Of a DNA stretch of 64,000 nucleotides, positions 1-64,000 are shown in pieces. Below the pieces are notes generated by a model. It ran no database searches and was not told the origin of the DNA. It was given only the letters and a program-made list of their open reading frames with translations. This DNA is from Dermatophilus congolensis (GTDB lineage Bacteria; Actinomycetota; Actinomycetes; Actinomycetales; Dermatophilaceae): contig NZ_LT906453.1 of the NCBI RefSeq assembly GCF_900187045.1, positions 2,356,001-2,420,000 on the forward strand, in the 5' to 3' direction. Position 1 is the stretch's first letter, and each line of letters opens with the position of its first letter. A program made the position numbers and the translations under genes.

Positions 1-1
1 T

Positions 2-148
2 GGTGTTCTACGCAACGTTGACGCTCCCGCATACGACGACCAGGTGCGTGCACAAATCTCCGCAGCGACCACCGCTGTAGGTGGCGAAGCACGGGATAGC
101 GACTTCGCTGCTCTCTTGCGCGGACGCGATTCTTGGACTGTGGAATAA
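2..148 (+). CDS. korB: 2-oxoacid:ferredoxin oxidoreductase beta subunit, C-terminal end (partial)
   Basis: The frame enters from the left edge and gives the last 48 residues of a protein, with the segments RNVDAPAYDDQVRAQI and FAALLRGRDSWTVE before a TAA stop. This pattern (a short xFR/LRxVxxPxYDD segment, then ALLxxGDTW at the very C-terminus) is what I associate with the actinobacterial KorB subunit. KorB forms a thiamine-diphosphate enzyme with KorA that oxidises 2-oxoglutarate with ferredoxin as acceptor. Location near nuo and menaquinone genes is also seen in other actinobacteria. Only the tail is visible, so the catalytic motifs cannot be checked. A strong hairpin follows 15 bases after the stop. 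Confidence 0.6.
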   Translation, partial: GVLRNVDAPAYDDQVRAQISAATTAVGGEARDSDFAALLRGRDSWTVE

Positions 149-163
149 AAGCCATAGAAAACC

Positions 164-207
164 CATTGGGGGGCATTTGCCGCAGATGCGGTAAATGCCC
201 CCCAATG
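164..207 (+). terminator. Rho-independent terminator-like hairpin
   Basis: A perfect 15-bp stem (164-178 with 193-207, arm CATTGGGGGGCATTT) continues inward through a G-T pair and CCGCA/TGCGG to a tiny loop. It follows the korB stop and lies just beyond the 3' end of the convergent protease gene, so it may serve both strands. The T-rich tail on the plus strand is weak. Confidence 0.75.
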
Positions 208-242
208 ATTATCCCTGTTTAACCGATTATGCTAAGTATCTC

Positions 243-1112
243 TCACTGGGCGGGAGATTTCGGCTTACGTTCTGCTCCTTTATGCAGGGAGCAGCCTTTC
301 TTGTTCAAGTCGATTTTCCCGGACTCGAAGCATCCAACAAGCTCATCGACACGCTGCCCATACGTTACACCTTGAGCCACCGAAACTTTCCCGGCCTCAT
401 CAACCTCGCACGGATTATCGGTCTCACACTTTTTACCAGCTTCGTTTTTCGTGTTGTGAATTCCGACAATCTCACCATCTTTATTATAGATGGGAGAACC
501 ACTTGTTCCTGGAACAAGTCCACACTTCTCACCCGAGTAGCGCAAAGACTTTTCCCAGTGATACTTTCCTTCTTTAAGAACTGGAACAAAACCATTAAAT
601 GTGCAGGTGTAGTTTTTCGCCCATAGCGCGGAGGGAATCGAAAGCTCGGCACCTACTTCGGGGGCAGCTTTCGCGAAAGAACGCGGCTTTACCCCTCCCT
701 TTTCAAGCTCTTCAAACGTCTTATCGAGCTCATACAAAGCAATATCTGACTTCTTCAACGTCGCATAAAGAAGTTTAGTGCTATGCACATCCATTGCATT
801 CGCAATCTTAGCTCCCTTCATAATTGTCACAAGATGAGATTCAGGAACATTGACAACAACCTGATCTCCCGAAGGGCGATTTGCAGCACAGTGCGCATTC
901 GTCAAGAAAAGTCCCTTATCGCTCTTTTGCGATGAAGGAAACTTCACAATCGAACCAGAACACTTCATAATCCGGGCTGCACCATCGAAGGTCTCGAGCC
1001 CGGAGCCCCCGTCAGCGAAAGCTGATGGCGCCCCAGCAACAGCTCCCCCCAGAAGAACCCCAACCATTGCAAACTTAGCGACCCCAAGGTCACCCTTAAG
1101 TGTGATCATCAT
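243..1112 (-). CDS. secreted trypsin-like serine protease
   Basis: A 289-residue exported protease of the chymotrypsin/V8 fold. The N-terminus has a basic stretch, a hydrophobic core and an Ala-Phe-Ala cleavage site near residue 33, so it should be exported by Sec. The catalytic triad reads as His74 in TNAHC, Asp122 in SDIALYEL and Ser203 in GTSGSPIY. Several Cys residues may form disulfides. The ATG at 1112 was chosen because AAAAG lies upstream and a standard signal peptide begins there. An upstream GTG (1160) adds 16 residues but lacks a visible ribosome site. The gene is clearly more AT-rich than its neighbours, which suggests acquisition. The substrate is unknown. A TetR gene lies directly upstream on the same strand. 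Confidence 0.85.
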   Translation of the reverse strand: MMITLKGDLGVAKFAMVGVLLGGAVAGAPSAFADGGSGLETFDGAARIMKCSGSIVKFPSSQKSDKGLFLTNAHCAANRPSGDQVVVNVPESHLVTIMKGAKIANAMDVHSTKLLYATLKKSDIALYELDKTFEELEKGGVKPRSFAKAAPEVGAELSIPSALWAKNYTCTFNGFVPVLKEGKYHWEKSLRYSGEKCGLVPGTSGSPIYNKDGEIVGIHNTKNEAGKKCETDNPCEVDEAGKVSVAQGVTYGQRVDELVGCFESGKIDLNKKGCSLHKGAERKPKSPAQ

Positions 1113-1351
1113 TAAGTTCTTTTCATTAAATTGAAGAAACAAACGAGAGGCGACAGGCACAAAAGAGAAGAATTACCTAACTAAACTCCGCCCTCAGTAA
1201 TCGCTGAAAATAGTTGAAAAACAAGCGATTTCCGTATGCAGCAGATGTAGGCATCATAGCCTCACCTACACAACACCTAAGAAGTCCCCACACACGAAAC
1301 AGCCTGTCCCGTAGATCACAGAACAGGCCGCCTCAGCAAGCGTTAGGCTAC

Positions 1352-1978
1352 CTAGCCACCCACATTCAATGAACCCAAGGCCGTGCCCTCCAAATGACCA
1401 ACCACACTGTCCAACACGATCCTCACCACCTCATCGATAGCCTCATCATCCCGATCCACCAACCACGAGAACGTCACCCCATCCACCAACGACAAGATAA
1501 CCCGCGCCAACGTACGCGTTGAAAGCTGTTCCGTCCCCTCCAGCTTCAAACCCTCGCTAATGAACCCCTCCAGCACGTCCAAATACGTGGTGTAGAGAAC
1601 ACGTGCAACCTCGCCATCGGAACGAATCGACCACGCAGCCAACTCGTAACTCAACAGCTGCCGACCCGGTGCACGACGCATCTGCACCTTATACGCATCA
1701 AACGCTTTAAAAACCAGATCACGCATGCTCAAGCCCTGGGCGTCGCCCTCTTCAATAGCCGCAGCTACCGGGCCAAGAATAGGCGTCGCAAACGACTCCG
1801 CGACCCCGGAGAGCAACGCTTCCTTCGAGTTGAAGCAATAGTGCACAACACCCAGAGACACATTGGCCCGATCGGCGATACGGCGCACGGATGCGGCGGC
1901 GAGACCCTCTTCAATAGCAAGGTCGATCGTCGCCTCGATCAACTGCTCACGTCGCTGCTCAGCTGGAACACGGGACAT
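1352..1978 (-). CDS. TetR family transcriptional regulator
   Basis: About 208 residues. The N-terminal helix-turn-helix domain shows the TetR pattern: EQRREQLIEATIDLAIEEG, then ASVRRIADRANVSLGVVHYCF and SKEALL. The C-terminal ligand-binding half is variable and gives no clue to the inducer. The ATG at 1978 is preceded by GTGAAAG. A longer form from 2044 would add 22 residues with no TetR similarity. The gene stands between the protease and the polyprenyl synthase, all on the minus strand, so it could control the protease, itself or the respiratory cluster. The sequence does not decide this. Confidence 0.88.
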   Translation of the reverse strand: MSRVPAEQRREQLIEATIDLAIEEGLAAASVRRIADRANVSLGVVHYCFNSKEALLSGVAESFATPILGPVAAAIEEGDAQGLSMRDLVFKAFDAYKVQMRRAPGRQLLSYELAAWSIRSDGEVARVLYTTYLDVLEGFISEGLKLEGTEQLSTRTLARVILSLVDGVTFSWLVDRDDEAIDEVVRIVLDSVVGHLEGTALGSLNVGG

Positions 1979-2053
1979 AGCTTTCACAATACGGCCAGCA
2001 CCCGGAACAAATCCCGAGGCCGGACGATCTCTTACTCCCCTCATACTCAGCTC

Positions 2054-2070
2054 TTATCAAGACCGGATAA
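2054..2070. promoter_or_regulatory. possible TetR-type operator (TTATC-N7-GATAA)
   Basis: A short inverted repeat, TTATC and GATAA spaced by 7 bases, lies 76 bases upstream of the TetR start. TetR repressors often bind such palindromes to repress themselves. The arms are only 5 bp long, so chance is possible. Confidence 0.2.
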
Positions 2071-2132
2071 ACACGTGTCGGGTTTCCGCCAAATAAGCGA
2101 AACCAGTAATCACTGCCGCCACTACCCTGACG

Positions 2133-2170
2133 CTGTCTCTCAAACAGAGAAACACCCGTTCAAGAGACAG
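2133..2170 (-). terminator. possible terminator of the nuo-prenyl synthase operon
   Basis: CTGTCTCT (2133-2140) and AGAGACAG (2163-2170) are complementary, with a nested TCTCT/AGAGA alternative. The hairpin lies 30 bases past the stop of the last gene of the long minus-strand operon. There is no good T-run, so the call is tentative. Confidence 0.35.
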
Positions 2171-2200
2171 CCCAGAAAGCATCAGCAATAACTAGCCAAG

Positions 2201-3208
2201 TCACCCCACACGCGCTACAGAACTTGAAGCCAACGCACAAAGTGCTTGCACCACACGACTATTACCTAATGGCGACAGTAACTCAGAAGCTTCCTGCGCG
2301 ACACGCCGTGTGATCTCCCGTGCCTCATCCAACAAAGGATGAACACGCAGCAATCCCAATGCCTCAGCCAACAGCACATCATCACTCAAATCTGAATCCA
2401 ACAGCTCAATAAGCCGCGCATCTTCAGCAGCACCACGACGACGGACAAGGATCGTCACCAGCGTATCCACCCCCTCACGCAGATCAGTACCAGGAGTTTT
2501 ACCCGACTCTTCAGCATCCGAAGCAATATCGAGTAAGTCATCAGCAAGCTGGAAAGCCATCCCGACTTTCTCACCGTATTGCCGCATGATTTCCACGGTT
2601 TCCGGATCAGCGCCACCAAACATCGCCCCATAAAGCGCTGCCGTAGCAATCAGAGAACCCGTCTTATCCGCAAGCACTCCCATGTAATGCTCCAACGGGT
2701 CAGCACCACCAAGCTCCTGCTGTGTATCCCGGATCTGGCCCGAACACAAACGGATAAACGTCTCCGCCTGGATCTTCACTGCTTCAGGTCCCAGCTCAGC
2801 GACAATCGCCGAAGCCTTACCAAACAACAAATCACCAACAAGAATCGAAACTGTGTTACCAAACGCAACATTCGAGCTCGTCACACCACGACGAACCTCC
2901 GCCTCGTCCATCACATCGTCGTGATACAACGACGCCAGATGCGTCAGCTCCACCGCCGCAGCAGCAGCCACCACGTCATCTCCAGCAACTTCCTCGCCGC
3001 CGAGATACGAAGCAAGAACCGTCAACATAGGCCGGAACCGTTTGCCACCAGCCTCAAAAAGGTGCGACGCCGCCCGGGAGATGAACTGCTCTTCCGAACG
3101 CACCTGCGCTGCGATGAACTTTTCGACCCTGTCAACGTCTTGCAATACGTGTTCAGACAGTTCCGCATCCACATCAAGACGACCGAAACCGGCCTGCGCC
3201 GCGCTCAT
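2201..3208 (-). CDS. all-trans polyprenyl diphosphate synthase
   Basis: A 335-residue trans-prenyltransferase that elongates allylic diphosphates with isopentenyl diphosphate. The first Asp-rich motif is in LYHDDVMDEAEVRRG and the second in QLADDLLDIASD; both bind Mg-diphosphate. GGKRFRPML near the N-terminus binds isopentenyl diphosphate. The ATG overlaps the nuoN stop by 4 bp (ATGA), so it is translated as the last gene of the nuo operon. The position next to complex I and close to menG/menF/menD suggests it makes the menaquinone side chain. Chain length (heptaprenyl to nonaprenyl) cannot be read with confidence. Confidence 0.93.
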   Translation of the reverse strand: MSAAQAGFGRLDVDAELSEHVLQDVDRVEKFIAAQVRSEEQFISRAASHLFEAGGKRFRPMLTVLASYLGGEEVAGDDVVAAAAAVELTHLASLYHDDVMDEAEVRRGVTSSNVAFGNTVSILVGDLLFGKASAIVAELGPEAVKIQAETFIRLCSGQIRDTQQELGGADPLEHYMGVLADKTGSLIATAALYGAMFGGADPETVEIMRQYGEKVGMAFQLADDLLDIASDAEESGKTPGTDLREGVDTLVTILVRRRGAAEDARLIELLDSDLSDDVLLAEALGLLRVHPLLDEAREITRRVAQEASELLSPLGNSRVVQALCALASSSVARVG

Positions 3209-4776
3209 CGGATGAAAATCGATGCGCTTTCCAGCAGGCTCAAAGCCGGGCTGGGCATCACACCGAGAACAATAGTGGCGAGCAATCCAAGAGCGATCGA
3301 AGCCTGCGTCAACGCCGAAGGCGCAACAACACCGACCTCATCGCTAGCGTCATCGGCGAAAAACATCAAGATGACAAATCGGAAATAAACGAACGCAGTG
3401 ACAGCACTGCACAACACACCGATGACCGCCAAGGTCACCCCTGGTGCACCTGCAGCACCAATAGCCGCACCAAAGGCAGCGACCTTGGCAGTAAACCCAG
3501 AAGTGAGCGGAATACCCGCAAAAGACAACAACACAAACCCCATGCTCCCAGCAATCACAGGATGTTTGCGTCCCAAGCCAGCCCACTGAGACAAATCGGT
3601 AGCTTCCACGCCACGAACACGAACCAGCATGACCAACCCGAACGCGGAAATCGTGGTGAAGGCATACGCAGCGAGGTAGAACATCACACCAACCACGCCA
3701 CGCACATCAAAGGCCAGCAGACCAACCAAGATGAACCCAGCATGCGCCACCGACGAATAAGCCAGCATGCGTTTGATGTCCGACTGAGTGATCGTCAAGA
3801 TCGTGCCGATCACCATCGTCAATCCCGCAACCACCCACATCACGGCTTGGAAGTTCCACCGAGCGCCCTCGAAAGCGACATACACAACGCGCATAAGCGC
3901 ACCGAAAGCTGCCACCTTCACTACTGCGGACATGAAAGCCGTCACCGCAGTAGGAGCTCCCTGGTAAACATCTGCGGTCCACCACTGGAACGGCGCCGCG
4001 CCCACCTTGAACAACATGCCACTCAACACGAGCAGAACACCGATAACAAGCAGTGGCCCCTTACCTGCCACAGATCCCATCGCCAGTGCGATCGTGCCCA
4101 AGTTCAGGCTCCCGGCGTAACCGAACAACAGCGCACTACCAAACAAGAAGAACGCCGAAGCAAAAGACCCCAACAGGAAATACTTCAAGCTTGCTTCCTG
4201 CGAAAGCAAACGACGACGCCGCCCCATCGAGACCAAGACATACAGCGGCAAAGAGAACATCTCCAGCCCCACAAACAACGTGAGCAGATCACCCGCTGCG
4301 ACAAAAAGCATCATCCCAGCGACGCAGAAGCAAGCAAGTGGGTACAGCTCCGTGGAAGAGCCCTCCCGGGCAGCAAGTGCCTCCTGCGGCGACCCAGGAA
4401 CTGAAGAACCTGCCTCAGTAAACGCATCTGCGGTACGCCCAGAAAAACGCTCCGCAGCAAGAACAAGCGCAAGCAAAGACGTCACCGCAATAACCAGCTG
4501 AAGCAGCCAACCGGGTCCATCAATCACCAAACTGCCAGCAACCGTGGGCCCCGTCATAATCGGTCGCCCGATCACGAGAAGCACGATCGCGAACAGCAAC
4601 GAGGCAACCATCAAACTTGTTTGAGCAGTGTGACGGCTAGACCGGTTCATGAACGCCTCAAACAAGAGGCCAATAAAACCGGCGAGAACGATCACCGCTA
4701 CCGGCATGATCGCGGCCGGATTGAAATCTGCGGCGGAGACCGTCGAGACGGCTGTGGGCATGCTCAAGAACGGCAT
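3205..4776 (-). CDS. nuoN: NADH-quinone oxidoreductase subunit N
   Basis: A 523-residue polytopic membrane protein of the antiporter-like family, one of the three proton-pumping subunits of complex I. Characteristic segments are VGLEMFSLPLYVLV, APFQWWTADVYQGAPT and IKRMLAYSSVAHAGF, which carry the conserved Glu and Lys residues of the proton channel. A hydrophilic insert of roughly 40 residues follows the third predicted membrane segment (around residues 115-145), longer than in E. coli NuoN. The start overlaps the nuoM stop by a single base. Confidence 0.96.
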   Translation of the reverse strand: MPFLSMPTAVSTVSAADFNPAAIMPVAVIVLAGFIGLLFEAFMNRSSRHTAQTSLMVASLLFAIVLLVIGRPIMTGPTVAGSLVIDGPGWLLQLVIAVTSLLALVLAAERFSGRTADAFTEAGSSVPGSPQEALAAREGSSTELYPLACFCVAGMMLFVAAGDLLTLFVGLEMFSLPLYVLVSMGRRRRLLSQEASLKYFLLGSFASAFFLFGSALLFGYAGSLNLGTIALAMGSVAGKGPLLVIGVLLVLSGMLFKVGAAPFQWWTADVYQGAPTAVTAFMSAVVKVAAFGALMRVVYVAFEGARWNFQAVMWVVAGLTMVIGTILTITQSDIKRMLAYSSVAHAGFILVGLLAFDVRGVVGVMFYLAAYAFTTISAFGLVMLVRVRGVEATDLSQWAGLGRKHPVIAGSMGFVLLSFAGIPLTSGFTAKVAAFGAAIGAAGAPGVTLAVIGVLCSAVTAFVYFRFVILMFFADDASDEVGVVAPSALTQASIALGLLATIVLGVMPSPALSLLESASIFIR

Positions 4777-6299
4777 CAGCGGTCACTCCCGATCGATGGT
4801 GCAGTAGTCGACGAGGTTGCAACACCTACGACCGACATTGTTTGGGTGACCGAAGGGTTAACAACGTCGAGAGCCACCTTGGGATAGAACCCCAGCAGCA
4901 AGAAAGCGACGATGATCGGCGCAACAACCCATTTCTCACGGACAGTGAGATCAGGGACGTCTGCACGGTCGGTCGGCCGTGCGCCGGTAAAGATTCGCTG
5001 ATAGGTGATGAGCACATACACCGCTGCAAGAATCAACGCCGTTGCTGCAACAACAGCAGCAATCGGGCTAGTGGCGTACGAGCCAACCAAAACCATGTAC
5101 TCAGAAACGAACGATCCAAGACCAGGCAAGGCCAGCGTGCTCAACCCGGAGATAAGGAATGCTCCCGCCAAGACAGGCGTGACCCGCTGCCACCCCCCAT
5201 ATGCGTCTCGGTATTTGCTCCCACCTCGACTGATCAGCATTCCTGCGACCAAGAACAGCCCCGCGGTGGAGAAGCCGTGGTTAACCATGTAGAGCACCGC
5301 CCCGCTACCGGCGACCGGGGTGAAAGCGAAAATGCCCAAGATGATGAAACCGAAGTGGCTGATAGAGGTGTACGCAATAAACCGCATGATGTCGTTCGAC
5401 CCAACAGCCAAGACAGCCCCATACAGAATCGATATAACCGCCAACGCAATGACATAAGGGGCTGCTTGTTTAGAAGCCTCAGGGAACATCTGCAGACAGA
5501 AACGGATCATTCCGAATGTGCCGACCTTGTCGAGAACACCAACGAGCAACACCGCGGTAGCAGGGCGAGATTCGGTGGAGGCCTCCGGTAGCCAGGTGTG
5601 AACCGGCCACATAGGAGCTTTGATCGCAAAAGCGATGAAGAAGCCACAGAACAGCAGCATTTCGATGCCCGGATCCAGCTTCAAGCCAGTCAAAGAAGAG
5701 ACCAAGAAAGCAGTGTCTCCGCCGGGGCCCAGTGGGAACAGCGCTAGCACCGCGACAAGCATGATGAGTCCGCCGGTCAATGAGAACAGCAAAAACTTCA
5801 TTGCAGCTGCGCGGCGGCCAGGACCACCGTAAGAACCGATGAGGAAGAACACCGGGATCAGCATGACTTCGAAGAACACGTAGAACAGCACCACGTCGGT
5901 TGCTGCGAAAACACCGACAATCATCGCCTCAAGGAACAGCATCCAGGCGAAGTAGCGATTCTGGCGTGTGCCGCCTTCGGGAACGTCATCCCAGGCGGCG
6001 AGGATGCACACGGGGACGAGAATGGCTCCCATAACGATGAGTGCCAGAGCCATACCGTCAACGCCGAGTGCGTAGCTAATACCCCACTGTGGGATCCACG
6101 GGTGGAGTTCGGCGAGCTGGAACTGTTCGGGCGAGCTCGGGTTGAACTGCAGAGCAGCACCAACAGAAACCGCCAGTGTCACAAGAGAAACACCAAGAGC
6201 GACGATCCGGCCGGAGGCTGCGCGGCCCATGAAGGCCACGGCCAGAGCGCCGACGAGTGGGATCAGCCCCAGCGTCGTCAACCAAGGAAAGGTCGTCAT
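4776..6299 (-). CDS. nuoM: NADH-quinone oxidoreductase subunit M
   Basis: A 507-residue antiporter-like pump subunit with about 14 membrane segments. Diagnostic segments are FFEVMLIPVFFLIG, with the conserved Glu of transmembrane helix 5, KAPMWPVHTWLPEAST and IMRFIAYTSISHFGF. Its stop and the nuoN start share one base and it shares one base with nuoL, so translation is probably coupled along the operon. The C-terminus ends in a short Ser/Thr-rich tail. Confidence 0.97.
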   Translation of the reverse strand: MTTFPWLTTLGLIPLVGALAVAFMGRAASGRIVALGVSLVTLAVSVGAALQFNPSSPEQFQLAELHPWIPQWGISYALGVDGMALALIVMGAILVPVCILAAWDDVPEGGTRQNRYFAWMLFLEAMIVGVFAATDVVLFYVFFEVMLIPVFFLIGSYGGPGRRAAAMKFLLFSLTGGLIMLVAVLALFPLGPGGDTAFLVSSLTGLKLDPGIEMLLFCGFFIAFAIKAPMWPVHTWLPEASTESRPATAVLLVGVLDKVGTFGMIRFCLQMFPEASKQAAPYVIALAVISILYGAVLAVGSNDIMRFIAYTSISHFGFIILGIFAFTPVAGSGAVLYMVNHGFSTAGLFLVAGMLISRGGSKYRDAYGGWQRVTPVLAGAFLISGLSTLALPGLGSFVSEYMVLVGSYATSPIAAVVAATALILAAVYVLITYQRIFTGARPTDRADVPDLTVREKWVVAPIIVAFLLLGFYPKVALDVVNPSVTQTMSVVGVATSSTTAPSIGSDR

Positions 6300-8245
6300 C
6301 AGAGCACCACCAACACAGCAGCGAGGATTGCGACGACGCCGGAAAGCATCATCAGGGCATAAGAGCGGGCGTAACCGTTCTGGAGTCGAGCGACAACGCC
6401 GGAGAGTCCAGCAAGGCCAGCGCCGATCCCGTTGGAGCCACCGGAGATGACAATGTCGTCTGTTCCGGTAGCGCCTTTGACGACTGCGTTACCAGGACCA
6501 ACAAGCACGAGATCGTTCACGGAATCTTGGTAGAAGTCATTGCTGGCAATCTTGGTCAGTAGGTTGCCTTCAGGGGCGAGGGCAGGAACATCCTTCTTTG
6601 CATAGTCACGCCATGCCAGGAAGACACCCGCGGCCACACAGACCAAAGTGATCCCGGTGATCACTGAAACAGGAAGAACTGGGTGGTGTTCAGCTCCATG
6701 AGCACCAACAACTGGCTCGAGCCAGTGCGGGAAACCGAAGAAAGTCAACACCCCACCCAGGAAGACTGACCCGATAGCGAGAATCACCATGGGAACCGTC
6801 ATCGTGGCTGGAGATTCGTGCGGGTGGTCATCTTTGAGCCAGCGTTTACGGCCGTGGAATGTCATGAAGAACAGACGTGACATGTAAAACGCGGTAAGTC
6901 CGGCAACGAGTACCACCAGTGGGCCGATGATCCAGGGGCGGATACCTTCGCCAATGAATGCGGCTTCGATGATCTTGTCCTTGGACCAGTATCCCGACAG
7001 CAACGGGAATCCAATGATGGCTAGCCAACCGCAGAGGAAAGTAATCCACGTGGTGCGCATCTGACCGGCAAGCTCACCGAAGGTGCGCATGTCGACGCGG
7101 TCGCCCATGCCATGCATGACAGACCCAGCGCCCAGGAACATCCCGGCCTTAAAGAAGCCGTGGGTAATTAGGTGGAAGATAGCGAAGCTGTACCCGATAG
7201 GGCCCAAACCCGCAGCAAGCATCATGTAACCGATCTGGCTCATGGTGGAAGCAGCGAGGGCTTTTTTGATGTCGTCTTTCGCGCATCCGATGATCGCCCC
7301 CATGGTGAGGGTGATCGCGCCCACGGCAATAACGAAGGTCTGTGCGGTGGGTGCGGAGTTAAAGATTGGGTGGCTTCGGACGATGAGGTAAACACCGGCA
7401 GTGACCATCGTGGCGGCGTGGATGAGCGCCGAGACGGGGGTCGGGCCTGCCATAGCGTCACCGAGCCAGCTCTGCAGCGGGAACTGGGCCGACTTAGCGC
7501 AGGCACCTAGCAGCAGGAACAAGCCGATAGTGGTCAAGGTGCCTTCATTGGCTTTTTCTGCTCCGGCGAAGACAGTGGCGAAGTCGAGGTTGCCGAAGGT
7601 GGTCAGGATGATCATCATCGCGATCACCATGCCCACGTCACCGAACCTGTTGGCGATGAAAGCTTTATTCGCGGCGGAGGCGTAGGGCGGGTTCCAGTTC
7701 CAGAAGCCGATGAGCAAGTAGGAGGCCAGTCCTACTCCTTCCCATCCGAGGAACATGAGGGTGTAGGAGTTCGCCAACACGAGCGTAAGCATTGCCGCGA
7801 CGAACAGGTTGAGGAAGGCGAAGAACTTACGTTTGTCGGGATCGTGGGCCATGTACCCAAGTGAGTAAATGTGGATGAGCGATCCGACGAAGGTAATGAG
7901 CAGTACAAAGGAAATCGATAGCTGATCTACAAGCAGTCCCGCATTGAGCGAGAAGGTGCCAGCTGAGATCCAGTTCCACAGGTCTACTGATACGGCTCGT
8001 TGTTCACCCGGACGCCCAAGCATGTCGACTAGTAGGGCCGCTCCCAGCAGGAAGCTCGCCCAGGACAGCGCGGTTGCCAGGAGCGGGCCGAAGGAGTTGG
8101 TGGCTTTGCCGCCGATGAGTAGCAAAGCAGCGCCAAGGGCGGGCAGCGCAACCAGGAGCCAAGCCCAGCCGGTGAGGCCCGCTTGAGCGGGCGTCACCGC
8201 CGTGGTGACTGCCGGTGCGATCGATATCGCAGTGTGGGATAGCAC
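6299..8245 (-). CDS. nuoL: NADH-quinone oxidoreductase subunit L
   Basis: A 648-residue distal pump subunit. Conserved segments include FLGWEGVGLASYLLIGFW, AQFPLQSWLGDAMAGPTPVSAL and IKKALAASTMSQIGYM. In this family the C-terminal part forms the long lateral helix that braces the other pumps, and the length here fits that. It begins 12 bases after nuoK, the only non-overlapping junction in this part of the operon. The first residues have a short hydrophobic Thr/Ala-rich extension. Confidence 0.97.
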   Translation of the reverse strand: MLSHTAISIAPAVTTAVTPAQAGLTGWAWLLVALPALGAALLLIGGKATNSFGPLLATALSWASFLLGAALLVDMLGRPGEQRAVSVDLWNWISAGTFSLNAGLLVDQLSISFVLLITFVGSLIHIYSLGYMAHDPDKRKFFAFLNLFVAAMLTLVLANSYTLMFLGWEGVGLASYLLIGFWNWNPPYASAANKAFIANRFGDVGMVIAMMIILTTFGNLDFATVFAGAEKANEGTLTTIGLFLLLGACAKSAQFPLQSWLGDAMAGPTPVSALIHAATMVTAGVYLIVRSHPIFNSAPTAQTFVIAVGAITLTMGAIIGCAKDDIKKALAASTMSQIGYMMLAAGLGPIGYSFAIFHLITHGFFKAGMFLGAGSVMHGMGDRVDMRTFGELAGQMRTTWITFLCGWLAIIGFPLLSGYWSKDKIIEAAFIGEGIRPWIIGPLVVLVAGLTAFYMSRLFFMTFHGRKRWLKDDHPHESPATMTVPMVILAIGSVFLGGVLTFFGFPHWLEPVVGAHGAEHHPVLPVSVITGITLVCVAAGVFLAWRDYAKKDVPALAPEGNLLTKIASNDFYQDSVNDLVLVGPGNAVVKGATGTDDIVISGGSNGIGAGLAGLSGVVARLQNGYARSYALMMLSGVVAILAAVLVVL

Positions 8246-8257
8246 GCCGTTCGCTCC

Positions 8258-8557
8258 TTACAGCTTCAGCAGGTTGGCGTCATCGACCGAAGCCGAACGA
8301 CGGGAACGGAACATTGTCATGATGATGGCCAGCCCGACCACGACCTCCGCGGCGGCGACGGCCATGACGATCAGGGCAATGGTTTGGCCTTGGGAGGAAC
8401 CGACGCTTCGCCCGAAGGTGACAAAAGCCAAGTTCGCGGCCACCAGCATGAGTTCGATCCCCATGAACGCGATGAGTGCGTTGCGTCGGGTGAGAACGGT
8501 GACGGCGCCGATGGCGAACAAGATGCCCGCTAGGACGATGTAGTTGGTGAGGCTCAT
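8258..8557 (-). CDS. nuoK: NADH-quinone oxidoreductase subunit K
   Basis: A 99-residue protein with three membrane helices. The conserved stretches [16 protein letters not shown] and [18 protein letters not shown] carry the two buried Glu residues of the proton path. It overlaps the nuoJ stop by 4 bp. The C-terminus is short and charged, as is usual for the family. Confidence 0.97.
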
Positions 8558-9312
8558 CGTTCGCTTCCTTCCTCGATCTCATTCCCCGTGGTTTTTGCTG
8601 CCTCAACAAAACCGTCAGGGGTGTTCGTCTGGCGGCGGGCACGCAATACGCGAGATACGGACAGTTCGCTGGGTGTGCCGTCAGGCAACAACGCTGGGGT
8701 GTCGGCGGCGTTGTGCCGGGCATACACGCCAGGTGCAGGGAGCCCAGCGACGTAGTGGTTGTCCTTGACGCGTTGAGCCATGAGGTCGCGCTGGTGGCGT
8801 TTGGGGACGAGACGTTCGCGGTGGGAAAGGGTTAGAGCAGCAACACCGGCGATGGTCAAGAGAACCCCGACCATTTCGAAAGCCAGCAGGTGGGTGCCGA
8901 ACAATTCGAACGCTAGGGTGGTCACTCCGCCCAGGTCGCCGGTTGGTTCGGCCATGGGCAAAGCGGTTCCCGCGATGGGGCCGCAAATGAGCACTGCGAG
9001 GGCGATCCCTAGCCCCAGGGCGATCCAGCGGTGGCCGCGTAGCGTTTCGGTCAGGGTTTCGGAGGCATCGACGCCAACGATCATGATGACGAAGATGAAC
9101 AGCATCATCACGGCACCGGTGTACACGAACACCTGCACCATGCCGAGGAAATCGGCGCGTTGGGCCAGGAAGAGCACGCCCATGAGGATCATGGTGAACG
9201 CCATAGAGAGGGCAGCGTAGACCGCTCTCTTAGAGAAGATCAGCCCGAGTGCGCTGATCACCATGAGCGGTGCCACGATCCAGAAAAGGACTGCTTCGCC
9301 GACGCTGGTCAT
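8554..9312 (-). CDS. nuoJ: NADH-quinone oxidoreductase subunit J
   Basis: A 252-residue membrane subunit with five predicted helices in the first 170 residues, including [20 protein letters not shown], the stretch with the family's pi-bulge region. The remaining 80 or so residues form a hydrophilic cytoplasmic tail, longer than in E. coli NuoJ (184 residues) but common in actinobacteria. Its start overlaps the nuoI stop by 4 bp. Confidence 0.96.
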
Positions 9313-10073
9313 GCCCGTCCCTCCTTGAAGTGGGCCAGGGGCCGGGTGACGGACTCAGCGGTGCGGCGGGGAGTGAAATCTCCGCGCTGTTCGCGTAGTT
9401 CGTGCACAGCTTCGGCGTTCTCCTGAGCCCAACGCTGTTGTCCGGGAGTTGCTTCGGTGACGCGGCCGCGGAAGTAGTCGCGTTCTTCCATGCCTTCAGC
9501 CATGGGGTGCGGCGCTGTGAGCATGCCTTCTTGCAGGGGTGCGAGGAGGTCTTGTTTTTCGTAAATGAGGTCTTCGCGGTTGCTGTCAGCGAGCTCGTAG
9601 TAGGTCGTCATGGTCAGCGCGCGGGTGGGGCAAGCCTCGATGCACAGTCCGCACAGGATGCAGCGAAGATAGTTGATTTGGTAAGTGCGGCCGTAACGCT
9701 CTCCTGGGGAGAACCGTCCGGTGCCACCTTCTTCCAAGGGGGTGTCATCGTTGTCTGCGCCCTCAACGAAAATCGCGTCTGCGGGGCAAGCCCACGCGCA
9801 CAGTTCACAGCCGACGCATTTCTCGAGTCCGTCAGGGTGGCGGTTGAGCTGATGACGGCCGTGCCACCGAGGCGGCATCGTGTTTTTCACTTCGGGGTAC
9901 TCCACGGTGTCCCGTTTGTGGAACATCGTTTTGAAGGAGACGCCGAAGCCAGCTACGGGTGCGAATAGGTCGGCAAGGAGACTTTTTCTTTCCTGCTCGT
10001 CGCGTTCGGGGCCCCGGTATGGGGCGACGTCGCCTGATCCGCGGGGGGCGGGGGTGCTGTCGGCCACGGTCAT
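9309..10073 (-). CDS. nuoI: NADH-quinone oxidoreductase subunit I, two [4Fe-4S] clusters
   Basis: A 254-residue ferredoxin-like subunit of the peripheral arm. Two cluster-binding motifs are visible: [12 protein letters not shown] near residue 88 and [12 protein letters not shown] near residue 137, which hold clusters N6a and N6b feeding NuoB. A variable N-terminal 40 residues and a long charged C-terminal tail flank the core. It overlaps both neighbours (nuoH upstream, nuoJ downstream) by 4 bp. Confidence 0.97.
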
Positions 10074-11446
10074 GCCTCCTGTCGAGGATTGTCGGAGGGT
10101 GTTTCAGTGCCGCGGGTGCCAGCGGTGAGGCTGGGGTCCGGGGTGCTGGTGCGAGCGGGTTCGCGTAGTCGCTGTCCAGGCAGCGGCGGGACGGGGTATC
10201 CACCAGCGAAGGGGTCGATCTCCGCAGGTGGGGTTTGGCGCTGGGTTTGTTCGGCTCGTCTGACGTCCCACATCCAGGCAGCGCCTAGTGCCAGCACCGC
10301 AACGACCGCGACCACCACTGTGGTGGCGAGCATGGTGTTCTCGCCGAGGAAGTTGCGCTGGGCGGCGCGTAGGAACGCCACTGCAAGGACCCACAGAATG
10401 GTGGCGGGGATAAGGATCTTCCACCCGAAGGTCATGAATTGGTCATACCGGACGCGGGGCAGGGAGCCACGCAGCCAGAAGAAGTAGAAGATGAAGAGCC
10501 AAATTTTGATGGTGAACCAGAGCACTCCCCACCAGCCAGTGTTGAAGTAGCCGTCACCAATCGCAGCGATTCCGGGAGGTGCTGCTGGCCCGCCGAGGAA
10601 CAAGGTGGTAGCCAGTCCTGCGGCGGTGAACATGTTGACGTACTCGCCCAGGAAGAACATCCCGAACCCCATGCCGGCGTATTCGGTGTGGTAGCCACCG
10701 ACGAGTTCACCTTCACCTTCAGCAAGGTCGAAGGGTAGACGGTTTGTTTCGCCAACCATCGTGATCGAGTACACGACGAACGAGAAGATCGCCGGGATGA
10801 TGAACCAGACGTTCTGCTGCGCCGCCACGATGGATGAGGTCGACATTGACCCTGCGTAGAGGAACACAGCAATGAGGGATAGCCCCATCGCGATCTCGTA
10901 GGAGACGACCTGAGCTGTGGAGCGGATACCACCCAACAGGGGGTATGGGGACCCAGAGCTCCACCCCGCTAGCACGAATGCGTAAGCAGAGATGCCAGCG
11001 GCAGCCAGGACAAGCAGGGAGGAAACCGCCGAGTCAGTCAGTTGTAGCGGTGTGGTGAATCCGAAGACCTCGACAGTGCCACCAATCGGGATCACAGAGA
11101 ACGCGATGAAGCAGCAGGATCCGGCGATGATGGGAGCGAGGTAGTAGGTCTTTTTGTCGGCGGCTGCGGGAACGATGGTTTCTTTCCACACAAGTTTGAA
11201 ACCGTCGGCGAGGGTTTGCAGTACTCCCAGCGGCCCGAATCTGTTGGGGCCGGGGCGTTGCTGCATGAAACCCAGGACACGTCGCTCGGCCCAAATCACG
11301 ACGACAACTTGCAGCAGCAAGTAGACGAAGATCATCAAAGCTTTGATGAACGACATCCACAAGGGGGTGTCGCTGAAGTCAGCCACGGGCTGTTCGAGCG
11401 CGTGCAGCGCACCGGCCTGGAGCGCGAGACCGGGCATGGAGGTCAT
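10070..11446 (-). CDS. nuoH: NADH-quinone oxidoreductase subunit H
   Basis: A 458-residue membrane subunit that forms the quinone chamber together with NuoB and NuoD. Conserved stretches are [34 protein letters not shown] and [14 protein letters not shown]. Roughly 60 extra hydrophilic residues at the C-terminus, rich in Pro, Thr and Arg, are absent from the E. coli protein (325 residues). The start overlaps nuoG by 4 bp. Confidence 0.97.
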
Positions 11447-13929
11447 GCCACACCTTCCTTTCCGGCTGTGGCCGGTGTGGGCTCAGCGGATTTGGGTTCG
11501 CCAGCGGCCAGGTGGACTACGTCTCCTGCGCTGGCGCCGAGCATGGTGTGGACTTGGGAGCCGCCAGAGTTAGCGGGAACCCAGACCACGTTGTCGACCA
11601 TGTCGGTGACGATGAGGGGTAGTTCGATGGAGCCGGTGTCGGTGGAGATTTTGATGTAGTCGCCGTCAGTGACTCCGAAGGTGCTGGCGGTTCCTGCCGA
11701 TAGTCGGGCGACGGTGTCGCGGGCGGTGTCGGCGAGGAAGGGGTCGCCGTCCTGCATGCGGCCAAGGTCGAGCAGTTGTCGCCAGGTCGCGAGGATGGCG
11801 TCGCCAGCAGGGATGCGGTTCAGGCCGATGGGTGCCACGGCGGGGAATGGTGCGCGGGGGCCGCTCCACGGGTCGAACTCGGCTAGCTCGTTGCGGACCA
11901 GTTCGAGAGTAGCGGTGCCGATTTCGTGGCCCATTTCGGTGGCGAGCATGTCTAGCACCCGGTGGTCTGCCATGTGTCGGCTGTTCAGGGATGCCTGTGT
12001 TTGGCGCGGGCGTCCTTCCCAGTTGACGAAGGTGCCGTTGCGTTCTGCGATAGCCGATACGGGGAAGACCACGTCGGCAAGGTCGGTGACGTCGCTGCGG
12101 CGGATTTCCAGCGAGACGACGAAGGCACGTTCCATGGCGGTACGAGCCACATCTGTCTCTGGCAGGTCAGCGAGCTCAACCCCACCAACAAGGAGAGCAT
12201 CGAGTTCACCGTGAGCGGCGGCGCGGAGGATCTGGCCGGTTGAGCGTCCAGGGTTGGTTGGCAGTTTCGTGATCTGCCAGACGTTCTGGACAAAGGAGCG
12301 GGCGATGTTCTCCAGAATGGGGCGGCCACCTGGAAGCACAGAGCCCAACGCTCCAGCTTCAAGTGCGCTGCGTTCTCCGGCACGGCGTGGAATCCAGGCC
12401 AGGCGGGCTCCGATTTTGTCGGCGAAGGCACGCACTGTCGATAGCGCGCCGGTCACGCCTGCGAGGCGTTCACCGACAAGGATGATCGCGTCCTTGCTCA
12501 TAATGTCGGCATATTTGCCTAGGTCCGGGTGCCCGGTGCTCATCGCCTCGATCACCTCGGCCTCAGTGCCGGGGGCCGCTTCGATGAGTGTGCCGAACAT
12601 CTTTTCAAGGCCGCGTGAGGCGAAAGGCGCGATCGAGTAGACCTTGAGGCCTTTCTTGCGGGCCGCTTTACGCAGCCGCAGGAAAACCATGGGGCATTCG
12701 TCTTCTGGTTCAAGACCAACCAGCAGCACTGAGGTGGCGTTTTCCAGGTCGGTGTAGGTGAGGGCGCCTTCGGCTGGGCAGCGACCAGCGATGCTGGAGG
12801 CTAGGAAATTGCTTTCCTCCTCGCTGGTCTGCCTGGCTCTGAAGTCGATGTCATTAGTGCCGGCCACCACTCGCGCGAATTTCCCGTATGCGTAGGCATC
12901 TTCGCGGGTGAGTCGGCCACCGGGCAGGATCCCAGCGCCACTGCGTCCCAGCGCAGCAGACAACCCATCGGCTGCCACAGCCAACGCTTCAGGCCAGCTC
13001 GCTTCACGCAACTGTCCAGAAGCATCACGAACCAGCGGGTACTCGATGCGGTCTGAAGCAGCGCCGTATTGGAATGCCCAGCGCCCCTTGTCGCAGTTCC
13101 ATTCCTCATTAACCACCGGATCATTTGCTGCCATGCGACGCAACACCACACCTCGACGGTGGTCGGTGCGCTGCGCGCAGCCAGCTGCGCAGTGCTCACA
13201 TGTGCTCGGCGTAGACACCAGGTCAAACGGCCGTGACCTGAACCGGTACATGGCACCAGTCAAAGCACCTACCGGGCAGATCTGCACCGTGTTGCCGGAG
13301 AAGTAGGACTGGAACGGCTGGTCCTGGAAAATACCGATCTGTTGCTGCGCGCCTCGCTCAACCAAAGCGATGAACGGGTCACCGGCGATCTGGTCAGAAA
13401 AACGCGTACAGCGTTGGCACAGCACGCACCGTTCGCGGTCCAGCAGCACCTGTGCAGAGATACCGACAGGTTTGGAATAAGTGCGTTTGATGTCGGTGAA
13501 CCGGGAAACAGGCCGGCCGGTAGACATTGCCTGGTTCTGCAGCGGGCACTCCCCGCCCTTGTCACAGACTGGGCAATCCAGCGGGTGGTTGATGAGCAGG
13601 AACTCCATCACACCTTCCTGCGCTTTTTTGGCTACAGGGGAGGTCTGCTGGGTTTGGACTTCCATGCCCTCCATCACCGTCATGGTGCAGGCGGCTTGGG
13701 GTTTAGGCATTTTGCGGACTTCGCCGTCGCGGCCTGGCATGGCCACGTCAACAAGGCACTGACGGCAGGCACCGGCAGGGTCAAGCAGTGGGTGGTCGCA
13801 GAACCGTGGGATTTCAATCCCGACTTGTTCGGCTGCACGAATAATCAGGGACCCCTTGGGGACGCTCACCTCGACGCCGTCGATTGTCACAGTGACGTTC
13901 TCGACGCCTGCAGTGTTCTGGGCTGTCAT
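11443..13929 (-). CDS. nuoG: NADH-quinone oxidoreductase subunit G
   Basis: An 828-residue peripheral-arm subunit. In order it has a [2Fe-2S] ferredoxin domain ([19 protein letters not shown]), a His/Cys [4Fe-4S] motif around [17 protein letters not shown], a further cluster motif [10 protein letters not shown], then a molybdopterin-oxidoreductase-like domain containing [10 protein letters not shown] and lacking obvious cofactor-binding function, as is usual for NuoG. It passes electrons along the cluster chain toward NuoI. It overlaps nuoF and nuoH by 4 bp each. Confidence 0.97.
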
Positions 13930-15239
13930 GAGGACATGCCCTCCTTCATGAACAGAACGGATCGCTGCGGCGGGAACGAGACGTCAACCGGGGTGGTCAT
14001 GGCCATCTCGAACTCGTCGCGGAAGTGTTTGATGCCGGACAGAACCGGTGTGGCGGCGGCGTCGCCGAGGGCGCAGAAAGAACGGCCAGCGATGTTGCTC
14101 GCGATGTCTTCGAGCTTTTCGATGTCGCCGGGCTGGCCTTGCCCTTTCTCCAGGCGCGTCATGATCTGTTGCAGCCAGTACGTGCCTTCACGGCAGGGGG
14201 TGCATTTGCCGCATGACTCGTGGGCGTAGAAGTCGATCCAGCGGGAGACCGCTTTCACTACCGAAACAGTCTCATCGAATACCTGCAATGCACGGGTACC
14301 CAGCATGGATCCAGCGGCCGAGACCTGTTCATAATCCAGCGGCACATCGAGGTGCTCGGGAGTGAACAGTGGTGTCGAGGAGCCCCCAGGAGTCCAGAAC
14401 TTCAGCTCGTGACCGGCGCGGATTCCACCTGCCATGGTGAGTAGTTCCCGCATGGTGATGCCATACGGTGCTTCGAACTGACCTGGCCTGGTGACGTGGC
14501 CAGAGAGGCTGAAGATACCGACACCTTTGCTTTTCTCTGTACCGAACTTGGCGAACCAGTCCGCCCCATGCAGGAAAATCGGTGCCACTTGGCTGATGGT
14601 CTCCACGTTGTTGACCACGGTGGGGCGGCTGTACAGACCAGCAACCGCAGGGAACGGGGGCTTGAGACGGGGTTGTCCGCGGCGCCCTTCCAAGGAGTCC
14701 AACAGCGCTGTTTCTTCACCACAGATGTAAGCACCAGCACCGGCGTGCACAGTGATGTCGAGATCGAAACCGCTGCCCATGATGTTTTTGCCCAGCAGCC
14801 CGGCTGCGTAGGCCTCTTGCACAGCATTCATCAGGCGCCGGTAAACGTGCACGACCTCACCGCGCAGGTAAATAAACGCGTGGTGGCAGTTAATGGCGTA
14901 AGAGGTGATCGCCATACCTTCCACGAGCACGTGGGGGGTGGCCATCATGAGCGGCACGTCTTTGCAGGTACCTGGCTCGGACTCGTCCGCATTGACCACG
15001 AGGTAGCGGGGGCCGCCGTCATCAGGAGGCAGGAATCCCCATTTCATACCTGTGGGGAACCCCGCTCCCCCACGGCCACGTAGACCGGAATCTTTCGCCT
15101 GTTGAACGAGGTCTTCACGGCTAAGTGCGAGGGCTTTACGCAGCCCCTCATATCCCTCATGTCGCTGGTATGTTTCCAGCGTCCACGACTGTGGTTCGTC
15201 CCAGTATCGCGAGAGGACGGGGGTGAGTTGTGTACTCAT
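13926..15239 (-). CDS. nuoF: NADH-quinone oxidoreductase subunit F, NADH/FMN site
   Basis: A 437-residue flavoprotein that oxidises [17 protein letters not shown] forms part of the NADH/FMN-binding fold, [19 protein letters not shown] is the second conserved Gly-rich stretch, and [13 protein letters not shown] holds the N3 [4Fe-4S] cluster. Length and motif order are standard. Start and stop each overlap a neighbour by 4 bp. Confidence 0.98.
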
Positions 15240-15964
15240 GCCTGTCCTTCCTTAGAGCTGGTCGTGTCTGCCCAGCCGTGTTCCTTGGCATATTTCAGAC
15301 CGCGTAGCGAGTTCTCTCCGGCGCCGACTCCTTCATCAGCACGCCCATCTGGGAATCCTGCCAAAACGCGGGACACTTCTTTGAAGGAACACACCTTTGC
15401 GGCGCCGCGAGTGGGGCGGATTTCTTTACCGGCGCGCATGTCATCAACCATGGCCACAGCTGATTCGGGCGTTTGTGCGTCCATGAACTCCCAGTTGGCC
15501 ATCACCACGGGGGCATAGTCGCAGGCCGCGTTGCATTCGACTCGTTCAAGAGTGATGCGTCCATCTTCGGTGGTTTCGTCGTGACCGATGCCCAAGTGCT
15601 CAGAAACGCGATCGAAGATGGCGTCTCCGCCCATCACAGCGCATAGCGTGTTGGTACAGACACCAACGGTGTACTCCCCGTTGGGGTGGCGTTTGTACTG
15701 TGAGTAGAAGGTGGCCACGCCGCTGACTTCGGCGGGGGTGAGTTCGGTCATCTCGGCCGCGAACCGGATCCCCTCGGGTGAAACGTATCCGTCGACACTT
15801 TGCACCAGGTGCAGCAGCGGCAGAAGCGCGGATCGTTTACTCGGGTAGCGGCCAAGGATTTGCGCTGCATCGGCGCGCAGCCCAGCAAGGGTGTCCTCGC
15901 TCCAGCTTGCGTCATCCGTTGCAGGTTGGGTGCCGTAGTTCGGCTGGTCCCAGTTTTTACTCAT
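15236..15964 (-). CDS. nuoE: NADH-quinone oxidoreductase subunit E, [2Fe-2S]
   Basis: A 242-residue thioredoxin-like [2Fe-2S] subunit that partners NuoF. Cluster ligands are in [13 protein letters not shown] and [12 protein letters not shown]. The helical N-terminal part includes [14 protein letters not shown]. About 70 residues beyond the core (after VMANWEF) form a hydrophilic C-terminal tail seen in other actinobacterial versions. Overlaps nuoD and nuoF by 4 bp. Confidence 0.96.
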
Positions 15965-17334
15965 CGGTCCACTCCTCCCAGCACCGGGTCAATGGAGGCC
16001 AGCGCCACAACGGCGTCCGCCAGGTATCCGCCCTCGATCATCACCGCGGCGGCTTGCAGGTTGTGGAAGGCAGGGTCTCGGAAGTGAGCCCGGTAGGGGC
16101 GGGTTCCTCCGTCAGAGGCCAGGTAGGCGCCGAGTTCGCCCTTGGGTGACTCAACGGGCCGGTAAGCCTGACCGGCGGGCACCCGGAACCCTTCGGTGAC
16201 GATCTTGAAGTGGTGGATGAGCGATTCCATCGATTCGCCCATGATTTCGCGGATGTGTTCCAGGCTGTTGCCTTGCCCGTCAGCGCCAACCGACAGCTGT
16301 GCAGGCCACGCGATTTTTTTATCGGCGATCATGACTGGCTGGCCTTCGGTGGCGCGTAGCCGGTCGATGCATTGGCGCAGAATCTTGATGGATTCTTTGA
16401 TTTCGTTCAGTCGTACGCGCAGTCGACCGTATGCGTCAGCGGTGTCCCATACGCAGATGTCGAAGTCGTAGTTTTCATAACCGCAGTACGGGTCAGCGCG
16501 GCGCAGGTCCAGTGGGTATCCAGCCGAGCGCAGGATGGGGCCAGTGACGCCCAATGCCATACATCCGGCCAGGTCGAGCACGCCGACGTTTTCGTAACGC
16601 CCCTTGAGGATGGGGTTTTCCAGGGTGAGGTCTTCGAGCTCTTTCTCTGCGCGGATCAGCTCTGGCAATTCGCGTTCAAGGAGAGCCTGCCAGTTACTGG
16701 GGAGGTCTTGAGCCACACCACCGGGACGGATGTAGCCGTTGTTCATACGCAGACCAGTGATGGCTTCGATGACGCGCAGGCATGATTCACGGCCACGGAA
16801 ACCAATTTCCATGACCGTTGTGGCACCCAGCTCTAGCCCACCGGTGGCCACAGCAACAAAGTGTGAACTGATCCGGGTGAGTTCCATCATCATCACGCGG
16901 ATGTCGCTGGCGCGGGCGGTGATTTGGTCTTCGATCCCCAGGAGCCGCTCAGTGCCCAGGCAGTATGTCGTCTCCTGGAACAGTGGGGTCAGGTAGTCCA
17001 TGCGGGTGCATAGCGTCACGCCCTGTGTCCAGGTGCGGAACTCCATTGTTTTTTCGATACCGGTGTGCAGGTATCCGATCCCGACGCGGGCTTCGGTGAC
17101 TGTTTCGCCATCGAGTTCGAGAATCAGGCGCAGCACGCCGTGAGTCGAGGGGTGCTGCGGGCCCATGTTGACGACGATGCGTTCGTCGCTGTGTTCCATG
17201 GCCTCTTGGGTGAGCTGGTCCCAGTCACCCCCGACTGCGTTGATGAGGTAACCGTCAGCGTTATCGGACGCTGCACCTGAAGCGCGCACATCACCGCGCA
17301 TGACGTCAGCGTTTTCACTCGTGTTGGTGGTCAT
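15961..17334 (-). CDS. nuoD: NADH-quinone oxidoreductase subunit D
   Basis: A 457-residue 49-kDa-type subunit that lines the quinone-binding site with NuoB. Conserved segments include [31 protein letters not shown] and [15 protein letters not shown]. The hydrogenase-like fold has lost the nickel Cys ligands, as in all NuoD. A 50-residue variable N-terminus precedes the core. One base is shared with the nuoC stop. Confidence 0.97.
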
Positions 17335-18071
17335 CAGTTGTACGACCTCCGCTGGTCTGGGGGTGGTGTGGTTGCGCCTTTGTACTCGACAGGAATTCCG
17401 CCCAGCGGGTAGTCCTTCCGCTGGGGGTGGCCCGGCCAGTCGTCGGGCATAAGGATGCGGGTCAAGGCCGGGTGGCCATCGAAGATGATCCCGAAGAAGT
17501 CCCAGGTTTCACGCTCGTGCCAGGTGTTGGCGGGGTACACCTCGACGATGGAGGGAATGTGGGGGTCGCTGTCGGGGCAGGTCACTTCAACCCGGATGCG
17601 GCGGCATCCATGCGTGATGGAAGTGAAGTGGGTGACGGCGTGCAGTTCACGTCCCGTCTCTTGCGGGAAGTGGACACCGTTGACTCCACCGCACAGTTCA
17701 AACCGCAGCTCGGGAAAGTCACGGAGTTGCCGGGCCACAGCGAGCAGGTGCTCGCGGCGCACCATCACGGTCATTTCGCCGCGATCGATCACAACCGCTT
17801 CGATTGCTTCCTCATACGAGGGCCCACCTGCTTGACGCAGTGCCTCAGCGAGCGCGTCGGCGACGGTGTCGAACCAGCCGCCGTATGGCCGGGGTGAGGG
17901 GCCGGGGAACAGTTTCGGTGTGATGAGCCCGCCATACCCGGAGGTGTCACCGGTGCTGGCGTGGAACATGCCCTGCCGTTGGCCTCGCTTGAGCGGACCG
18001 TATTGGTCTTCAGTGCGAGTGGGGAGGTTCTCCTCGTCGGTGAGGGCACCGTGGGGGGTGTTCTCCGTCAT
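17334..18071 (-). CDS. nuoC: NADH-quinone oxidoreductase subunit C
   Basis: A 245-residue 30-kDa-type subunit. The signature [29 protein letters not shown] is recognisable in part (key residues W, ER, D, G, F, H, L, RI, DDW), and the protein ends with [18 protein letters not shown]. The N-terminal 60 residues are a variable Gly-rich extension typical of actinobacteria. NuoC is a separate gene here, not the NuoCD fusion of enterobacteria. Overlaps nuoB by 4 bp. Confidence 0.96.
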
Positions 18072-18661
18072 GCCAACAGCCCCTTACGTTCGGATAGTGG
18101 TGTGGCTGCCATTGCTTCTTCTTCGATACGGCGAGCCAGTTCGCGTTTAGTCGCTGGGGAGAAGTGCGGGGTGCGCAGGCTCTGCGCGTGCAGTTTGAGG
18201 ATCGCGTCGAAGAGCATCTCGGGTCGAGGTGGGCATCCTGGTAGGTAGATATCGACCGGGACGATGTGGTCCACGCCTTGCACGATCGCGTAGTTGTTGA
18301 ACATGCCACCGGAGCTGGCGCACACGCCCATGGAGATGCACCATTTCGGCTCGGGCATCTGGTCCCATACCTGGCGGACGATGGGCGCGAATTTTTGGCT
18401 CACGCGACCAGCGACGATCATCACGTCGGCCTGTCGTGGTGTGGCGCCGAAGCGCTCCATCCCGTAGCGGGCGATGTCGTAGTCCGGGGCGCCAGCCATC
18501 ATCATTTCGATAGCGCAACAAGCCAAACCGAACGTGGCAGGCCACATTGAGTGCTTCAGCAGGAAGCCACCGATTTGGTCCAGCTTGCCGATCTGCACGC
18601 CCGCAGGCAGTTTCGAATCGGCCCATGCCCGGTAGGGCGTCATTCCGTCAGTTTTAGCCAT
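18068..18661 (-). CDS. nuoB: NADH-quinone oxidoreductase subunit B, cluster N2
   Basis: A 197-residue subunit that carries the terminal [4Fe-4S] cluster N2. The tandem Cys pair is in [11 protein letters not shown], with the other ligands in [15 protein letters not shown] and LPGCPPRPE. It delivers electrons to quinone at the interface with NuoD and NuoH. The start codon begins 1 base after the nuoA stop. Confidence 0.98.
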
Positions 18662-18662
18662 A

Positions 18663-19022
18663 TCAGTCCCACTCCAGTCCGCCGCGGCGCCAGATGAATA
18701 CGTAGGTGATGAGAATCGATGCCACGAAAAGCACGATCTCGATGAGGGCGAACAGCCCTAACTGGTCAAAGGCGACCACGAACGGGAACATGAACAGCAC
18801 CTCGACGTCGAAGATGATGAACAGCATCGCCGTTGTGTAGAACTTCACCGGCACACGCCCACCCTGCTCTGCGTGCGGTGACGGTTGAATACCGCATTCG
18901 TATGACTGCAGCTTTGCTGCGTTGTACCGCTTGGGTCCTAAAAGCTGGAACCCAAACACGGAAAAAGCCGCGAACGCGATACCGAGGAAAAAGAAGAACA
19001 GGATCGGCACATAAGGGTTCAT
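18663..19022 (-). CDS. nuoA: NADH-quinone oxidoreductase subunit A
   Basis: A 119-residue membrane protein with three helices and the conserved loop [12 protein letters not shown] plus [20 protein letters not shown]. It is the first gene of the 14-gene nuo operon, and AGAGGGGA lies upstream of its ATG. The 186 bases to the preceding gene should hold the operon promoter. A TTGAAA box is visible about 45 bases upstream, but I see no convincing matching -10 element. Confidence 0.97.
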
Positions 19023-19208
19023 GGCGTGCCATCCCCTCTCTGATCATGGTGGGGCGAGTGTTTTCAACGGCGGGACCCGTACCAGTGGGTGACGCCTCAA
19101 GGGCTGGAAGGCCGTCGCTGGGACCCGTCCTCATGCTCCATGGGTGCGGGAGCTTGGGCGGATGACGGCAGGCGGCATCACTCTTATCTTAGAGATTCAC
19201 AGGGATTT

Positions 19209-20519
19209 TCATGCCGAAGGCGTCAATCGCGTCAAAGCTTCAATGACGCGGTCGGTACGTACACCCCCGTGAGGTTCACGAATATTGGCCATGACCTTCA
19301 ACAAGATCTTCATCAAGGAGGTTCGCGGCAGCCCATATTTGATACCGAAACGCATCACTTCGGGGTGTCCGATCAGGGCAGCGAAGTATGTTCCGAGCAT
19401 GAACTGCCCTCCCAGATGAGCTTTCATCCGGTCAGGGTAAGTAGAGAGCACCCGGTTACGTTGCTCAGCGGTAGGACGCGCGATAGCTTGCGCAACTATC
19501 TCCGCAGCCATGCGACCAGACTCCATCGCATAGTCAATTCCTTCACCGTTGAACGGGCTCACCATCCCACCGGCATCACCGATAAGCAGCAGACCGTCCT
19601 CATACAACGGCGACCGGTTAAACGCCATCGGTAACGCCGCGCCTCGCACCGGGGTCGTCATCGTCTCAGGAGTGAACTCCCATTCAGCAGGCATGCTGGC
19701 CACCCAGCGCTGCATCACATCTTTGTAGTCGACTTTCCCGAACGCTGGGGAAGAATCCAGCATCCCCAACCCCACATTCGCGGTTCCGTCTCCCAAGGGA
19801 AAAATCCACCCATACCCCGGCAACAAAATGTCCCGGCTACGCGGGTTGTCGCGGTTTTCTTTCACCTTCAGCTCAACCCAAGACTCCATGTAGTCGTCGT
19901 CATGGCGAGGAGTGCGGAAATACGTACGCACCGCCACCCCCATCGGCCGGTCATCACGACGCTCACGCCCCACCGAAATCGCCAAACGGCTGCTATTGCC
20001 ATCAGCAGCGATCACAACCGGCGCCCGGAACACCACCCGCTCCCGCGTGGCCCGCCCCGACTCATCCATCAACTTAGCTTCAACACCCACCACCGTGCGC
20101 CCATCAGCGCCAAGCACCGGGCCAGTCACGTTATGCCGCTCTAGAAGACGCGCACCCCGTCCCACAGCGTGGCGAGCCAGCATCTCATCAAAATTCATGC
20201 GCGCCCGCGTCAACCCATACGAAGGAAAAGACGGCACATCATCAGGCCAATCCAGCTCCAACCGATGCCCACCACCAATAATCCGCAACCCGCGGTTACG
20301 AATCCACCCATCCTCAAGCCGCGTCGGCACACCCAAATCGATGAGTTGACGCACCGCCCTGGGGGTCAACCCATCACCGCAGATCTTGTCCCGAGGAAAA
20401 GCTGCCTTCTCCAGCAGAACTACATCTAGCCCCGCCGAGGCCAAATACGCTGCCGCGGTCGAACCCCCTGGGCCCGCCCCAACAACGATGACATCAACAT
20501 TTTCACCGGCCGTACTCAC
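19209..20519 (-). CDS. geranylgeranyl reductase family flavoprotein, probable menaquinone side-chain reductase
   Basis: A 436-residue FAD-dependent reductase. The dinucleotide-binding motif VDVIVVGAGPGGSTAAAYLA is at the N-terminus, FPRDKICGDGLTPRAV is the family's Cys-containing segment and LLIGDAGGMVSPFNGEGIDY is the second FAD motif. Mycobacterial MenJ, from the same family, saturates one isoprene unit of menaquinone; the neighbouring men and prenyl synthase genes favour that role here over chlorophyll or archaeal lipid reductions. I chose the GTG at 20519 because it overlaps the stop of the upstream microprotein (GTGA) and has GTGGGAG at good spacing. A longer frame to 20561 exists. Confidence 0.88.
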   Translation of the reverse strand: MSTAGENVDVIVVGAGPGGSTAAAYLASAGLDVVLLEKAAFPRDKICGDGLTPRAVRQLIDLGVPTRLEDGWIRNRGLRIIGGGHRLELDWPDDVPSFPSYGLTRARMNFDEMLARHAVGRGARLLERHNVTGPVLGADGRTVVGVEAKLMDESGRATRERVVFRAPVVIAADGNSSRLAISVGRERRDDRPMGVAVRTYFRTPRHDDDYMESWVELKVKENRDNPRSRDILLPGYGWIFPLGDGTANVGLGMLDSSPAFGKVDYKDVMQRWVASMPAEWEFTPETMTTPVRGAALPMAFNRSPLYEDGLLLIGDAGGMVSPFNGEGIDYAMESGRMAAEIVAQAIARPTAEQRNRVLSTYPDRMKAHLGGQFMLGTYFAALIGHPEVMRFGIKYGLPRTSLMKILLKVMANIREPHGGVRTDRVIEALTRLTPSA

Positions 20520-20623
20520 TGCTCCCACCCGGGTGAGACTAGCGGCTCGCCGCACAGGCAATCGAATTGCGGTACATACACGTGAGCACCATTACACGAC
20601 CTACATAACAGCCACGCAGACAT
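20516..20623 (-). CDS. 35-residue cysteine microprotein, zinc-knuckle-like, coupled to menG
   Basis: A 35-residue frame starting MSAWLLCRSCNGAH and ending CLCGEPLVSPGWEQ. Four Cys lie as CxxC (7, 10), 11 residues, then CxC (22, 24), which resembles a small zinc knuckle. The start is strongly supported: its ATG shares the last base of the menG stop (TGATG), with GGGGTGA upstream, and its TGA stop overlaps the GTG of the downstream flavoprotein (GTGA). So it sits as a translationally coupled link between two menaquinone genes. I do not recognise a family. It may be a metal-binding accessory factor or a translational relay peptide. It is too short for most gene finders. Confidence 0.6.
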   Translation of the reverse strand: MSAWLLCRSCNGAHVYVPQFDCLCGEPLVSPGWEQ

Positions 20624-21315
20624 CAACGCTTCACCCCGCGATGCACCGCCACAATCCCACCAGTGAGGTTCGTCCAGCGCACGTCTTTCCACCCAGCCGA
20701 GGTAATCCGCGAAGCCAACGCACTCTGAGCAGGCCACGACATGATCGACTCACTCAGATACATGTACGACTCCGCATCCGAGCTCACCCGCGCCGCAACC
20801 GCCGGCAACCCCTTACCCAAATACCACTTGTACAGCTCACGGAACCCAGGAACCACCGGCTCAGAAAACTCCGCAATCACCAACACCCCACCAGGACGCG
20901 TCACCCGCAAAAACTCCCGCAACGCCGCATCCGGATCCACCACATTCCGAATGCCATACGAAATAGTCACCGCATCAAAACTCTCATCCGCGAACGGCAA
21001 CGCCATCGCATCAGCAGCAGTGAACGACAAATCCGGACGACGACGACGCCCCTGCTGCAACATCCCCATCGAGAAATCCGCCGGAACAACATCCACCCCA
21101 GCATCAGCCAAAATCGCGCTACTCGTACCCGTCCCCGCCGCGATATCCAACACCCGATCCCCCGGACGAGCATCGAGAACCTTCATCACCGAACGCCGCC
21201 ACAAAGTCTCCATCCCACCAGTCATGAACGTGTTCGTAATGTCATACCGCGGCGCGACATCATCGAACATCTTCGCCACATCGGCAGGTTTCTTATCCAA
21301 GTTCGCGCGAGCCAT
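20623..21315 (-). CDS. menG: demethylmenaquinone methyltransferase
   Basis: A 230-residue SAM-dependent methyltransferase of the UbiE/MenG family that performs the last core step of menaquinone synthesis. Motif I is RVLDIAAGTGTSS and the family signatures are DDVAPRYDITN near the start and ISYGIRNVVDPDAAL in the middle. The ATG at 21315 is preceded by GGGAGGATGG. It is divergent from menF across 166 bases. The stop is joined to the microprotein start through TGATG. Confidence 0.95.
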   Translation of the reverse strand: MARANLDKKPADVAKMFDDVAPRYDITNTFMTGGMETLWRRSVMKVLDARPGDRVLDIAAGTGTSSAILADAGVDVVPADFSMGMLQQGRRRRPDLSFTAADAMALPFADESFDAVTISYGIRNVVDPDAALREFLRVTRPGGVLVIAEFSEPVVPGFRELYKWYLGKGLPAVAARVSSDAESYMYLSESIMSWPAQSALASRITSAGWKDVRWTNLTGGIVAVHRGVKR

Positions 21316-21481
21316 ACCCCCATCCTCCCACCTGAAACACCCCGCACAAGACGAAAACACTCAGCACCCCAACTGCCCCACCCCCACAAACACCTCACCT
21401 GCCAAAACCCCACCCCAACAGCACAGCTATCGCCAACAAATTCCACAAACCCAACCAATAAACGACAAACCGCTCGACGCC

Positions 21482-22804
21482 ATGACCACCCCAAACGTAA
21501 GCTCACCCCATGTGACGCACACCGTGAACCAAGCGCCCGCCCCACGCCTCTACGCAACCACCACTGCCCTACCCCCCACCGACGGGCCCACACACCTGCA
21601 CAACGCCCTACGCGACGCCGACCCACGCACCACCCTCGCCTGGATCCGCGACGGAAACGGACTCATCGCCCACGGACGCGCCACAACCATCACCACCCAC
21701 GGCCACAGCCGCTTCACCGACGCCAACACCTGGTGGCAAACCATCACCAACAACGCCACCATCGACAATGACATCCAAGCCCCCGGAACCGGACTCATCG
21801 CCTTCGGTAGCTTCGCCTACTCCCCCCACTCCCCCCACGGCGCCACCCTCATCGTCCCCGAACACATCACCGGAACCCACAACGGCATCTCCTGGCACAC
21901 CACCATCACCACCACCCCAACCACACCAACACCCCCACCCCCCGCACCACCCATCACCGAACCAGGACCAGCCACCTACACCCCCGGAACCCTCACCGAA
22001 ACCACCTGGACCGACCGCGTCACCCAAGCCATCGACGCCATCACCAACGGCCACCTCGACAAAGTCGTCCTCGCCCGCGACGAACACATCACCACCCCCC
22101 ACCCCATCGACCCCCGATGGCTACTCACCCAACTCACCAACAGCTACCCCCACACCTGGGTCTTCGCCATCGACGGCCTCATCGGCGCCACACCGGAAAT
22201 GCTCATCCGCCTGCACAACAACACCGCCACCAGCCGCATCCTGGCCGGGACCATCCGCCGCACCGGCAACACCACCACCGACACCAACCTCGCCAGCACC
22301 CTCACCCACTCCCCCAAAGACCTCCACGAACACGCCTACGCCGTCACCTCAGTCACCGACGTGCTCCAACCCCACTGCCACACCCTGTCCGTCCCCGAAA
22401 CCCCCTTCGTCTTAGACCTACCCAACGTCATGCACCTAGCCACCGACGTCACCGGCCACACCAACACAAACATCAACGTCCTGGAACTAGCCGAACAGCT
22501 CCACCCCTCCGCCGCCGTCTGCGGAACCCCCCGCACCACCGCCGACAACCTCATCAACACCCTCGAAGGCATGGACCGAGGCCGCTACGCCGGTCCCATC
22601 GGCTGGATCGACTCCCACGGAGACGGCGAATTCGGCATCGCTCTACGCTGCGGTCACCTCGACGCCACCCACACCAACATGCGCATCTTCGCTGGCTGCG
22701 GCATCGTCGACGCCTCCGACCCCACCGCAGAGCTCAACGAATCCCACGCCAAACTCCTCCCCATGAAAAACGCCTTCACCCCACCCCAAGACGCCCACCC
22801 CTAA
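21482..22804 (+). CDS. menF: isochorismate synthase
   Basis: About 440 residues of the chorismate-binding (MenF/EntC/TrpE) family, converting chorismate to isochorismate, the entry step of menaquinone synthesis. The core shows HLDKVVLARD, ATPEMLIRL, SRILAGTIRRTGN, KDLHEHAYAV and FAGCGIVDASDP, with the C-terminal ELNESHAKLLPMKNAF. The N-terminal 120 residues are variable. The ATG at 21482 is taken as start; a GTG at 21512 is equally possible, and neither has a clear ribosome site. Codons end overwhelmingly in C. Convergent with menD, 11 bases apart. Confidence 0.9.
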   Translation: MTTPNVSSPHVTHTVNQAPAPRLYATTTALPPTDGPTHLHNALRDADPRTTLAWIRDGNGLIAHGRATTITTHGHSRFTDANTWWQTITNNATIDNDIQAPGTGLIAFGSFAYSPHSPHGATLIVPEHITGTHNGISWHTTITTTPTTPTPPPPAPPITEPGPATYTPGTLTETTWTDRVTQAIDAITNGHLDKVVLARDEHITTPHPIDPRWLLTQLTNSYPHTWVFAIDGLIGATPEMLIRLHNNTATSRILAGTIRRTGNTTTDTNLASTLTHSPKDLHEHAYAVTSVTDVLQPHCHTLSVPETPFVLDLPNVMHLATDVTGHTNTNINVLELAEQLHPSAAVCGTPRTTADNLINTLEGMDRGRYAGPIGWIDSHGDGEFGIALRCGHLDATHTNMRIFAGCGIVDASDPTAELNESHAKLLPMKNAFTPPQDAHP

Positions 22805-22815
22805 ACCCAAAACAC

Positions 22816-24552
22816 CTACCCCACCGCCACATCCGCAGCGCCAACCAACGCCTCACGGTCCACCCGTGCCCTCATAGCCGGCACCACTACCTCCACAACA
22901 GTGAACCCACACGGCACCTGCGCGGCTACCTCAGCCAACTCCCCCGGGGTACTCGCACGCACAAACCGAGCACCATGCGCCCTCGCCAACGCCTCCACCG
23001 ACGTACCAATAGGCGTAGCAAACAACCGCACAAACCCCTGCGGATCTTCACCCCGCACATCCGAAGACCCATACTCCAACGTGTCAAAAATCGCGCCACC
23101 ATCATCATTAACCACCAGCACCGTCAGATCCGGACACCGCTCCAACGGCCCCACCGACAAGCCAGCGCTGTCATGCACAAACGTCAAATCCCCCACCAAC
23201 GCAAACGTAGCCCGATCATCAGCCAACGCCATCCCAGCAGCCGTCGAGACACACCCATCAATCCCCGCCAAACCACGACTAGCAACCGTCTCCACATCAC
23301 TCCTACCCGACCCCACAAAAGCCACATCACGCACAGTTGAAGACGAGCCACAAAACAACCGAGCTCCCCGCGGCAACGCACCCAACACACACGCCGCAAC
23401 AGCAGGACCACTAGGCCACGTCCCCGGAATTACCTGCTCAACAGCACCCGAAACCGCCACCCCAGCCTCACACCAACGCCGCCCAAAATCATGCGCAGCC
23501 GCCACAAAATCCTCCGACAACACCGGCGCCATCAACGACAACGCACCCACCGAATACACCGAACTCACCACATGAGAAGGATCAGGCCACACCGGATCAG
23601 CCGAAACCGCCACCGCACAACCCGACCGACGCACCAACGCACCCACCGCACGCGACAACGTCAACCGCCCCACCACAACCACCCGATCAGGCACATTCGC
23701 CGCTACCGCAGCAAACCCCGTCTCAGCAACCAACGGCCCATGCGGCACCACCACACCCTCAGCACCCTGCCCAAACGGTCCAGCCAACACCGGATGCCCC
23801 CGCAACGCAGCCCACTGAAAAGCCCGCTGACGCACATCACCAGAAACATCCCCCACCACCACAAGCGTCCGCGCCACCTCCGGCAACGCATCCCCACCAA
23901 CCAACGACGCTGGCTCACACACCGTCCACGCCGACCCACCAGGACGCCCCTGCAGCTCCTGTGGCAACCCATCGCCTACCAATGGACGCACACCAGCCTC
24001 CGGCGCCAACGGATCACGCAAAGAAACATTCACATGCACCGGCCCCGGCACACCACCCACAGCACCCATCGCTGCCGCAACCGTGCGATCCATGCACGTA
24101 CGCCAATACGGCATCGGTGAGGCCCCCTGCACCGGCGCCTCCAAATCCAACGCAAGCCGCACCGACCCACCAAAAATCCCTGGCTGATGCGTCGTCTGAT
24201 TCGCCCTCGTCGGACGTAACTCATGCGGACGATCCGCCGTCACCACAACCAACGGCACCCGCGCCTCATGCGACTCCAATACCGCCGGGTGCAAATTCGC
24301 CACCGCTGTACCCGAGGTCGTCACCACCACCGCAGGCATCCCCGTGGCCTTACCTAAACCCAAAGCACAAAACGCCGCCGAACGCTCATCAGTGCGCACA
24401 TGCAGCTCCAACAGCCCAGCACGCTCAGCATCAAGAACCGCATACGCCAACGGAGCTGACCGCGACCCCGGAGACAACACCACATGCCGCACCCCGGCCC
24501 GCACTAACTCATCGACCAAGACCACTGCGAAAAGCTGCGCGACTGTTGTCAT
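22816..24552 (-). CDS. menD: SEPHCHC synthase (menaquinone biosynthesis MenD)
   Basis: A 578-residue thiamine-diphosphate enzyme that joins isochorismate and 2-oxoglutarate. N-terminal motifs are VRHVVLSPGSRSAPLAYA and HVRTDERSAAFCALG (ThDP-activating Glu region); the cofactor region near the C-terminus contains FALVGDLTFVHDSAG and VLVVNDDGGAIFD. The start overlaps the stop of the upstream GH3 gene (ATGA), so it is probably read from that transcript. The expected next steps (menH, menC, menE, menB) are not in the window. Confidence 0.95.
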   Translation of the reverse strand: MTTVAQLFAVVLVDELVRAGVRHVVLSPGSRSAPLAYAVLDAERAGLLELHVRTDERSAAFCALGLGKATGMPAVVVTTSGTAVANLHPAVLESHEARVPLVVVTADRPHELRPTRANQTTHQPGIFGGSVRLALDLEAPVQGASPMPYWRTCMDRTVAAAMGAVGGVPGPVHVNVSLRDPLAPEAGVRPLVGDGLPQELQGRPGGSAWTVCEPASLVGGDALPEVARTLVVVGDVSGDVRQRAFQWAALRGHPVLAGPFGQGAEGVVVPHGPLVAETGFAAVAANVPDRVVVVGRLTLSRAVGALVRRSGCAVAVSADPVWPDPSHVVSSVYSVGALSLMAPVLSEDFVAAAHDFGRRWCEAGVAVSGAVEQVIPGTWPSGPAVAACVLGALPRGARLFCGSSSTVRDVAFVGSGRSDVETVASRGLAGIDGCVSTAAGMALADDRATFALVGDLTFVHDSAGLSVGPLERCPDLTVLVVNDDGGAIFDTLEYGSSDVRGEDPQGFVRLFATPIGTSVEALARAHGARFVRASTPGELAEVAAQVPCGFTVVEVVVPAMRARVDREALVGAADVAVG

Positions 24553-26210
24553 TGCGAAGCTCCACAACCAGCACCCACCGCATGGGTCCCTACAGCAACC
24601 GGCAAACGCCCCGCCGCTGGCTTATGCCCCACCAGCACCTCAACCAACGCCCGCATTACTGCCGGAGTCCGACCAAAAGTAGCCAAAGTCGCTCCCTGTT
24701 CCCGAGCAAGCGCATACGGCACATCCAATGCCACCGTCACCGCATCCGGGGTCGGCGGTGTCACTTTAGCCACCAAATGCGGCTTCTTCTCTTCCGCCGC
24801 TCGGTAAACCACCGAATCAATCAAACGCACCGCAGTCCCAGACCCCACAGCCAACCCTGCAGCCTTCGCGCTCTCAGCCAACAACGCACGATCACTAGCA
24901 GTGCCCCCAGAGATCACAATGCCACCTTTGACCAGCGGAGCACCGCACTTACCACCAAGCTGCGTGATCGCAGCAGCCGCCGCAGCATCAGCAACCTCTT
25001 TACCCGCACCAGGCTGCGTTGGCCCCTGGGTGGCACGCACTGGCGCATGACGCAGCGTCGCTACCATCCGAGCCGCCGCGTCCACCAGGCGAGAGCGGTC
25101 TAACGCTCCGGACTCCACCGCCTTCACCAAACCTTCAACAGCTGCCTTGGGATTCGAGGGCATCAACAACACATCCGCCCCTGCCCATACCGAACGCACC
25201 GCGGCAGCACTGGAATCAACACCGATCGCGCCCATCTCCAACGCGTCAGTGACCACCAGGCCCCGAAACCCCAGCTCTTGGCGCAGCAAGCCTGACAACA
25301 CCGGGCGACTCATCGTGGAGGGCGTTGTGCCATCGACCGCATCCAGCACGATATGGGCCGTCATCACCCCCGGCACGCCAGCATCGACCAACTCCTGGAA
25401 AGGCAGAAAGTCCCGGTCGCGCAGCACGGACATCGGCATCCGCTGCCGCACTCGACCTTGATGCGTATCTGCTGGAACACTCCCATGACCAGGGAAATGT
25501 TTCGCCACCGCTACTACGCCACCATCGGCATACCCCTGAGCTAAACCAGCCACAATCTCAGCAGCCAGCTTCGAGTCAGAAGAAGCAGAACGCACCCCAA
25601 TGGTTGGATCCTGCTCACCTGAAGTCACATCAGCATCTGGTGCCAACACCACTGTGAATCCCAGGCCAGCCAACTCTGTTGCCGACGAAGCCCCCACGCG
25701 CTGCGCCAATTTTGTGTCACGTGCAGCACCGAGCCCCATCACCGCCCCAAACCTCGTCAGCGGATCCCCCACCCGCGTAACTGGGCCACCTTCCTGATCG
25801 ACAGCGATGAATGCAGGCCATTGGCGATCACTTTGCACGGCAGCGCTAATGCGTTTGTTGGCTTCGGTGATGTTCTGCACCACTTTGGCTTTATCGGCCG
25901 GAGTGTGTTCAGCGAAATGCACCATTCCGCCGTACCCCATTTCACGCACTAACCGAGCAGCCTCTGCCGAGTCGTTTGGGCGCCTGGGCACCACGATCTG
26001 TGCAGCCAGGCGCCGCGTCGGCAACTTTTCGACATCGGTGCGTGCTTGGGCCATCTCTGCACTTGTGGGAAGACCAGACAGTTGTGACTTGCTTGAGTCG
26101 GGTTGTCCTGTGGTCACCGCTTCTTTCACTTCGCCGCTACCCGCGCACGCTCCGCACATTCCCACGAGCACGGCAGCCGCAGCTGCGAGAACACGTCGCG
26201 GAGCCCGCAT
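24549..26210 (-). CDS. glycoside hydrolase family 3 lipoprotein, NagZ-like
   Basis: A 553-residue exported GH3 enzyme. After a short basic start and Ala-rich hydrophobic core there are Cys residues (19 and 22) that could be lipidated, although neither has a perfect lipobox. The catalytic domain shows FIAVDQEGGPVTRV, VAVAKHFPGHGS followed by DTHQG (the His/Asp pair used by NagZ as acid/base), and LVVTDALEMGAIG with the nucleophile Asp. A C-terminal domain of about 170 residues follows. Probable role: removal of beta-N-acetylglucosamine from cell-wall fragments outside the membrane. It overlaps menD by 4 bp and shares one base with the tsaD stop. Confidence 0.88.
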   Translation of the reverse strand: MRAPRRVLAAAAAVLVGMCGACAGSGEVKEAVTTGQPDSSKSQLSGLPTSAEMAQARTDVEKLPTRRLAAQIVVPRRPNDSAEAARLVREMGYGGMVHFAEHTPADKAKVVQNITEANKRISAAVQSDRQWPAFIAVDQEGGPVTRVGDPLTRFGAVMGLGAARDTKLAQRVGASSATELAGLGFTVVLAPDADVTSGEQDPTIGVRSASSDSKLAAEIVAGLAQGYADGGVVAVAKHFPGHGSVPADTHQGRVRQRMPMSVLRDRDFLPFQELVDAGVPGVMTAHIVLDAVDGTTPSTMSRPVLSGLLRQELGFRGLVVTDALEMGAIGVDSSAAAVRSVWAGADVLLMPSNPKAAVEGLVKAVESGALDRSRLVDAAARMVATLRHAPVRATQGPTQPGAGKEVADAAAAAAITQLGGKCGAPLVKGGIVISGGTASDRALLAESAKAAGLAVGSGTAVRLIDSVVYRAAEEKKPHLVAKVTPPTPDAVTVALDVPYALAREQGATLATFGRTPAVMRALVEVLVGHKPAAGRLPVAVGTHAVGAGCGASQ

Positions 26211-27262
26211 CAGACACGCACCTGTGGAACGTCAATCGGCAGCGAGGAGTCACCTGGGATATCAAGGGTGCTGGGTGCCACGCCACGTTCGACCATCGCT
26301 GCACCCAACGCGGCGATCATCACACCGTTATCGGTACACAAGCGTGGGCGGGGCACGCGCAGCGAGATTCCTGCCTCGGCGCATCGTTTTTCCGCCAGTG
26401 CTCGCAGTCGGCTATTTGCTGCCGCTCCGCCACCGATGAGCAGGTGTTTGACGTCGTGTTCTTTGCAGGCCAGGACAGCTTTGCGGGTAAGAACATCGGT
26501 CACGGCTTCCTGGAAGCTGGCTGCGACGTCGGCGACCGGAACACTCTCGCCAGCGGCAACTTTGGCCTCCACCCACCTAGCCACAGCTGTTTTCACTCCC
26601 GAGAAGGAGAAGTCGTAGCGGTGGCGCTGCATGTCCCGTCCGCTGGTGAGTCCTCGTGGGAAGGCAATTGCTGTGCCATCACCTTCTTGCGCGGCTTTGT
26701 CGACGTGCGGCCCACCGGGGAATCCAAGGCCGAGTAGACGCGCAACTTTGTCGAATGCTTCACCTGCGGCGTCATCAACGGTTTGTCCGAGCTGGACGAT
26801 GTCGCTTGTGATGTCTTTGACGTGCAGGATGTTGCTGTGTCCGCCTGAGACCAGCAGCGCCATCATCGGTTCGGGAAGGGGGCCGTGCTCGACGACGTCT
26901 ACGGCCACGTGACCGGCCAGGTGGTTAACGCCGTACAGCGGCTTGTTCACGGCAACAGCGAGGGCTTTGGCTGCTGCCAATCCGATAAGCATGGCGCCGG
27001 CCAGACCGGGGCCAGCGGTCACGGCGATAGCATCGAGGTCGCTCAGACGTACGCCGGATTTTTCGCAGGCTCTGGCGATGGTTGGGGCCATTGCTTCCAG
27101 GTGGGCGCGGGCGGCGACTTCAGGTACAACCCCGCCGTAGCGGGCATGCTGATCGACGCTGCTGGCGACCTCATCGGCGAGTAGTTCTCCGCCGCGCACG
27201 ATCCCGACGCCGGTCTCGTCGCAGGAGGTTTCGATTCCCAGAACTAGGGGTGCGCTGCTCAT
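26210..27262 (-). CDS. tsaD: tRNA N6-adenosine threonylcarbamoyltransferase
   Basis: A 350-residue ASKHA-fold enzyme that transfers threonylcarbamoyl to A37 of ANN-decoding tRNAs. Motifs: [14 protein letters not shown] at the N-terminus, [11 protein letters not shown] with the metal-binding His pair, and [13 protein letters not shown]. The ATG at 27262 has AGAAGGAGA upstream and overlaps the rimI stop (ATGA); the frame extends further upstream without family similarity. It works with TsaB and TsaE encoded just upstream. Confidence 0.97.
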
Positions 27263-27750
27263 GCGGTCTCCTTCTGACCTGCCCTTTCGGGCGAGGTGGA
27301 TAGGGAGCGGCGCATGATGAGGGCGTCTGCTCCCTTGTAATAGTTCGGTCGGGTGGAGATGGTCGTGAAATCCCATCGCGTGTAGAGGCCGATAGCGACG
27401 TCGTTGTCTGACCGGACTTCGAGGATCATGTGTGTGGCTGTGGTAGCGGTGGCGGTGTGCACCATCCAGGACATGAGTTGAGTGGCGATTCCGGTGCCTC
27501 GGGCGTGGGGGGAGGTGGTGATGGTCATGATGTCGGCATTGTCACGGCCAAGGTCCAGCCCTGCGTATCCACAGATGAGGTCGGGGTCATCTTTAGGGGT
27601 GGCGATAGCGTAGGCGCGTTGTGGTCTGGCGGCGAGTTCGCCCCACCATGATGATTCCGACCAGGCATCTTTGCCGTACACCTGGCTTTCTAACGTGGTG
27701 AGTTGGGGAATGTCTCGGTGGTGTACGGGGCGTAGAACGGTTGTGTTCAC
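27259..27750 (-). CDS. rimI: ribosomal-protein-alanine N-acetyltransferase
   Basis: A 163-residue GNAT-fold protein. The acetyl-CoA loop is [14 protein letters not shown], followed by [20 protein letters not shown], the typical RimI beta5/alpha4 signature. RimI acetylates the N-terminus of ribosomal protein S18; actinobacterial forms usually stand in the tsaB-rimI-tsaD operon as here. It overlaps tsaB and tsaD by 4 bp each. Confidence 0.92.
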
Positions 27751-28475
27751 TCGCGGGGCTCGCTGGCAGTGGCGGGGACCAGAGGTGCGGTGGCGTTGGC
27801 TTTGGCGTCGGGGCGGCGCAGGTAGAGGGGTTGTGCGCGATTGTGGGTGGGGAGGGTCCCGGCATCGTGGTGGGCGTAGGCGAGGTCGAGTAGGTCGCGT
27901 GCGTCGACGTCGAGTGGGCCGATGCCGTGGGGGAAGAAGTCGGGGAACAGTTGTGGTCCGCGCCCAACAGTGGGCAGGGCGCGGAGGTGTTGGGGTAGGT
28001 CGGCGGGTTTGGTGACGGCGGGTTCGCTAGTGCGGGTGAGGCTGGTGGCCAGTGTTGGGTTTTCGTTGGTGGTGCCGGCCCAGTGGTAGGTCGCCCAGTA
28101 GACCTCTTTACGGCGGGCGTCGGAGGCGACGAGCAAGTCGCTGTTGGCCTCTAGTGCGCCGTGGCGGATGGCTGCGGCGGCGAGTGCGTCGAGGCTGCAT
28201 AGGCCGACGTATTGGGCGTTGGTGGCCAAGGCGATGGTTTCGGCGGTGACTAGGCCGACGCGAAGTCCGGTGAAGGGGCCTGGTCCTTCACCGGCGATGA
28301 CGTGGGTCAGGTCGCTGGGGGTGCGTCCTGCTTCGGTGAATAGTTCTGATATTTGGGGCGATAGCCATTCGGCGTGACCGCGACTGTCGGTTCTGGTGCG
28401 TAGGTATGTGTGCTCTCCGTCGCGGAGGGCGGCGGTGATCGCGGATGTGGAGGTGTCGATAGCCAGAGCAAGCAC
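27747..28475 (-). CDS. tsaB: tRNA t6A biosynthesis protein TsaB
   Basis: A 242-residue ASKHA-fold partner of TsaD without catalytic activity of its own. The N-terminus LALAIDTSTSAITAALRDG and the segment VIAGEGPGPFTGLRVGL are diagnostic. It is followed by rimI with a 4-bp overlap and preceded by tsaE 14 bases upstream. The C-terminal 60 residues are variable and Pro/Ala-rich. Confidence 0.95.
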   Translation of the reverse strand: MLALAIDTSTSAITAALRDGEHTYLRTRTDSRGHAEWLSPQISELFTEAGRTPSDLTHVIAGEGPGPFTGLRVGLVTAETIALATNAQYVGLCSLDALAAAAIRHGALEANSDLLVASDARRKEVYWATYHWAGTTNENPTLATSLTRTSEPAVTKPADLPQHLRALPTVGRGPQLFPDFFPHGIGPLDVDARDLLDLAYAHHDAGTLPTHNRAQPLYLRRPDAKANATAPLVPATASEPRE

Positions 28476-28489
28476 CTAACCAGGGTAGA

Positions 28490-28993
28490 TCAGTCGGTGG
28501 ATCGCTCGAAGATTTGGGTTGTTGTCCATCGGGTGCCGACGGGGTGGATGCAGATGGTGCGGGGGTCCAGATCGGTGTGTTCGGCGTGGGGTTCGGTGGC
28601 GCCGACGGCTCGGTTGAGTTCGATGATGAGGTAGTCCGAGGAAAGCCCTTCGGCGATGCCTGCTCCCCATTCGATGACGGTGACGGAGGTGTCCATGTCG
28701 GCGTCGAGGTCGAGGTCGTCGAGTTCGGCGTGGTCGCCCAGGCGGTAGGCGTCGACGTGGATGAGGTCGGGGCCGTTGGTGAGGCTGGGGTGGACTAGGG
28801 AGATGGCGTAGGTCGGTGAGGCGATGGGTCCGCGTACGCCTAGTCCTTCGCCGAGTCCTTGGGTGAAGGTTGTTTTTCCTGCGCCGAGTTCTCCAACGAG
28901 CAGGATGAGGTCGCCGGGGCGTAGGTGGGTGGCTAGTTCGCGGGCGAAGTTTCGGGTGTCTTCGGCGGTGGGCAGGGTGTGGGTGAGCTCCAT
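28490..28993 (-). CDS. tsaE: tRNA t6A biosynthesis ATPase TsaE
   Basis: A 167-residue P-loop ATPase of the t6A complex. The Walker A motif is LVGELGAGKTTFTQGLG, and ASPTYAISLVHP plus DLIHVDAYRLG are conserved family stretches, with VIEWGAGIAEGL near the C-terminus. First gene of the tsaE-tsaB-rimI-tsaD run. It begins 77 bases after the NAD(P)HX repair gene. Confidence 0.95.
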   Translation of the reverse strand: MELTHTLPTAEDTRNFARELATHLRPGDLILLVGELGAGKTTFTQGLGEGLGVRGPIASPTYAISLVHPSLTNGPDLIHVDAYRLGDHAELDDLDLDADMDTSVTVIEWGAGIAEGLSSDYLIIELNRAVGATEPHAEHTDLDPRTICIHPVGTRWTTTQIFERSTD

Positions 28994-29070
28994 GAGGCGT
29001 GGTCCTTCCGTGGTGGTGTGTTGGGTGCAGCCTATGCAGCTTGGTGTGGGTGTGTCGTTCCCTGGGGGTG

Positions 29071-30732
29071 TTAGTTGGGGCGGCGTAGGAGGGCGGCGAT
29101 GGTGGTGGGGAGGGTTTCAGCGACGTGGAGTGCGCGGATGGGGCCGCCTGGGTTGGTGTCGTGGGCGGCGACTCCGTGGACGAGGGCGGCGAGGGATCCT
29201 GCGTCGAGGGGGTCTAGGCCTGCGGCGAGGAGTGTCCCTGCGATTCCGGCGAGGACGTCGCCGGCGCCGGCGGTGGCGAGCCAGGCGGGTGCGTTGGTTT
29301 GGGTGCGGATAGGCAGGTTGTCGGTGGGGGGTACGACTAGGGTTCGGTTGCCTTTGAGTAGGACGGTGGCGTGGAGGAGTTCTGCGGCGCGGCGGGCGTG
29401 GCTCACAGGGGCGTTTTCGACGTCTTCTCTGCTGGTGGGGGCGCTGGGGTCGAGGCGGGTGAGGAGGCGTGCGAGTTCGCCGGCGTGGGGGGTGATGAGG
29501 GTGCGTGCTCCGGCGTGGGGTCGGGGGCCGGTGAGTAGGTCGAGCCCGCCAGCGTCGATGACGGCGGGTTCGTTGGAGTCGAGGGCTTGACGGGCGTGAG
29601 TGAGGTGGGTGTGGCCGGTTTCGTCGTCGTCGGCGGGGTGGGGGTCTAGGCCGGGGCCGATCACCCATGCTTGGACTTTTCCGGGGCCGTGTACTGCTTC
29701 GGGGATGTGTGCGCGGATGAGGTTGGTGGGGGTTTGGGGGCCGATGTAGCGGACCATTCCGGCGCCGGTGTTGACTGCGGCTGTGACGGTGAGGATTGCT
29801 GCTCCGGTATAGTTTTCGCCTCCGGCGATGATGCCAACGACGCCGCGGGAGTATTTGTCGTCGCGGGGTCCGGGGGTGGGCCACATGTGGCTTACGTCAT
29901 CGAAGGTGAGGCGTTCGGCCATGGGGGTGGCCGGGCCGTCGGTGAGGAGGGCGTCGATGTGGTCTTCGTTTTCGTTGGCGAGTTCGCCGTCGGTTCCCAG
30001 TCCGAGTAGTCCGTATTCGTCGATGCCGATGTCGATGATGGTGAGCAGTCCGGTGGCGTTTTCGCCGGCGAGCAGGTGGGTTCCTTTGACGAGGGAGAAG
30101 GTGACGGTTTCGTCGGCCCACACGCAGTTGTCGGTTTCGGTTTCGCCGGCTGGGTCAGTGCCGCTGGCGACGTCGACGGCGATGAGGTAGGCGTCGTCGG
30201 GGATGGCGTTGACGAGGGTCCAGGCGGCAGGTGGTGGGGTGTTTTCGTCGTGGTGGGATAGGTCGAGGCGTCCTCCGATGCCGAAGAGCCCATCGACGAT
30301 GATGTCGGCGGTGGCGATCATGTGGACGGCTGCGGTCAGGCCTTCGTCGGTGCTGGCGTCGAGGGGGGTTAGTCCGGCGTCGTGGATGGCTTGGAGCGCT
30401 GAGGGGTGTGCCTGACCGGTGAGCAGGACGGGCACGATGTCGGCGACGTGGGTTTGGGTTGGGTCGGTTTCTTCCAGGCGAGTGGTGTGGAAGTGGCGTA
30501 GGAAGGCTGCGGCGAAGAGGGCGTCGCCGCCGTTTCCACCTGGTCCGGCCAGGACGATCATGCGTACGTCTTCGCCGGGGCTGATGTGTTGGGCTATTTC
30601 GTCGGTGCGGGTTGCCAGGACGTTAGCCAGGCCGTGGGCGGCTCGGTTCATGAGTTCGTCATCGGGGAGGAATTTTTTCGCGGCTTCTTCAGCTGCGCGG
30701 ACTCGTTCGACGGACCATGCCTGCATCACCAT
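29071..30732 (-). CDS. nnr: bifunctional NAD(P)H-hydrate epimerase / ADP-dependent dehydratase
   Basis: A fused repair enzyme of about 553 residues. The N-terminal YjeF_N epimerase domain has LAGPGGNGGDALFAAAFL and DIIVDGLFGIGG. The C-terminal ribokinase-like dehydratase has KYSRGVVGIIAGG, TPHAGELARLL and LATAGAGDVLAGIAGTLL. Together they reconvert damaged NAD(P)HX to NAD(P)H. The ATG at 30732 was preferred because AGGG lies 8 bases upstream; in-frame ATGs at 30738 and 30726 are alternatives. Confidence 0.94.
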   Translation of the reverse strand: MVMQAWSVERVRAAEEAAKKFLPDDELMNRAAHGLANVLATRTDEIAQHISPGEDVRMIVLAGPGGNGGDALFAAAFLRHFHTTRLEETDPTQTHVADIVPVLLTGQAHPSALQAIHDAGLTPLDASTDEGLTAAVHMIATADIIVDGLFGIGGRLDLSHHDENTPPPAAWTLVNAIPDDAYLIAVDVASGTDPAGETETDNCVWADETVTFSLVKGTHLLAGENATGLLTIIDIGIDEYGLLGLGTDGELANENEDHIDALLTDGPATPMAERLTFDDVSHMWPTPGPRDDKYSRGVVGIIAGGENYTGAAILTVTAAVNTGAGMVRYIGPQTPTNLIRAHIPEAVHGPGKVQAWVIGPGLDPHPADDDETGHTHLTHARQALDSNEPAVIDAGGLDLLTGPRPHAGARTLITPHAGELARLLTRLDPSAPTSREDVENAPVSHARRAAELLHATVLLKGNRTLVVPPTDNLPIRTQTNAPAWLATAGAGDVLAGIAGTLLAAGLDPLDAGSLAALVHGVAAHDTNPGGPIRALHVAETLPTTIAALLRRPN

Positions 30733-30770
30733 GGGCATAACCCTAAAGGACGGTTTTTCGCCGTATCTAA

Positions 30771-30796
30771 AGCAACGCCGAATCCTGTGCGTTGCT
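30771..30796 (-). terminator. hairpin between the AT-rich membrane gene and nnr
   Basis: A perfect 8-bp stem, AGCAACGC (30771-30778) with GCGTTGCT (30789-30796), and a 10-base loop. It lies 41 bases past the stop of the upstream minus-strand gene. No T-run follows, so it may be a weak terminator or a processing site. Confidence 0.3.
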
Positions 30797-30836
30797 GTAT
30801 CTGCTCTATGAGCAAAGGTTTTCGACCCGTGCAGCT

Positions 30837-31655
30837 TCAAGCTTTCTTCACGAGAGACCATTCAGCTTCATCAAAAACAAAGGAATCTGCATCATTACTA
30901 GATGGAATCTGAAATGCTATCCACCCATCGATATCACCTCCAGGCTTAAGATCAACAGTTGAAGGAAGAGATGGCCCAGACGTGATATCTGTCATCACCT
31001 CAGAACTGTAGGGTTGACCTCGATTGCTATAAATTTTAGCTCCTATCCAGCTTATATTGTTATAAGTTTTTTTACCAGTATTTTTAATACTTACATGAAC
31101 GGCAACCAACTTATTTCCTGAATCCGGCTGCATGTACGAATCCTTCGATTTTGCTTGAGGCTCGAATTTATCCACTGTAATTACAGCTGACCCGGCTCCA
31201 GAAAATTCTTCTAGCTGTATTGACTTCCCCAGATCTTCCACGGTTCTAGATGAGGCCCTAATTCCGACACTCCGCAACCCTGAGTTAGTGAAGGCCACAG
31301 GGGCAGGCACGTCGACATTCCCAGCAGAACTCATCGCCGCATCAACCGCAATAACCATTGCAACCCATATGACACATATAGCCGCAGCAAGAGTAGATAA
31401 GACAAGACCAACTGCAGCGCTCCCGAAGTTTGAAGCCTTACCTTTAAAGACTCGGACTATCCCAACGATCGCACACAGAATACCTATAAGAGCAAGAGGG
31501 AAAGACAAAAGCCCGAAAAGCGGAATAAAGCTAGCGATAAAAGTATTTATCCCCAAAACAAGAACAGAAGTGCCGAAGCCATTTTCGACTTCTCCAGTTC
31601 TGCGCACCACACTAGTTCCCATTGCCCTACCGCCCATCCATGAAATCAATGTCAT
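30837..31655 (-). CDS. membrane-anchored protein, DUF4190-like helices plus DUF4352-like domain
   Basis: A 272-residue protein of unknown function. Residues about 28-105 hold three hydrophobic helices, with a Gly-rich pattern like that of DUF4190 membrane proteins. The remainder appears extracytoplasmic and Ig-like: NKLVAVHVSIKNTGKKTYNN is the hallmark of DUF4352/telokin-like domains found on Gram-positive surface proteins. The start may be the ATG at 31655 or the one at 31622, which has GGTAGGG upstream. The base composition is far more AT-rich than the flanking genes and rare codons are frequent, suggesting recent transfer. Hairpins lie on both sides. Confidence 0.72.
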   Translation of the reverse strand: MTLISWMGGRAMGTSVVRRTGEVENGFGTSVLVLGINTFIASFIPLFGLLSFPLALIGILCAIVGIVRVFKGKASNFGSAAVGLVLSTLAAAICVIWVAMVIAVDAAMSSAGNVDVPAPVAFTNSGLRSVGIRASSRTVEDLGKSIQLEEFSGAGSAVITVDKFEPQAKSKDSYMQPDSGNKLVAVHVSIKNTGKKTYNNISWIGAKIYSNRGQPYSSEVMTDITSGPSLPSTVDLKPGGDIDGWIAFQIPSSNDADSFVFDEAEWSLVKKA

Positions 31656-31712
31656 CCTGACCGTTTTTTCATGGATCGACCGAAGAGACTTTCTTATGAG
31701 AGGAAAATAAAA

Positions 31713-31752
31713 GTGTGGCCCGGTTGACGGTGAGGTCTGTACCGGGCCACAC
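31713..31752 (-). terminator. Rho-independent terminator after acpS
   Basis: A perfect 12-bp stem (GTGTGGCCCGGT, 31713-31724, with 31741-31752) and a 16-base loop. On the minus strand it is followed by TTTTATTTTCC. It closes the glmS-acpS transcript. Confidence 0.85.
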
Positions 31753-31760
31753 AGGTGGTG

Positions 31761-32111
31761 TCAGGATTCGGCGATTACGAAGGCGGTAGCGATGCCGGCA
31801 TCGTGTGACAAAGACACGTGGAATCGGGTTACTCCCAGTGCCTCGGCTCGCTGACGAACTGTGCCTGAGATGTGCAGTTCGGGTGGTTTGCCGACGGCGC
31901 GTGGAGCCCACGCATCGAGCCATGACATGTCGCCGGGGGTCAGTAGTGCCTTGGCGACTGCTTCTTTCATCGCGAATCGGGCAGCTAGCGAGGCGATTGG
32001 GAGTTCTTTTTCTGCTGGGGCGAAAACACGGTCACGTAAACCGGGTGTGCGCTCCAGCGTTGCCTGTAGCCGTTCGATACCGCATACGTCTACACCGATA
32101 CCGACAATCAC
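31761..32111 (-). CDS. acpS: holo-[acyl-carrier-protein] synthase
   Basis: A 116-residue phosphopantetheinyl transferase that activates acyl carrier protein. Mg/CoA-binding motifs are [14 protein letters not shown] and [13 protein letters not shown], and [15 protein letters not shown] ends the fold. It lies 4 bases after glmS and is followed by a strong terminator. In related genomes I would expect nnr next; here an AT-rich gene intervenes. Confidence 0.96.
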
Positions 32112-32115
32112 GTCA

Positions 32116-33969
32116 CTACTCGACGGTGACGCTCTTGGCGAGGTTGCGGGGCTGGTCTACATCGAGGCCTTTGGAGGTTGCCAGTTCGCACGCGAACACC
32201 TGCAAGGGCAAGATAGTCAGCATCGGAGATAGCAGCGGCGATGTGGCTGGCACCCGGATGATCTCGTCGGCGAATGGTGCTACCGCTTCGTCACCAGCTT
32301 CAGCGATGACCAGGGTGCGGGCGCCGCGGGCGCGGATCTCTTGGATGTTGGAGACCACTTTGTCGTGCAGGTTGTGCGGTGTGCTGGGGCTGGGCACAAC
32401 GATGAACACTGGCTGGCCTGGCTCGATCAGCGCAATGGGGCCGTGCTTGAGTTCACCTGCGGCGAATCCTTCGGCGTGGATGTAGGCGATTTCTTTGAGT
32501 TTGAGGGCACCTTCAAGAGCGATCGGGTAACCCACGTTACGGCCAAGGAAAAGCACCGAGCGGGTGTCTGCCATGAAGCGGGCGATCTCGCGTACTCGGT
32601 CCATGTCGGCCAAGACTTCGCTGATCTTGGCGGGGATTTCTTCGAGTTCGCGCATCACCTTTTTGACTGATTCGCCGTGGCCGCGTTCCTGAGCCAGGTA
32701 GAGGCCCAGTAGGTAGCAGGCTGCGATCTGGGAGGTGAAGGCTTTGGTGGAGGCGACAGCAACTTCGGGGCCAGCGTGCGTGTAGAGCGCGGCATCAGAT
32801 TCGCGGGGAATGGTGGCGCCGTAGGTGTTGCAGATAGAGACGGTGAGTGCGCCCAGTTCGCGGGCGTGTTTGACCGCCATGAGAGTGTCCATTGTTTCGC
32901 CGGACTGGCTGATGGACACCACGAGTGTGTGTTCGTCGATGATGGGTTCGCTGTACCGGAATTCGTGGGCTAGTTCCACGGCGACGGGGATACGGGTCCA
33001 ATGCTCGATTGCGTATTTGGCGGTGAGGCCGGAGTAGAAAGCGGTACCGCAAGCCACGATGACGACACGGTCCACGGCTGCGAGTTTTTCGGCAGCGACG
33101 TGCATTTCGTCCAGGGTGAGGGCGCCGTGCTCGTCGGTGCGGCCGCGCAGGGTGTCGGCGATGGCGCGTGGCTGCTCTTCGATTTCTTTGAGCATGTAGG
33201 AGTCGTAGCCACCTTTTTCGGCTTGGGCTGCGTCCCACGTGACTTCGAAGCGTTTACCTTCGGCGGGCTGTCCGGTGAAGTCGATGACCTCGACCTTCTC
33301 TGGGGTGATGGTGACGATCTGGTCTTGGTCAACTTCCATTGCGAGCTTTGTGTGGCCCACGAAGGCAGCGACGTCAGAGCCGAGGAAGTTTTCGCCCTCG
33401 CCCAGACCGATCACTAGTGGAGAGTTGCGGCGGGCTGCGACGATCACGCCAGGGACGTCAGCATGCTCAGCCAGCAGGGTGAATGCACCTTCTAGACGGT
33501 TGACGACCTGTTGCATCGCGGCGGTGAGGTTGCGGGTGTTCTCGTAGGCGCGGGCCAGGAGGTGCGCGGCGACCTCTGTGTCCGTTTCGGAGGCGAACTC
33601 GACACCTTCTTCGAGAAGTTCAGCTTTAAGGGAGTGGAAGTTCTCAATGATGCCGTTGTGGATGAGGGCGAGTTTTCCCTCTTTGCCACCCAGGTGGGGG
33701 TGGGCGTTTTCGTCGGTGGGAGCCCCGTGGGTCGCCCACCGTGTATGCCCGATCGCCGTCGCAGAGGGAGGCAATGGGCTAGTTTCCAGTTCGGCCCGCA
33801 GGTTGGCGAGCTTTCCTGCTTTCTTCGCGGAGCTGATCACACCGTCGGTGACGAATGCCACTCCAGCCGAGTCGTATCCGCGGTACTCGAGTCGGGCGAG
33901 TCCTTCCAAAACGACGTCGAGAGCTTTGCCATCAACGTCACGGCCCACGTAGCCAACGATTCCACACAT
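32116..33969 (-). CDS. glmS: glutamine--fructose-6-phosphate aminotransferase (isomerizing)
   Basis: A 617-residue enzyme that makes glucosamine-6-phosphate for the cell wall. The catalytic Cys2 opens the N-terminal glutaminase domain (CGIVGYVG), followed by GHTRWATHG and HNGIIEN. Two SIS domains bind the sugar ([33 protein letters not shown]), and the C-terminus [13 protein letters not shown] is canonical. It is divergent from coaA; the roughly 100 bases between them should hold both promoters. No glmS ribozyme was recognised upstream. Confidence 0.98.
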
Positions 33970-34074
33970 AGGGTCCAGCGTAGAGTGCGGGGGCGCCCAC
34001 TGTTCGCAGGTCCATGATGTGCCTCGTGATCACCTCGCCAGTGGTTCACCACTTTGGTGGTGAAGAATGTTCGG

Positions 34075-35028
34075 GTGTCAACGCAAGTACCTGGCTCCAG
34101 GCCTGTCCCTTCCCCTTTCGTGGAAATCGCACGCGAGGACTGGGCACGCCTGTCGAGTACGTATTCCCTAGGCAGCCTCACTGATGAGGATGTGCGGCGT
34201 CTTCGTGGTGTCGGTGACCGGTTGGATCTGACTGAAGTCGAAGAGATCTACCTACCGTTGTCGCGGCTGCTCAGTTTCTACGCCGAGGGAGCTGGAAACC
34301 TTCACCGAATCATGCAGGGGTTCCTCGGCCACAAGCCGGCACGCAACCCGTTCGTGATCGGTGTGGCTGGTTCTGTTGCTGTAGGCAAGTCAACGACAGC
34401 GCGGATTCTGCGCGAGTTGTTGTCACGGTGGCCGAGCACACCCAATGTCGAGCTGGTCACCACCGATGGGTTTTTGTACCCCAACGCGGTTCTACAAGAA
34501 AAAGGACTCATGGACCGTAAGGGCTTCCCTGAGTCATACGATCAGGCCGCTCTCGTTCATTTCCTTGACCAGGTGAAGTCGGGGGTAGAGACGGTACGCG
34601 CCCCGGTTTATTCGCACCTGACTTACGACATCGTGGCGGACACCCATGTAGAAGTGCACCGCCCAGATGTTCTCATCGTGGAGGGCCTTAATGTTCTGGC
34701 CCCACCAACAGCAGAAACACGTGTGGTGGTCTCTGACTATTTCGATTTCTCCTTGTACGTAGACGCAGAGATCCCGCATTTGAAGAGCTGGTACATCAAC
34801 CGTTTCTTACGGCTTCGCGACACAGCATTCACCGACCCTGATTCCTTCTTCCGCCGGTACGCCAACCTGTCTAACGCTGAAGCGATTGCCACAGCTGGGT
34901 CGATCTGGGACAGCATCAACGAACCAAATCTGCGCGAAAACGTTCTGGGCACCCGCGAGCGCGCAACCCTCATCCTTACCAAAGGCGCTGACCACAAGGT
35001 GGAGCGGGTCCGGCTGCGCAAACTTTAG
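34075..35028 (+). CDS. coaA: type I pantothenate kinase
   Basis: A 317-residue kinase for the first step of CoA synthesis. The P-loop is [35 protein letters not shown] and YSHLTYDIV surround the substrate site, and [10 protein letters not shown] is also conserved. Of the possible starts (TTG 34054, GTG 34057, 34060, 34075) the GTG at 34075 gives the usual length and follows GGTGAAG by a reasonable distance. Confidence 0.95.
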
Positions 35029-35102
35029 GTGTCTGCACGCTGCAGTCACAGTGGTTTCGGAGGTGTGCTGGCCCCGTTGCGAGCGCGTGTCCGCGGCGGT
35101 GG

Positions 35103-36821
35103 TTACCCGACTTTTTGGCTTTGTTCGATGTGGGCGTGACGGTGTTGACCGGCTAGGCGGGCACGAAGGTTAGCGGGCAGGGGAAGAACACCGCGGGCGC
35201 GCATGCGCAGCACCAGTGCGGCAACGAGGGTGACCGCGATGGTGATAGACCCGTTGCCCAGGGCTGAATCGAAAGCGGCGTACACGCCGAGGACGGCGAT
35301 CACCCACATCGCGACGGTGTAGGTGCGTTCGCTGAACGGGACTAGGCCGAGCAGCACGAACACGGGGATCATGTACCAGGCGTGGACGACCGAGCCGCAG
35401 GCAACGAAGATGACGAATGCGGTGACGACGGACAAGGTTGGGCGGCGGGGGGCCAGCCACAGCGTGGTCCAGATCAGCCCGATCGCCATGATGGCCATGC
35501 CGCAGGCGCGTGCAGTGTCGAGTGGTATTTGGGCTGTTTCTGCCGAACTTCCCAGGCCGAGCATGATGATCTGCCCGATGCTGCCAACGACGGTCGAAGG
35601 CGACAGGATTGATCGGGCCATGAGCGGCACTGACAGGCTCTCGACCCATCCCCATCCCAGGCCACACACGAAAGTGATGAGAGCGAACAAACCAATCGAG
35701 GCGGTGCCCACAGCAGCGGCAACGCGAATGTATTCGACCATGCCTGGTGTACCTGGGTCATGGGGGGCGCCCCGCACTGGGCCGGTAGGTTCGTGGCGGT
35801 TTGCTTCGATGGCGGCGCGTTCCTCGCAGCTGGGTGTTCCGTCAGAGATTTCACGGATACGTCGCGCCACTACTGCCCGACGGGCCAGGTATCCAGCCAA
35901 CGCGACCATGGCGAGCAAGGCTGTCTGTTTATACCCGGCGGCCGCAGCGATCGTGAATGAGGAGAACCAGAACCGCCCATCAAATGCCAGCAGCATCGCG
36001 GCCACGATCAACGCGATCGCCATCGCGTCATTGTGGGCGCCTCCCACCAGATGAATGAGGATGAGCGGGTTGGCGATGCCGATCCATCTGGCTGGCTCAA
36101 CCGAGACTCCTACTCGCTCGGTCATGCGCGGCAGCAGCGCCGCGATCAACGCCATTGACATGAACGCGGGAACACGCATCGCGACCGCAGCGAAATAGGC
36201 GTTGTCAAAAGAAAGCTCTACAACAAGTTGCTGGGTGCGTAGCGCTAGCGGACCGTAGGGCGCTGAGGTGAACAGCCACATCGGGTCAACCTGGTCAGCG
36301 AATGGCCCAGGAACAGAGATGGGGCCAGTGCTGTACGGGTCCATCCCTCGTGAGACCAACAACCCTTGCGCCGCATACGAATACGCATCCCTGCTGAACA
36401 GCGGCGGCGCCACCAGCATCGGCAAAGACCACAGCCACCAGGTAGCTCGCGGCACCCCACCACGCACACCGTGACGCCCCGGGCGCATCGCCACCCACGC
36501 CAACAGCAGTGACGCCATCCCCAGCAGGACAGCCGCGGCGGCGACCGCGCGGCCCACACCGGTCTGCAACAGCCCCAAACCGATGAAATACGGCAACTCA
36601 GAATCTGGTGGCAGTGACGCTGGCGTGAACGATCCCACCACGATAAGAACCGACCCGAAAAGCCCCAGCCACACGGCGGGCACCGCGAACGCAGCCCGCG
36701 CATCGCTGACGAGGGCGCGCATGCTGCCACGCACCCGCATCCTCATTCCTCGACGAGGCTGCTGCCTCTGCCCGTGGGCTTGAGTGGTTTGGCCCTGGCT
36801 CAACGGTTCGTTCTTGGTCAC
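35103..36821 (-). CDS. MptB-like polyprenol-phosphomannose-dependent alpha-1,6-mannosyltransferase
   Basis: A 572-residue polytopic GT-C glycosyltransferase with a dozen or more hydrophobic helices. Family signatures seen are PLFSRDAYSYAAQG with the catalytic-type Asp in the first loop, GMDPYSTGP and HLVGGAHNDAMAIAL. In mycobacteria and corynebacteria MptB extends the mannan core of lipomannan from decaprenyl-phosphomannose, and the same family occurs in non-mycolate actinobacteria. The GTG start has GGGGGGAAT upstream. It is convergent with coaA and 32 bases after the Z-prenyl synthase, which fits a polyprenol-linked process. Confidence 0.85.
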   Translation of the reverse strand: MTKNEPLSQGQTTQAHGQRQQPRRGMRMRVRGSMRALVSDARAAFAVPAVWLGLFGSVLIVVGSFTPASLPPDSELPYFIGLGLLQTGVGRAVAAAAVLLGMASLLLAWVAMRPGRHGVRGGVPRATWWLWSLPMLVAPPLFSRDAYSYAAQGLLVSRGMDPYSTGPISVPGPFADQVDPMWLFTSAPYGPLALRTQQLVVELSFDNAYFAAVAMRVPAFMSMALIAALLPRMTERVGVSVEPARWIGIANPLILIHLVGGAHNDAMAIALIVAAMLLAFDGRFWFSSFTIAAAAGYKQTALLAMVALAGYLARRAVVARRIREISDGTPSCEERAAIEANRHEPTGPVRGAPHDPGTPGMVEYIRVAAAVGTASIGLFALITFVCGLGWGWVESLSVPLMARSILSPSTVVGSIGQIIMLGLGSSAETAQIPLDTARACGMAIMAIGLIWTTLWLAPRRPTLSVVTAFVIFVACGSVVHAWYMIPVFVLLGLVPFSERTYTVAMWVIAVLGVYAAFDSALGNGSITIAVTLVAALVLRMRARGVLPLPANLRARLAGQHRHAHIEQSQKVG

Positions 36822-36853
36822 CTGCAGATTCCCCCCACGTCCTGGCCGGGACG

Positions 36854-37615
36854 TTACGCCCCGAACCGGCGCTCGCGTTCGGCGTAAGAACGCAGTGCGC
36901 GCAGAAAATCGACTCGTCGGAAGTCGGGCCAGTACGCCTCACAGAAATAGAACTCGCTGTGGGTGCTTTGCCAGAGCAGAAACCCGCTGACTCGTTGTTC
37001 GCCAGAGGTGCGGATAACGAGGTCTGGGTCGGGTTGGCCTGTGGTGTACAAGTGGTCGGCGATGTCTTCGGCCGAGACAGTTTGGGCGACGTCGTCGATC
37101 GTTCGTCCTTGTTCTGCTGCCTCTTTGAGCAGCGAACGAACTGCATCGGAAATTTCACGTTTACCGCCGTAGCCAACAGCAACGTTGACGAACATGCCCT
37201 CCACGTTGTCGGTGCGAGCAGCTGCGGTAGACAAGCGTTCCACGGTGGCTGGTGGCAGTACGTCTTTAGCGCCGACGATTTTGATGCGCCACCGCCCTGA
37301 ATCAGCCAGCGTGTCTACGGCGTCTTCGATGATCCCCAGCAATGGTTCCAGCTCTTCTGGGGAGCGATTCAGGTTGTCTGTGGATAGCAGCCATAAAGTC
37401 ACGATCTCCACGCCAGCTTCTTCGCTCCACCGCAAAAACGGCGCGATGTTTTCAGCTCCGGCGCGGTGCCCGATGAAAGCTTCGGCGCCTTTAGCGCGGG
37501 CCCAGCGGCGATTACCGTCGAGCATTACCCCCACGTGTCTGGGCACCGTGGCGTGAGCGAGCTCACGCAACAGTCGTTTCTCGTACAAGCCGTACAGAAA
37601 TGACGACAATCCCAT
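36854..37615 (-). CDS. uppS: cis (Z)-isoprenyl diphosphate synthase, UppS family
   Basis: A 253-residue cis-prenyltransferase. The catalytic Asp is in HVGVMLDGNRRWA, the Arg/substrate region is FIGHRAG, and DLVIRTSGEQRVSGFLLWQ with FYFCEAYWPDF closes the active site. The N-terminus LYGLYEKRLL resembles the short-chain mycobacterial (Z-farnesyl) type more than the long-chain type, but length specificity cannot be settled here. It may supply polyprenyl phosphate for cell-wall glycans and for the MptB-like enzyme downstream. Confidence 0.93.
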   Translation of the reverse strand: MGLSSFLYGLYEKRLLRELAHATVPRHVGVMLDGNRRWARAKGAEAFIGHRAGAENIAPFLRWSEEAGVEIVTLWLLSTDNLNRSPEELEPLLGIIEDAVDTLADSGRWRIKIVGAKDVLPPATVERLSTAAARTDNVEGMFVNVAVGYGGKREISDAVRSLLKEAAEQGRTIDDVAQTVSAEDIADHLYTTGQPDPDLVIRTSGEQRVSGFLLWQSTHSEFYFCEAYWPDFRRVDFLRALRSYAERERRFGA

Positions 37616-37654
37616 CTCAACCTCGTGACTCTCGAGGACACCTTGTTGACGGTT

Positions 37655-37909
37655 TCACCGGGATCGCCCGTCCTTACTCGGCTGACTCTGCTCGGCAGCC
37701 ATGTCTGAACCGTTTCCGTCCGTGTCCGCAGATGTCTTCGTCGTGACAGTGATAGCAGATTGCTGGGTGTCCTCTTCGAAGACCGCGTGATCAGCGTTGC
37801 GCAGATGCTTCAGCATGCTGCGCATCAAAACCCACAAAGCCACAGACATCAGGAACAGCGCAAAGAACCCGCCCAGCCCGGCGGAGATGGATTGATTGGC
37901 GCCCTGCAT
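37655..37909 (-). CDS. small single-pass membrane protein
   Basis: 84 residues with one hydrophobic segment (about residues 11-30, GLGGFFALFLMSVALWVLM) followed by a basic stretch and a polar acidic tail rich in Thr, Ser and Asp. Its ATG shares one base with the mca stop (TGATG), so the two are translationally coupled. I know small membrane proteins at this place downstream of mca in actinobacteria, but no function. Confidence 0.75.
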   Translation of the reverse strand: MQGANQSISAGLGGFFALFLMSVALWVLMRSMLKHLRNADHAVFEEDTQQSAITVTTKTSADTDGNGSDMAAEQSQPSKDGRSR

Positions 37910-38934
37910 CAGCGCTCCTTCACATCGTCGATGAGAGGAGCCGACGGGCGGCGCGAGGAGTCAGAGCCCATCGCGTCAGCCTGCGCCGGTTCCGGAAGCC
38001 CAGCGAATACATCGTCCTCAACCGCTGGAAGCACCGTGGTGTGAACGTATGAGATCGCCATTTCGAAATCTTCCCACGGCCACACCTCCCGCTCGATCTC
38101 TTGCGGTATCCCGAACCAAAAACCGTCAGGGTCGACCTGGGTGGCATGGGCGCGGAGGGCTTCATCACGGGCATCGAACCAGTCAGCAACGGGAACCCGG
38201 GTGGTGACGGCGCGGAACGCATCATCACCACGAGCGGCTCGCATTTCTATCCATTCCTCGAACGGCGACTGACCTGTGCGTTCTTTCATCGCCGTGTGCA
38301 AGGCCTGCAACCGATCCATACTCAGGGTTTGGTTGTAGTACAGCTTCAGCGGCTGCCACGGCTGCCCTGCCTGCGGGAACTGTTCTGGATCCCCTGCGGC
38401 GCGGAACGCAGCCACTGACACATCGTGAGTACGCACATGGTCCGGGTGCGGGTAGCCACCGTTCTCGTCATAGGTGGTCATCACGTGCGGGCGATGCTGC
38501 CGAATCAACCGCACCAGCGCCTCCACACACACCTGCATAGGCATGGTGGCAAAGCACCCTTGCGGCAGCGGAGGCAACGGGTCACCTTCAGGCAGACCTG
38601 AGTCAACAAACCCAAGCCAGGCATGATCGACTCCTAATGCTTCTTGTGCTTTTGCCATCTCGGTGCGCCGCAACCCCACCAGGTCACGTTCCACCTCGGG
38701 GTCACCTTGTAGTCGAGGGTTAAGCACCGACCCTCTCTCACCACCAGTACATGAGACAACCAGCACATTCGCGCCCTCATGGACATACATGGCCGTGGCT
38801 GCGGCGCCTTTACTCGACTCGTCATCGGGGTGAGCATGTACCGCCATCAGCCGATAGCCGTGCCGGTCGCCCGTCGATCCTGTCCTAGCGTTCGATCCCA
38901 TCCGATTGCCCGCCTGCCTTACGTACTTGGTCAT
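37909..38934 (-). CDS. mca: mycothiol S-conjugate amidase
   Basis: A zinc amidase of the LmbE/PIG-L fold that cleaves mycothiol conjugates during detoxification. The metal motif is LMAVHAHPDDESSKGAA, with SCTGGERGSVLNP next and PHVMTTYDENGGYPHPDHVR supplying the remaining His ligand. The segment KLYYNQTLS is typical for Mca and helps separate it from MshB. Start uncertain: the ATG at 38934 has GGGTGGGA close by, the ATG at 38901 would give a shorter N-terminus. Divergent from the DUF4307 gene, as in mycobacteria. Confidence 0.93.
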   Translation of the reverse strand: MTKYVRQAGNRMGSNARTGSTGDRHGYRLMAVHAHPDDESSKGAAATAMYVHEGANVLVVSCTGGERGSVLNPRLQGDPEVERDLVGLRRTEMAKAQEALGVDHAWLGFVDSGLPEGDPLPPLPQGCFATMPMQVCVEALVRLIRQHRPHVMTTYDENGGYPHPDHVRTHDVSVAAFRAAGDPEQFPQAGQPWQPLKLYYNQTLSMDRLQALHTAMKERTGQSPFEEWIEMRAARGDDAFRAVTTRVPVADWFDARDEALRAHATQVDPDGFWFGIPQEIEREVWPWEDFEMAISYVHTTVLPAVEDDVFAGLPEPAQADAMGSDSSRRPSAPLIDDVKER

Positions 38935-39090
38935 ATTCCCACCCGTGACAGCGTGAACACCCACGCCACCTGGCCACACATGCATCGCCGCACCGTGATA
39001 GTGCCCAACGTCACACGAACCATCATTATCCGCCACTTGGCATGCGTTCACCCGCGGCCCGCCGGGGCCAGGGGACACTAGGCTGAGCAT

Positions 39091-39555
39091 GTGGCAGAAC
39101 AACCCGACTCCTCCCTGGCAGCACACACACGTGAGGCAAACGACGCCGCCGAGGCAGAAGCCGAACATGGCCGCTCCATCGGCCAGTACTGGAAGTCGAT
39201 CTCCCCTACCCGACGGAAAGTGGTAGCCGGGGCGGCAGCTGCTGTTGTTGTGGGATCTGCTGTCGCAACATGGTTCGGGCTAGCAGCCTCCACCGACTGG
39301 CCACTACAGCGCGACTTGGCTTATGACGTTCACGACGCTAGTTCTGTCACCGTCCGGTTTGAGGTCACAAAACCACCAGAAATGACCGCGGTGTGTGAAG
39401 TCGTGGCCCAGGAAGTAGGCAAGGCCGTAGTCGGGCGCGAAAACGTCACCATCCCCGCAGCTAAAGAACGCACCACGCAACACCAAACCACCGTACGAAC
39501 CACCACCACCGCAGTCATCGGTTTGGTTAAAACCTGCCGCCCAGCCGACCGATAA
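39091..39555 (+). CDS. DUF4307 family membrane protein
   Basis: 154 residues with an acidic N-terminus, one membrane helix (about 45-67, VVAGAAAAVVVGSAVATWFGL) and an extracytoplasmic C-terminal domain that includes VTVRFEVTKPPEMTAVCEV. This order, between mca and greA, is conserved in actinobacteria. The function is unknown. Confidence 0.85.
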   Translation: MAEQPDSSLAAHTREANDAAEAEAEHGRSIGQYWKSISPTRRKVVAGAAAAVVVGSAVATWFGLAASTDWPLQRDLAYDVHDASSVTVRFEVTKPPEMTAVCEVVAQEVGKAVVGRENVTIPAAKERTTQHQTTVRTTTTAVIGLVKTCRPADR

Positions 39556-39992
39556 CTACGCCCCTTTTCCCACACGTGAACTGGACAAAATATCTCGATT
39601 CCGAAACAGTACTCGTCTATACTTGCTGTCTCGACGCCCACCGAGGGTGTCTCGGGCCGCACGACGAAGCCGACGCAGCACTGCAGTAACAGGCATCACC
39701 CAAACGGCCCTATGCCCTTCCGAACCTGGCGCCTCCCGACGCGTCCGGGCGTACGCGCCGGTCGATATCGACGCCACGGATGACAGGCCCCGCCTCACAC
39801 CGGGGACGGCATCACAGACCACTCTCGGAAGGGCGTTTTCGCACACGAAGGTCCCGCACCGCGCAGCCACGGCACTGCCGAACAAGCCTGGGCGGGCCCT
39901 GACCCAGAACGTCCACCAATGCACACCGATCGCACAGCGATCGACGACCACAGCGGCACCGGCCCCGCCGATACCGCGCACGAGGAGTATTC
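39556..39992. other. 437-base leader/intergenic region before greA
   Basis: No supportable gene. A TATACT box at 39618-39623 could be a -10 element for greA, without a good -35. The following roughly 365 bases are very GC-rich with many short inverted repeats (for example GGCGC/GCGCC around 39728-39764), consistent with a structured 5' leader. Open frames through it are compositionally unlike proteins. Confidence 0.4.
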
Positions 39993-40490
39993 GTGTCCGA
40001 CATCAACCAGTCTTCGTCTCCGTTCCTCACACAGGACGCCTACGACCGTCTCCAGGCGGAGCTGGAAGAGCTCTCCACGACAGGCCGTTCCGAAATCTCC
40101 AAGCGGATCGAAGCCGCCCGCGACGAAGGCGACCTGAAAGAAAACGGCGGCTACCACGCGGCTAAAGAAGAGCAGGGCAAGATGGAAGCCCGCATCCGCC
40201 AGCTCACCTCCCTTCTCGAAAACGCCACGGTCGGAGCTCCCCCAGCCGACGACGGCATCGTCGAACCCGGCATGATCGTTGTCGTTGACATGTTCGGCGA
40301 CGAGGTGGAGTTCCTCCTAGGCAACCGCGAAATCGCAGACTCCGCCCTGGAATACGACGTCTACTCCGACCGCTCCCCCCTCGGAGCAGCCATCATCGGC
40401 AAGAAGGTCGGCGACGAAGCCTCCTACACCGCCCCCAACGGCAAAGAAATCTCTGTCAAGATCCTCAAAGCCACCCCATTCACCGGCTGA
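39993..40490 (+). CDS. greA: transcription elongation factor GreA
   Basis: A 165-residue factor that rescues backtracked RNA polymerase. The N-terminal coiled coil carries ARDEGDLKENGGYHAAKEE with the tip acidic residues that reach into the secondary channel; the C-terminal FKBP-like domain ends in GKEISVKILKATPFTG. The GTG start has GAGGAG at good spacing. A long leader precedes it and a perfect 13-bp hairpin follows. Confidence 0.96.
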   Translation: MSDINQSSSPFLTQDAYDRLQAELEELSTTGRSEISKRIEAARDEGDLKENGGYHAAKEEQGKMEARIRQLTSLLENATVGAPPADDGIVEPGMIVVVDMFGDEVEFLLGNREIADSALEYDVYSDRSPLGAAIIGKKVGDEASYTAPNGKEISVKILKATPFTG

Positions 40491-40505
40491 CCAAGTACCC
40501 CCTAG

Positions 40506-40554
40506 TGAGGGGCTGTCCCGGCGCCGAACAAGGCCACCGAGACAGCCCCTCACT
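40506..40554 (+). terminator. Rho-independent terminator after greA
   Basis: A perfect 13-bp stem, GTGAGGGGCTGTC (40506-40518) with GACAGCCCCTCAC (40542-40554), a 23-base loop and TCTTTCCC after it. It begins 15 bases past the greA stop. Confidence 0.8.
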
Positions 40555-40634
40555 CTTTCCCACCCAAAAACATTCAGTGACAACAACCCGGGGCACCTCT
40601 TTTGCCCACCGCACCTACATGGCAGACTCCCTGC

Positions 40635-41360
40635 ATGTTCGAGTCTTTCTTCGCCCGTCCAGTGACTGTCGTCTCTGCTGAACACGCCCTACCCGGACGC
40701 ACCAGCCCACTGCCTGACATCCCCGAACACAACGTAGTCACCGGCACCTCGATGTATACCTTCCCCGACGGAACCGAAGTGATCTACCTAGCAATGGGGT
40801 GTTTCTGGGGCGTAGAACGAATCTTCTGGAAACTCCCCGGAGTCATCACCACAGCTGTCGGGTACGCCGGAGGCTACACACCCAACCCCACCTACGAAGA
40901 AACCTGCACTGGCCGCACCGGCCATACAGAAACAGTCCTCGTGGCCTACGACCCCACAGCCACAACACCGATAGAACTCCTCACGGTGTTCTGGGAAAAC
41001 CACAACCCCACCACCGCCAACCGACAAGGCAACGACGTCGGAACCCAATATCGATCCGCCATCTACTGGACCACCGAAGATCAATGCGACGCCGCTCTAC
41101 GCACCCGCGCAGCCTTCCAGCACGAGCTAGACCGCGCAAACGCCGGCCTAGCCACCACCGAAATCCGCCCCTTTGCTCCCAGCAACGACAACGCCCCCGC
41201 ACCTATCGACGACCCCCACGACTACCCACCCACCGGTTTCGAAGGCCCAGCAGGCCCCTTCTACTACGCCGAGGAATACCACCAGCAGTACCTGCACAAA
41301 AACCCCGCGGGCTACTGCAACCACGGCCCCAACGGATTCACCTGCCGCGTCGAAAACTAA
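40635..41360 (+). CDS. msrA: peptide-methionine (S)-S-oxide reductase
   Basis: A 241-residue repair enzyme for oxidised methionine. The catalytic Cys is in [38 protein letters not shown] (key residues GYxGG, C, G, GHxE) and NQxTxR-like [17 protein letters not shown] follow. The C-terminal [15 protein letters not shown] and FTCRV provide candidate resolving Cys residues. An N-terminal extension of about 45 residues is typical of actinobacterial MsrA. The ATG at 40635 opens FESFFARP, the usual N-terminus. Confidence 0.96.
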
Positions 41361-41375
41361 ACCCCACCACCATCC

Positions 41376-41411
41376 GTGAGGGGGCAGCCAAACTACTGGC
41401 TACCCCCTCAC
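41376..41411. terminator. bidirectional terminator between msrA and the glycosyltransferase
   Basis: A 14-bp stem with one mismatch: GTGAGGGGG-C-AGCC (41376-41389) pairs with GGCT-A-CCCCCTCAC (41398-41411), loop 8 bases. It lies between convergent genes. The GTGAGGGG core matches the greA terminator. Confidence 0.7.
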
Positions 41412-41426
41412 TCAACACAAAAGCCC

Positions 41427-42353
41427 TCAGCGAGAAACCGGCAACGCCTCGTGCTCAATCCCCCAGTCCTTCACCGCCTGCGCCTCAGCAGCCCAATCCT
41501 GAGACCCAGGCACCTCCCCCACCTCCAAATGCGCCGCGCGATCTGGAACCACCGCGAACAAATAATGCGGAGTCTGCTGCTTACGAGCACGCGCATTCAT
41601 CAAAAACCGGAACGGAAGCAACACCGCCGCACGCACCACCCCACGGATCCCCGGCACAAAATCCTTCCCCAACCCAAACACGAACTCCCGCCCGTGATAA
41701 GGCACCACCCCCTGACTGATCAAACACAACTCGTGATCCAAAAAACGATTCCGGAACGGCCGCATCGCCAACTCGTGAATATCCCGATCAGCACGCAACA
41801 CCCCCACCCGCGCCGCAAACGTGCTGGTCGTTGACATCACGTTCACCCACAAGTCCTCCCCCACCTGCTCATCCGGCTGAGCCTTCCACCCACGCGGCAT
41901 CGCATACCTAGCCCGCGCAGCCGCATCCGTTGCCACCGGCGGGCGCTTACCCGTCAACGCAAACGACGACACCTTCGGCAACTCCTCTGCCGCTCGCGCC
42001 AACACAACAAACGCATCCTGCGTCAACAGGTAGTCATCCTCAATAAAAGCGATCACATCCCCATCGGACAGCGCCAACCGGTCCGGCAAATCCAATGCAA
42101 ACCGGTAACTGCCCAACAACCCCACCGGACCACCATCAGTGAACATCACCCGCCCATGGCGCTCCATCACCGCCAACCGCGGCTGAGGAATAGGCCCATC
42201 GTTAGCGAACACGACCTCAACATCCACACCCGCGTCCCGCGCGAACGCCGCAGCCCGCACAAACGAAGCAACCACCACATCCTTACTGAAATAGCTCGGA
42301 CGCTCCTTATCGTTCTCGCCGCCATATGACCGCAGAACCAGGCATAACCTCAT
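41427..42353 (-). CDS. GT-A fold glycosyltransferase, GnT-I-like
   Basis: A 308-residue putative transferase. The N-terminus RLCLVLRSYGG starts a Rossmann-like fold, and DGDVIAFIEDDYLLTQDAF carries an Glu-Asp-Asp motif where GT-A enzymes bind the metal-nucleotide sugar. FLDHELCLISQGVVPYHG may form the acceptor side. Substrate unknown. The ATG at 42353 has AAGGGAG upstream. It follows the FliD-like gene by 123 bases on the same strand, so surface-appendage glycosylation is a possible but unproven role. Confidence 0.6.
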   Translation of the reverse strand: MRLCLVLRSYGGENDKERPSYFSKDVVVASFVRAAAFARDAGVDVEVVFANDGPIPQPRLAVMERHGRVMFTDGGPVGLLGSYRFALDLPDRLALSDGDVIAFIEDDYLLTQDAFVVLARAAEELPKVSSFALTGKRPPVATDAAARARYAMPRGWKAQPDEQVGEDLWVNVMSTTSTFAARVGVLRADRDIHELAMRPFRNRFLDHELCLISQGVVPYHGREFVFGLGKDFVPGIRGVVRAAVLLPFRFLMNARARKQQTPHYLFAVVPDRAAHLEVGEVPGSQDWAAEAQAVKDWGIEHEALPVSR

Positions 42354-42476
42354 CGAAAGCTCCCTTACGCACACGCCCTCGTCCATCCGATAAGCGCCAG
42401 TCACCGGAAGGCTACGTCCTGTGCCTGCACTCAAGCTCGACACATACCCTCACCCAGGCCTGACTTCAGTCAGAAT

Positions 42477-45350
42477 TCAGTCAACAAGCCCCTGCAACCA
42501 CGCAGACTCATTCGTCAACCGATTCAGCAACCCAGTCAAAGCAACCGACAACCGGTTTTCCCCCGCCTCACGACCATCACGATCCCAATGCGCCGAGGCC
42601 GTAGCCGCCTGAGCTTGCCTAGCCAACGCTGTTTCTCCGGCCAACCTCACCGCAAACAGCCCAACTCGCCCATCCAACGACTCCCTACCAGCAGCAGCGA
42701 TCTCGGCAGCGGCGCCCCGCACCACAGCCCGAGTGCCAGCCGGGTCTTCCTCCAAAGCCTGCACAAACGCAGCCCTATCCAACGCGACACGTCGCCGCGC
42801 TACCCCCACCACATCACGGCCTTGAATATCTGCCTCATCGAGAGCGACCACGCCGCTAGTTGGTACAGAAACCCCAGGGATAGCAGCGAGGCCAGCTGAA
42901 ATTGCCTGAACAAGCTCACTGACTTTCGGGTTATCAGCGAAAGCAGACAGCGATTTGGCCGTCGGGTCGCTCGAGGTAGTACTATGCGCCGACGCTGCCT
43001 CTGCCTCAGGAACAGCAGAAGCACCTACTGCCCCAGCAGCTGCACCCGCCGCCTCTGGCTGTGCAGGAACCGCGCTGAAGAACCCTACCGGTGGATCTGC
43101 CCCATACGCCGCCGCTAGTTTTCCTGCTTGCCGGGCCTGCATCCGAACGGCATCAATAACGGATGCCTCCCCCATCGGCGCTAGCTCCTCCTGCGCAGGG
43201 ACCTGTCCAACAGCAGGCTGAGGCACCTCTATATCTGGCGTAATCGCCACACCCGCAGTGCCATACATCCCCGCCTGCACCACCCCATCAACCTTGCTGA
43301 CAAGATGCTCCATCGCATCAGCAGCGGCCTCCAGGTCAGGGGAAAGGAGCAGCGTGACACGTTCCCCTGCTGCAGCCCGACTCAAGCTCATGGTGAGCCC
43401 CGGCACCGGCCCCTGCACCGTTGAGGTGTTCGATACCGCGCTCCACGCAAGCCCCGGCGTGTTCGACATCACCAAGGTTTCTGTGCGCGGGGCAAACCAG
43501 TCGAGACCGCCCAGGGCCTCACTACCTGGACCAGCACCAGCTGACAACGAGACGCGCGGCATCCCCACCGCCGACTCAACCACCAAATGCACGTATCCGT
43601 CTGCGACGGTGCGAGCCGAGGTCTCCACCGGCAGTCCCGCAGCATCAGCTAGACCGTTCATCACCCCAGCCAGATTCTCAATAGTCACCGGTGGTGGCAC
43701 CGTTGCTGAAACCTGACCCAAATCCTGCGCACCGGTGGCATCACCTTGCCCACCAGGCATGGTCATACCAACCATCAACGGCTGCCCACCAGAAAGATCA
43801 AACGCTGCGGGCACGCCCATGCGACTAATCGCCACCTCCCCCCGCGCAACCTCAATAACGTTGAGCTCCAGTGATAGCGGCGTGGTCAAAATGTCGAGGT
43901 CAGGCCATGTTGAAGAAATCCCACCCTCGGCAACTGGACCAGTAGGCCCTGATGAGCCTTCCGGCACCGGTTCAGCAGGCCAGGGCGTGTTCACCCGCAC
44001 CAACGCCGGATCTGATGAGGCCACATGCACCGGAATGAACGGGGCAGTAGCCAACGAAGCCGCTGAAGCTGTCGCCGCTTGCACCTGGCTCTGCAAAGCT
44101 TGCAGATCACTCACCCCGGTCTGCGCCGCCTCAGCAATAAGCTGCGCTGGACCAGTCACCCCTGAAGCTGACGCCGTAGCCATAACCGCTGCATAGAACG
44201 ATGCTGGCGGCCCAGCGGTAATCGCTGTTACTGCCGTGGCGACATCATGCTGCAGGGCCATCTCTTGAGCGTTCTGCTTCACAGATGCCGCGACATGTTC
44301 AAGGAGGTCAGCTGCCGTCGGGATCGACGTGCTAGCTGATACGTCAAGGTCAGACAAATCCTGGGGCAGTGCCGGAATAGCTGTATCTCCCAGATACGCC
44401 TCAGCACGTGCAACCGTAGCGATCGCGGCAATCGTTCGCGTTACCTCCGGCAAGGTTTTCGAAACTGCTTCTAGGTGCCCCGCAACCGTCCCACCGATGT
44501 TGGCCTGCCGCCCTGAAGGCCAGACAATTTTCGGCACAGATTGGTTTGATTCTTCGACTGCATCAGGCTGATCCGAAGCGTCACCAGGAACAAGAGCCAG
44601 CGCAGAGCTTCTGTTACGTTCCACAACGCTGTGCCCATCTAGCTCCACATAAACAGTGCCATCTGGCTGAATTCGACCAATTGCCCCTGTTGTTCGCGTC
44701 AGCGTAGTCATCGCGTCAAGAGTCTCTTGGGTGGGGTCAACCCCTGGGCGTGCTGTGGCGTTGGCTGCGGCGATAGTGCGGGCTGCCAAATTCGCTAAAT
44801 CGATATCCGACACAGCGGCGTCAACTTCTAAAGCACGAGAAGCAGCCAATCCCGTTCGAATGGCATCAAGGCGTTCCATGAGCGCTGCACGTTCAGCCCG
44901 CTCAACCTGGTCGCTAAGGAGAGCACGCCGACGATTGGTGCTTTCCTCATCCCGGCTACGCGCCGCTACGGCGTCAGCATTCTCTGTTTCCTGCGCTGCC
45001 GCAGAGTTGCCTGTCTCATCGATTACCGAGGCAACGCCTTCATAGGTCGCCCGATTAACAGCAGCGCGAGCCTGCGCGGCACGGGCAGCAGCGGTACGTT
45101 CATCATCAGGGCCGCTACGTGTGGAGTCTGGGACACGATCGGCGCGATCAGCAGCGTGTCGGCGCTCGTCACGGCGCGCCGCAACTGAAGGCATCTTCTC
45201 GATTGCTTCAGCCACCGATGCTCCCTGCATATTGCGAACTCGGGCGCGAGCGAGGTCGATATCAGAAGCACTTGGCCCCTCGCCCATACGACGTGGGTAT
45301 CCACCGAGATAGGTGTCCGCTGAAGGCGGGAGGGCTGCTGAAGTCGTCAT
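42477..45350 (-). CDS. giant FliD-like (flagellar cap) protein with long N-terminal extension
   Basis: About 957 residues. Numbering from the ATG at 45350, residues 1-400 are Ala-rich, charged and helical/low-complexity without a recognised family; SDIDLA occurs twice (28 and 181). Residues 405-510 follow the FliD N-terminal pattern (LQALQSQVQAATASAASLAT, HVASSDPALVRVN, LELNVIEVA). Residues 545-605 look like the variable D2/D3 part (TIENLAGVMNGLADAAGLPV). Residues 624-706 match the conserved core (SAVSNTSTVQGPVPGLTMSL, DAMEHLVSKVDGVV). Residues 809-957 match the FliD C-terminus (DNPKVSELVQAI, RRVALDRAAFVQALEEDPA, LTGLLNRLTNESAWLQGLV). Typical FliD is about 450 residues. No other flagellar gene is near. 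Alternative starts: ATG 45359, TTG 45437. Confidence 0.72.
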   Translation of the reverse strand: MTTSAALPPSADTYLGGYPRRMGEGPSASDIDLARARVRNMQGASVAEAIEKMPSVAARRDERRHAADRADRVPDSTRSGPDDERTAAARAAQARAAVNRATYEGVASVIDETGNSAAAQETENADAVAARSRDEESTNRRRALLSDQVERAERAALMERLDAIRTGLAASRALEVDAAVSDIDLANLAARTIAAANATARPGVDPTQETLDAMTTLTRTTGAIGRIQPDGTVYVELDGHSVVERNRSSALALVPGDASDQPDAVEESNQSVPKIVWPSGRQANIGGTVAGHLEAVSKTLPEVTRTIAAIATVARAEAYLGDTAIPALPQDLSDLDVSASTSIPTAADLLEHVAASVKQNAQEMALQHDVATAVTAITAGPPASFYAAVMATASASGVTGPAQLIAEAAQTGVSDLQALQSQVQAATASAASLATAPFIPVHVASSDPALVRVNTPWPAEPVPEGSSGPTGPVAEGGISSTWPDLDILTTPLSLELNVIEVARGEVAISRMGVPAAFDLSGGQPLMVGMTMPGGQGDATGAQDLGQVSATVPPPVTIENLAGVMNGLADAAGLPVETSARTVADGYVHLVVESAVGMPRVSLSAGAGPGSEALGGLDWFAPRTETLVMSNTPGLAWSAVSNTSTVQGPVPGLTMSLSRAAAGERVTLLLSPDLEAAADAMEHLVSKVDGVVQAGMYGTAGVAITPDIEVPQPAVGQVPAQEELAPMGEASVIDAVRMQARQAGKLAAAYGADPPVGFFSAVPAQPEAAGAAAGAVGASAVPEAEAASAHSTTSSDPTAKSLSAFADNPKVSELVQAISAGLAAIPGVSVPTSGVVALDEADIQGRDVVGVARRRVALDRAAFVQALEEDPAGTRAVVRGAAAEIAAAGRESLDGRVGLFAVRLAGETALARQAQAATASAHWDRDGREAGENRLSVALTGLLNRLTNESAWLQGLVD

Positions 45351-45436
45351 CGCACTCATCCATGAGTTGTCGTGGCCGGGCTCAGATTCAGACGCGAAGC
45401 GACGATCTGTCCCCTCTACAGCTTCCTCATCGACCA

Positions 45437-45488
45437 AGGTAGGGCGTGCTGTAGCTGATCTGCCGATTAGCTACAGCACGCCCTACCT
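45437..45488 (-). terminator. perfect 20-bp hairpin upstream of the FliD-like gene
   Basis: AGGTAGGGCGTGCTGTAGCT (45437-45456) pairs perfectly with 45469-45488; the loop is 12 bases. It lies 38 bases past the stop of the small upstream gene. There is no T-run, but such stems terminate in high-GC bacteria. It implies that the FliD-like gene has its own promoter in the 86 bases that follow. Confidence 0.6.
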
Positions 45489-45526
45489 CGTAAGCACAGT
45501 TGACGTGGACGAGAGTCAGTAACAGC

Positions 45527-45886
45527 TCACTGCCCCAGCGGCAGCATGCTGCTCGGCAATCCATTGCGCAGCTCGCTCAATTGAGTGCATATCTGACTGG
45601 CTGCTTGACCACGCGCGTCTTCGTCAGCGTGCGCCGCGAAATGGTCGTAAATCACCGCGGTGATCACCTGCATCACTGCTGCCGGGGTAGCTGCGCAAGA
45701 CTCTTCTAGCGCTGGCACTGTGTCCCGGTGTGTTGGGTCGCTGGCAGCCACGCTCGTCGCCAGCTCCCACGCATCCCGGACACAGGCGAGCGCCTGATCG
45801 TAGGGCAAGGCTGCCCAGCGTGTGATCAGGCGCTCGAGTTCACCGCGCACGCACTCCGGAACGGGGTCGTGGGGTGGATGGTTCAT
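45527..45886 (-). CDS. hypothetical 119-residue protein coupled to the BI-1 gene
   Basis: An acidic, mostly helical, soluble protein with no recognised motif. Its ATG begins one base after the stop of the Bax-inhibitor-1 family gene, so the two form an operon. Segments such as LITRWAALPYDQALACVRDAWEL and AVMQVITAVIYDHFAAHADE suggest a helical bundle (key aromatic residues W, Y, W, Y, F). Size and helicity recall export chaperones like FliS, but I see no real signature. Confidence 0.65.
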   Translation of the reverse strand: MNHPPHDPVPECVRGELERLITRWAALPYDQALACVRDAWELATSVAASDPTHRDTVPALEESCAATPAAVMQVITAVIYDHFAAHADEDARGQAASQICTQLSELRNGLPSSMLPLGQ

Positions 45887-45887
45887 G

Positions 45888-46751
45888 TCAGTCGCGGCCT
45901 TGTAGCTGAGCGATCAGGCGCAGCAGTTCGAGGTAGAGCCAGATCACCGTGACCATGAGACCGTGTGCCAAGAGCCAGGAGTACTTCTGCGGCACCTGGG
46001 CTGCGACGGCGCGGTCGATGGAGTCGAAGTCCATGGCCAGGGAGTACGCAGCTAGCCCCACGGCGAGCAGGGAAACCCCGATCGCGATTGGGGAGCCGAA
46101 GGTGAGTAGGCCTGCGCCTCCGTTAGCTTTGAATGCCCAGGCTGCGATGAGGTTGATGACCCCGAAGATCATGTAGCCGAGGATGGCCATGCCGAAGATG
46201 CGGCGGGTGCGGTCAGTGACCTTCACGAAACCGGTTTTCCAGCCGATGAACATCGCTGCGAATACGGCCAGAGTGGCAACGATCGCGGTCGAGACGACCC
46301 CGCTGTAGGCAAAAGCGAAGGTGCGGGTGACGACACCAACGAGAAGCCCTTCAAAGGCTGCGTAGGCGATGATGAGCGGGACGCTTACGTTCTGCTTCAT
46401 CGCGATGATGATGCCTAGAACGAGAGTGACCACGATAGAACCAAGCATCGCGACGCCGCTGAGTTTGACTGGCAGCAGGAAGAACGCCGCTGCGCCGACC
46501 GACAGCAGAATGCCGAACAGCAGCAACGACTTCATCACTACGTCGTCAACGGTGAGTTTGTGGCTGGCGGCCGGGGATGCCGCGGGCGTGTCGTACAACG
46601 TCTGAAGATCATCAGGCGTCATTTGCCCGTACTGTGGCTGGCTGCCGAATTGTCCGAACGAGCTCGGGGATGCGGGTCCGCGGTTGCCGAAGCCGGCGTA
46701 CCCGCCTCGGCTCACATCCTTGTCGATGCGGTCGAAGATCGGGTTACTCAT
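45888..46751 (-). CDS. Bax inhibitor-1/YccA family membrane protein
   Basis: 287 residues: a hydrophilic Gly/Pro/Gln-rich N-terminus of about 80 residues, then seven hydrophobic segments. The pattern IAYAAFEGLLVGVVTRTF and the C-terminal SWLLAHGLMVTVIWLYLELLRLI are typical of actinobacterial BI-1 relatives, which may act as pH-sensitive calcium leak channels. The physiological role in bacteria is unclear. GAAGGGA lies upstream of the ATG. Confidence 0.9.
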   Translation of the reverse strand: MSNPIFDRIDKDVSRGGYAGFGNRGPASPSSFGQFGSQPQYGQMTPDDLQTLYDTPAASPAASHKLTVDDVVMKSLLLFGILLSVGAAAFFLLPVKLSGVAMLGSIVVTLVLGIIIAMKQNVSVPLIIAYAAFEGLLVGVVTRTFAFAYSGVVSTAIVATLAVFAAMFIGWKTGFVKVTDRTRRIFGMAILGYMIFGVINLIAAWAFKANGGAGLLTFGSPIAIGVSLLAVGLAAYSLAMDFDSIDRAVAAQVPQKYSWLLAHGLMVTVIWLYLELLRLIAQLQGRD

Positions 46752-46925
46752 GTAAAGGGTCCCTTCGTATGAGGTGTGTGAGTGAGGGGCGCAAGGGCTG
46801 CTCCGGCCTTGTCTGTGATGCGCCGGGCAAATCCTTGTGTTGTGTCAACGTCTTCATTGGCTGTTGTGTTCCCTGACATGAGCAGCGATTGAACGACGTT
46901 TCTGCGTATGCCTTTGGGTGCGAAA

Positions 46926-46955
46926 CGAGGCTCTTCCGGTGATGGAAGAGCCTCG
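46926..46955 (-). terminator. terminator after the tRNA gene
   Basis: A perfect 12-bp stem (CGAGGCTCTTCC with GGAAGAGCCTCG) and a 6-base loop, followed on the minus strand by TTTCG. It begins 9 bases after the tRNA 3' end. Confidence 0.8.
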
Positions 46956-46963
46956 CGACGATG

Positions 46964-47036
46964 TACCCCCGGCGGGACTCGAACCCGCACTGAAGCCATT
47001 TTAAGTGGCCTGCCTCTGCCGTTGGGCTACGGGGGC
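46964..47036 (-). tRNA. tRNA with UAA anticodon and short (class I) variable region
   Basis: The 73-nt cloverleaf is complete: acceptor GCCCCCG/CGGGGGT (with a G1-U72 wobble), D arm GCCC...AGGC, anticodon stem GGCCA/TGGCT with loop CTTAAAA, variable region TCAGT, T arm GCGGG-TTCGAGT-CCCGC and discriminator A73. CCA is not encoded. Read normally, the anticodon is UAA, which would decode the leucine codon UUA. Bacterial leucine tRNAs, however, have a long variable arm, absent here. The gene lies between ppx and BI-1, with a terminator directly after it. Amino acid identity is therefore left open. Confidence 0.85.
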
Positions 47037-47087
47037 ATTTGCGCGCCCTCGGATGACCTTAACCGGAGTTGGCACTTCCGTCTCGTG

Positions 47088-48056
47088 TCATCGCAGAAGA
47101 CTGGCAGCGATTCCGTCAAGGATGTCGTGTTCGCTGGTGATCACGTGGTTGATCCCGGACCGCTCACTGATTCGTTCCACAATGCGGGACCACACAAGTG
47201 CGCCAGCGACGATGACATCAACGCGGCCAGGGTGCATGAATGGCATCGTAGCGCGCTCTTCCCGGGTAGCGGTGATGAGGGCATGGCAAGAAGCCAGGGT
47301 TTGTTCGACGCTCAGGCTGTGCAGATGGATAGCTTCGGAATCATATTTCGTTAGTCCCAGGGCGTGAGCTGTGACGGTGGTGATGGTGCCAGCCAGTCCG
47401 ATAACAGAGCCGATACCTTCGAGCCCTACCTCATCGTCGACTGTGTCCAGGAGCGCATCGATATCTTTCGTCGCAGCAGCTATCTCTTCGGATGTTGTTG
47501 CGACAGAACGGAAATGGCGTTCGGTCATGCGAACACAGCCCATATTGACACTGATCTGCTTCACGGCGCGGGTGGCATTTTCGCCCTCACCACCGCGAAC
47601 AAATTCCGTTGATCCCCCACCCAGATCCACCACAAGGAAAGGCGCTCGCGCTCCAGAGGCTGCCACCTCGCCGGTAGATCCGAGGAAGGAAAGAGCGGCT
47701 TCTTCAGTGCCGCTAAGCACCTCGGGAGTCACATTTCGTTCGCCGAAGGCTTCACGGACCCCGGCAACAAATTCATCGGCATTGCTGGCATCCCGGGTAG
47801 CTGAAGTCGCTACAAAGCGGATTGCCTCAACCCCGAGAACCTCACACTGCTGGGCATACTCATGCACCATCGTCAAGGTTCGCTGCATCGCCTCAGGCGC
47901 AATCATTCCTGTGGCATCCACGCCATGTCCTAGACGCACCACTTCCATCCGGCGCACCACGTCAGTCATGTTGACGCTGTCGTCTTCACCGATGCTGCCA
48001 TCAGCAATCAGCAGACGGATCGAGTTAGTTCCGCAGTCGATTCCCGCAACACGCAT
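47088..48056 (-). CDS. ppx: exopolyphosphatase / guanosine pentaphosphatase family protein
   Basis: A 322-residue ASKHA-fold phosphatase. Phosphate-binding motifs are AGIDCGTNSIRLLIAD at the N-terminus and LVVDLGGGSTEFV; VIGLAGTITTVTAHALGL follows. It lacks the C-terminal HD domain of the long E. coli enzymes, as is usual in actinobacteria. It degrades polyphosphate or pppGpp. It stands 21 bases after the DUF501 gene. Confidence 0.94.
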   Translation of the reverse strand: MRVAGIDCGTNSIRLLIADGSIGEDDSVNMTDVVRRMEVVRLGHGVDATGMIAPEAMQRTLTMVHEYAQQCEVLGVEAIRFVATSATRDASNADEFVAGVREAFGERNVTPEVLSGTEEAALSFLGSTGEVAASGARAPFLVVDLGGGSTEFVRGGEGENATRAVKQISVNMGCVRMTERHFRSVATTSEEIAAATKDIDALLDTVDDEVGLEGIGSVIGLAGTITTVTAHALGLTKYDSEAIHLHSLSVEQTLASCHALITATREERATMPFMHPGRVDVIVAGALVWSRIVERISERSGINHVITSEHDILDGIAASLLR

Positions 48057-48077
48057 GGCTTCCTCCTCAGGGCTTGG

Positions 48078-48680
48078 TCACTGCTGCTGATCTTCAGCGA
48101 CAGGTACGCAAGGCCCTGTCGGCCACATGTCCTTCAATGCATCGATTGCTTCATCTCCGAACGGGTTTACCCCTGGCCCTGCGCTCAATGAATGCCCCAC
48201 CAACACGTGAAGACACTTCACCCGTTCAGGCATTCCACCAGCAGCGATCCCTTCAATTTCAGGAACGTGCCCCAGCCGAGAACGCCGCGCGAGGTAATCC
48301 TCGTAAGCAGCCCGGTATGCCGCTGCCAGTTCAGGATCTTCGCTCAGGCGCTCGGTCATTTCAGCCATGACACCGTTGGCCTCAAGCGTGCCAATTGCGC
48401 CAGTAAGAGTTGGGCAGGTGGCATAGAAGGTAGTGGGAAAAGGCGTGCCATCAGGCAGGCGTGGCATGGTCGCCACCACATTCGGGTGTCCGCAGGGGCA
48501 GCGAGAAGCTACCCCCACAACACCACGCGGCAACCTGCCCAACTGAGACTCAATCGCGGCGATGTCTTCAGGGCTGGCCTGCTCCACGCCAAGCTCGGCA
48601 AGCACCTGCGCACTGGGAGTGGGCAATCCAGGCGCATGTGGCAAAGAAACATCGGGGGTGGTTGGGTCGCTGGTGTTCAC
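48078..48680 (-). CDS. DUF501 family protein
   Basis: About 200 residues of a conserved actinobacterial family of unknown function. The core begins at DIAAIESQLGRLPRGVVGVA and includes SRCPCGHPNVVATMPRLPDG, which has a Cys pair, FPTTFYATCPTL, and VKCLHVLVGHSLSAGPGVNP. The spread of Cys and His suggests metal binding. The GTG at 48680 is preferred for its GGAG upstream. It lies between ftsB and ppx as in mycobacteria. Confidence 0.88.
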   Translation of the reverse strand: MNTSDPTTPDVSLPHAPGLPTPSAQVLAELGVEQASPEDIAAIESQLGRLPRGVVGVASRCPCGHPNVVATMPRLPDGTPFPTTFYATCPTLTGAIGTLEANGVMAEMTERLSEDPELAAAYRAAYEDYLARRSRLGHVPEIEGIAAGGMPERVKCLHVLVGHSLSAGPGVNPFGDEAIDALKDMWPTGPCVPVAEDQQQ

Positions 48681-48767
48681 GCTACTCCGGTTCAAAATCG
48701 TGGAACGCCGCCACGCGGCTGGTAAGGCTTTACGGCCTCCGAGAGCCTACCGTGAGTGCCTGCGACC

Positions 48768-49490
48768 TCAGTAGCCATGGTTAGCGTTCTCACGTCCTGG
48801 ATCTTGAACTGTGCTGCTAGAAGAGCCAGTCCCTGCCTTACCTGTCGGGGTTCCTGCCGGATCAGTGCGAGTAGCCACCCCGGGAGAAATCGGCGCCAAC
48901 GGCGCGTTTGCGTCCTTGGGCGAGAGTGAATCACTGGCGTCCATGGATGCCCAGACTCGGTCGTACCAGCTACCGCCACCTGATTCATCTGGCCGCACAA
49001 CAGCACCAGCACCTGTGGTCTCTTTCGTGGTCAGCCCTTCGGCGCCAAGCACGATGTAACGCGTCTCTCCTGGCTTCACAAACTTGAGGCGTTCACGTGC
49101 CTGTTGTTCCACGTATGTCTGGTCATCCCAACGCTTGAGCTCTCCTTGCAGAGTATTGATGTTTTTCTGCCGGTCAGAGGCTTCCTGCTGCAGAGAAGCT
49201 AACTGTGCCTTCTGCGCGACATATGCGCGGACAGTAGGCACCAGCATGAGCAAAAGCATCACTACCGTCGCAGCCAGCACAGCCACTCGTTTGGTCGATG
49301 AGCGGCCCAGCCGTCGCGTGGAAGAAACGTAGGTGCTTGGCCCGGCTGCTGCGGTGCGTGGGCGTGAAGGGTCGCGGTGCCCCGCTGCGGAGCCACTTCG
49401 CCCCATAGGACGCCGAGAGGAGGACACGCCAGAGGCGCGACGGGCAGAGGAGCCCGACGCGCCTCTGGGACGACGAGTCGCAGATGCCAT
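48768..49490 (-). CDS. ftsB: FtsB/DivIC-family septum formation protein
   Basis: 240 residues: a basic Ser/Arg/Gly-rich cytoplasmic N-terminus of about 68 residues, one membrane helix (VAVLAATVVMLLLMLVP), then a coiled coil (KAQLASLQQEASDRQKNINT) and the YVEQQARERLKFVKPGETRY signature of the DivIC family. A Pro/Gly/Thr-rich tail ends the protein. In the divisome it pairs with FtsL and FtsQ. The position directly after eno is conserved in actinobacteria. Confidence 0.92.
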   Translation of the reverse strand: MASATRRPRGASGSSARRASGVSSSRRPMGRSGSAAGHRDPSRPRTAAAGPSTYVSSTRRLGRSSTKRVAVLAATVVMLLLMLVPTVRAYVAQKAQLASLQQEASDRQKNINTLQGELKRWDDQTYVEQQARERLKFVKPGETRYIVLGAEGLTTKETTGAGAVVRPDESGGGSWYDRVWASMDASDSLSPKDANAPLAPISPGVATRTDPAGTPTGKAGTGSSSSTVQDPGRENANHGY

Positions 49491-49521
49491 AGAGGCAGGC
49501 TAATCGCCTAGGAAATGTCCG

Positions 49522-51631
<2,110 letters not shown>

Positions 51632-51636
51632 GTGTT

Positions 51637-52206
51637 TTATCGCGGCTGCGGCATCGCCTGCTGCGCAGGTTGGATCCAGGCTGGTTGAGCCGGCAGGAAG
51701 CCACGTTTGGGGTCATAGCCGCCGTAGCGAGGGCTGACGGAGATGTCGGCGCTGGCGAAGGCTTTTTGGAGTTCTTGGTTGATGGCCCCGCCTTGGTTTC
51801 CTTGGCTTTGGCCGAGTTTGCGGCCGATGGCCTGCACCTGTTGCATCTGGATCGTGGTTTGAGAGACGTCAGGAAGCTGTTTGGCAAGGGCGGTGCGGAT
51901 GACGTCTTCACCGATCACTGCGCCGTGTTTTTTACCGACCTCAAGGACCATGGGGCGAAGGGCCAAGATTTGGACGATGTCGGCGCGTTTGATTTGGGCG
52001 CCAGCTCCGGCCTTGGTGAGGTCGGTCATGACATCGTCGATGTTTTTTTCACTGATCACGGTGCCGTTGGCGACGGCTGCCACGCCGGGTGATCCTGCGG
52101 TGCCGCAGCCGGCTAGCCCTAGGGCTGCAAGGCCTAGGGCTATAACCGCGGCGGCCTTGCCGCCACGCAGGCGGGCGGCGCGCATGAACGACGATGTGCT
52201 CTTCAC
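51637..52206 (-). CDS. SurA-like N-terminal domain lipoprotein
   Basis: 189 residues. The signal peptide ends in a clear lipobox LAGC with Cys34. The mature part starts GVAAVANGTVISEKNIDDVM, the typical opening of SurA/PrsA-type chaperones, but there is no parvulin domain, so it is probably a chaperone without isomerase activity. The C-terminus is Gln/Pro-rich. The GTG start has AGAGG upstream. A similar gene stands next to mazG in many actinobacteria. Confidence 0.85.
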   Translation of the reverse strand: MKSTSSFMRAARLRGGKAAAVIALGLAALGLAGCGTAGSPGVAAVANGTVISEKNIDDVMTDLTKAGAGAQIKRADIVQILALRPMVLEVGKKHGAVIGEDVIRTALAKQLPDVSQTTIQMQQVQAIGRKLGQSQGNQGGAINQELQKAFASADISVSPRYGGYDPKRGFLPAQPAWIQPAQQAMPQPR

Positions 52207-52413
52207 GGTCTAACCTCTTTTGCTTTCGTGACTGGATTCGGCTGGGAGCTCCCGGAGTCCGTCGATAGTGGGCGGTGGTGCCCGTGGTGTGGCGCGGACG
52301 TGTTGCCGGTTGCATGGTCGATCCGTTTCGCTCGTTACATCATGCCCTGAGACAGCGGCTCGTATCGAGGCGACTCCCGCATTAGTGCGGCGGATTCTGT
52401 GCGCAGTGCTTGG

Positions 52414-53049
52414 TTAGAAGAAACGTTTTGGGGTTTTTTTGTTGCTGCGCAGACGGTGCCCTAGGTGACGGGCCACGTATACGCCTGCGATAGCTCCGAA
52501 TAGGTGTGCCTGCCAGGAGATGCCCATCTGGTTTGGCAGTACGCCCCAGGCCATCCCCCCGTAGATGCAGGCGACGATGATCCCCACGATTGTGGGAGCA
52601 AGCCGACGAGCTGAGAAACCGAAAACGATAAGGAAAGCGGCATAGCCATAGATGAGGCCGCTGGCGCCGACGTGGACTGTTCCAGCAGGACCGAAGAGCC
52701 ATACGCCTGCTCCGCCGAGAACGATGATGGAAGCGGTGACGGCGAAGAACTGGCTGGTGATGAGTGCCACGAGGATCCCGAGTGTGAGCAGGATGCCGGT
52801 GTTGGTTATGAGGTGGGCGAACCCAGCATGCAGAAATGGGCTCAGAAGAATGCCATACCAGTGGCTGAGGCTGCGCGGCTGGATACCGAATTGGTCCAGG
52901 TCAGCGGCCGCAACCTGGTCAACGATTTCGCAGGCCCACATGAGCCCAACGAGAAGGAAGAGCTGTAGTAGCCGGGTGGCTAAGCAGGCAGGTGTGCGTT
53001 TGGGGCGCATGGTTGTGCGTTTGGGGCGCGTGGTAACGGCGCGGCTCAT
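52414..53049 (-). CDS. rhomboid family intramembrane serine protease
   Basis: 211 residues with about six membrane helices. HAGFAHLITNTGILL is the first conserved His/Asn region, VGASGLIYGYAA carries the nucleophile Ser in GxSG, and WQAHLFGAIAGV the catalytic His, so the Ser/His dyad is complete. The basic N- and C-termini (RPKRTTMRPKRT; RSNKKTPKR) should face the cytoplasm. The substrate is unknown. Confidence 0.92.
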   Translation of the reverse strand: MSRAVTTRPKRTTMRPKRTPACLATRLLQLFLLVGLMWACEIVDQVAAADLDQFGIQPRSLSHWYGILLSPFLHAGFAHLITNTGILLTLGILVALITSQFFAVTASIIVLGGAGVWLFGPAGTVHVGASGLIYGYAAFLIVFGFSARRLAPTIVGIIVACIYGGMAWGVLPNQMGISWQAHLFGAIAGVYVARHLGHRLRSNKKTPKRFF

Positions 53050-53081
53050 GCCTTCCAGCCTGCCGTATGTGGTGGGGACGG

Positions 53082-53999
53082 TTAGGCGTTGTGGTTCTGG
53101 GTGCTGCGTTGATCAGCTCGGCGCCATTCGCGGCGGGCGCGCCACATAACTAGAGCGGCGTCATGAGGGTTGAGCTGACGTTGGACGGTGTCGATGATGT
53201 CTTGCTGCATGGCGTGGGTCCATGTGGTTTCTTCAGGAGTGAGTGGGGTGCGCCCCAAGGCGGAGGCGAAAACGGCGCGCCAGCCTTCTTGTCGATGGCC
53301 GAGGGTGTAGTCCAGCAGGCTCCCGTATGCGGTGAACATGGGGGAATCGGGGTCAGGGTTACTCCAAGGACTAGTTGCGGTGACTTGTTCGTCGTGGCGG
53401 CGGTATTTGAGTCCGGGCAGGGCGGTGCGCACGAGGCGGTATCCGTTGGCGGCGGCGCGCAGCCAGAGTTCGTAGTCTTCGGCGGGAACGTCGGTGTATC
53501 CGCCGAGTGCATCGAAGGCGCTGCGGCGCATTGTCACCGAGGGGTGGACAAGCATGGAGCCCAGGAGAAGGTGGAAGGGGGTGGCGGCGGCGGAGAATCG
53601 ACCGGGCTGGTCTACGCCGGTGATGTTGCCGGTGGCGTTGATGTGTAGGGAGGTGGTGAAAACGAAGTCGGCGTTTCGTAGGGCCAGGCGGCTGAGGTTC
53701 CATCGGCCCACCATGACGATGTCGTCGGCGTCCATGCGGGCGATGTAATCGCTGTCGCTGGCGCGGGCGAGTTCGTTCAGGCTGTTAGCCACGCCGTGGC
53801 CGTGGTCGTGGCGGTGAATGATGAAGCGGTTGTCGCGTTCGGCGGCGGCGGCGAGCAGGGCGGGCGTGGAGTCGCTGGACCCATCGTCCATGATGTGCAC
53901 GTGTGCGTCGCGAGGCAGGGTAGTGGCCAGGCTGGAGAGCGCTGTGGGCAGGTAACGCTGACCGTTTCGGACTGGCATAAGGACTGTCAGACGAGGCAT
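53082..53999 (-). CDS. family 2 glycosyltransferase
   Basis: A 305-residue GT-A transferase. LTVLMPVRNGQRYLPTALSS opens the nucleotide-sugar fold, IMDDGSSDSTPALL follows, DYIARMDADDIVMVGR holds the DxD metal motif and PAEDYELWLRAAANGY contains the ED of the catalytic region. It begins the polysaccharide locus and is the last gene of its leftward arm. The ATG at 53999 is preferred over an upstream ATG at 54044. Confidence 0.9.
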   Translation of the reverse strand: MPRLTVLMPVRNGQRYLPTALSSLATTLPRDAHVHIMDDGSSDSTPALLAAAAERDNRFIIHRHDHGHGVANSLNELARASDSDYIARMDADDIVMVGRWNLSRLALRNADFVFTTSLHINATGNITGVDQPGRFSAAATPFHLLLGSMLVHPSVTMRRSAFDALGGYTDVPAEDYELWLRAAANGYRLVRTALPGLKYRRHDEQVTATSPWSNPDPDSPMFTAYGSLLDYTLGHRQEGWRAVFASALGRTPLTPEETTWTHAMQQDIIDTVQRQLNPHDAALVMWRARREWRRADQRSTQNHNA

Positions 54000-54076
54000 A
54001 TTCTTCGCATTCAGGTGAAGGGACGGTCGGCGAGCTAGGTGCACTCGTTCACAACCCTACGAGTTGAAAAAGCTTC

Positions 54077-55336
54077 TTACATAAGAACATTCACAACTGG
54101 TAGAGCAATTGCTGTACAGGAGACCGCGACAATCACGGGCAACGCGGCACCCTTAATACGCGACAACGCATACGTGACCAGCAGCACCAAAAGCTCTTTA
54201 CCAACAACAACATAAGCGGCAGCCTCAATCGATTCGAGAGCAACCCAACCAATAAGAGGCGCACACGCCAACGCCATCACGGCCGGAACGATAGAGGCCC
54301 GCGGACGCTCGTAATAAATAGCCATGATCTGCAACGCCAACGAAATCGAATACGGAATAGTCGCCACCGCCAGCGTGGGCACCGCAGCAAGAGTGACATT
54401 CCACGCATCGCCAAGAATGGGATCAAGAACCCACTCCACCAGCGCAAGAACCACCCCCACCGCCGCCGTAGTAGCCAGCACAGCCAGCAACGTAATCCGC
54501 CGAATAAGTGCCGGATGCTTAGCGGTGTCCTTCTCCGCAGAGATACGCGCCCGAAGAAAGTTCGACGTCGCAGCCGACAACGCTTCCCCCGGGCTACGCC
54601 CCATCGTCACAGCAGTGGAATACGTACCGAGGTTGCCAACCCCAGCGAAACCACCCACGAACACCCGCTCCAACTGGCCTTGCCCCCACCCCAAAGCACT
54701 GAGCGTGACCAGAGAGCGCATGCCCTTACGGGGATGGCGCCCGCCCTCCTGGGGCGTGATGTCAATCCGTGCGTGCGCACGATGCACCAAGAACAAGAAC
54801 GTCGACTCCGTGGCAAGCAAATGCACCGCCATCGCCACCGAAGAACGCGTCAGCCACACCACCACGAACGACAAGGAAAGCCCCACCACGGCAGCCAAGA
54901 GCTGATAGCGAGCAAGCTTGTGCCACTCCTGCAAGTACTGCAGCCGGGCAACCGGAACAATCCCGGCAGTAGTGATAAACGGCACCACCAAAAAAGGAAC
55001 AAGCCCCAAAATGTAGCCACCTAGGTCTTGACCATTGGTGAACCACAAACCAACAAGCACCGCAAGGATCGCGAACGACCCCAATAACGCCGAGCTATGG
55101 GCGGTACGCCGAACAGAACGAACATGCCGCGGGTTAGAAACAGAAACAACAGCCTGATTACGCAAAGCGCTCTCAGCGACAGCCTGATAAAGCGTGTAAG
55201 TGAGAGCAACCCAGCTGTACACACCGACAGCACCCGGATCAGTGAACGCAGCAAAAGCCACAATCACCACTGCGGAAGCAACGCGTGGGAAAACCCGCTC
55301 CAGAGTTGCCCACGCCAGCTGGATCACCGTGTTCAT
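54077..55336 (-). CDS. Wzx-type polysaccharide flippase
   Basis: 419 residues with about twelve hydrophobic helices, in the polysaccharide-transport branch of the MOP superfamily. SALGWGQGQLERVFVGGFAG and LGTYSTAVTMGRSPGEALSA match the pattern of O-antigen/teichuronic acid flippases. Probable role: flipping of undecaprenyl-linked repeat units. It overlaps the upstream GT4 gene by 4 bp. Confidence 0.85.
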   Translation of the reverse strand: MNTVIQLAWATLERVFPRVASAVVIVAFAAFTDPGAVGVYSWVALTYTLYQAVAESALRNQAVVSVSNPRHVRSVRRTAHSSALLGSFAILAVLVGLWFTNGQDLGGYILGLVPFLVVPFITTAGIVPVARLQYLQEWHKLARYQLLAAVVGLSLSFVVVWLTRSSVAMAVHLLATESTFLFLVHRAHARIDITPQEGGRHPRKGMRSLVTLSALGWGQGQLERVFVGGFAGVGNLGTYSTAVTMGRSPGEALSAATSNFLRARISAEKDTAKHPALIRRITLLAVLATTAAVGVVLALVEWVLDPILGDAWNVTLAAVPTLAVATIPYSISLALQIMAIYYERPRASIVPAVMALACAPLIGWVALESIEAAAYVVVGKELLVLLVTYALSRIKGAALPVIVAVSCTAIALPVVNVLM

Positions 55337-56643
55337 GAGCGCGAAGCAGCCTTATCGGTGCCTTCACTGGACTGGCTGGCCTGCGCAGGACCATCAGTAC
55401 CTACCGCCGCTACATCAGCCTGATCGCTAAGCTTCACTCCAGCAACACTGGCCAGATACTGCATGATGCCCCGCACTGCTGTGCCCTCCCCCAAATGCGT
55501 CTGAGCGAACTCTCGCCCCGCCACGCCAAGCTCTGCAGCCCGCGCAGGGTCTGCAACAAGACCTTCGGCAGCCTCCAAAAGATCTGCAGCAGCACCCGGG
55601 GCAACCACCACACCAGCGCCTGCCCGTTCAACAAGACCAGCAGCCGTCCCCAACGCATACACAGCCGCAACAACCGGCTTACCCGCATTGAAATATGTAG
55701 AAAGTTTGCTGGGTACAGCCATCTCGGCTACGCCTGGCTTCTCATTAAGAACAAGGACATCCGCAGCCGCCAAAGCCGCCCGAAAATCATCATCAGGCAA
55801 CGGATCCACAAAAGAAATATTCGCGCAGTCCCCCGCCAGCTCTTCCAGCCGAGCCCGTTCACTGCCATCACCAGTCAGCACAAACAGCGCCTGCGACTGA
55901 CGTGACTGAGCAACCTTGGCTGCCTCAACCACCACCTCCAGCCCCTGCTTGTTCCCCATTGCCCCCGAGTGCATAAACACTGGCCGATTACCCCAGCCCA
56001 TCCGCTCCCGGAAACGCTGACCATCCTGGCTACTAGCGGCCTGCACATGTGACCAGTTCCCATGTACCGAAACCCGCTCAGCAGGCACGCCCAACTCCGA
56101 AACCGCGAACGTACGGAACCGCTCCCCAATAGCCACCACCCCATCAGCTGCCCGGTACACCGCGCCCTCGAGGCCCTTGGCCACCCGCACCTTCCACGAA
56201 CCCGCCGCATCTAGCTCAGCCATTCCCCGCGTGTACAGGTCCTGACTCCACAGCGCACTCGGCACACCCAACAGCTTGGCCTTGGCTACCACCGCCGCCG
56301 AAGCAAGCAGCGGCGGGGAAACCGTCAACACCACATCTGGACGTCCCCACGAAGACCCCAACACCCCGGCAGCAAAAGACAGCTCCAACAGGATCCGCCC
56401 CACGCCAATGCCCCCAGCTGGAACCACATGCCGCACCCGACGCACAGGAACGCCATCAATCACCTCATCCCGACGCCACCGGCGAAACCCGGTGTAGTTA
56501 CGCCACTGGGGGTAGTGCGGAATACCCGTGATCACTCGCGCATCATGCCCCTGGGCCCGCAGCCCACGCGCCAACCCAGCCACATACGGCGCAATACCGG
56601 TTGGTTCGGGGTCATAGTTAACCGCGACCACGAGAATCTTCAT
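55333..56643 (-). CDS. family 4 glycosyltransferase, WcaI-like
   Basis: A 436-residue GT-B transferase. The N-terminus MKILVVAVNYDPEPTGIAPY and GIPHYPQWRNY are typical of WcaI-type enzymes of exopolysaccharide loci. The donor-site region shows LVLNEKPGVAEMAVPSKLST and FNAGKPVVAAV. A Ser/Ala-rich tail follows the fold. Overlaps the flippase by 4 bp. The exact sugar is unknown. Confidence 0.88.
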   Translation of the reverse strand: MKILVVAVNYDPEPTGIAPYVAGLARGLRAQGHDARVITGIPHYPQWRNYTGFRRWRRDEVIDGVPVRRVRHVVPAGGIGVGRILLELSFAAGVLGSSWGRPDVVLTVSPPLLASAAVVAKAKLLGVPSALWSQDLYTRGMAELDAAGSWKVRVAKGLEGAVYRAADGVVAIGERFRTFAVSELGVPAERVSVHGNWSHVQAASSQDGQRFRERMGWGNRPVFMHSGAMGNKQGLEVVVEAAKVAQSRQSQALFVLTGDGSERARLEELAGDCANISFVDPLPDDDFRAALAAADVLVLNEKPGVAEMAVPSKLSTYFNAGKPVVAAVYALGTAAGLVERAGAGVVVAPGAAADLLEAAEGLVADPARAAELGVAGREFAQTHLGEGTAVRGIMQYLASVAGVKLSDQADVAAVGTDGPAQASQSSEGTDKAASRS

Positions 56644-56694
56644 GAACACTCCAGACAATGGATCTACATACTCAACAAACAGGAAAAAGGCAGC

Positions 56695-58536
56695 TCAGAG
56701 CGCCGTATCTTCTACAGGACGCCGAAGAACATCCCGCTCCACGAGCAACGACTGCACCGCGTCAAACACAACCTGACGGCTCGTCTGCGCGAACAAGCTG
56801 TGATCAATCCGCTCATCAACCTGCAACCGGAATCGCCCATCCAACCGCGGGGTCCGCATAAACATCGGGCCACCCTTAGCCCGGAAAACAGCAGCCTCCG
56901 ATAGCCCCAGAGCCAGCACCGTGACCGTGCGACGATCCACCGGAGTCAACAACGCCGCCACCCGGTCCGTACGCCTATCTCCTCGCAGCAAACCCCGCAA
57001 ACGAGGAAAACGAATCGCCATGTCGTGCAAGAACTCGTGGAACCACATACGCATCCCACCACGAGAGCTAGCCGTATCCGAGGACTGCGCGTCATCTTCT
57101 TCTTCCGCGCCGTCCCCCGCCGCCGACAACACCTGCGAAAACGCACCCTCTGAACGGTATGTCTTGGCATAAAAGGCCTCGTCATAATTCGACGAATCCG
57201 GATCCCAATGCACCGGATTGACCGCGACCACCCCGTTAAAAGCCCCCTCCGAGGCAGCCGCGCGCAACACCGACCACGCCCCCGAACACGCCCCCACCCC
57301 AAACACATCAACCCCACCACGCTGACGCAACCACGCAGCACCGTGAAGAACATCCTCCACACTCGTCTCCGTATACGGGAACGGCTCCCCCGGATACCTC
57401 ACATCCGTGGTCTCCCCCAACTCACGACGATCCATCCGCAAACCAAGAACACCATGCGGAGCCAACGCTCGCGCCGCAGCCGTCCACGCGTTGCCCGGCC
57501 CTGCACGCAACTCACTGCCAATCGCCGTGTACAACACGGCACCATGCACCCCAGCTTCCGGCGAAGACGTCAACACACCCGGCAACAAATCCGGCCCCAC
57601 CAGCACAATCGACTCCTCCACCACCCGCCCAGAAGCATCCTCCCACCGCGCATCCCGCACCTGAGGAACCGGCATAAACGGTCCCTCAACCCCCGAAGCC
57701 AACCGCCCCACCAACGCATCAGCATCCTCAACCCGCGTCTGCACAAAATGCGGAGACCCCAACGTCAACTGCAACACAGCCTTCGGATCTGGCTCCCGCA
57801 CAATCTCAAAACCATCACCCTCACCAGCACGACGAGGAGCCTTCAACCCCTTCAACGAGGCCGCATGCCCCTCCGAGAAGTGATACCCACACAACTCCAC
57901 ACCCTCATCCACCACCTCCACCGGCGAAGCAAACTTCCGCAAATTCTGGTGCTGCCGCAAAAACGACGCCCCCGATACCGGCTCCCACAACACCACCGAC
58001 CCCGTCACTGGCGTGACCACGACACCCTCTTCAGCAGCAGCAACCGCCTGCACATGCGCAAACGCCAACGCTCCACCCAAACGCCACCCCACCACACTCA
58101 CCGGACGGTCAGGCACTGCAGCCCCCGCCGCAGCTACCGCAGCCTCGACCTCCTCACCCCACACCGACACCAAATCCAGATCCGCAGGAACATCCGGGGA
58201 TTCCCCATCCCCACCCAAAAACAACGACACCGCCACAAACCCCGCATCAGCAGCACGCACCGCCAACGCCCGCAGCCGCCGGAAAGGCACCGTCGTCTCA
58301 CGACCAACTGAAGGAACCACCACCACTGCGCCCCGAGCCTGCCCCCCAGCTGGCTCATCCACCCGCGCTAACACCGGACGTCCCGACGTCGTCGTCAACC
58401 ACGTCAACCGTGACGTACTGAACACCCGTCCATCATCACCCACGCCGTTCTCCCGAATCACCGCAGACTCCGGCACCACCGGTGAACCCGCGCGTACATC
58501 GACCACAGGGTCACACCCCTGAAGGAACGTGCTCAT
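56695..58536 (-). CDS. tandem alpha/beta-hydrolase of the polysaccharide locus, with altered nucleophiles
   Basis: 613 residues containing two alpha/beta-hydrolase-like halves. The first (about 50-290) has VVVVPSVGRETTVPFRRLRA and VSVVGWRLGGALAFAH; where the elbow normally has GxSxG it reads GWRLGG, so the nucleophile Ser is Arg152. The second (about 330-600) has VLYTAIGSELRAGPGNAW and VFGVGACSGAWSVLRAA, an elbow with Cys417. The pair recalls exosortase-associated hydrolases 2 and 1, which occur in exopolysaccharide loci and whose type-1 elbow reads GxCDGA. I infer an exopolysaccharide role. First gene of the leftward arm; GT4 starts 51 bases on. Confidence 0.7.
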   Translation of the reverse strand: MSTFLQGCDPVVDVRAGSPVVPESAVIRENGVGDDGRVFSTSRLTWLTTTSGRPVLARVDEPAGGQARGAVVVVPSVGRETTVPFRRLRALAVRAADAGFVAVSLFLGGDGESPDVPADLDLVSVWGEEVEAAVAAAGAAVPDRPVSVVGWRLGGALAFAHVQAVAAAEEGVVVTPVTGSVVLWEPVSGASFLRQHQNLRKFASPVEVVDEGVELCGYHFSEGHAASLKGLKAPRRAGEGDGFEIVREPDPKAVLQLTLGSPHFVQTRVEDADALVGRLASGVEGPFMPVPQVRDARWEDASGRVVEESIVLVGPDLLPGVLTSSPEAGVHGAVLYTAIGSELRAGPGNAWTAAARALAPHGVLGLRMDRRELGETTDVRYPGEPFPYTETSVEDVLHGAAWLRQRGGVDVFGVGACSGAWSVLRAAASEGAFNGVVAVNPVHWDPDSSNYDEAFYAKTYRSEGAFSQVLSAAGDGAEEEDDAQSSDTASSRGGMRMWFHEFLHDMAIRFPRLRGLLRGDRRTDRVAALLTPVDRRTVTVLALGLSEAAVFRAKGGPMFMRTPRLDGRFRLQVDERIDHSLFAQTSRQVVFDAVQSLLVERDVLRRPVEDTAL

Positions 58537-58894
58537 TGGTCTCCCCCTCTAAAGGACACAATCACTGACACAGCACCCCAAGGCTCCCCCACCAGACCGC
58601 CAGGCACATGCCCCACAACACCGCAACACCCAGTCACAGACCCAACGCAACACCCCACGTATGGACGTTCGACTTGGACAACACTAACAACGCCTCCACC
58701 TTCCCCTGCCGACCGATGCACAGAACCACGAACCCACCCCACACGACGCGCCCCCGAGCAGCCCCCCACGCACCCTGCCACTATGCAAGCCACACCGCCC
58801 TTAACCTTGCCGTGGGCAGCGCTGCAACCAAGAATCGACACAACACAAAACACATCCGCCAGGCCCGCCGCACCACCCAGAACGGAGAGCCCCC
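58537..58894. other. 358-base divergent promoter region of the polysaccharide locus
   Basis: No gene is supportable. The plus strand is extremely C-rich and G-poor. It must hold the start signals for both arms. CGGAGAG before the acyltransferase ATG is the only clear translational signal, and no convincing -10/-35 pair was found. Confidence 0.5.
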
Positions 58895-59500
58895 ATGACC
58901 ACACAGTCGGTGCCCGCCCCCGACCATGACCCCACCATCTACCCCGAAGGCCTCCAACGCACCGCCCACACACGCACACCCGGCTGCCTGCGCAACCGCA
59001 TCATCGCCCTAGGTACCCACATGGCATGGAACTTCTGGGTGAACTGCCTATCTGCCTCCCCCCTCGTACCAGGGCGCCTACGCCGCATCATGCTCAACAA
59101 AGCAGGCATGAACATCAACACCAACGGAATCAGCCCCCACTGCCGATTCACCAACTCCAACGTCTACGTAGGCCGCTACACCTACATCAACGAAGGCTTC
59201 TATGCAGACGCCCGCGGCGGCATCCACATCGGAGAACGCGTCGGCATCGGCCCACGCGTCATGATCATCACCTCTACCCACAAAATCGGCCCCGCCGAAC
59301 AACGCACCGGATCCCACACCACCCGCAAAGTCATCATCGGCGACGGCGCCGCCATCGCATCCGGAGCTCAAATCCACGCAGGAGTACGCATGGGACGCGG
59401 ATCCATCGCCTCCGCAGGCGCCGTCCTCATGCGCCCCTGCCGCAACGGCGCCGTCGTCTCCGGAGTACCAGCCAAAGAAATCTACAACTACGACAACTAA
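58895..59500 (+). CDS. hexapeptide-repeat acyltransferase
   Basis: A 201-residue left-handed beta-helix transferase of the maltose/colanic-acid O-acetyltransferase type. Hexapeptide turns are seen from residue 85 on (VYVGRYTYINEGFYADAR, IHIGERVGIGPRVMI), with the catalytic-type His in ITSTHKIG and the closing GAVVSGVPAKEIYNY. Probable role: O-acetylation of the polysaccharide repeat. First gene of the rightward arm, CGGAGAG upstream. Confidence 0.88.
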   Translation: MTTQSVPAPDHDPTIYPEGLQRTAHTRTPGCLRNRIIALGTHMAWNFWVNCLSASPLVPGRLRRIMLNKAGMNINTNGISPHCRFTNSNVYVGRYTYINEGFYADARGGIHIGERVGIGPRVMIITSTHKIGPAEQRTGSHTTRKVIIGDGAAIASGAQIHAGVRMGRGSIASAGAVLMRPCRNGAVVSGVPAKEIYNYDN

Positions 59501-59572
59501 GCACCACACCCCCGCAAACACCCAAAACCTATCCTGGACCCAAACCCCTCAACCACAACCCAAGGAGACCCC

Positions 59573-60604
59573 ATGACCAAAAAAGCCCTCATCACCGGCA
59601 TCACCGGCCAAGACGGCTCCTACCTCGCCGAACTCCTCCTATCCAAAGGCTACGAAGTCCACGGACTCATCCGCCGCGCATCCACCTTCAACACCGACCG
59701 CATCGACCACCTCTACCAAGACCCACACGAAGACTCAGCACGCCTCAAACTCCACTACGCCGACCTCTCCGACGGCTCCCGACTCGTCACCCTCCTGGAC
59801 ACCATCCGCCCCCACGAGGTCTACAACCTCGCCGCCCAATCCCACGTCCGCGTCTCCTTCGACGAACCCGAATACACCGGAGACGTCACCGGAATCGGCA
59901 CCACCCGCCTCCTCGAAGCCATCCGCATGATCGGCCTAGACTGCCGCTACTACCAAGCCTCCACCTCCGAAATGTTCGGAGCCACACCCCCACCCCAAAA
60001 CGAAGAAACCGCCTTCTACCCCCGCTCCCCCTACGGCGCCGCCAAGGTCTACTCCTACTGGATGACCCGCAACTACCGCGAGGGCTACGGCATGTTCGCC
60101 ACCAACGGCATCCTCTTCAACCACGAGTCCCCCCGCCGCGGCGAAACCTTCGTCACCCGAAAAATCACCCGCGCCGTCGCCGCCATCACCCTCGGACTGC
60201 AAAAAGACCTCTACATGGGCAACATCGACGCCATCCGCGACTGGGGATACGCACCCGAATACGTCGAAGGCATGTGGCGCATGCTCCAAGCAGACCAGCC
60301 CGACGACTACGTCCTCGCCACCGGCACCCCCTGCACCGTCCGCGAATTCCTCGCCGCTGCCTTCACCCACGTCAACCTCGACTGGGAAAAATACGTCAAA
60401 TTCGACGAACGCTACCTACGCCCCACCGAAGTCGATTCCCTCATCGGCGACGCCAGCAAAGCCCACAAAAACCTTGGCTGGAAAGCCACCACACACGCCC
60501 ACGACCTCGCCAAAATCATGGTCGACGCCGACATCGAACTCCTCAAACGCCCCCACGGCCACACCGGCCCCATCGACGCCGGAAAGGCCAACTTCGGCGC
60601 ATGA
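59573..60604 (+). CDS. gmd: GDP-mannose 4,6-dehydratase
   Basis: A 343-residue extended SDR enzyme that makes GDP-4-keto-6-deoxymannose, precursor of fucose, rhamnose or perosamine. NADP binding: [36 protein letters not shown] is specific to this family. Catalytic residues: STSEMFG and YGAAK in [30 protein letters not shown] and [14 protein letters not shown] bind substrate. It is slightly shorter than the E. coli enzyme (373). AAGGAGA precedes the ATG. No fcl or reductase partner is in the window. Confidence 0.96.
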
Positions 60605-61173
60605 GCACCCCCACAACCACCCGCAAACTCTCCACCTTCACAGGACGCGGCTACGACAAAGGCGCACACCCCCTCAAAATCGCCGCCTGGGTCACCATCG
60701 GCGACACCATCACCCGATCAATACTCTGCCCACCCAAACTCCGCGCCACCATCCTGCGCGCCTTCGGCGCCACCATCGCCCCCCACGTACTCATCCGCCA
60801 CAACGTCCGCATCCACTGGCCCTGGAAACTCACCATCGGCGAACACACCTGGATCGGCGTCGGCGCCTGGATCCTCAACCTCGAACCCGTCACCATCGGA
60901 TCCAACGTCGTCATCAGCCAAGAAGCCATGCTCTGCACTGGCAGCCACCACGCCAACGACCCCGCCTTCGAATTCGACAACGCCCCCATCACCATCGAAG
61001 ACGGCGCCTGGATCGCCACCCGCGCCACCATCCTGCGCGGCGTCACCATCGGCACCGGCGCCACCATCGGCGCCACCACACTCGTCACCAAAAACGTCCC
61101 ACCCAACACCCGCGTCCTGGCCCCACTACCCATCCACCACACACCACACACCACGGAAGAGAGCACCCGATGA
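60601..61173 (+). CDS. WcaF-like O-acetyltransferase
   Basis: A 190-residue hexapeptide acyltransferase similar to colanic acid WcaF. Signatures are [55 protein letters not shown] with the catalytic His, and a run of hexapeptides [16 protein letters not shown]. The ATG overlaps the gmd stop by 4 bp and its own stop overlaps the next ATG, so three genes are translationally coupled. Confidence 0.9.
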
Positions 61174-62288
61174 AAATCATCCACGTCGTCGGACTCATCT
61201 CACCCCAAGGCGAATACGGCGGCCCCACCCGCGTAGCCATCGAACACGCAACCGCACTCACACACCTAGGCCACGACGTCACCATCGCCGCCGGAACCCG
61301 CGGCTATGACACACCCCCCAACAACATCAACGGCGTACCCACCAAACTCTTCCGCGCCCACACCCCCAGCCGACATGGCTCCCTACGCGCACTAGCCGCA
61401 CCTGAACTCGCCATCTGGCTACACACCGCAGCCAAAAACGCCGACATCGTCCACATCCACCTCGGCCGCGACTTCGTCACCATGCCCGCAGCCCTAGCCA
61501 TGCGCGGCACCAAAACCCCCTACGTCCTCCAAACCCACGGCATGGTAATGCCCACCCACAAAACCCCCATCCATGCCCTCGACAAAATCTCCACTCTCCC
61601 CGCCCTACGCCACGCCTCCCGCATCCTCTACCTCACCCCCGAAGAACGCGACGGCCTCATCAACCTCGACGCCAACATCAACATCGAATTCCTCCGAAAC
61701 GGCATCCACACCCCCGAAGCACCCCCACCCCCACGCACAACCCCACAAGAGGTCCTTTTCCTCGCCCGCATCCACGAACGCAAACGCCCCCTGGACTTCA
61801 TCGAAGCCGCACGCCGACTCGCACCCCAATTCCCCCACATCACCTTCCGACTCATCGGACCAGACGAAGGACAAGGCACCGCAGTCCGCGACGCCATCGC
61901 CGCATCCGGCCACCCCGACCGCATCATCTGGGACGGCCCCATTCCCCCCGAAACCACCCGCGACGCCATCGCCGCCGCCGACATCTATGTCCTCCCCAGC
62001 GTCAACGAGCCCTACCCCATGAGCGTCCTAGAAGCCCTCGCCCTAGGCACACCCACCATCATCACCAACACATGCGGCCTGGCCGAAACCATCGCCAACG
62101 GCAACGCCGGAACCGTCATCCAACCCGGCCCAGACCACCTCACCACCGCCATACACCACCTCCTCACCGACACCACCGCCCGCACAAACGCAGCCGCCGG
62201 CGCATACGCGACCGCCCGCAACCACCTCGACATCACCACCGTCGCCACCCACCTCGAAAAGCTCTACACCACCATCACCCAGCCATAA
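61170..62288 (+). CDS. family 4 glycosyltransferase
   Basis: A 372-residue GT-B enzyme. The N-terminus [22 protein letters not shown] includes the acceptor-site Gly-rich turn; LFLARIHERKRPLDFIEA begins the donor domain and DIYVLPSVNEPYPMSVLEAL is the EX7E motif of retaining transferases. Probably adds one sugar to the lipid-linked repeat unit. ATGA overlap with the preceding acyltransferase. Confidence 0.92.
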   Translation: MKIIHVVGLISPQGEYGGPTRVAIEHATALTHLGHDVTIAAGTRGYDTPPNNINGVPTKLFRAHTPSRHGSLRALAAPELAIWLHTAAKNADIVHIHLGRDFVTMPAALAMRGTKTPYVLQTHGMVMPTHKTPIHALDKISTLPALRHASRILYLTPEERDGLINLDANINIEFLRNGIHTPEAPPPPRTTPQEVLFLARIHERKRPLDFIEAARRLAPQFPHITFRLIGPDEGQGTAVRDAIAASGHPDRIIWDGPIPPETTRDAIAAADIYVLPSVNEPYPMSVLEALALGTPTIITNTCGLAETIANGNAGTVIQPGPDHLTTAIHHLLTDTTARTNAAAGAYATARNHLDITTVATHLEKLYTTITQP

Positions 62289-62399
62289 CACCCACTCCCA
62301 GCACCCATCACACCCTCGGTTGGCAACCACATCCACTCGTCATGGAGAATCAACCTCACCCCCCACCCACGACGACGGCCACGGAAACGGAGCCCACCC

Positions 62400-63647
62400 T
62401 TGTTCGTCCGCGAATACCTGAGCCTCCTCACACGCCGACCCCTCCTACACACCATCATCGGCGCCCTCGTGTTCGCCGCCGTCATGGCCCAAGGGCTCAT
62501 CACCCAACCCACCTACGGCGCAACCACCTCACTGCTGTTCGCAGCAACCGGCGGTAACTCAGCCACAGAACTCAACCAAGCCGCCACCTATCTCCAACGC
62601 GAGATGGCCTCCTACGTACGCGTCGCCACCTCACCCAACGTCCTCAACCCCGTCATCCAACAACTCCACCTCACCGGCGAAACACCCGCCACCCTCGCCA
62701 AAAGCATCAACGTCACCAACCCCACCATGACCGTGATCCTCGACATCACCGTCACCCGAGAAAACCCCACCGAAGCAGCCAGCATCGCCAACACCCTCAC
62801 CCGACAACTAGCCGCCACCGTCCAAAAAACCGCCCCCACACAAAGCGACGGCCACCGCACCCAACAAACCATCTCCGCATCCCCCCTGGCCGAAGCCCAA
62901 ACCCCCGAAAAACCCACCGGCCTCACCTGGCCCCTACGCGCCGCCATCGCCATCGCCGCCGCGCTCATCACCGCATTCATCACCGCAATCCTCTTCGGCG
63001 GCCTCGACCAACGCATCCGCGTCACCAACGACCTACGCCGCATCCCCCACACCCGCCTCCTGAGCACCATCCCCCACCGCTCACTACGCAGCCTCCTACG
63101 CCGCACACCCCAACCAGCCACACCCGAAACAACCAACCCCACCTACGAACGCACCGCCGGCCTTCTCATCGGCGAACACAGCACCAACCACGCCCCCATC
63201 ACCCTCATCACCAGCCCCAACCCCACCACCAACACCTACTCCACCGCACTCGCCCTCGCCCAAGCCGCCCACCGCATCGGCGCCACCGCCGCCATCATCG
63301 ACACAACCTCCCTGCCCCCAGCCACCATCACCACCCTTATCACCGGCAACAGCGACAACACACCCGAAATCACCATCACCACCCTCACCACCACCGGCGA
63401 AACCCAAACCACCACGCCAGCAAACCTCACCGAACTGGCCAACAACTACGAACTCATCCTCCTGGCCACACCCCCACACCCAGCCAGCGCACATAGCCAA
63501 CTCCTGACCGCCACCGCCAACACCACCCTCCTCGTCGTCCCCCTCACCACCCACAAAAACGACCTCAACGCCACCCTCGCCGCACTCCACCCCAGCGACG
63601 AAAACCTCATCTACATCCTCGCCACTGACACCCCCGACCACCACTAA
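62400..63647 (+). CDS. Wzz/BY-kinase-like chain-length protein with degenerate ATPase domain
   Basis: A 415-residue protein. A Wzz-type domain lies between membrane helices at about 18-36 and 178-200, ending with FGGLDQRIRVTNDLRRI, the usual junction to the cytoplasmic kinase. The cytoplasmic domain keeps the fold pattern (ITLITSPNP, ALALAQAAHRIGATAAIID) but the P-loop expected as SxxPGEGKST reads SPNPTTNTYST, without the Lys, and there is no C-terminal Tyr cluster. It probably regulates chain length without kinase activity. TTG start, with GGAG 8 bases upstream. Confidence 0.82.
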   Translation: MFVREYLSLLTRRPLLHTIIGALVFAAVMAQGLITQPTYGATTSLLFAATGGNSATELNQAATYLQREMASYVRVATSPNVLNPVIQQLHLTGETPATLAKSINVTNPTMTVILDITVTRENPTEAASIANTLTRQLAATVQKTAPTQSDGHRTQQTISASPLAEAQTPEKPTGLTWPLRAAIAIAAALITAFITAILFGGLDQRIRVTNDLRRIPHTRLLSTIPHRSLRSLLRRTPQPATPETTNPTYERTAGLLIGEHSTNHAPITLITSPNPTTNTYSTALALAQAAHRIGATAAIIDTTSLPPATITTLITGNSDNTPEITITTLTTTGETQTTTPANLTELANNYELILLATPPHPASAHSQLLTATANTTLLVVPLTTHKNDLNATLAALHPSDENLIYILATDTPDHH

Positions 63648-63660
63648 CCCCCCACCCACC

Positions 63661-64000
63661 GTGACGCCCGGCCCTATCAACCTCATCCACCTCGCCCTAA
63701 CCGTCCTAACCCTTACAGGCATCGCCTCCATCCTCATTGCCGCGCACCTATACAAACGCGGCCACGACGGACTGCGCCTACGCACCTGGCTCGTCATCGA
63801 CTTCGCCATCACCTACGTCGTCTCCGGCCTCATCCACCTCACCGGCACACTGTCCACCTCACGTGGCTTCTACGAAGCCATACCCAACAACCCCTACAGC
63901 AACGACACCGGCCTCCTCCAAGCAGCTCTGACCACTCCCCTAGCCCTGAGCGCACTAACCATCGGCCTGCTCATCCGCTGGCGCCGCAACAACACCCCCA
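63661..64000 (+). CDS. polytopic membrane protein, possible polysaccharide polymerase (partial)
   Basis: An open frame from a GTG at 63661, 13 bases after the Wzz-like gene, runs off the right edge (113 residues seen). It has hydrophobic helices at about 5-28 (LIHLALTVLTLTGIASILIA), 42-58 and 90-105, separated by short loops with basic residues (YKRGHDGLRLR). In this locus a Wzy-type polymerase is still missing, and the position next to Wzz would suit it, but the visible part has no diagnostic motif. No ribosome site is evident. Confidence 0.55.
   Translation, partial: MTPGPINLIHLALTVLTLTGIASILIAAHLYKRGHDGLRLRTWLVIDFAITYVVSGLIHLTGTLSTSRGFYEAIPNNPYSNDTGLLQAALTTPLALSALTIGLLIRWRRNNTP

What the first reader, a model, noticed from the sequence alone, without database searches (positions are those of the whole stretch)
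42477..45350. Orphan giant FliD-like protein with a 400-residue N-terminal extension
The C-terminal 550 residues follow the flagellar cap FliD pattern from start to end (N-terminal helix and SSDP segment, the SNT...PGLTMSL core with the VDxVV helix, and the C-terminal L..LLNRLxxESAWLQ). The protein is twice the normal FliD length because of an Ala-rich charged extension. It is not in a flagellar cluster: its neighbours are a glycosyltransferase, a BI-1 family operon and a tRNA. Either flagellar genes are scattered in this organism, or the FliD fold has been recruited for another surface filament or an altered cap. A leading Ala-rich segment is unusual because FliD export signals normally lie at the N-terminus.
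Basis: partly seen in the sequence, partly recalled or inferred. Interest (0 to 1): 0.78.

Follow-up and report, generated by a model that had tools for sequence, protein, structure and literature searches.

The report
Fused FlgK–FliD flagellar protein
This gene encodes a protein in which two normally separate bacterial flagellum parts, the hook–filament junction protein FlgK and the filament cap FliD, are joined in one chain; related flagellated bacteria keep it at the same chromosomal spot beside their normal FlgK and FliD, so the flagella of this group probably have an undescribed part.

Summary
ORF 42480–45359(−) is a 960-residue protein. Residues 410–960 align colinearly with FliD (profile P 7e-37). 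The "Ala-rich extension" is not novel sequence: residues 85–326 are a diverged FlgK D1/D2 module (P 1e-21; Pfam FlgK_D1 above cut-off in 8 of 11 homologues). The protein is therefore a FlgK–FliD chimera that lacks FlgK's N-terminal D0 and FliD's N-terminal D0 motif but keeps FliD's C-terminal helix. The genome also has a complete flagellar cluster with ordinary FlgK, FlgL and FliD, so this is an additional protein. It occurs at one syntenic site in 14 of 188 family genomes, all 14 flagellated (14/28 versus 0/160, P 8e-14), and arose once. It is under purifying selection and nearly cysteine-free like FlgK and FliD. In 10 of 12 genomes a flagellar sigma-28-type promoter precedes it (combined P 3e-13), although the window species has only a weak one. 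No homologue turned up in the other families sampled, nor any description in the searchable papers. Most likely it is a late, exported accessory hook-associated protein acting at the junction or cap; a cytoplasmic decoy is the main rival. Identity is well supported; mechanism is inferred.

The parts
42477..45359 (-). Chimeric FlgK-FliD gene, 960 aa plus stop (TTG at 45437 would add 26 aa, not supported)
   Evidence: ORF list; ATG and conserved MS.MT start in homologues; dN/dS 0.147 against the 94%-identical relative
45150..45359 (-). Residues 1-70: low-complexity, probably disordered N-terminus; candidate type III export signal (inference)
   Evidence: No family match; not alignable to FlgK or FliD; no hydrophobic signal or membrane segment
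44382..45107 (-). Residues 85-326: FlgK D1/D2-like module (aligns to FlgK 78-341)
   Evidence: hhalign P 1e-21 to 42 FlgK sequences; the same segment against FliD gives nothing; Pfam FlgK_D1 in 9 of 11 members, 8 above cut-off; AlphaFold2 module, top six PDB fold matches all FlgK
44133..44381 (-). Residues 327-409: variable, mainly helical linker between the two modules
   Evidence: No significant match on its own except its FliD-side edge
42480..44132 (-). Residues 410-960: FliD-like module (aligns to FliD 35-445)
   Evidence: hhalign P 7e-37 to 43 FliD sequences; alone it does not match FlgK; hmmsearch of the family profile hits FliD structures (5xlj E 5e-8)
42480..42671 (-). Residues 897-960: C-terminal D1/D0 helix of the FliD module, among the best-conserved parts of the family
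   Evidence: Long C-terminal helix, pLDDT above 75 only in the last ~30 residues; conserved A940, L945, L948, W954, L955
42495..42539 (-). L941, L944, L948, W954, L955: same spacing as Salmonella FliD L443, M446, L450, Y456, L457, which bind chaperone FliT (L443 also needed for pentamers)
   Evidence: Spacing comparison with PMC5493677; alignment
45425..45453 (-). Weak sigma-28-like promoter site (TACA-N15-GTCGATGAGG); much stronger CTCA-N16-GCCGAT sites in most other genera
   Evidence: here p 0.09; 10 of 12 genomes p at most 0.013
45438..45487 (-). Perfect 19-bp inverted repeat between the BI-1/119-aa unit and the chimera gene, terminator-like; separates the two units
   Evidence: Sequence shown directly; also present in the near relative G001
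41427..42443 (-). Glycosyltransferase-like ORF 33 bp downstream, possibly co-transcribed; only in this genus

Best explanation
The gene encodes an additional, late-stage flagellar hook-associated protein made by fusing a FlgK module, which has lost FlgK's N-terminal axial D0 helix, to an almost complete FliD module. Shown here: dual homology, single origin, fixed location, exclusive occurrence in flagellated relatives, purifying selection, cysteine depletion, and in most genera a flagellar sigma-28-type promoter. Inferred: it is made when filament genes are on, is carried by a FliT-type chaperone through its conserved C-terminal helix, and is exported by the flagellar type III system. At the hook tip or growing filament end it associates with canonical FliD (cap) and/or FlgK/FlgL (junction) as an accessory subunit. 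It cannot replace FlgK in the axial tube because it lacks the D0 part that lines the channel. It probably stabilises or primes the step at which the FliD cap sits on the FlgK-FlgL junction before flagellin is added.
For: Dual homology with clean controls (structures). Length 960, close to own FlgK 495 + FliD 448. Complete canonical cluster retained. Occurrence in 14/28 flagellated and 0/160 other family genomes (Fisher 8e-14). Same slot between BI-1 and MsrA/GreA, and no homologue in that slot of 14 relatives. One clade in both FliD and FlgK trees, and the bearers' canonical proteins form one clade too. Promoter CTCA-N16-GCCGAT in 10/12, combined P 3e-13, against 0/80 neighbouring genes at 14 bits or more. 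FliA/WhiG-like sigma in the genome. dN/dS 0.147, like FlgK 0.15. One Cys in 10,025 residues versus 0/20,098 in FlgK and 1/21,032 in FliD. FliT/pentamer contact pattern kept. Cap assembles on the junction in known flagella (PMC12221982).
Against: No experiment shows export or location. In the window species the promoter match is weak (p 0.07-0.09). Three of 14 genomes (G004, G015, G129) have frameshifted copies, from sequencing error or loss, so it may be dispensable. The FliD module could not be modelled with confidence (pLDDT 37). The N-terminal D0 motifs of both parents are missing, which argues against ordinary axial assembly. It evolves much faster than canonical FlgK and FliD. Half of the flagellated relatives lack it.
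Confidence: 0.5

Rival explanations
1. A cytoplasmic decoy or regulator: by presenting FlgK-like and FliD-like surfaces and the FliD C-terminal helix it titrates HAP chaperones or the export gate and times the switch to filament export, without being built into the flagellum.
For: N-terminal D0 regions of both parents are absent while the FliT-binding helix is among the best-conserved parts. FliT release from FliD is a known regulatory signal in Salmonella (PMC5493677).
Against: Near-total lack of cysteine, as in exported axial proteins, and long surface-domain-like segments that a decoy would not need. A decoy would not need the FlgK D1/D2 module.
Confidence: 0.22
2. A non-essential relic: an old flgK-fliD duplication that still has a promoter but is drifting to loss.
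For: Frameshifts in G004, G015 and G129; fast evolution; absent from half of the flagellated relatives.
Against: dN/dS 0.147 between two relatives; intact ORFs of 822-1052 aa in eight other genomes of five genera; conserved promoter and slot.
Confidence: 0.13
3. The FliD fold has been recruited for a separate, non-flagellar surface filament.
For: The gene lies outside the flagellar cluster; a glycosyltransferase-like gene follows it in this genus.
Against: Present only in genomes with flagellar export genes; flagellar-type promoter; no secretion or filament genes beside it, and the neighbours are housekeeping genes.
Confidence: 0.05
4. It is simply FliD with an unusual Ala-rich extension.
For: The FliD module is colinear and nearly complete.
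Against: The extension is FlgK-like by Pfam, profile comparison and fold; the canonical fliD is elsewhere and intact.
Confidence: 0.02

Closest known systems
FliD (HAP2), flagellar filament cap
   Same: Residues 410-960 colinear with FliD 35-445, including the SSDP segment, the SNT...PGLTMSL core, the LDR.F..AL..DP segment and the C-terminal helix with its chaperone/pentamer contacts
   Different: No GLGSGVDT-type N-terminal D0 motif, Pfam FliD models below cut-off, fused to a FlgK module, outside the flagellar cluster, and present beside a canonical FliD
FlgK (HAP1), hook-filament junction
   Same: Residues 85-326 align to FlgK D1/D2 (78-341); Pfam FlgK_D1 above cut-off in 8 of 11 members; six best fold matches are FlgK
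   Different: No N-terminal D0 (Flg_bb_rod) and no recognisable C-terminal D0; a FliD module follows instead; a canonical FlgK is present in the same genome
FlgL and flagellin FliC (other axial proteins)
   Same: General helical, cysteine-poor make-up
   Different: No profile similarity (scores at background)

Membership tests
FliD filament cap | Profile similarity along the FliD length | tested here: met
   hhalign residues 410-960 to FliD 35-445, P 7e-37; controls at or below 22 bits against 297
FliD filament cap | Pfam FliD_N and FliD_C above curated cut-off | tested here: not met
   No member reaches it; best FliD_C E 0.006, FliD_N E 0.04
FliD filament cap | N-terminal D0 helix with SG(L)xSG(x)DT motif | tested here: not met
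   Confident alignment starts at FliD residue 35; motif absent from all members
FliD filament cap | C-terminal D0 helix with FliT/pentamer contact residues | tested here: met
   L941, L944, L948, W954, L955 match the spacing of the Salmonella contacts
FliD filament cap | Forms the cap pentamer at the filament tip | not testable with these tools
   Structure model of this module failed (pLDDT 37)
FlgK junction protein | FlgK D1/D2 helical module | tested here: met
   Pfam FlgK_D1 in 9 of 11 members, 8 above cut-off (the window member itself below, 21 against 28.6 bits); hhalign P 1e-21; fold matches
FlgK junction protein | N-terminal D0/rod helix (Flg_bb_rod) and C-terminal D0 (Flg_bbr_C) | tested here: not met
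   No Pfam match in any member; confident alignment covers FlgK 78-341 only
FlgK junction protein | Forms the 11-subunit ring between hook and filament | not testable with these tools
   Needs biochemistry or cryo-EM
Late (sigma-28) flagellar regulon | sigma-28-type promoter as in front of fliC | tested here: met
   10 of 12 homologues p at most 0.013, combined P 3e-13; the window genus itself inconclusive, p 0.07-0.09
Flagellar exported protein | Export through the flagellar type III system | not testable with these tools
   Indirect only: no Sec-type signal or membrane segment, cysteine depletion

The most novel reading that the evidence does not exclude
Flagellated Dermatophilaceae build a flagellum with an undescribed axial component: one polypeptide carrying both junction (FlgK) and cap (FliD) modules that links or primes the step from completed hook to growing filament, in addition to the canonical FlgK, FlgL and FliD.
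Probability: 0.3. Interest if true: 0.75.

Novelty: new variant of a known kind. Interest (0 to 1): 0.62.

Why it matters
FlgK and FliD are normally separate proteins with fixed positions at opposite sides of the filament's start. A conserved natural fusion of the two, kept beside the normal pair and controlled like flagellin in most genera, suggests that flagellum assembly in this actinobacterial family has an extra step or part. It also gives a ready-made construct for asking how the cap engages the junction before flagellin is added, a step only recently resolved structurally (PMC12221982). It shows that such extra flagellar parts can be encoded far from the flagellar cluster and missed by standard profiles: for the window protein neither Pfam FliD nor FlgK reaches its cut-off.

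Tried and rejected
Single-protein Pfam, NCBIfam and PDB searches: only a sub-threshold FlgK_D1 hit, no FliD. First scan of public genomes with the protein alone found nothing, and the 11-member alignment had no stretch conserved enough to scan with; a Mobilicoccus-led alignment found three known members. A distant chance match was excluded by shuffled and reversed profiles, by FlgL and FliC templates, and by testing each module against the wrong parent. The glycosyltransferase as an obligate partner was rejected: it is seen only in this genus. Scattered flagellar genes: rejected, compact cluster found. Chimera elsewhere in the order or class: none in samples of 396 and 395 genomes; only separate FlgK and FliD genes appear (each genome scored on its two best candidates). 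Structure of the FliD module: failed for lack of permitted aligned sequences. My first guess that the family was Cellulomonadaceae was wrong; record titles show Mobilicoccus. Literature searches for a FlgK-FliD fusion found none.

Full report
WHAT IS THERE. The ORF on the minus strand runs from ATG 45359 to the stop at 42477 (960 aa; an upstream TTG would add 26 residues). Homologues in other genera begin at the same conserved Met (MS.MT...), so the ATG is preferred. Alone, the protein gives Pfam only a sub-threshold hit to FlgK_D1 (E 3e-4), none to FliD, and nothing in NCBIfam or PDB. Upstream on the same strand are a 119-aa ORF and BI-1, a perfect 19-bp inverted repeat lies between them and this gene, and a glycosyltransferase-like ORF follows 33 bp downstream.

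TWO PARENTS. Relatives were collected by six-frame genome searches and read in their context. A three-sequence profile of the family, compared with seven canonical FlgK and seven canonical FliD proteins, gave FlgK score 92 for residues 81-315 and FliD score 139 for residues 411-959. Shuffled, reversed, FlgL and FliC controls all scored about 21 or less. With 11 family members against 42 FlgK and 43 FliD proteins the scores rose to 181 (P 1e-21; confident part residues 85-326 to FlgK 78-341) and 297 (P 7e-37; residues 410-960 to FliD 35-445). The N module does not match FliD and the C module does not match FlgK. Pfam FlgK_D1 is found in 9 of 11 members, 8 above the curated cut-off, best E 2e-23. 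The family profile hits solved FlgK (E 1e-12) and FliD (E 5e-8) structures over the corresponding parts. An AlphaFold2 model of the N module (pLDDT 73) has FlgK as its six best PDB fold matches, top one probability 1.0 although E 0.02. The model of the C module failed (pLDDT 37) and is not used. The length, 960, is close to the organism's own FlgK (495) plus FliD (448).

WHAT IS MISSING AND KEPT. FlgK's N-terminal D0 (residues 1-77) and FliD's N-terminal D0 motif are absent, and no member matches Flg_bb_rod or Flg_bbr_C. The C-terminal FliD helix is among the best-conserved parts. L941, L944, L948, W954 and L955 reproduce the spacing of Salmonella FliD L443, M446, L450, Y456 and L457, which bind FliT; L443 is also needed for pentamers (PMC5493677). 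This residue match assumes that W954-L955 corresponds to Y456-L457.

IT IS AN EXTRA PROTEIN. The genome (2.63 Mb, one contig) has a complete flagellar cluster at about 2.54-2.58 Mb with FlhA, flagellin, canonical FliD (476-aa ORF, 448 aa from its likely start), FlgK and FlgL; the window gene lies near 2.40 Mb.

DISTRIBUTION. Of 188 genomes of the family, 14 carry the chimera (handles G000, G001, G002, G004, G015, G063, G071, G072, G073, G087, G111, G129, G130, G131; six genera), and all 14 have FlhA. In all, 28 genomes are flagellated; none of the 160 others has the chimera (Fisher P 8e-14; relatedness makes this P optimistic). In every bearer whose flanks were held it sits on the BI-1 to MsrA/GreA/MshB stretch. 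That stretch in 14 relatives without it holds no homologue. Samples of 396 genomes of the order and 395 of the class show only separate FlgK and FliD genes outside the family. In trees of both modules the chimeras form one group (SH-aLRT 100 and 98). The canonical FliD and FlgK of the bearers also form one group (91 and 99), so a single origin in one flagellar lineage is the simplest reading.

FUNCTIONAL MARKS. dN/dS between the two closest members is 0.147, against 0.15 for FlgK and 0.10 for FliD. The 11 members hold one cysteine in 10,025 residues, like FlgK (0/20,098) and FliD (1/21,032); low cysteine is typical of exported axial proteins (own knowledge). A promoter matrix from 29 flagellin promoters (CTCA-N16-GCCGATAA) finds a site upstream of the chimera in 10 of 12 genomes (each p at most 0.013; combined P 3e-13), while none of 80 neighbouring-gene upstream regions reaches 14 bits and one exceeds 12. 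In the window genus the site is weak (p 0.07-0.09). A FliA/WhiG-like sigma gene is present.

MECHANISM. Shown: dual homology, single origin, linkage to flagella, selection, cysteine depletion, promoter in most genera. Inferred: late expression, chaperoned export through the flagellum, and association with the FliD cap and/or the FlgK-FlgL junction as an accessory subunit that is not part of the channel wall because it lacks N-terminal D0. In known flagella the FliD cap assembles on the FlgK-FlgL junction before flagellin is added (PMC12221982), the natural place for a protein with both modules. A cytoplasmic decoy that titrates HAP chaperones is the main rival.

CAUTIONS. Copies in G004, G015 and G129 are frameshifted; sequencing error and gene decay cannot be separated here. 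Taxonomy: three homologous loci are titled Mobilicoccus, which places the family as Dermatophilaceae; that the window genome is Dermatophilus is my inference from family, genome size and GC. No paper describing such a fusion was found in the searchable library, which lacks most subscription journals.

Noticed in passing
L034, L101-L108 (fliD regions of G033, G169, G170, G175, G178, G187-G190): Flagellated relatives of three genera that lack the chimera have a canonical FliD of 621-638 aa, whereas chimera-bearing genomes have 444-456 aa; this may be phylogeny or a trade-off.
   Followed up: partly
G004 (L029+L030), G015 (L031), G129 (L073): Three homologues are split by frameshifts (two breaks in G129) although promoter and start are kept.
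   Followed up: partly
window 45527-45886: A fast-evolving 119-aa protein (dN/dS 0.31) next to BI-1, recognisable next to BI-1 in most relatives examined; no Pfam family.
   Followed up: partly
window 41427-42443: Glycosyltransferase-like ORF (Pfam Glycos_transf_2 only E 0.25) directly after the chimera, in this genus only; could act on flagellar proteins.
   Followed up: no
L028 5417-6256 and 7812-8651: G004 carries two flagellin genes with similar upstream regions.
   Followed up: no
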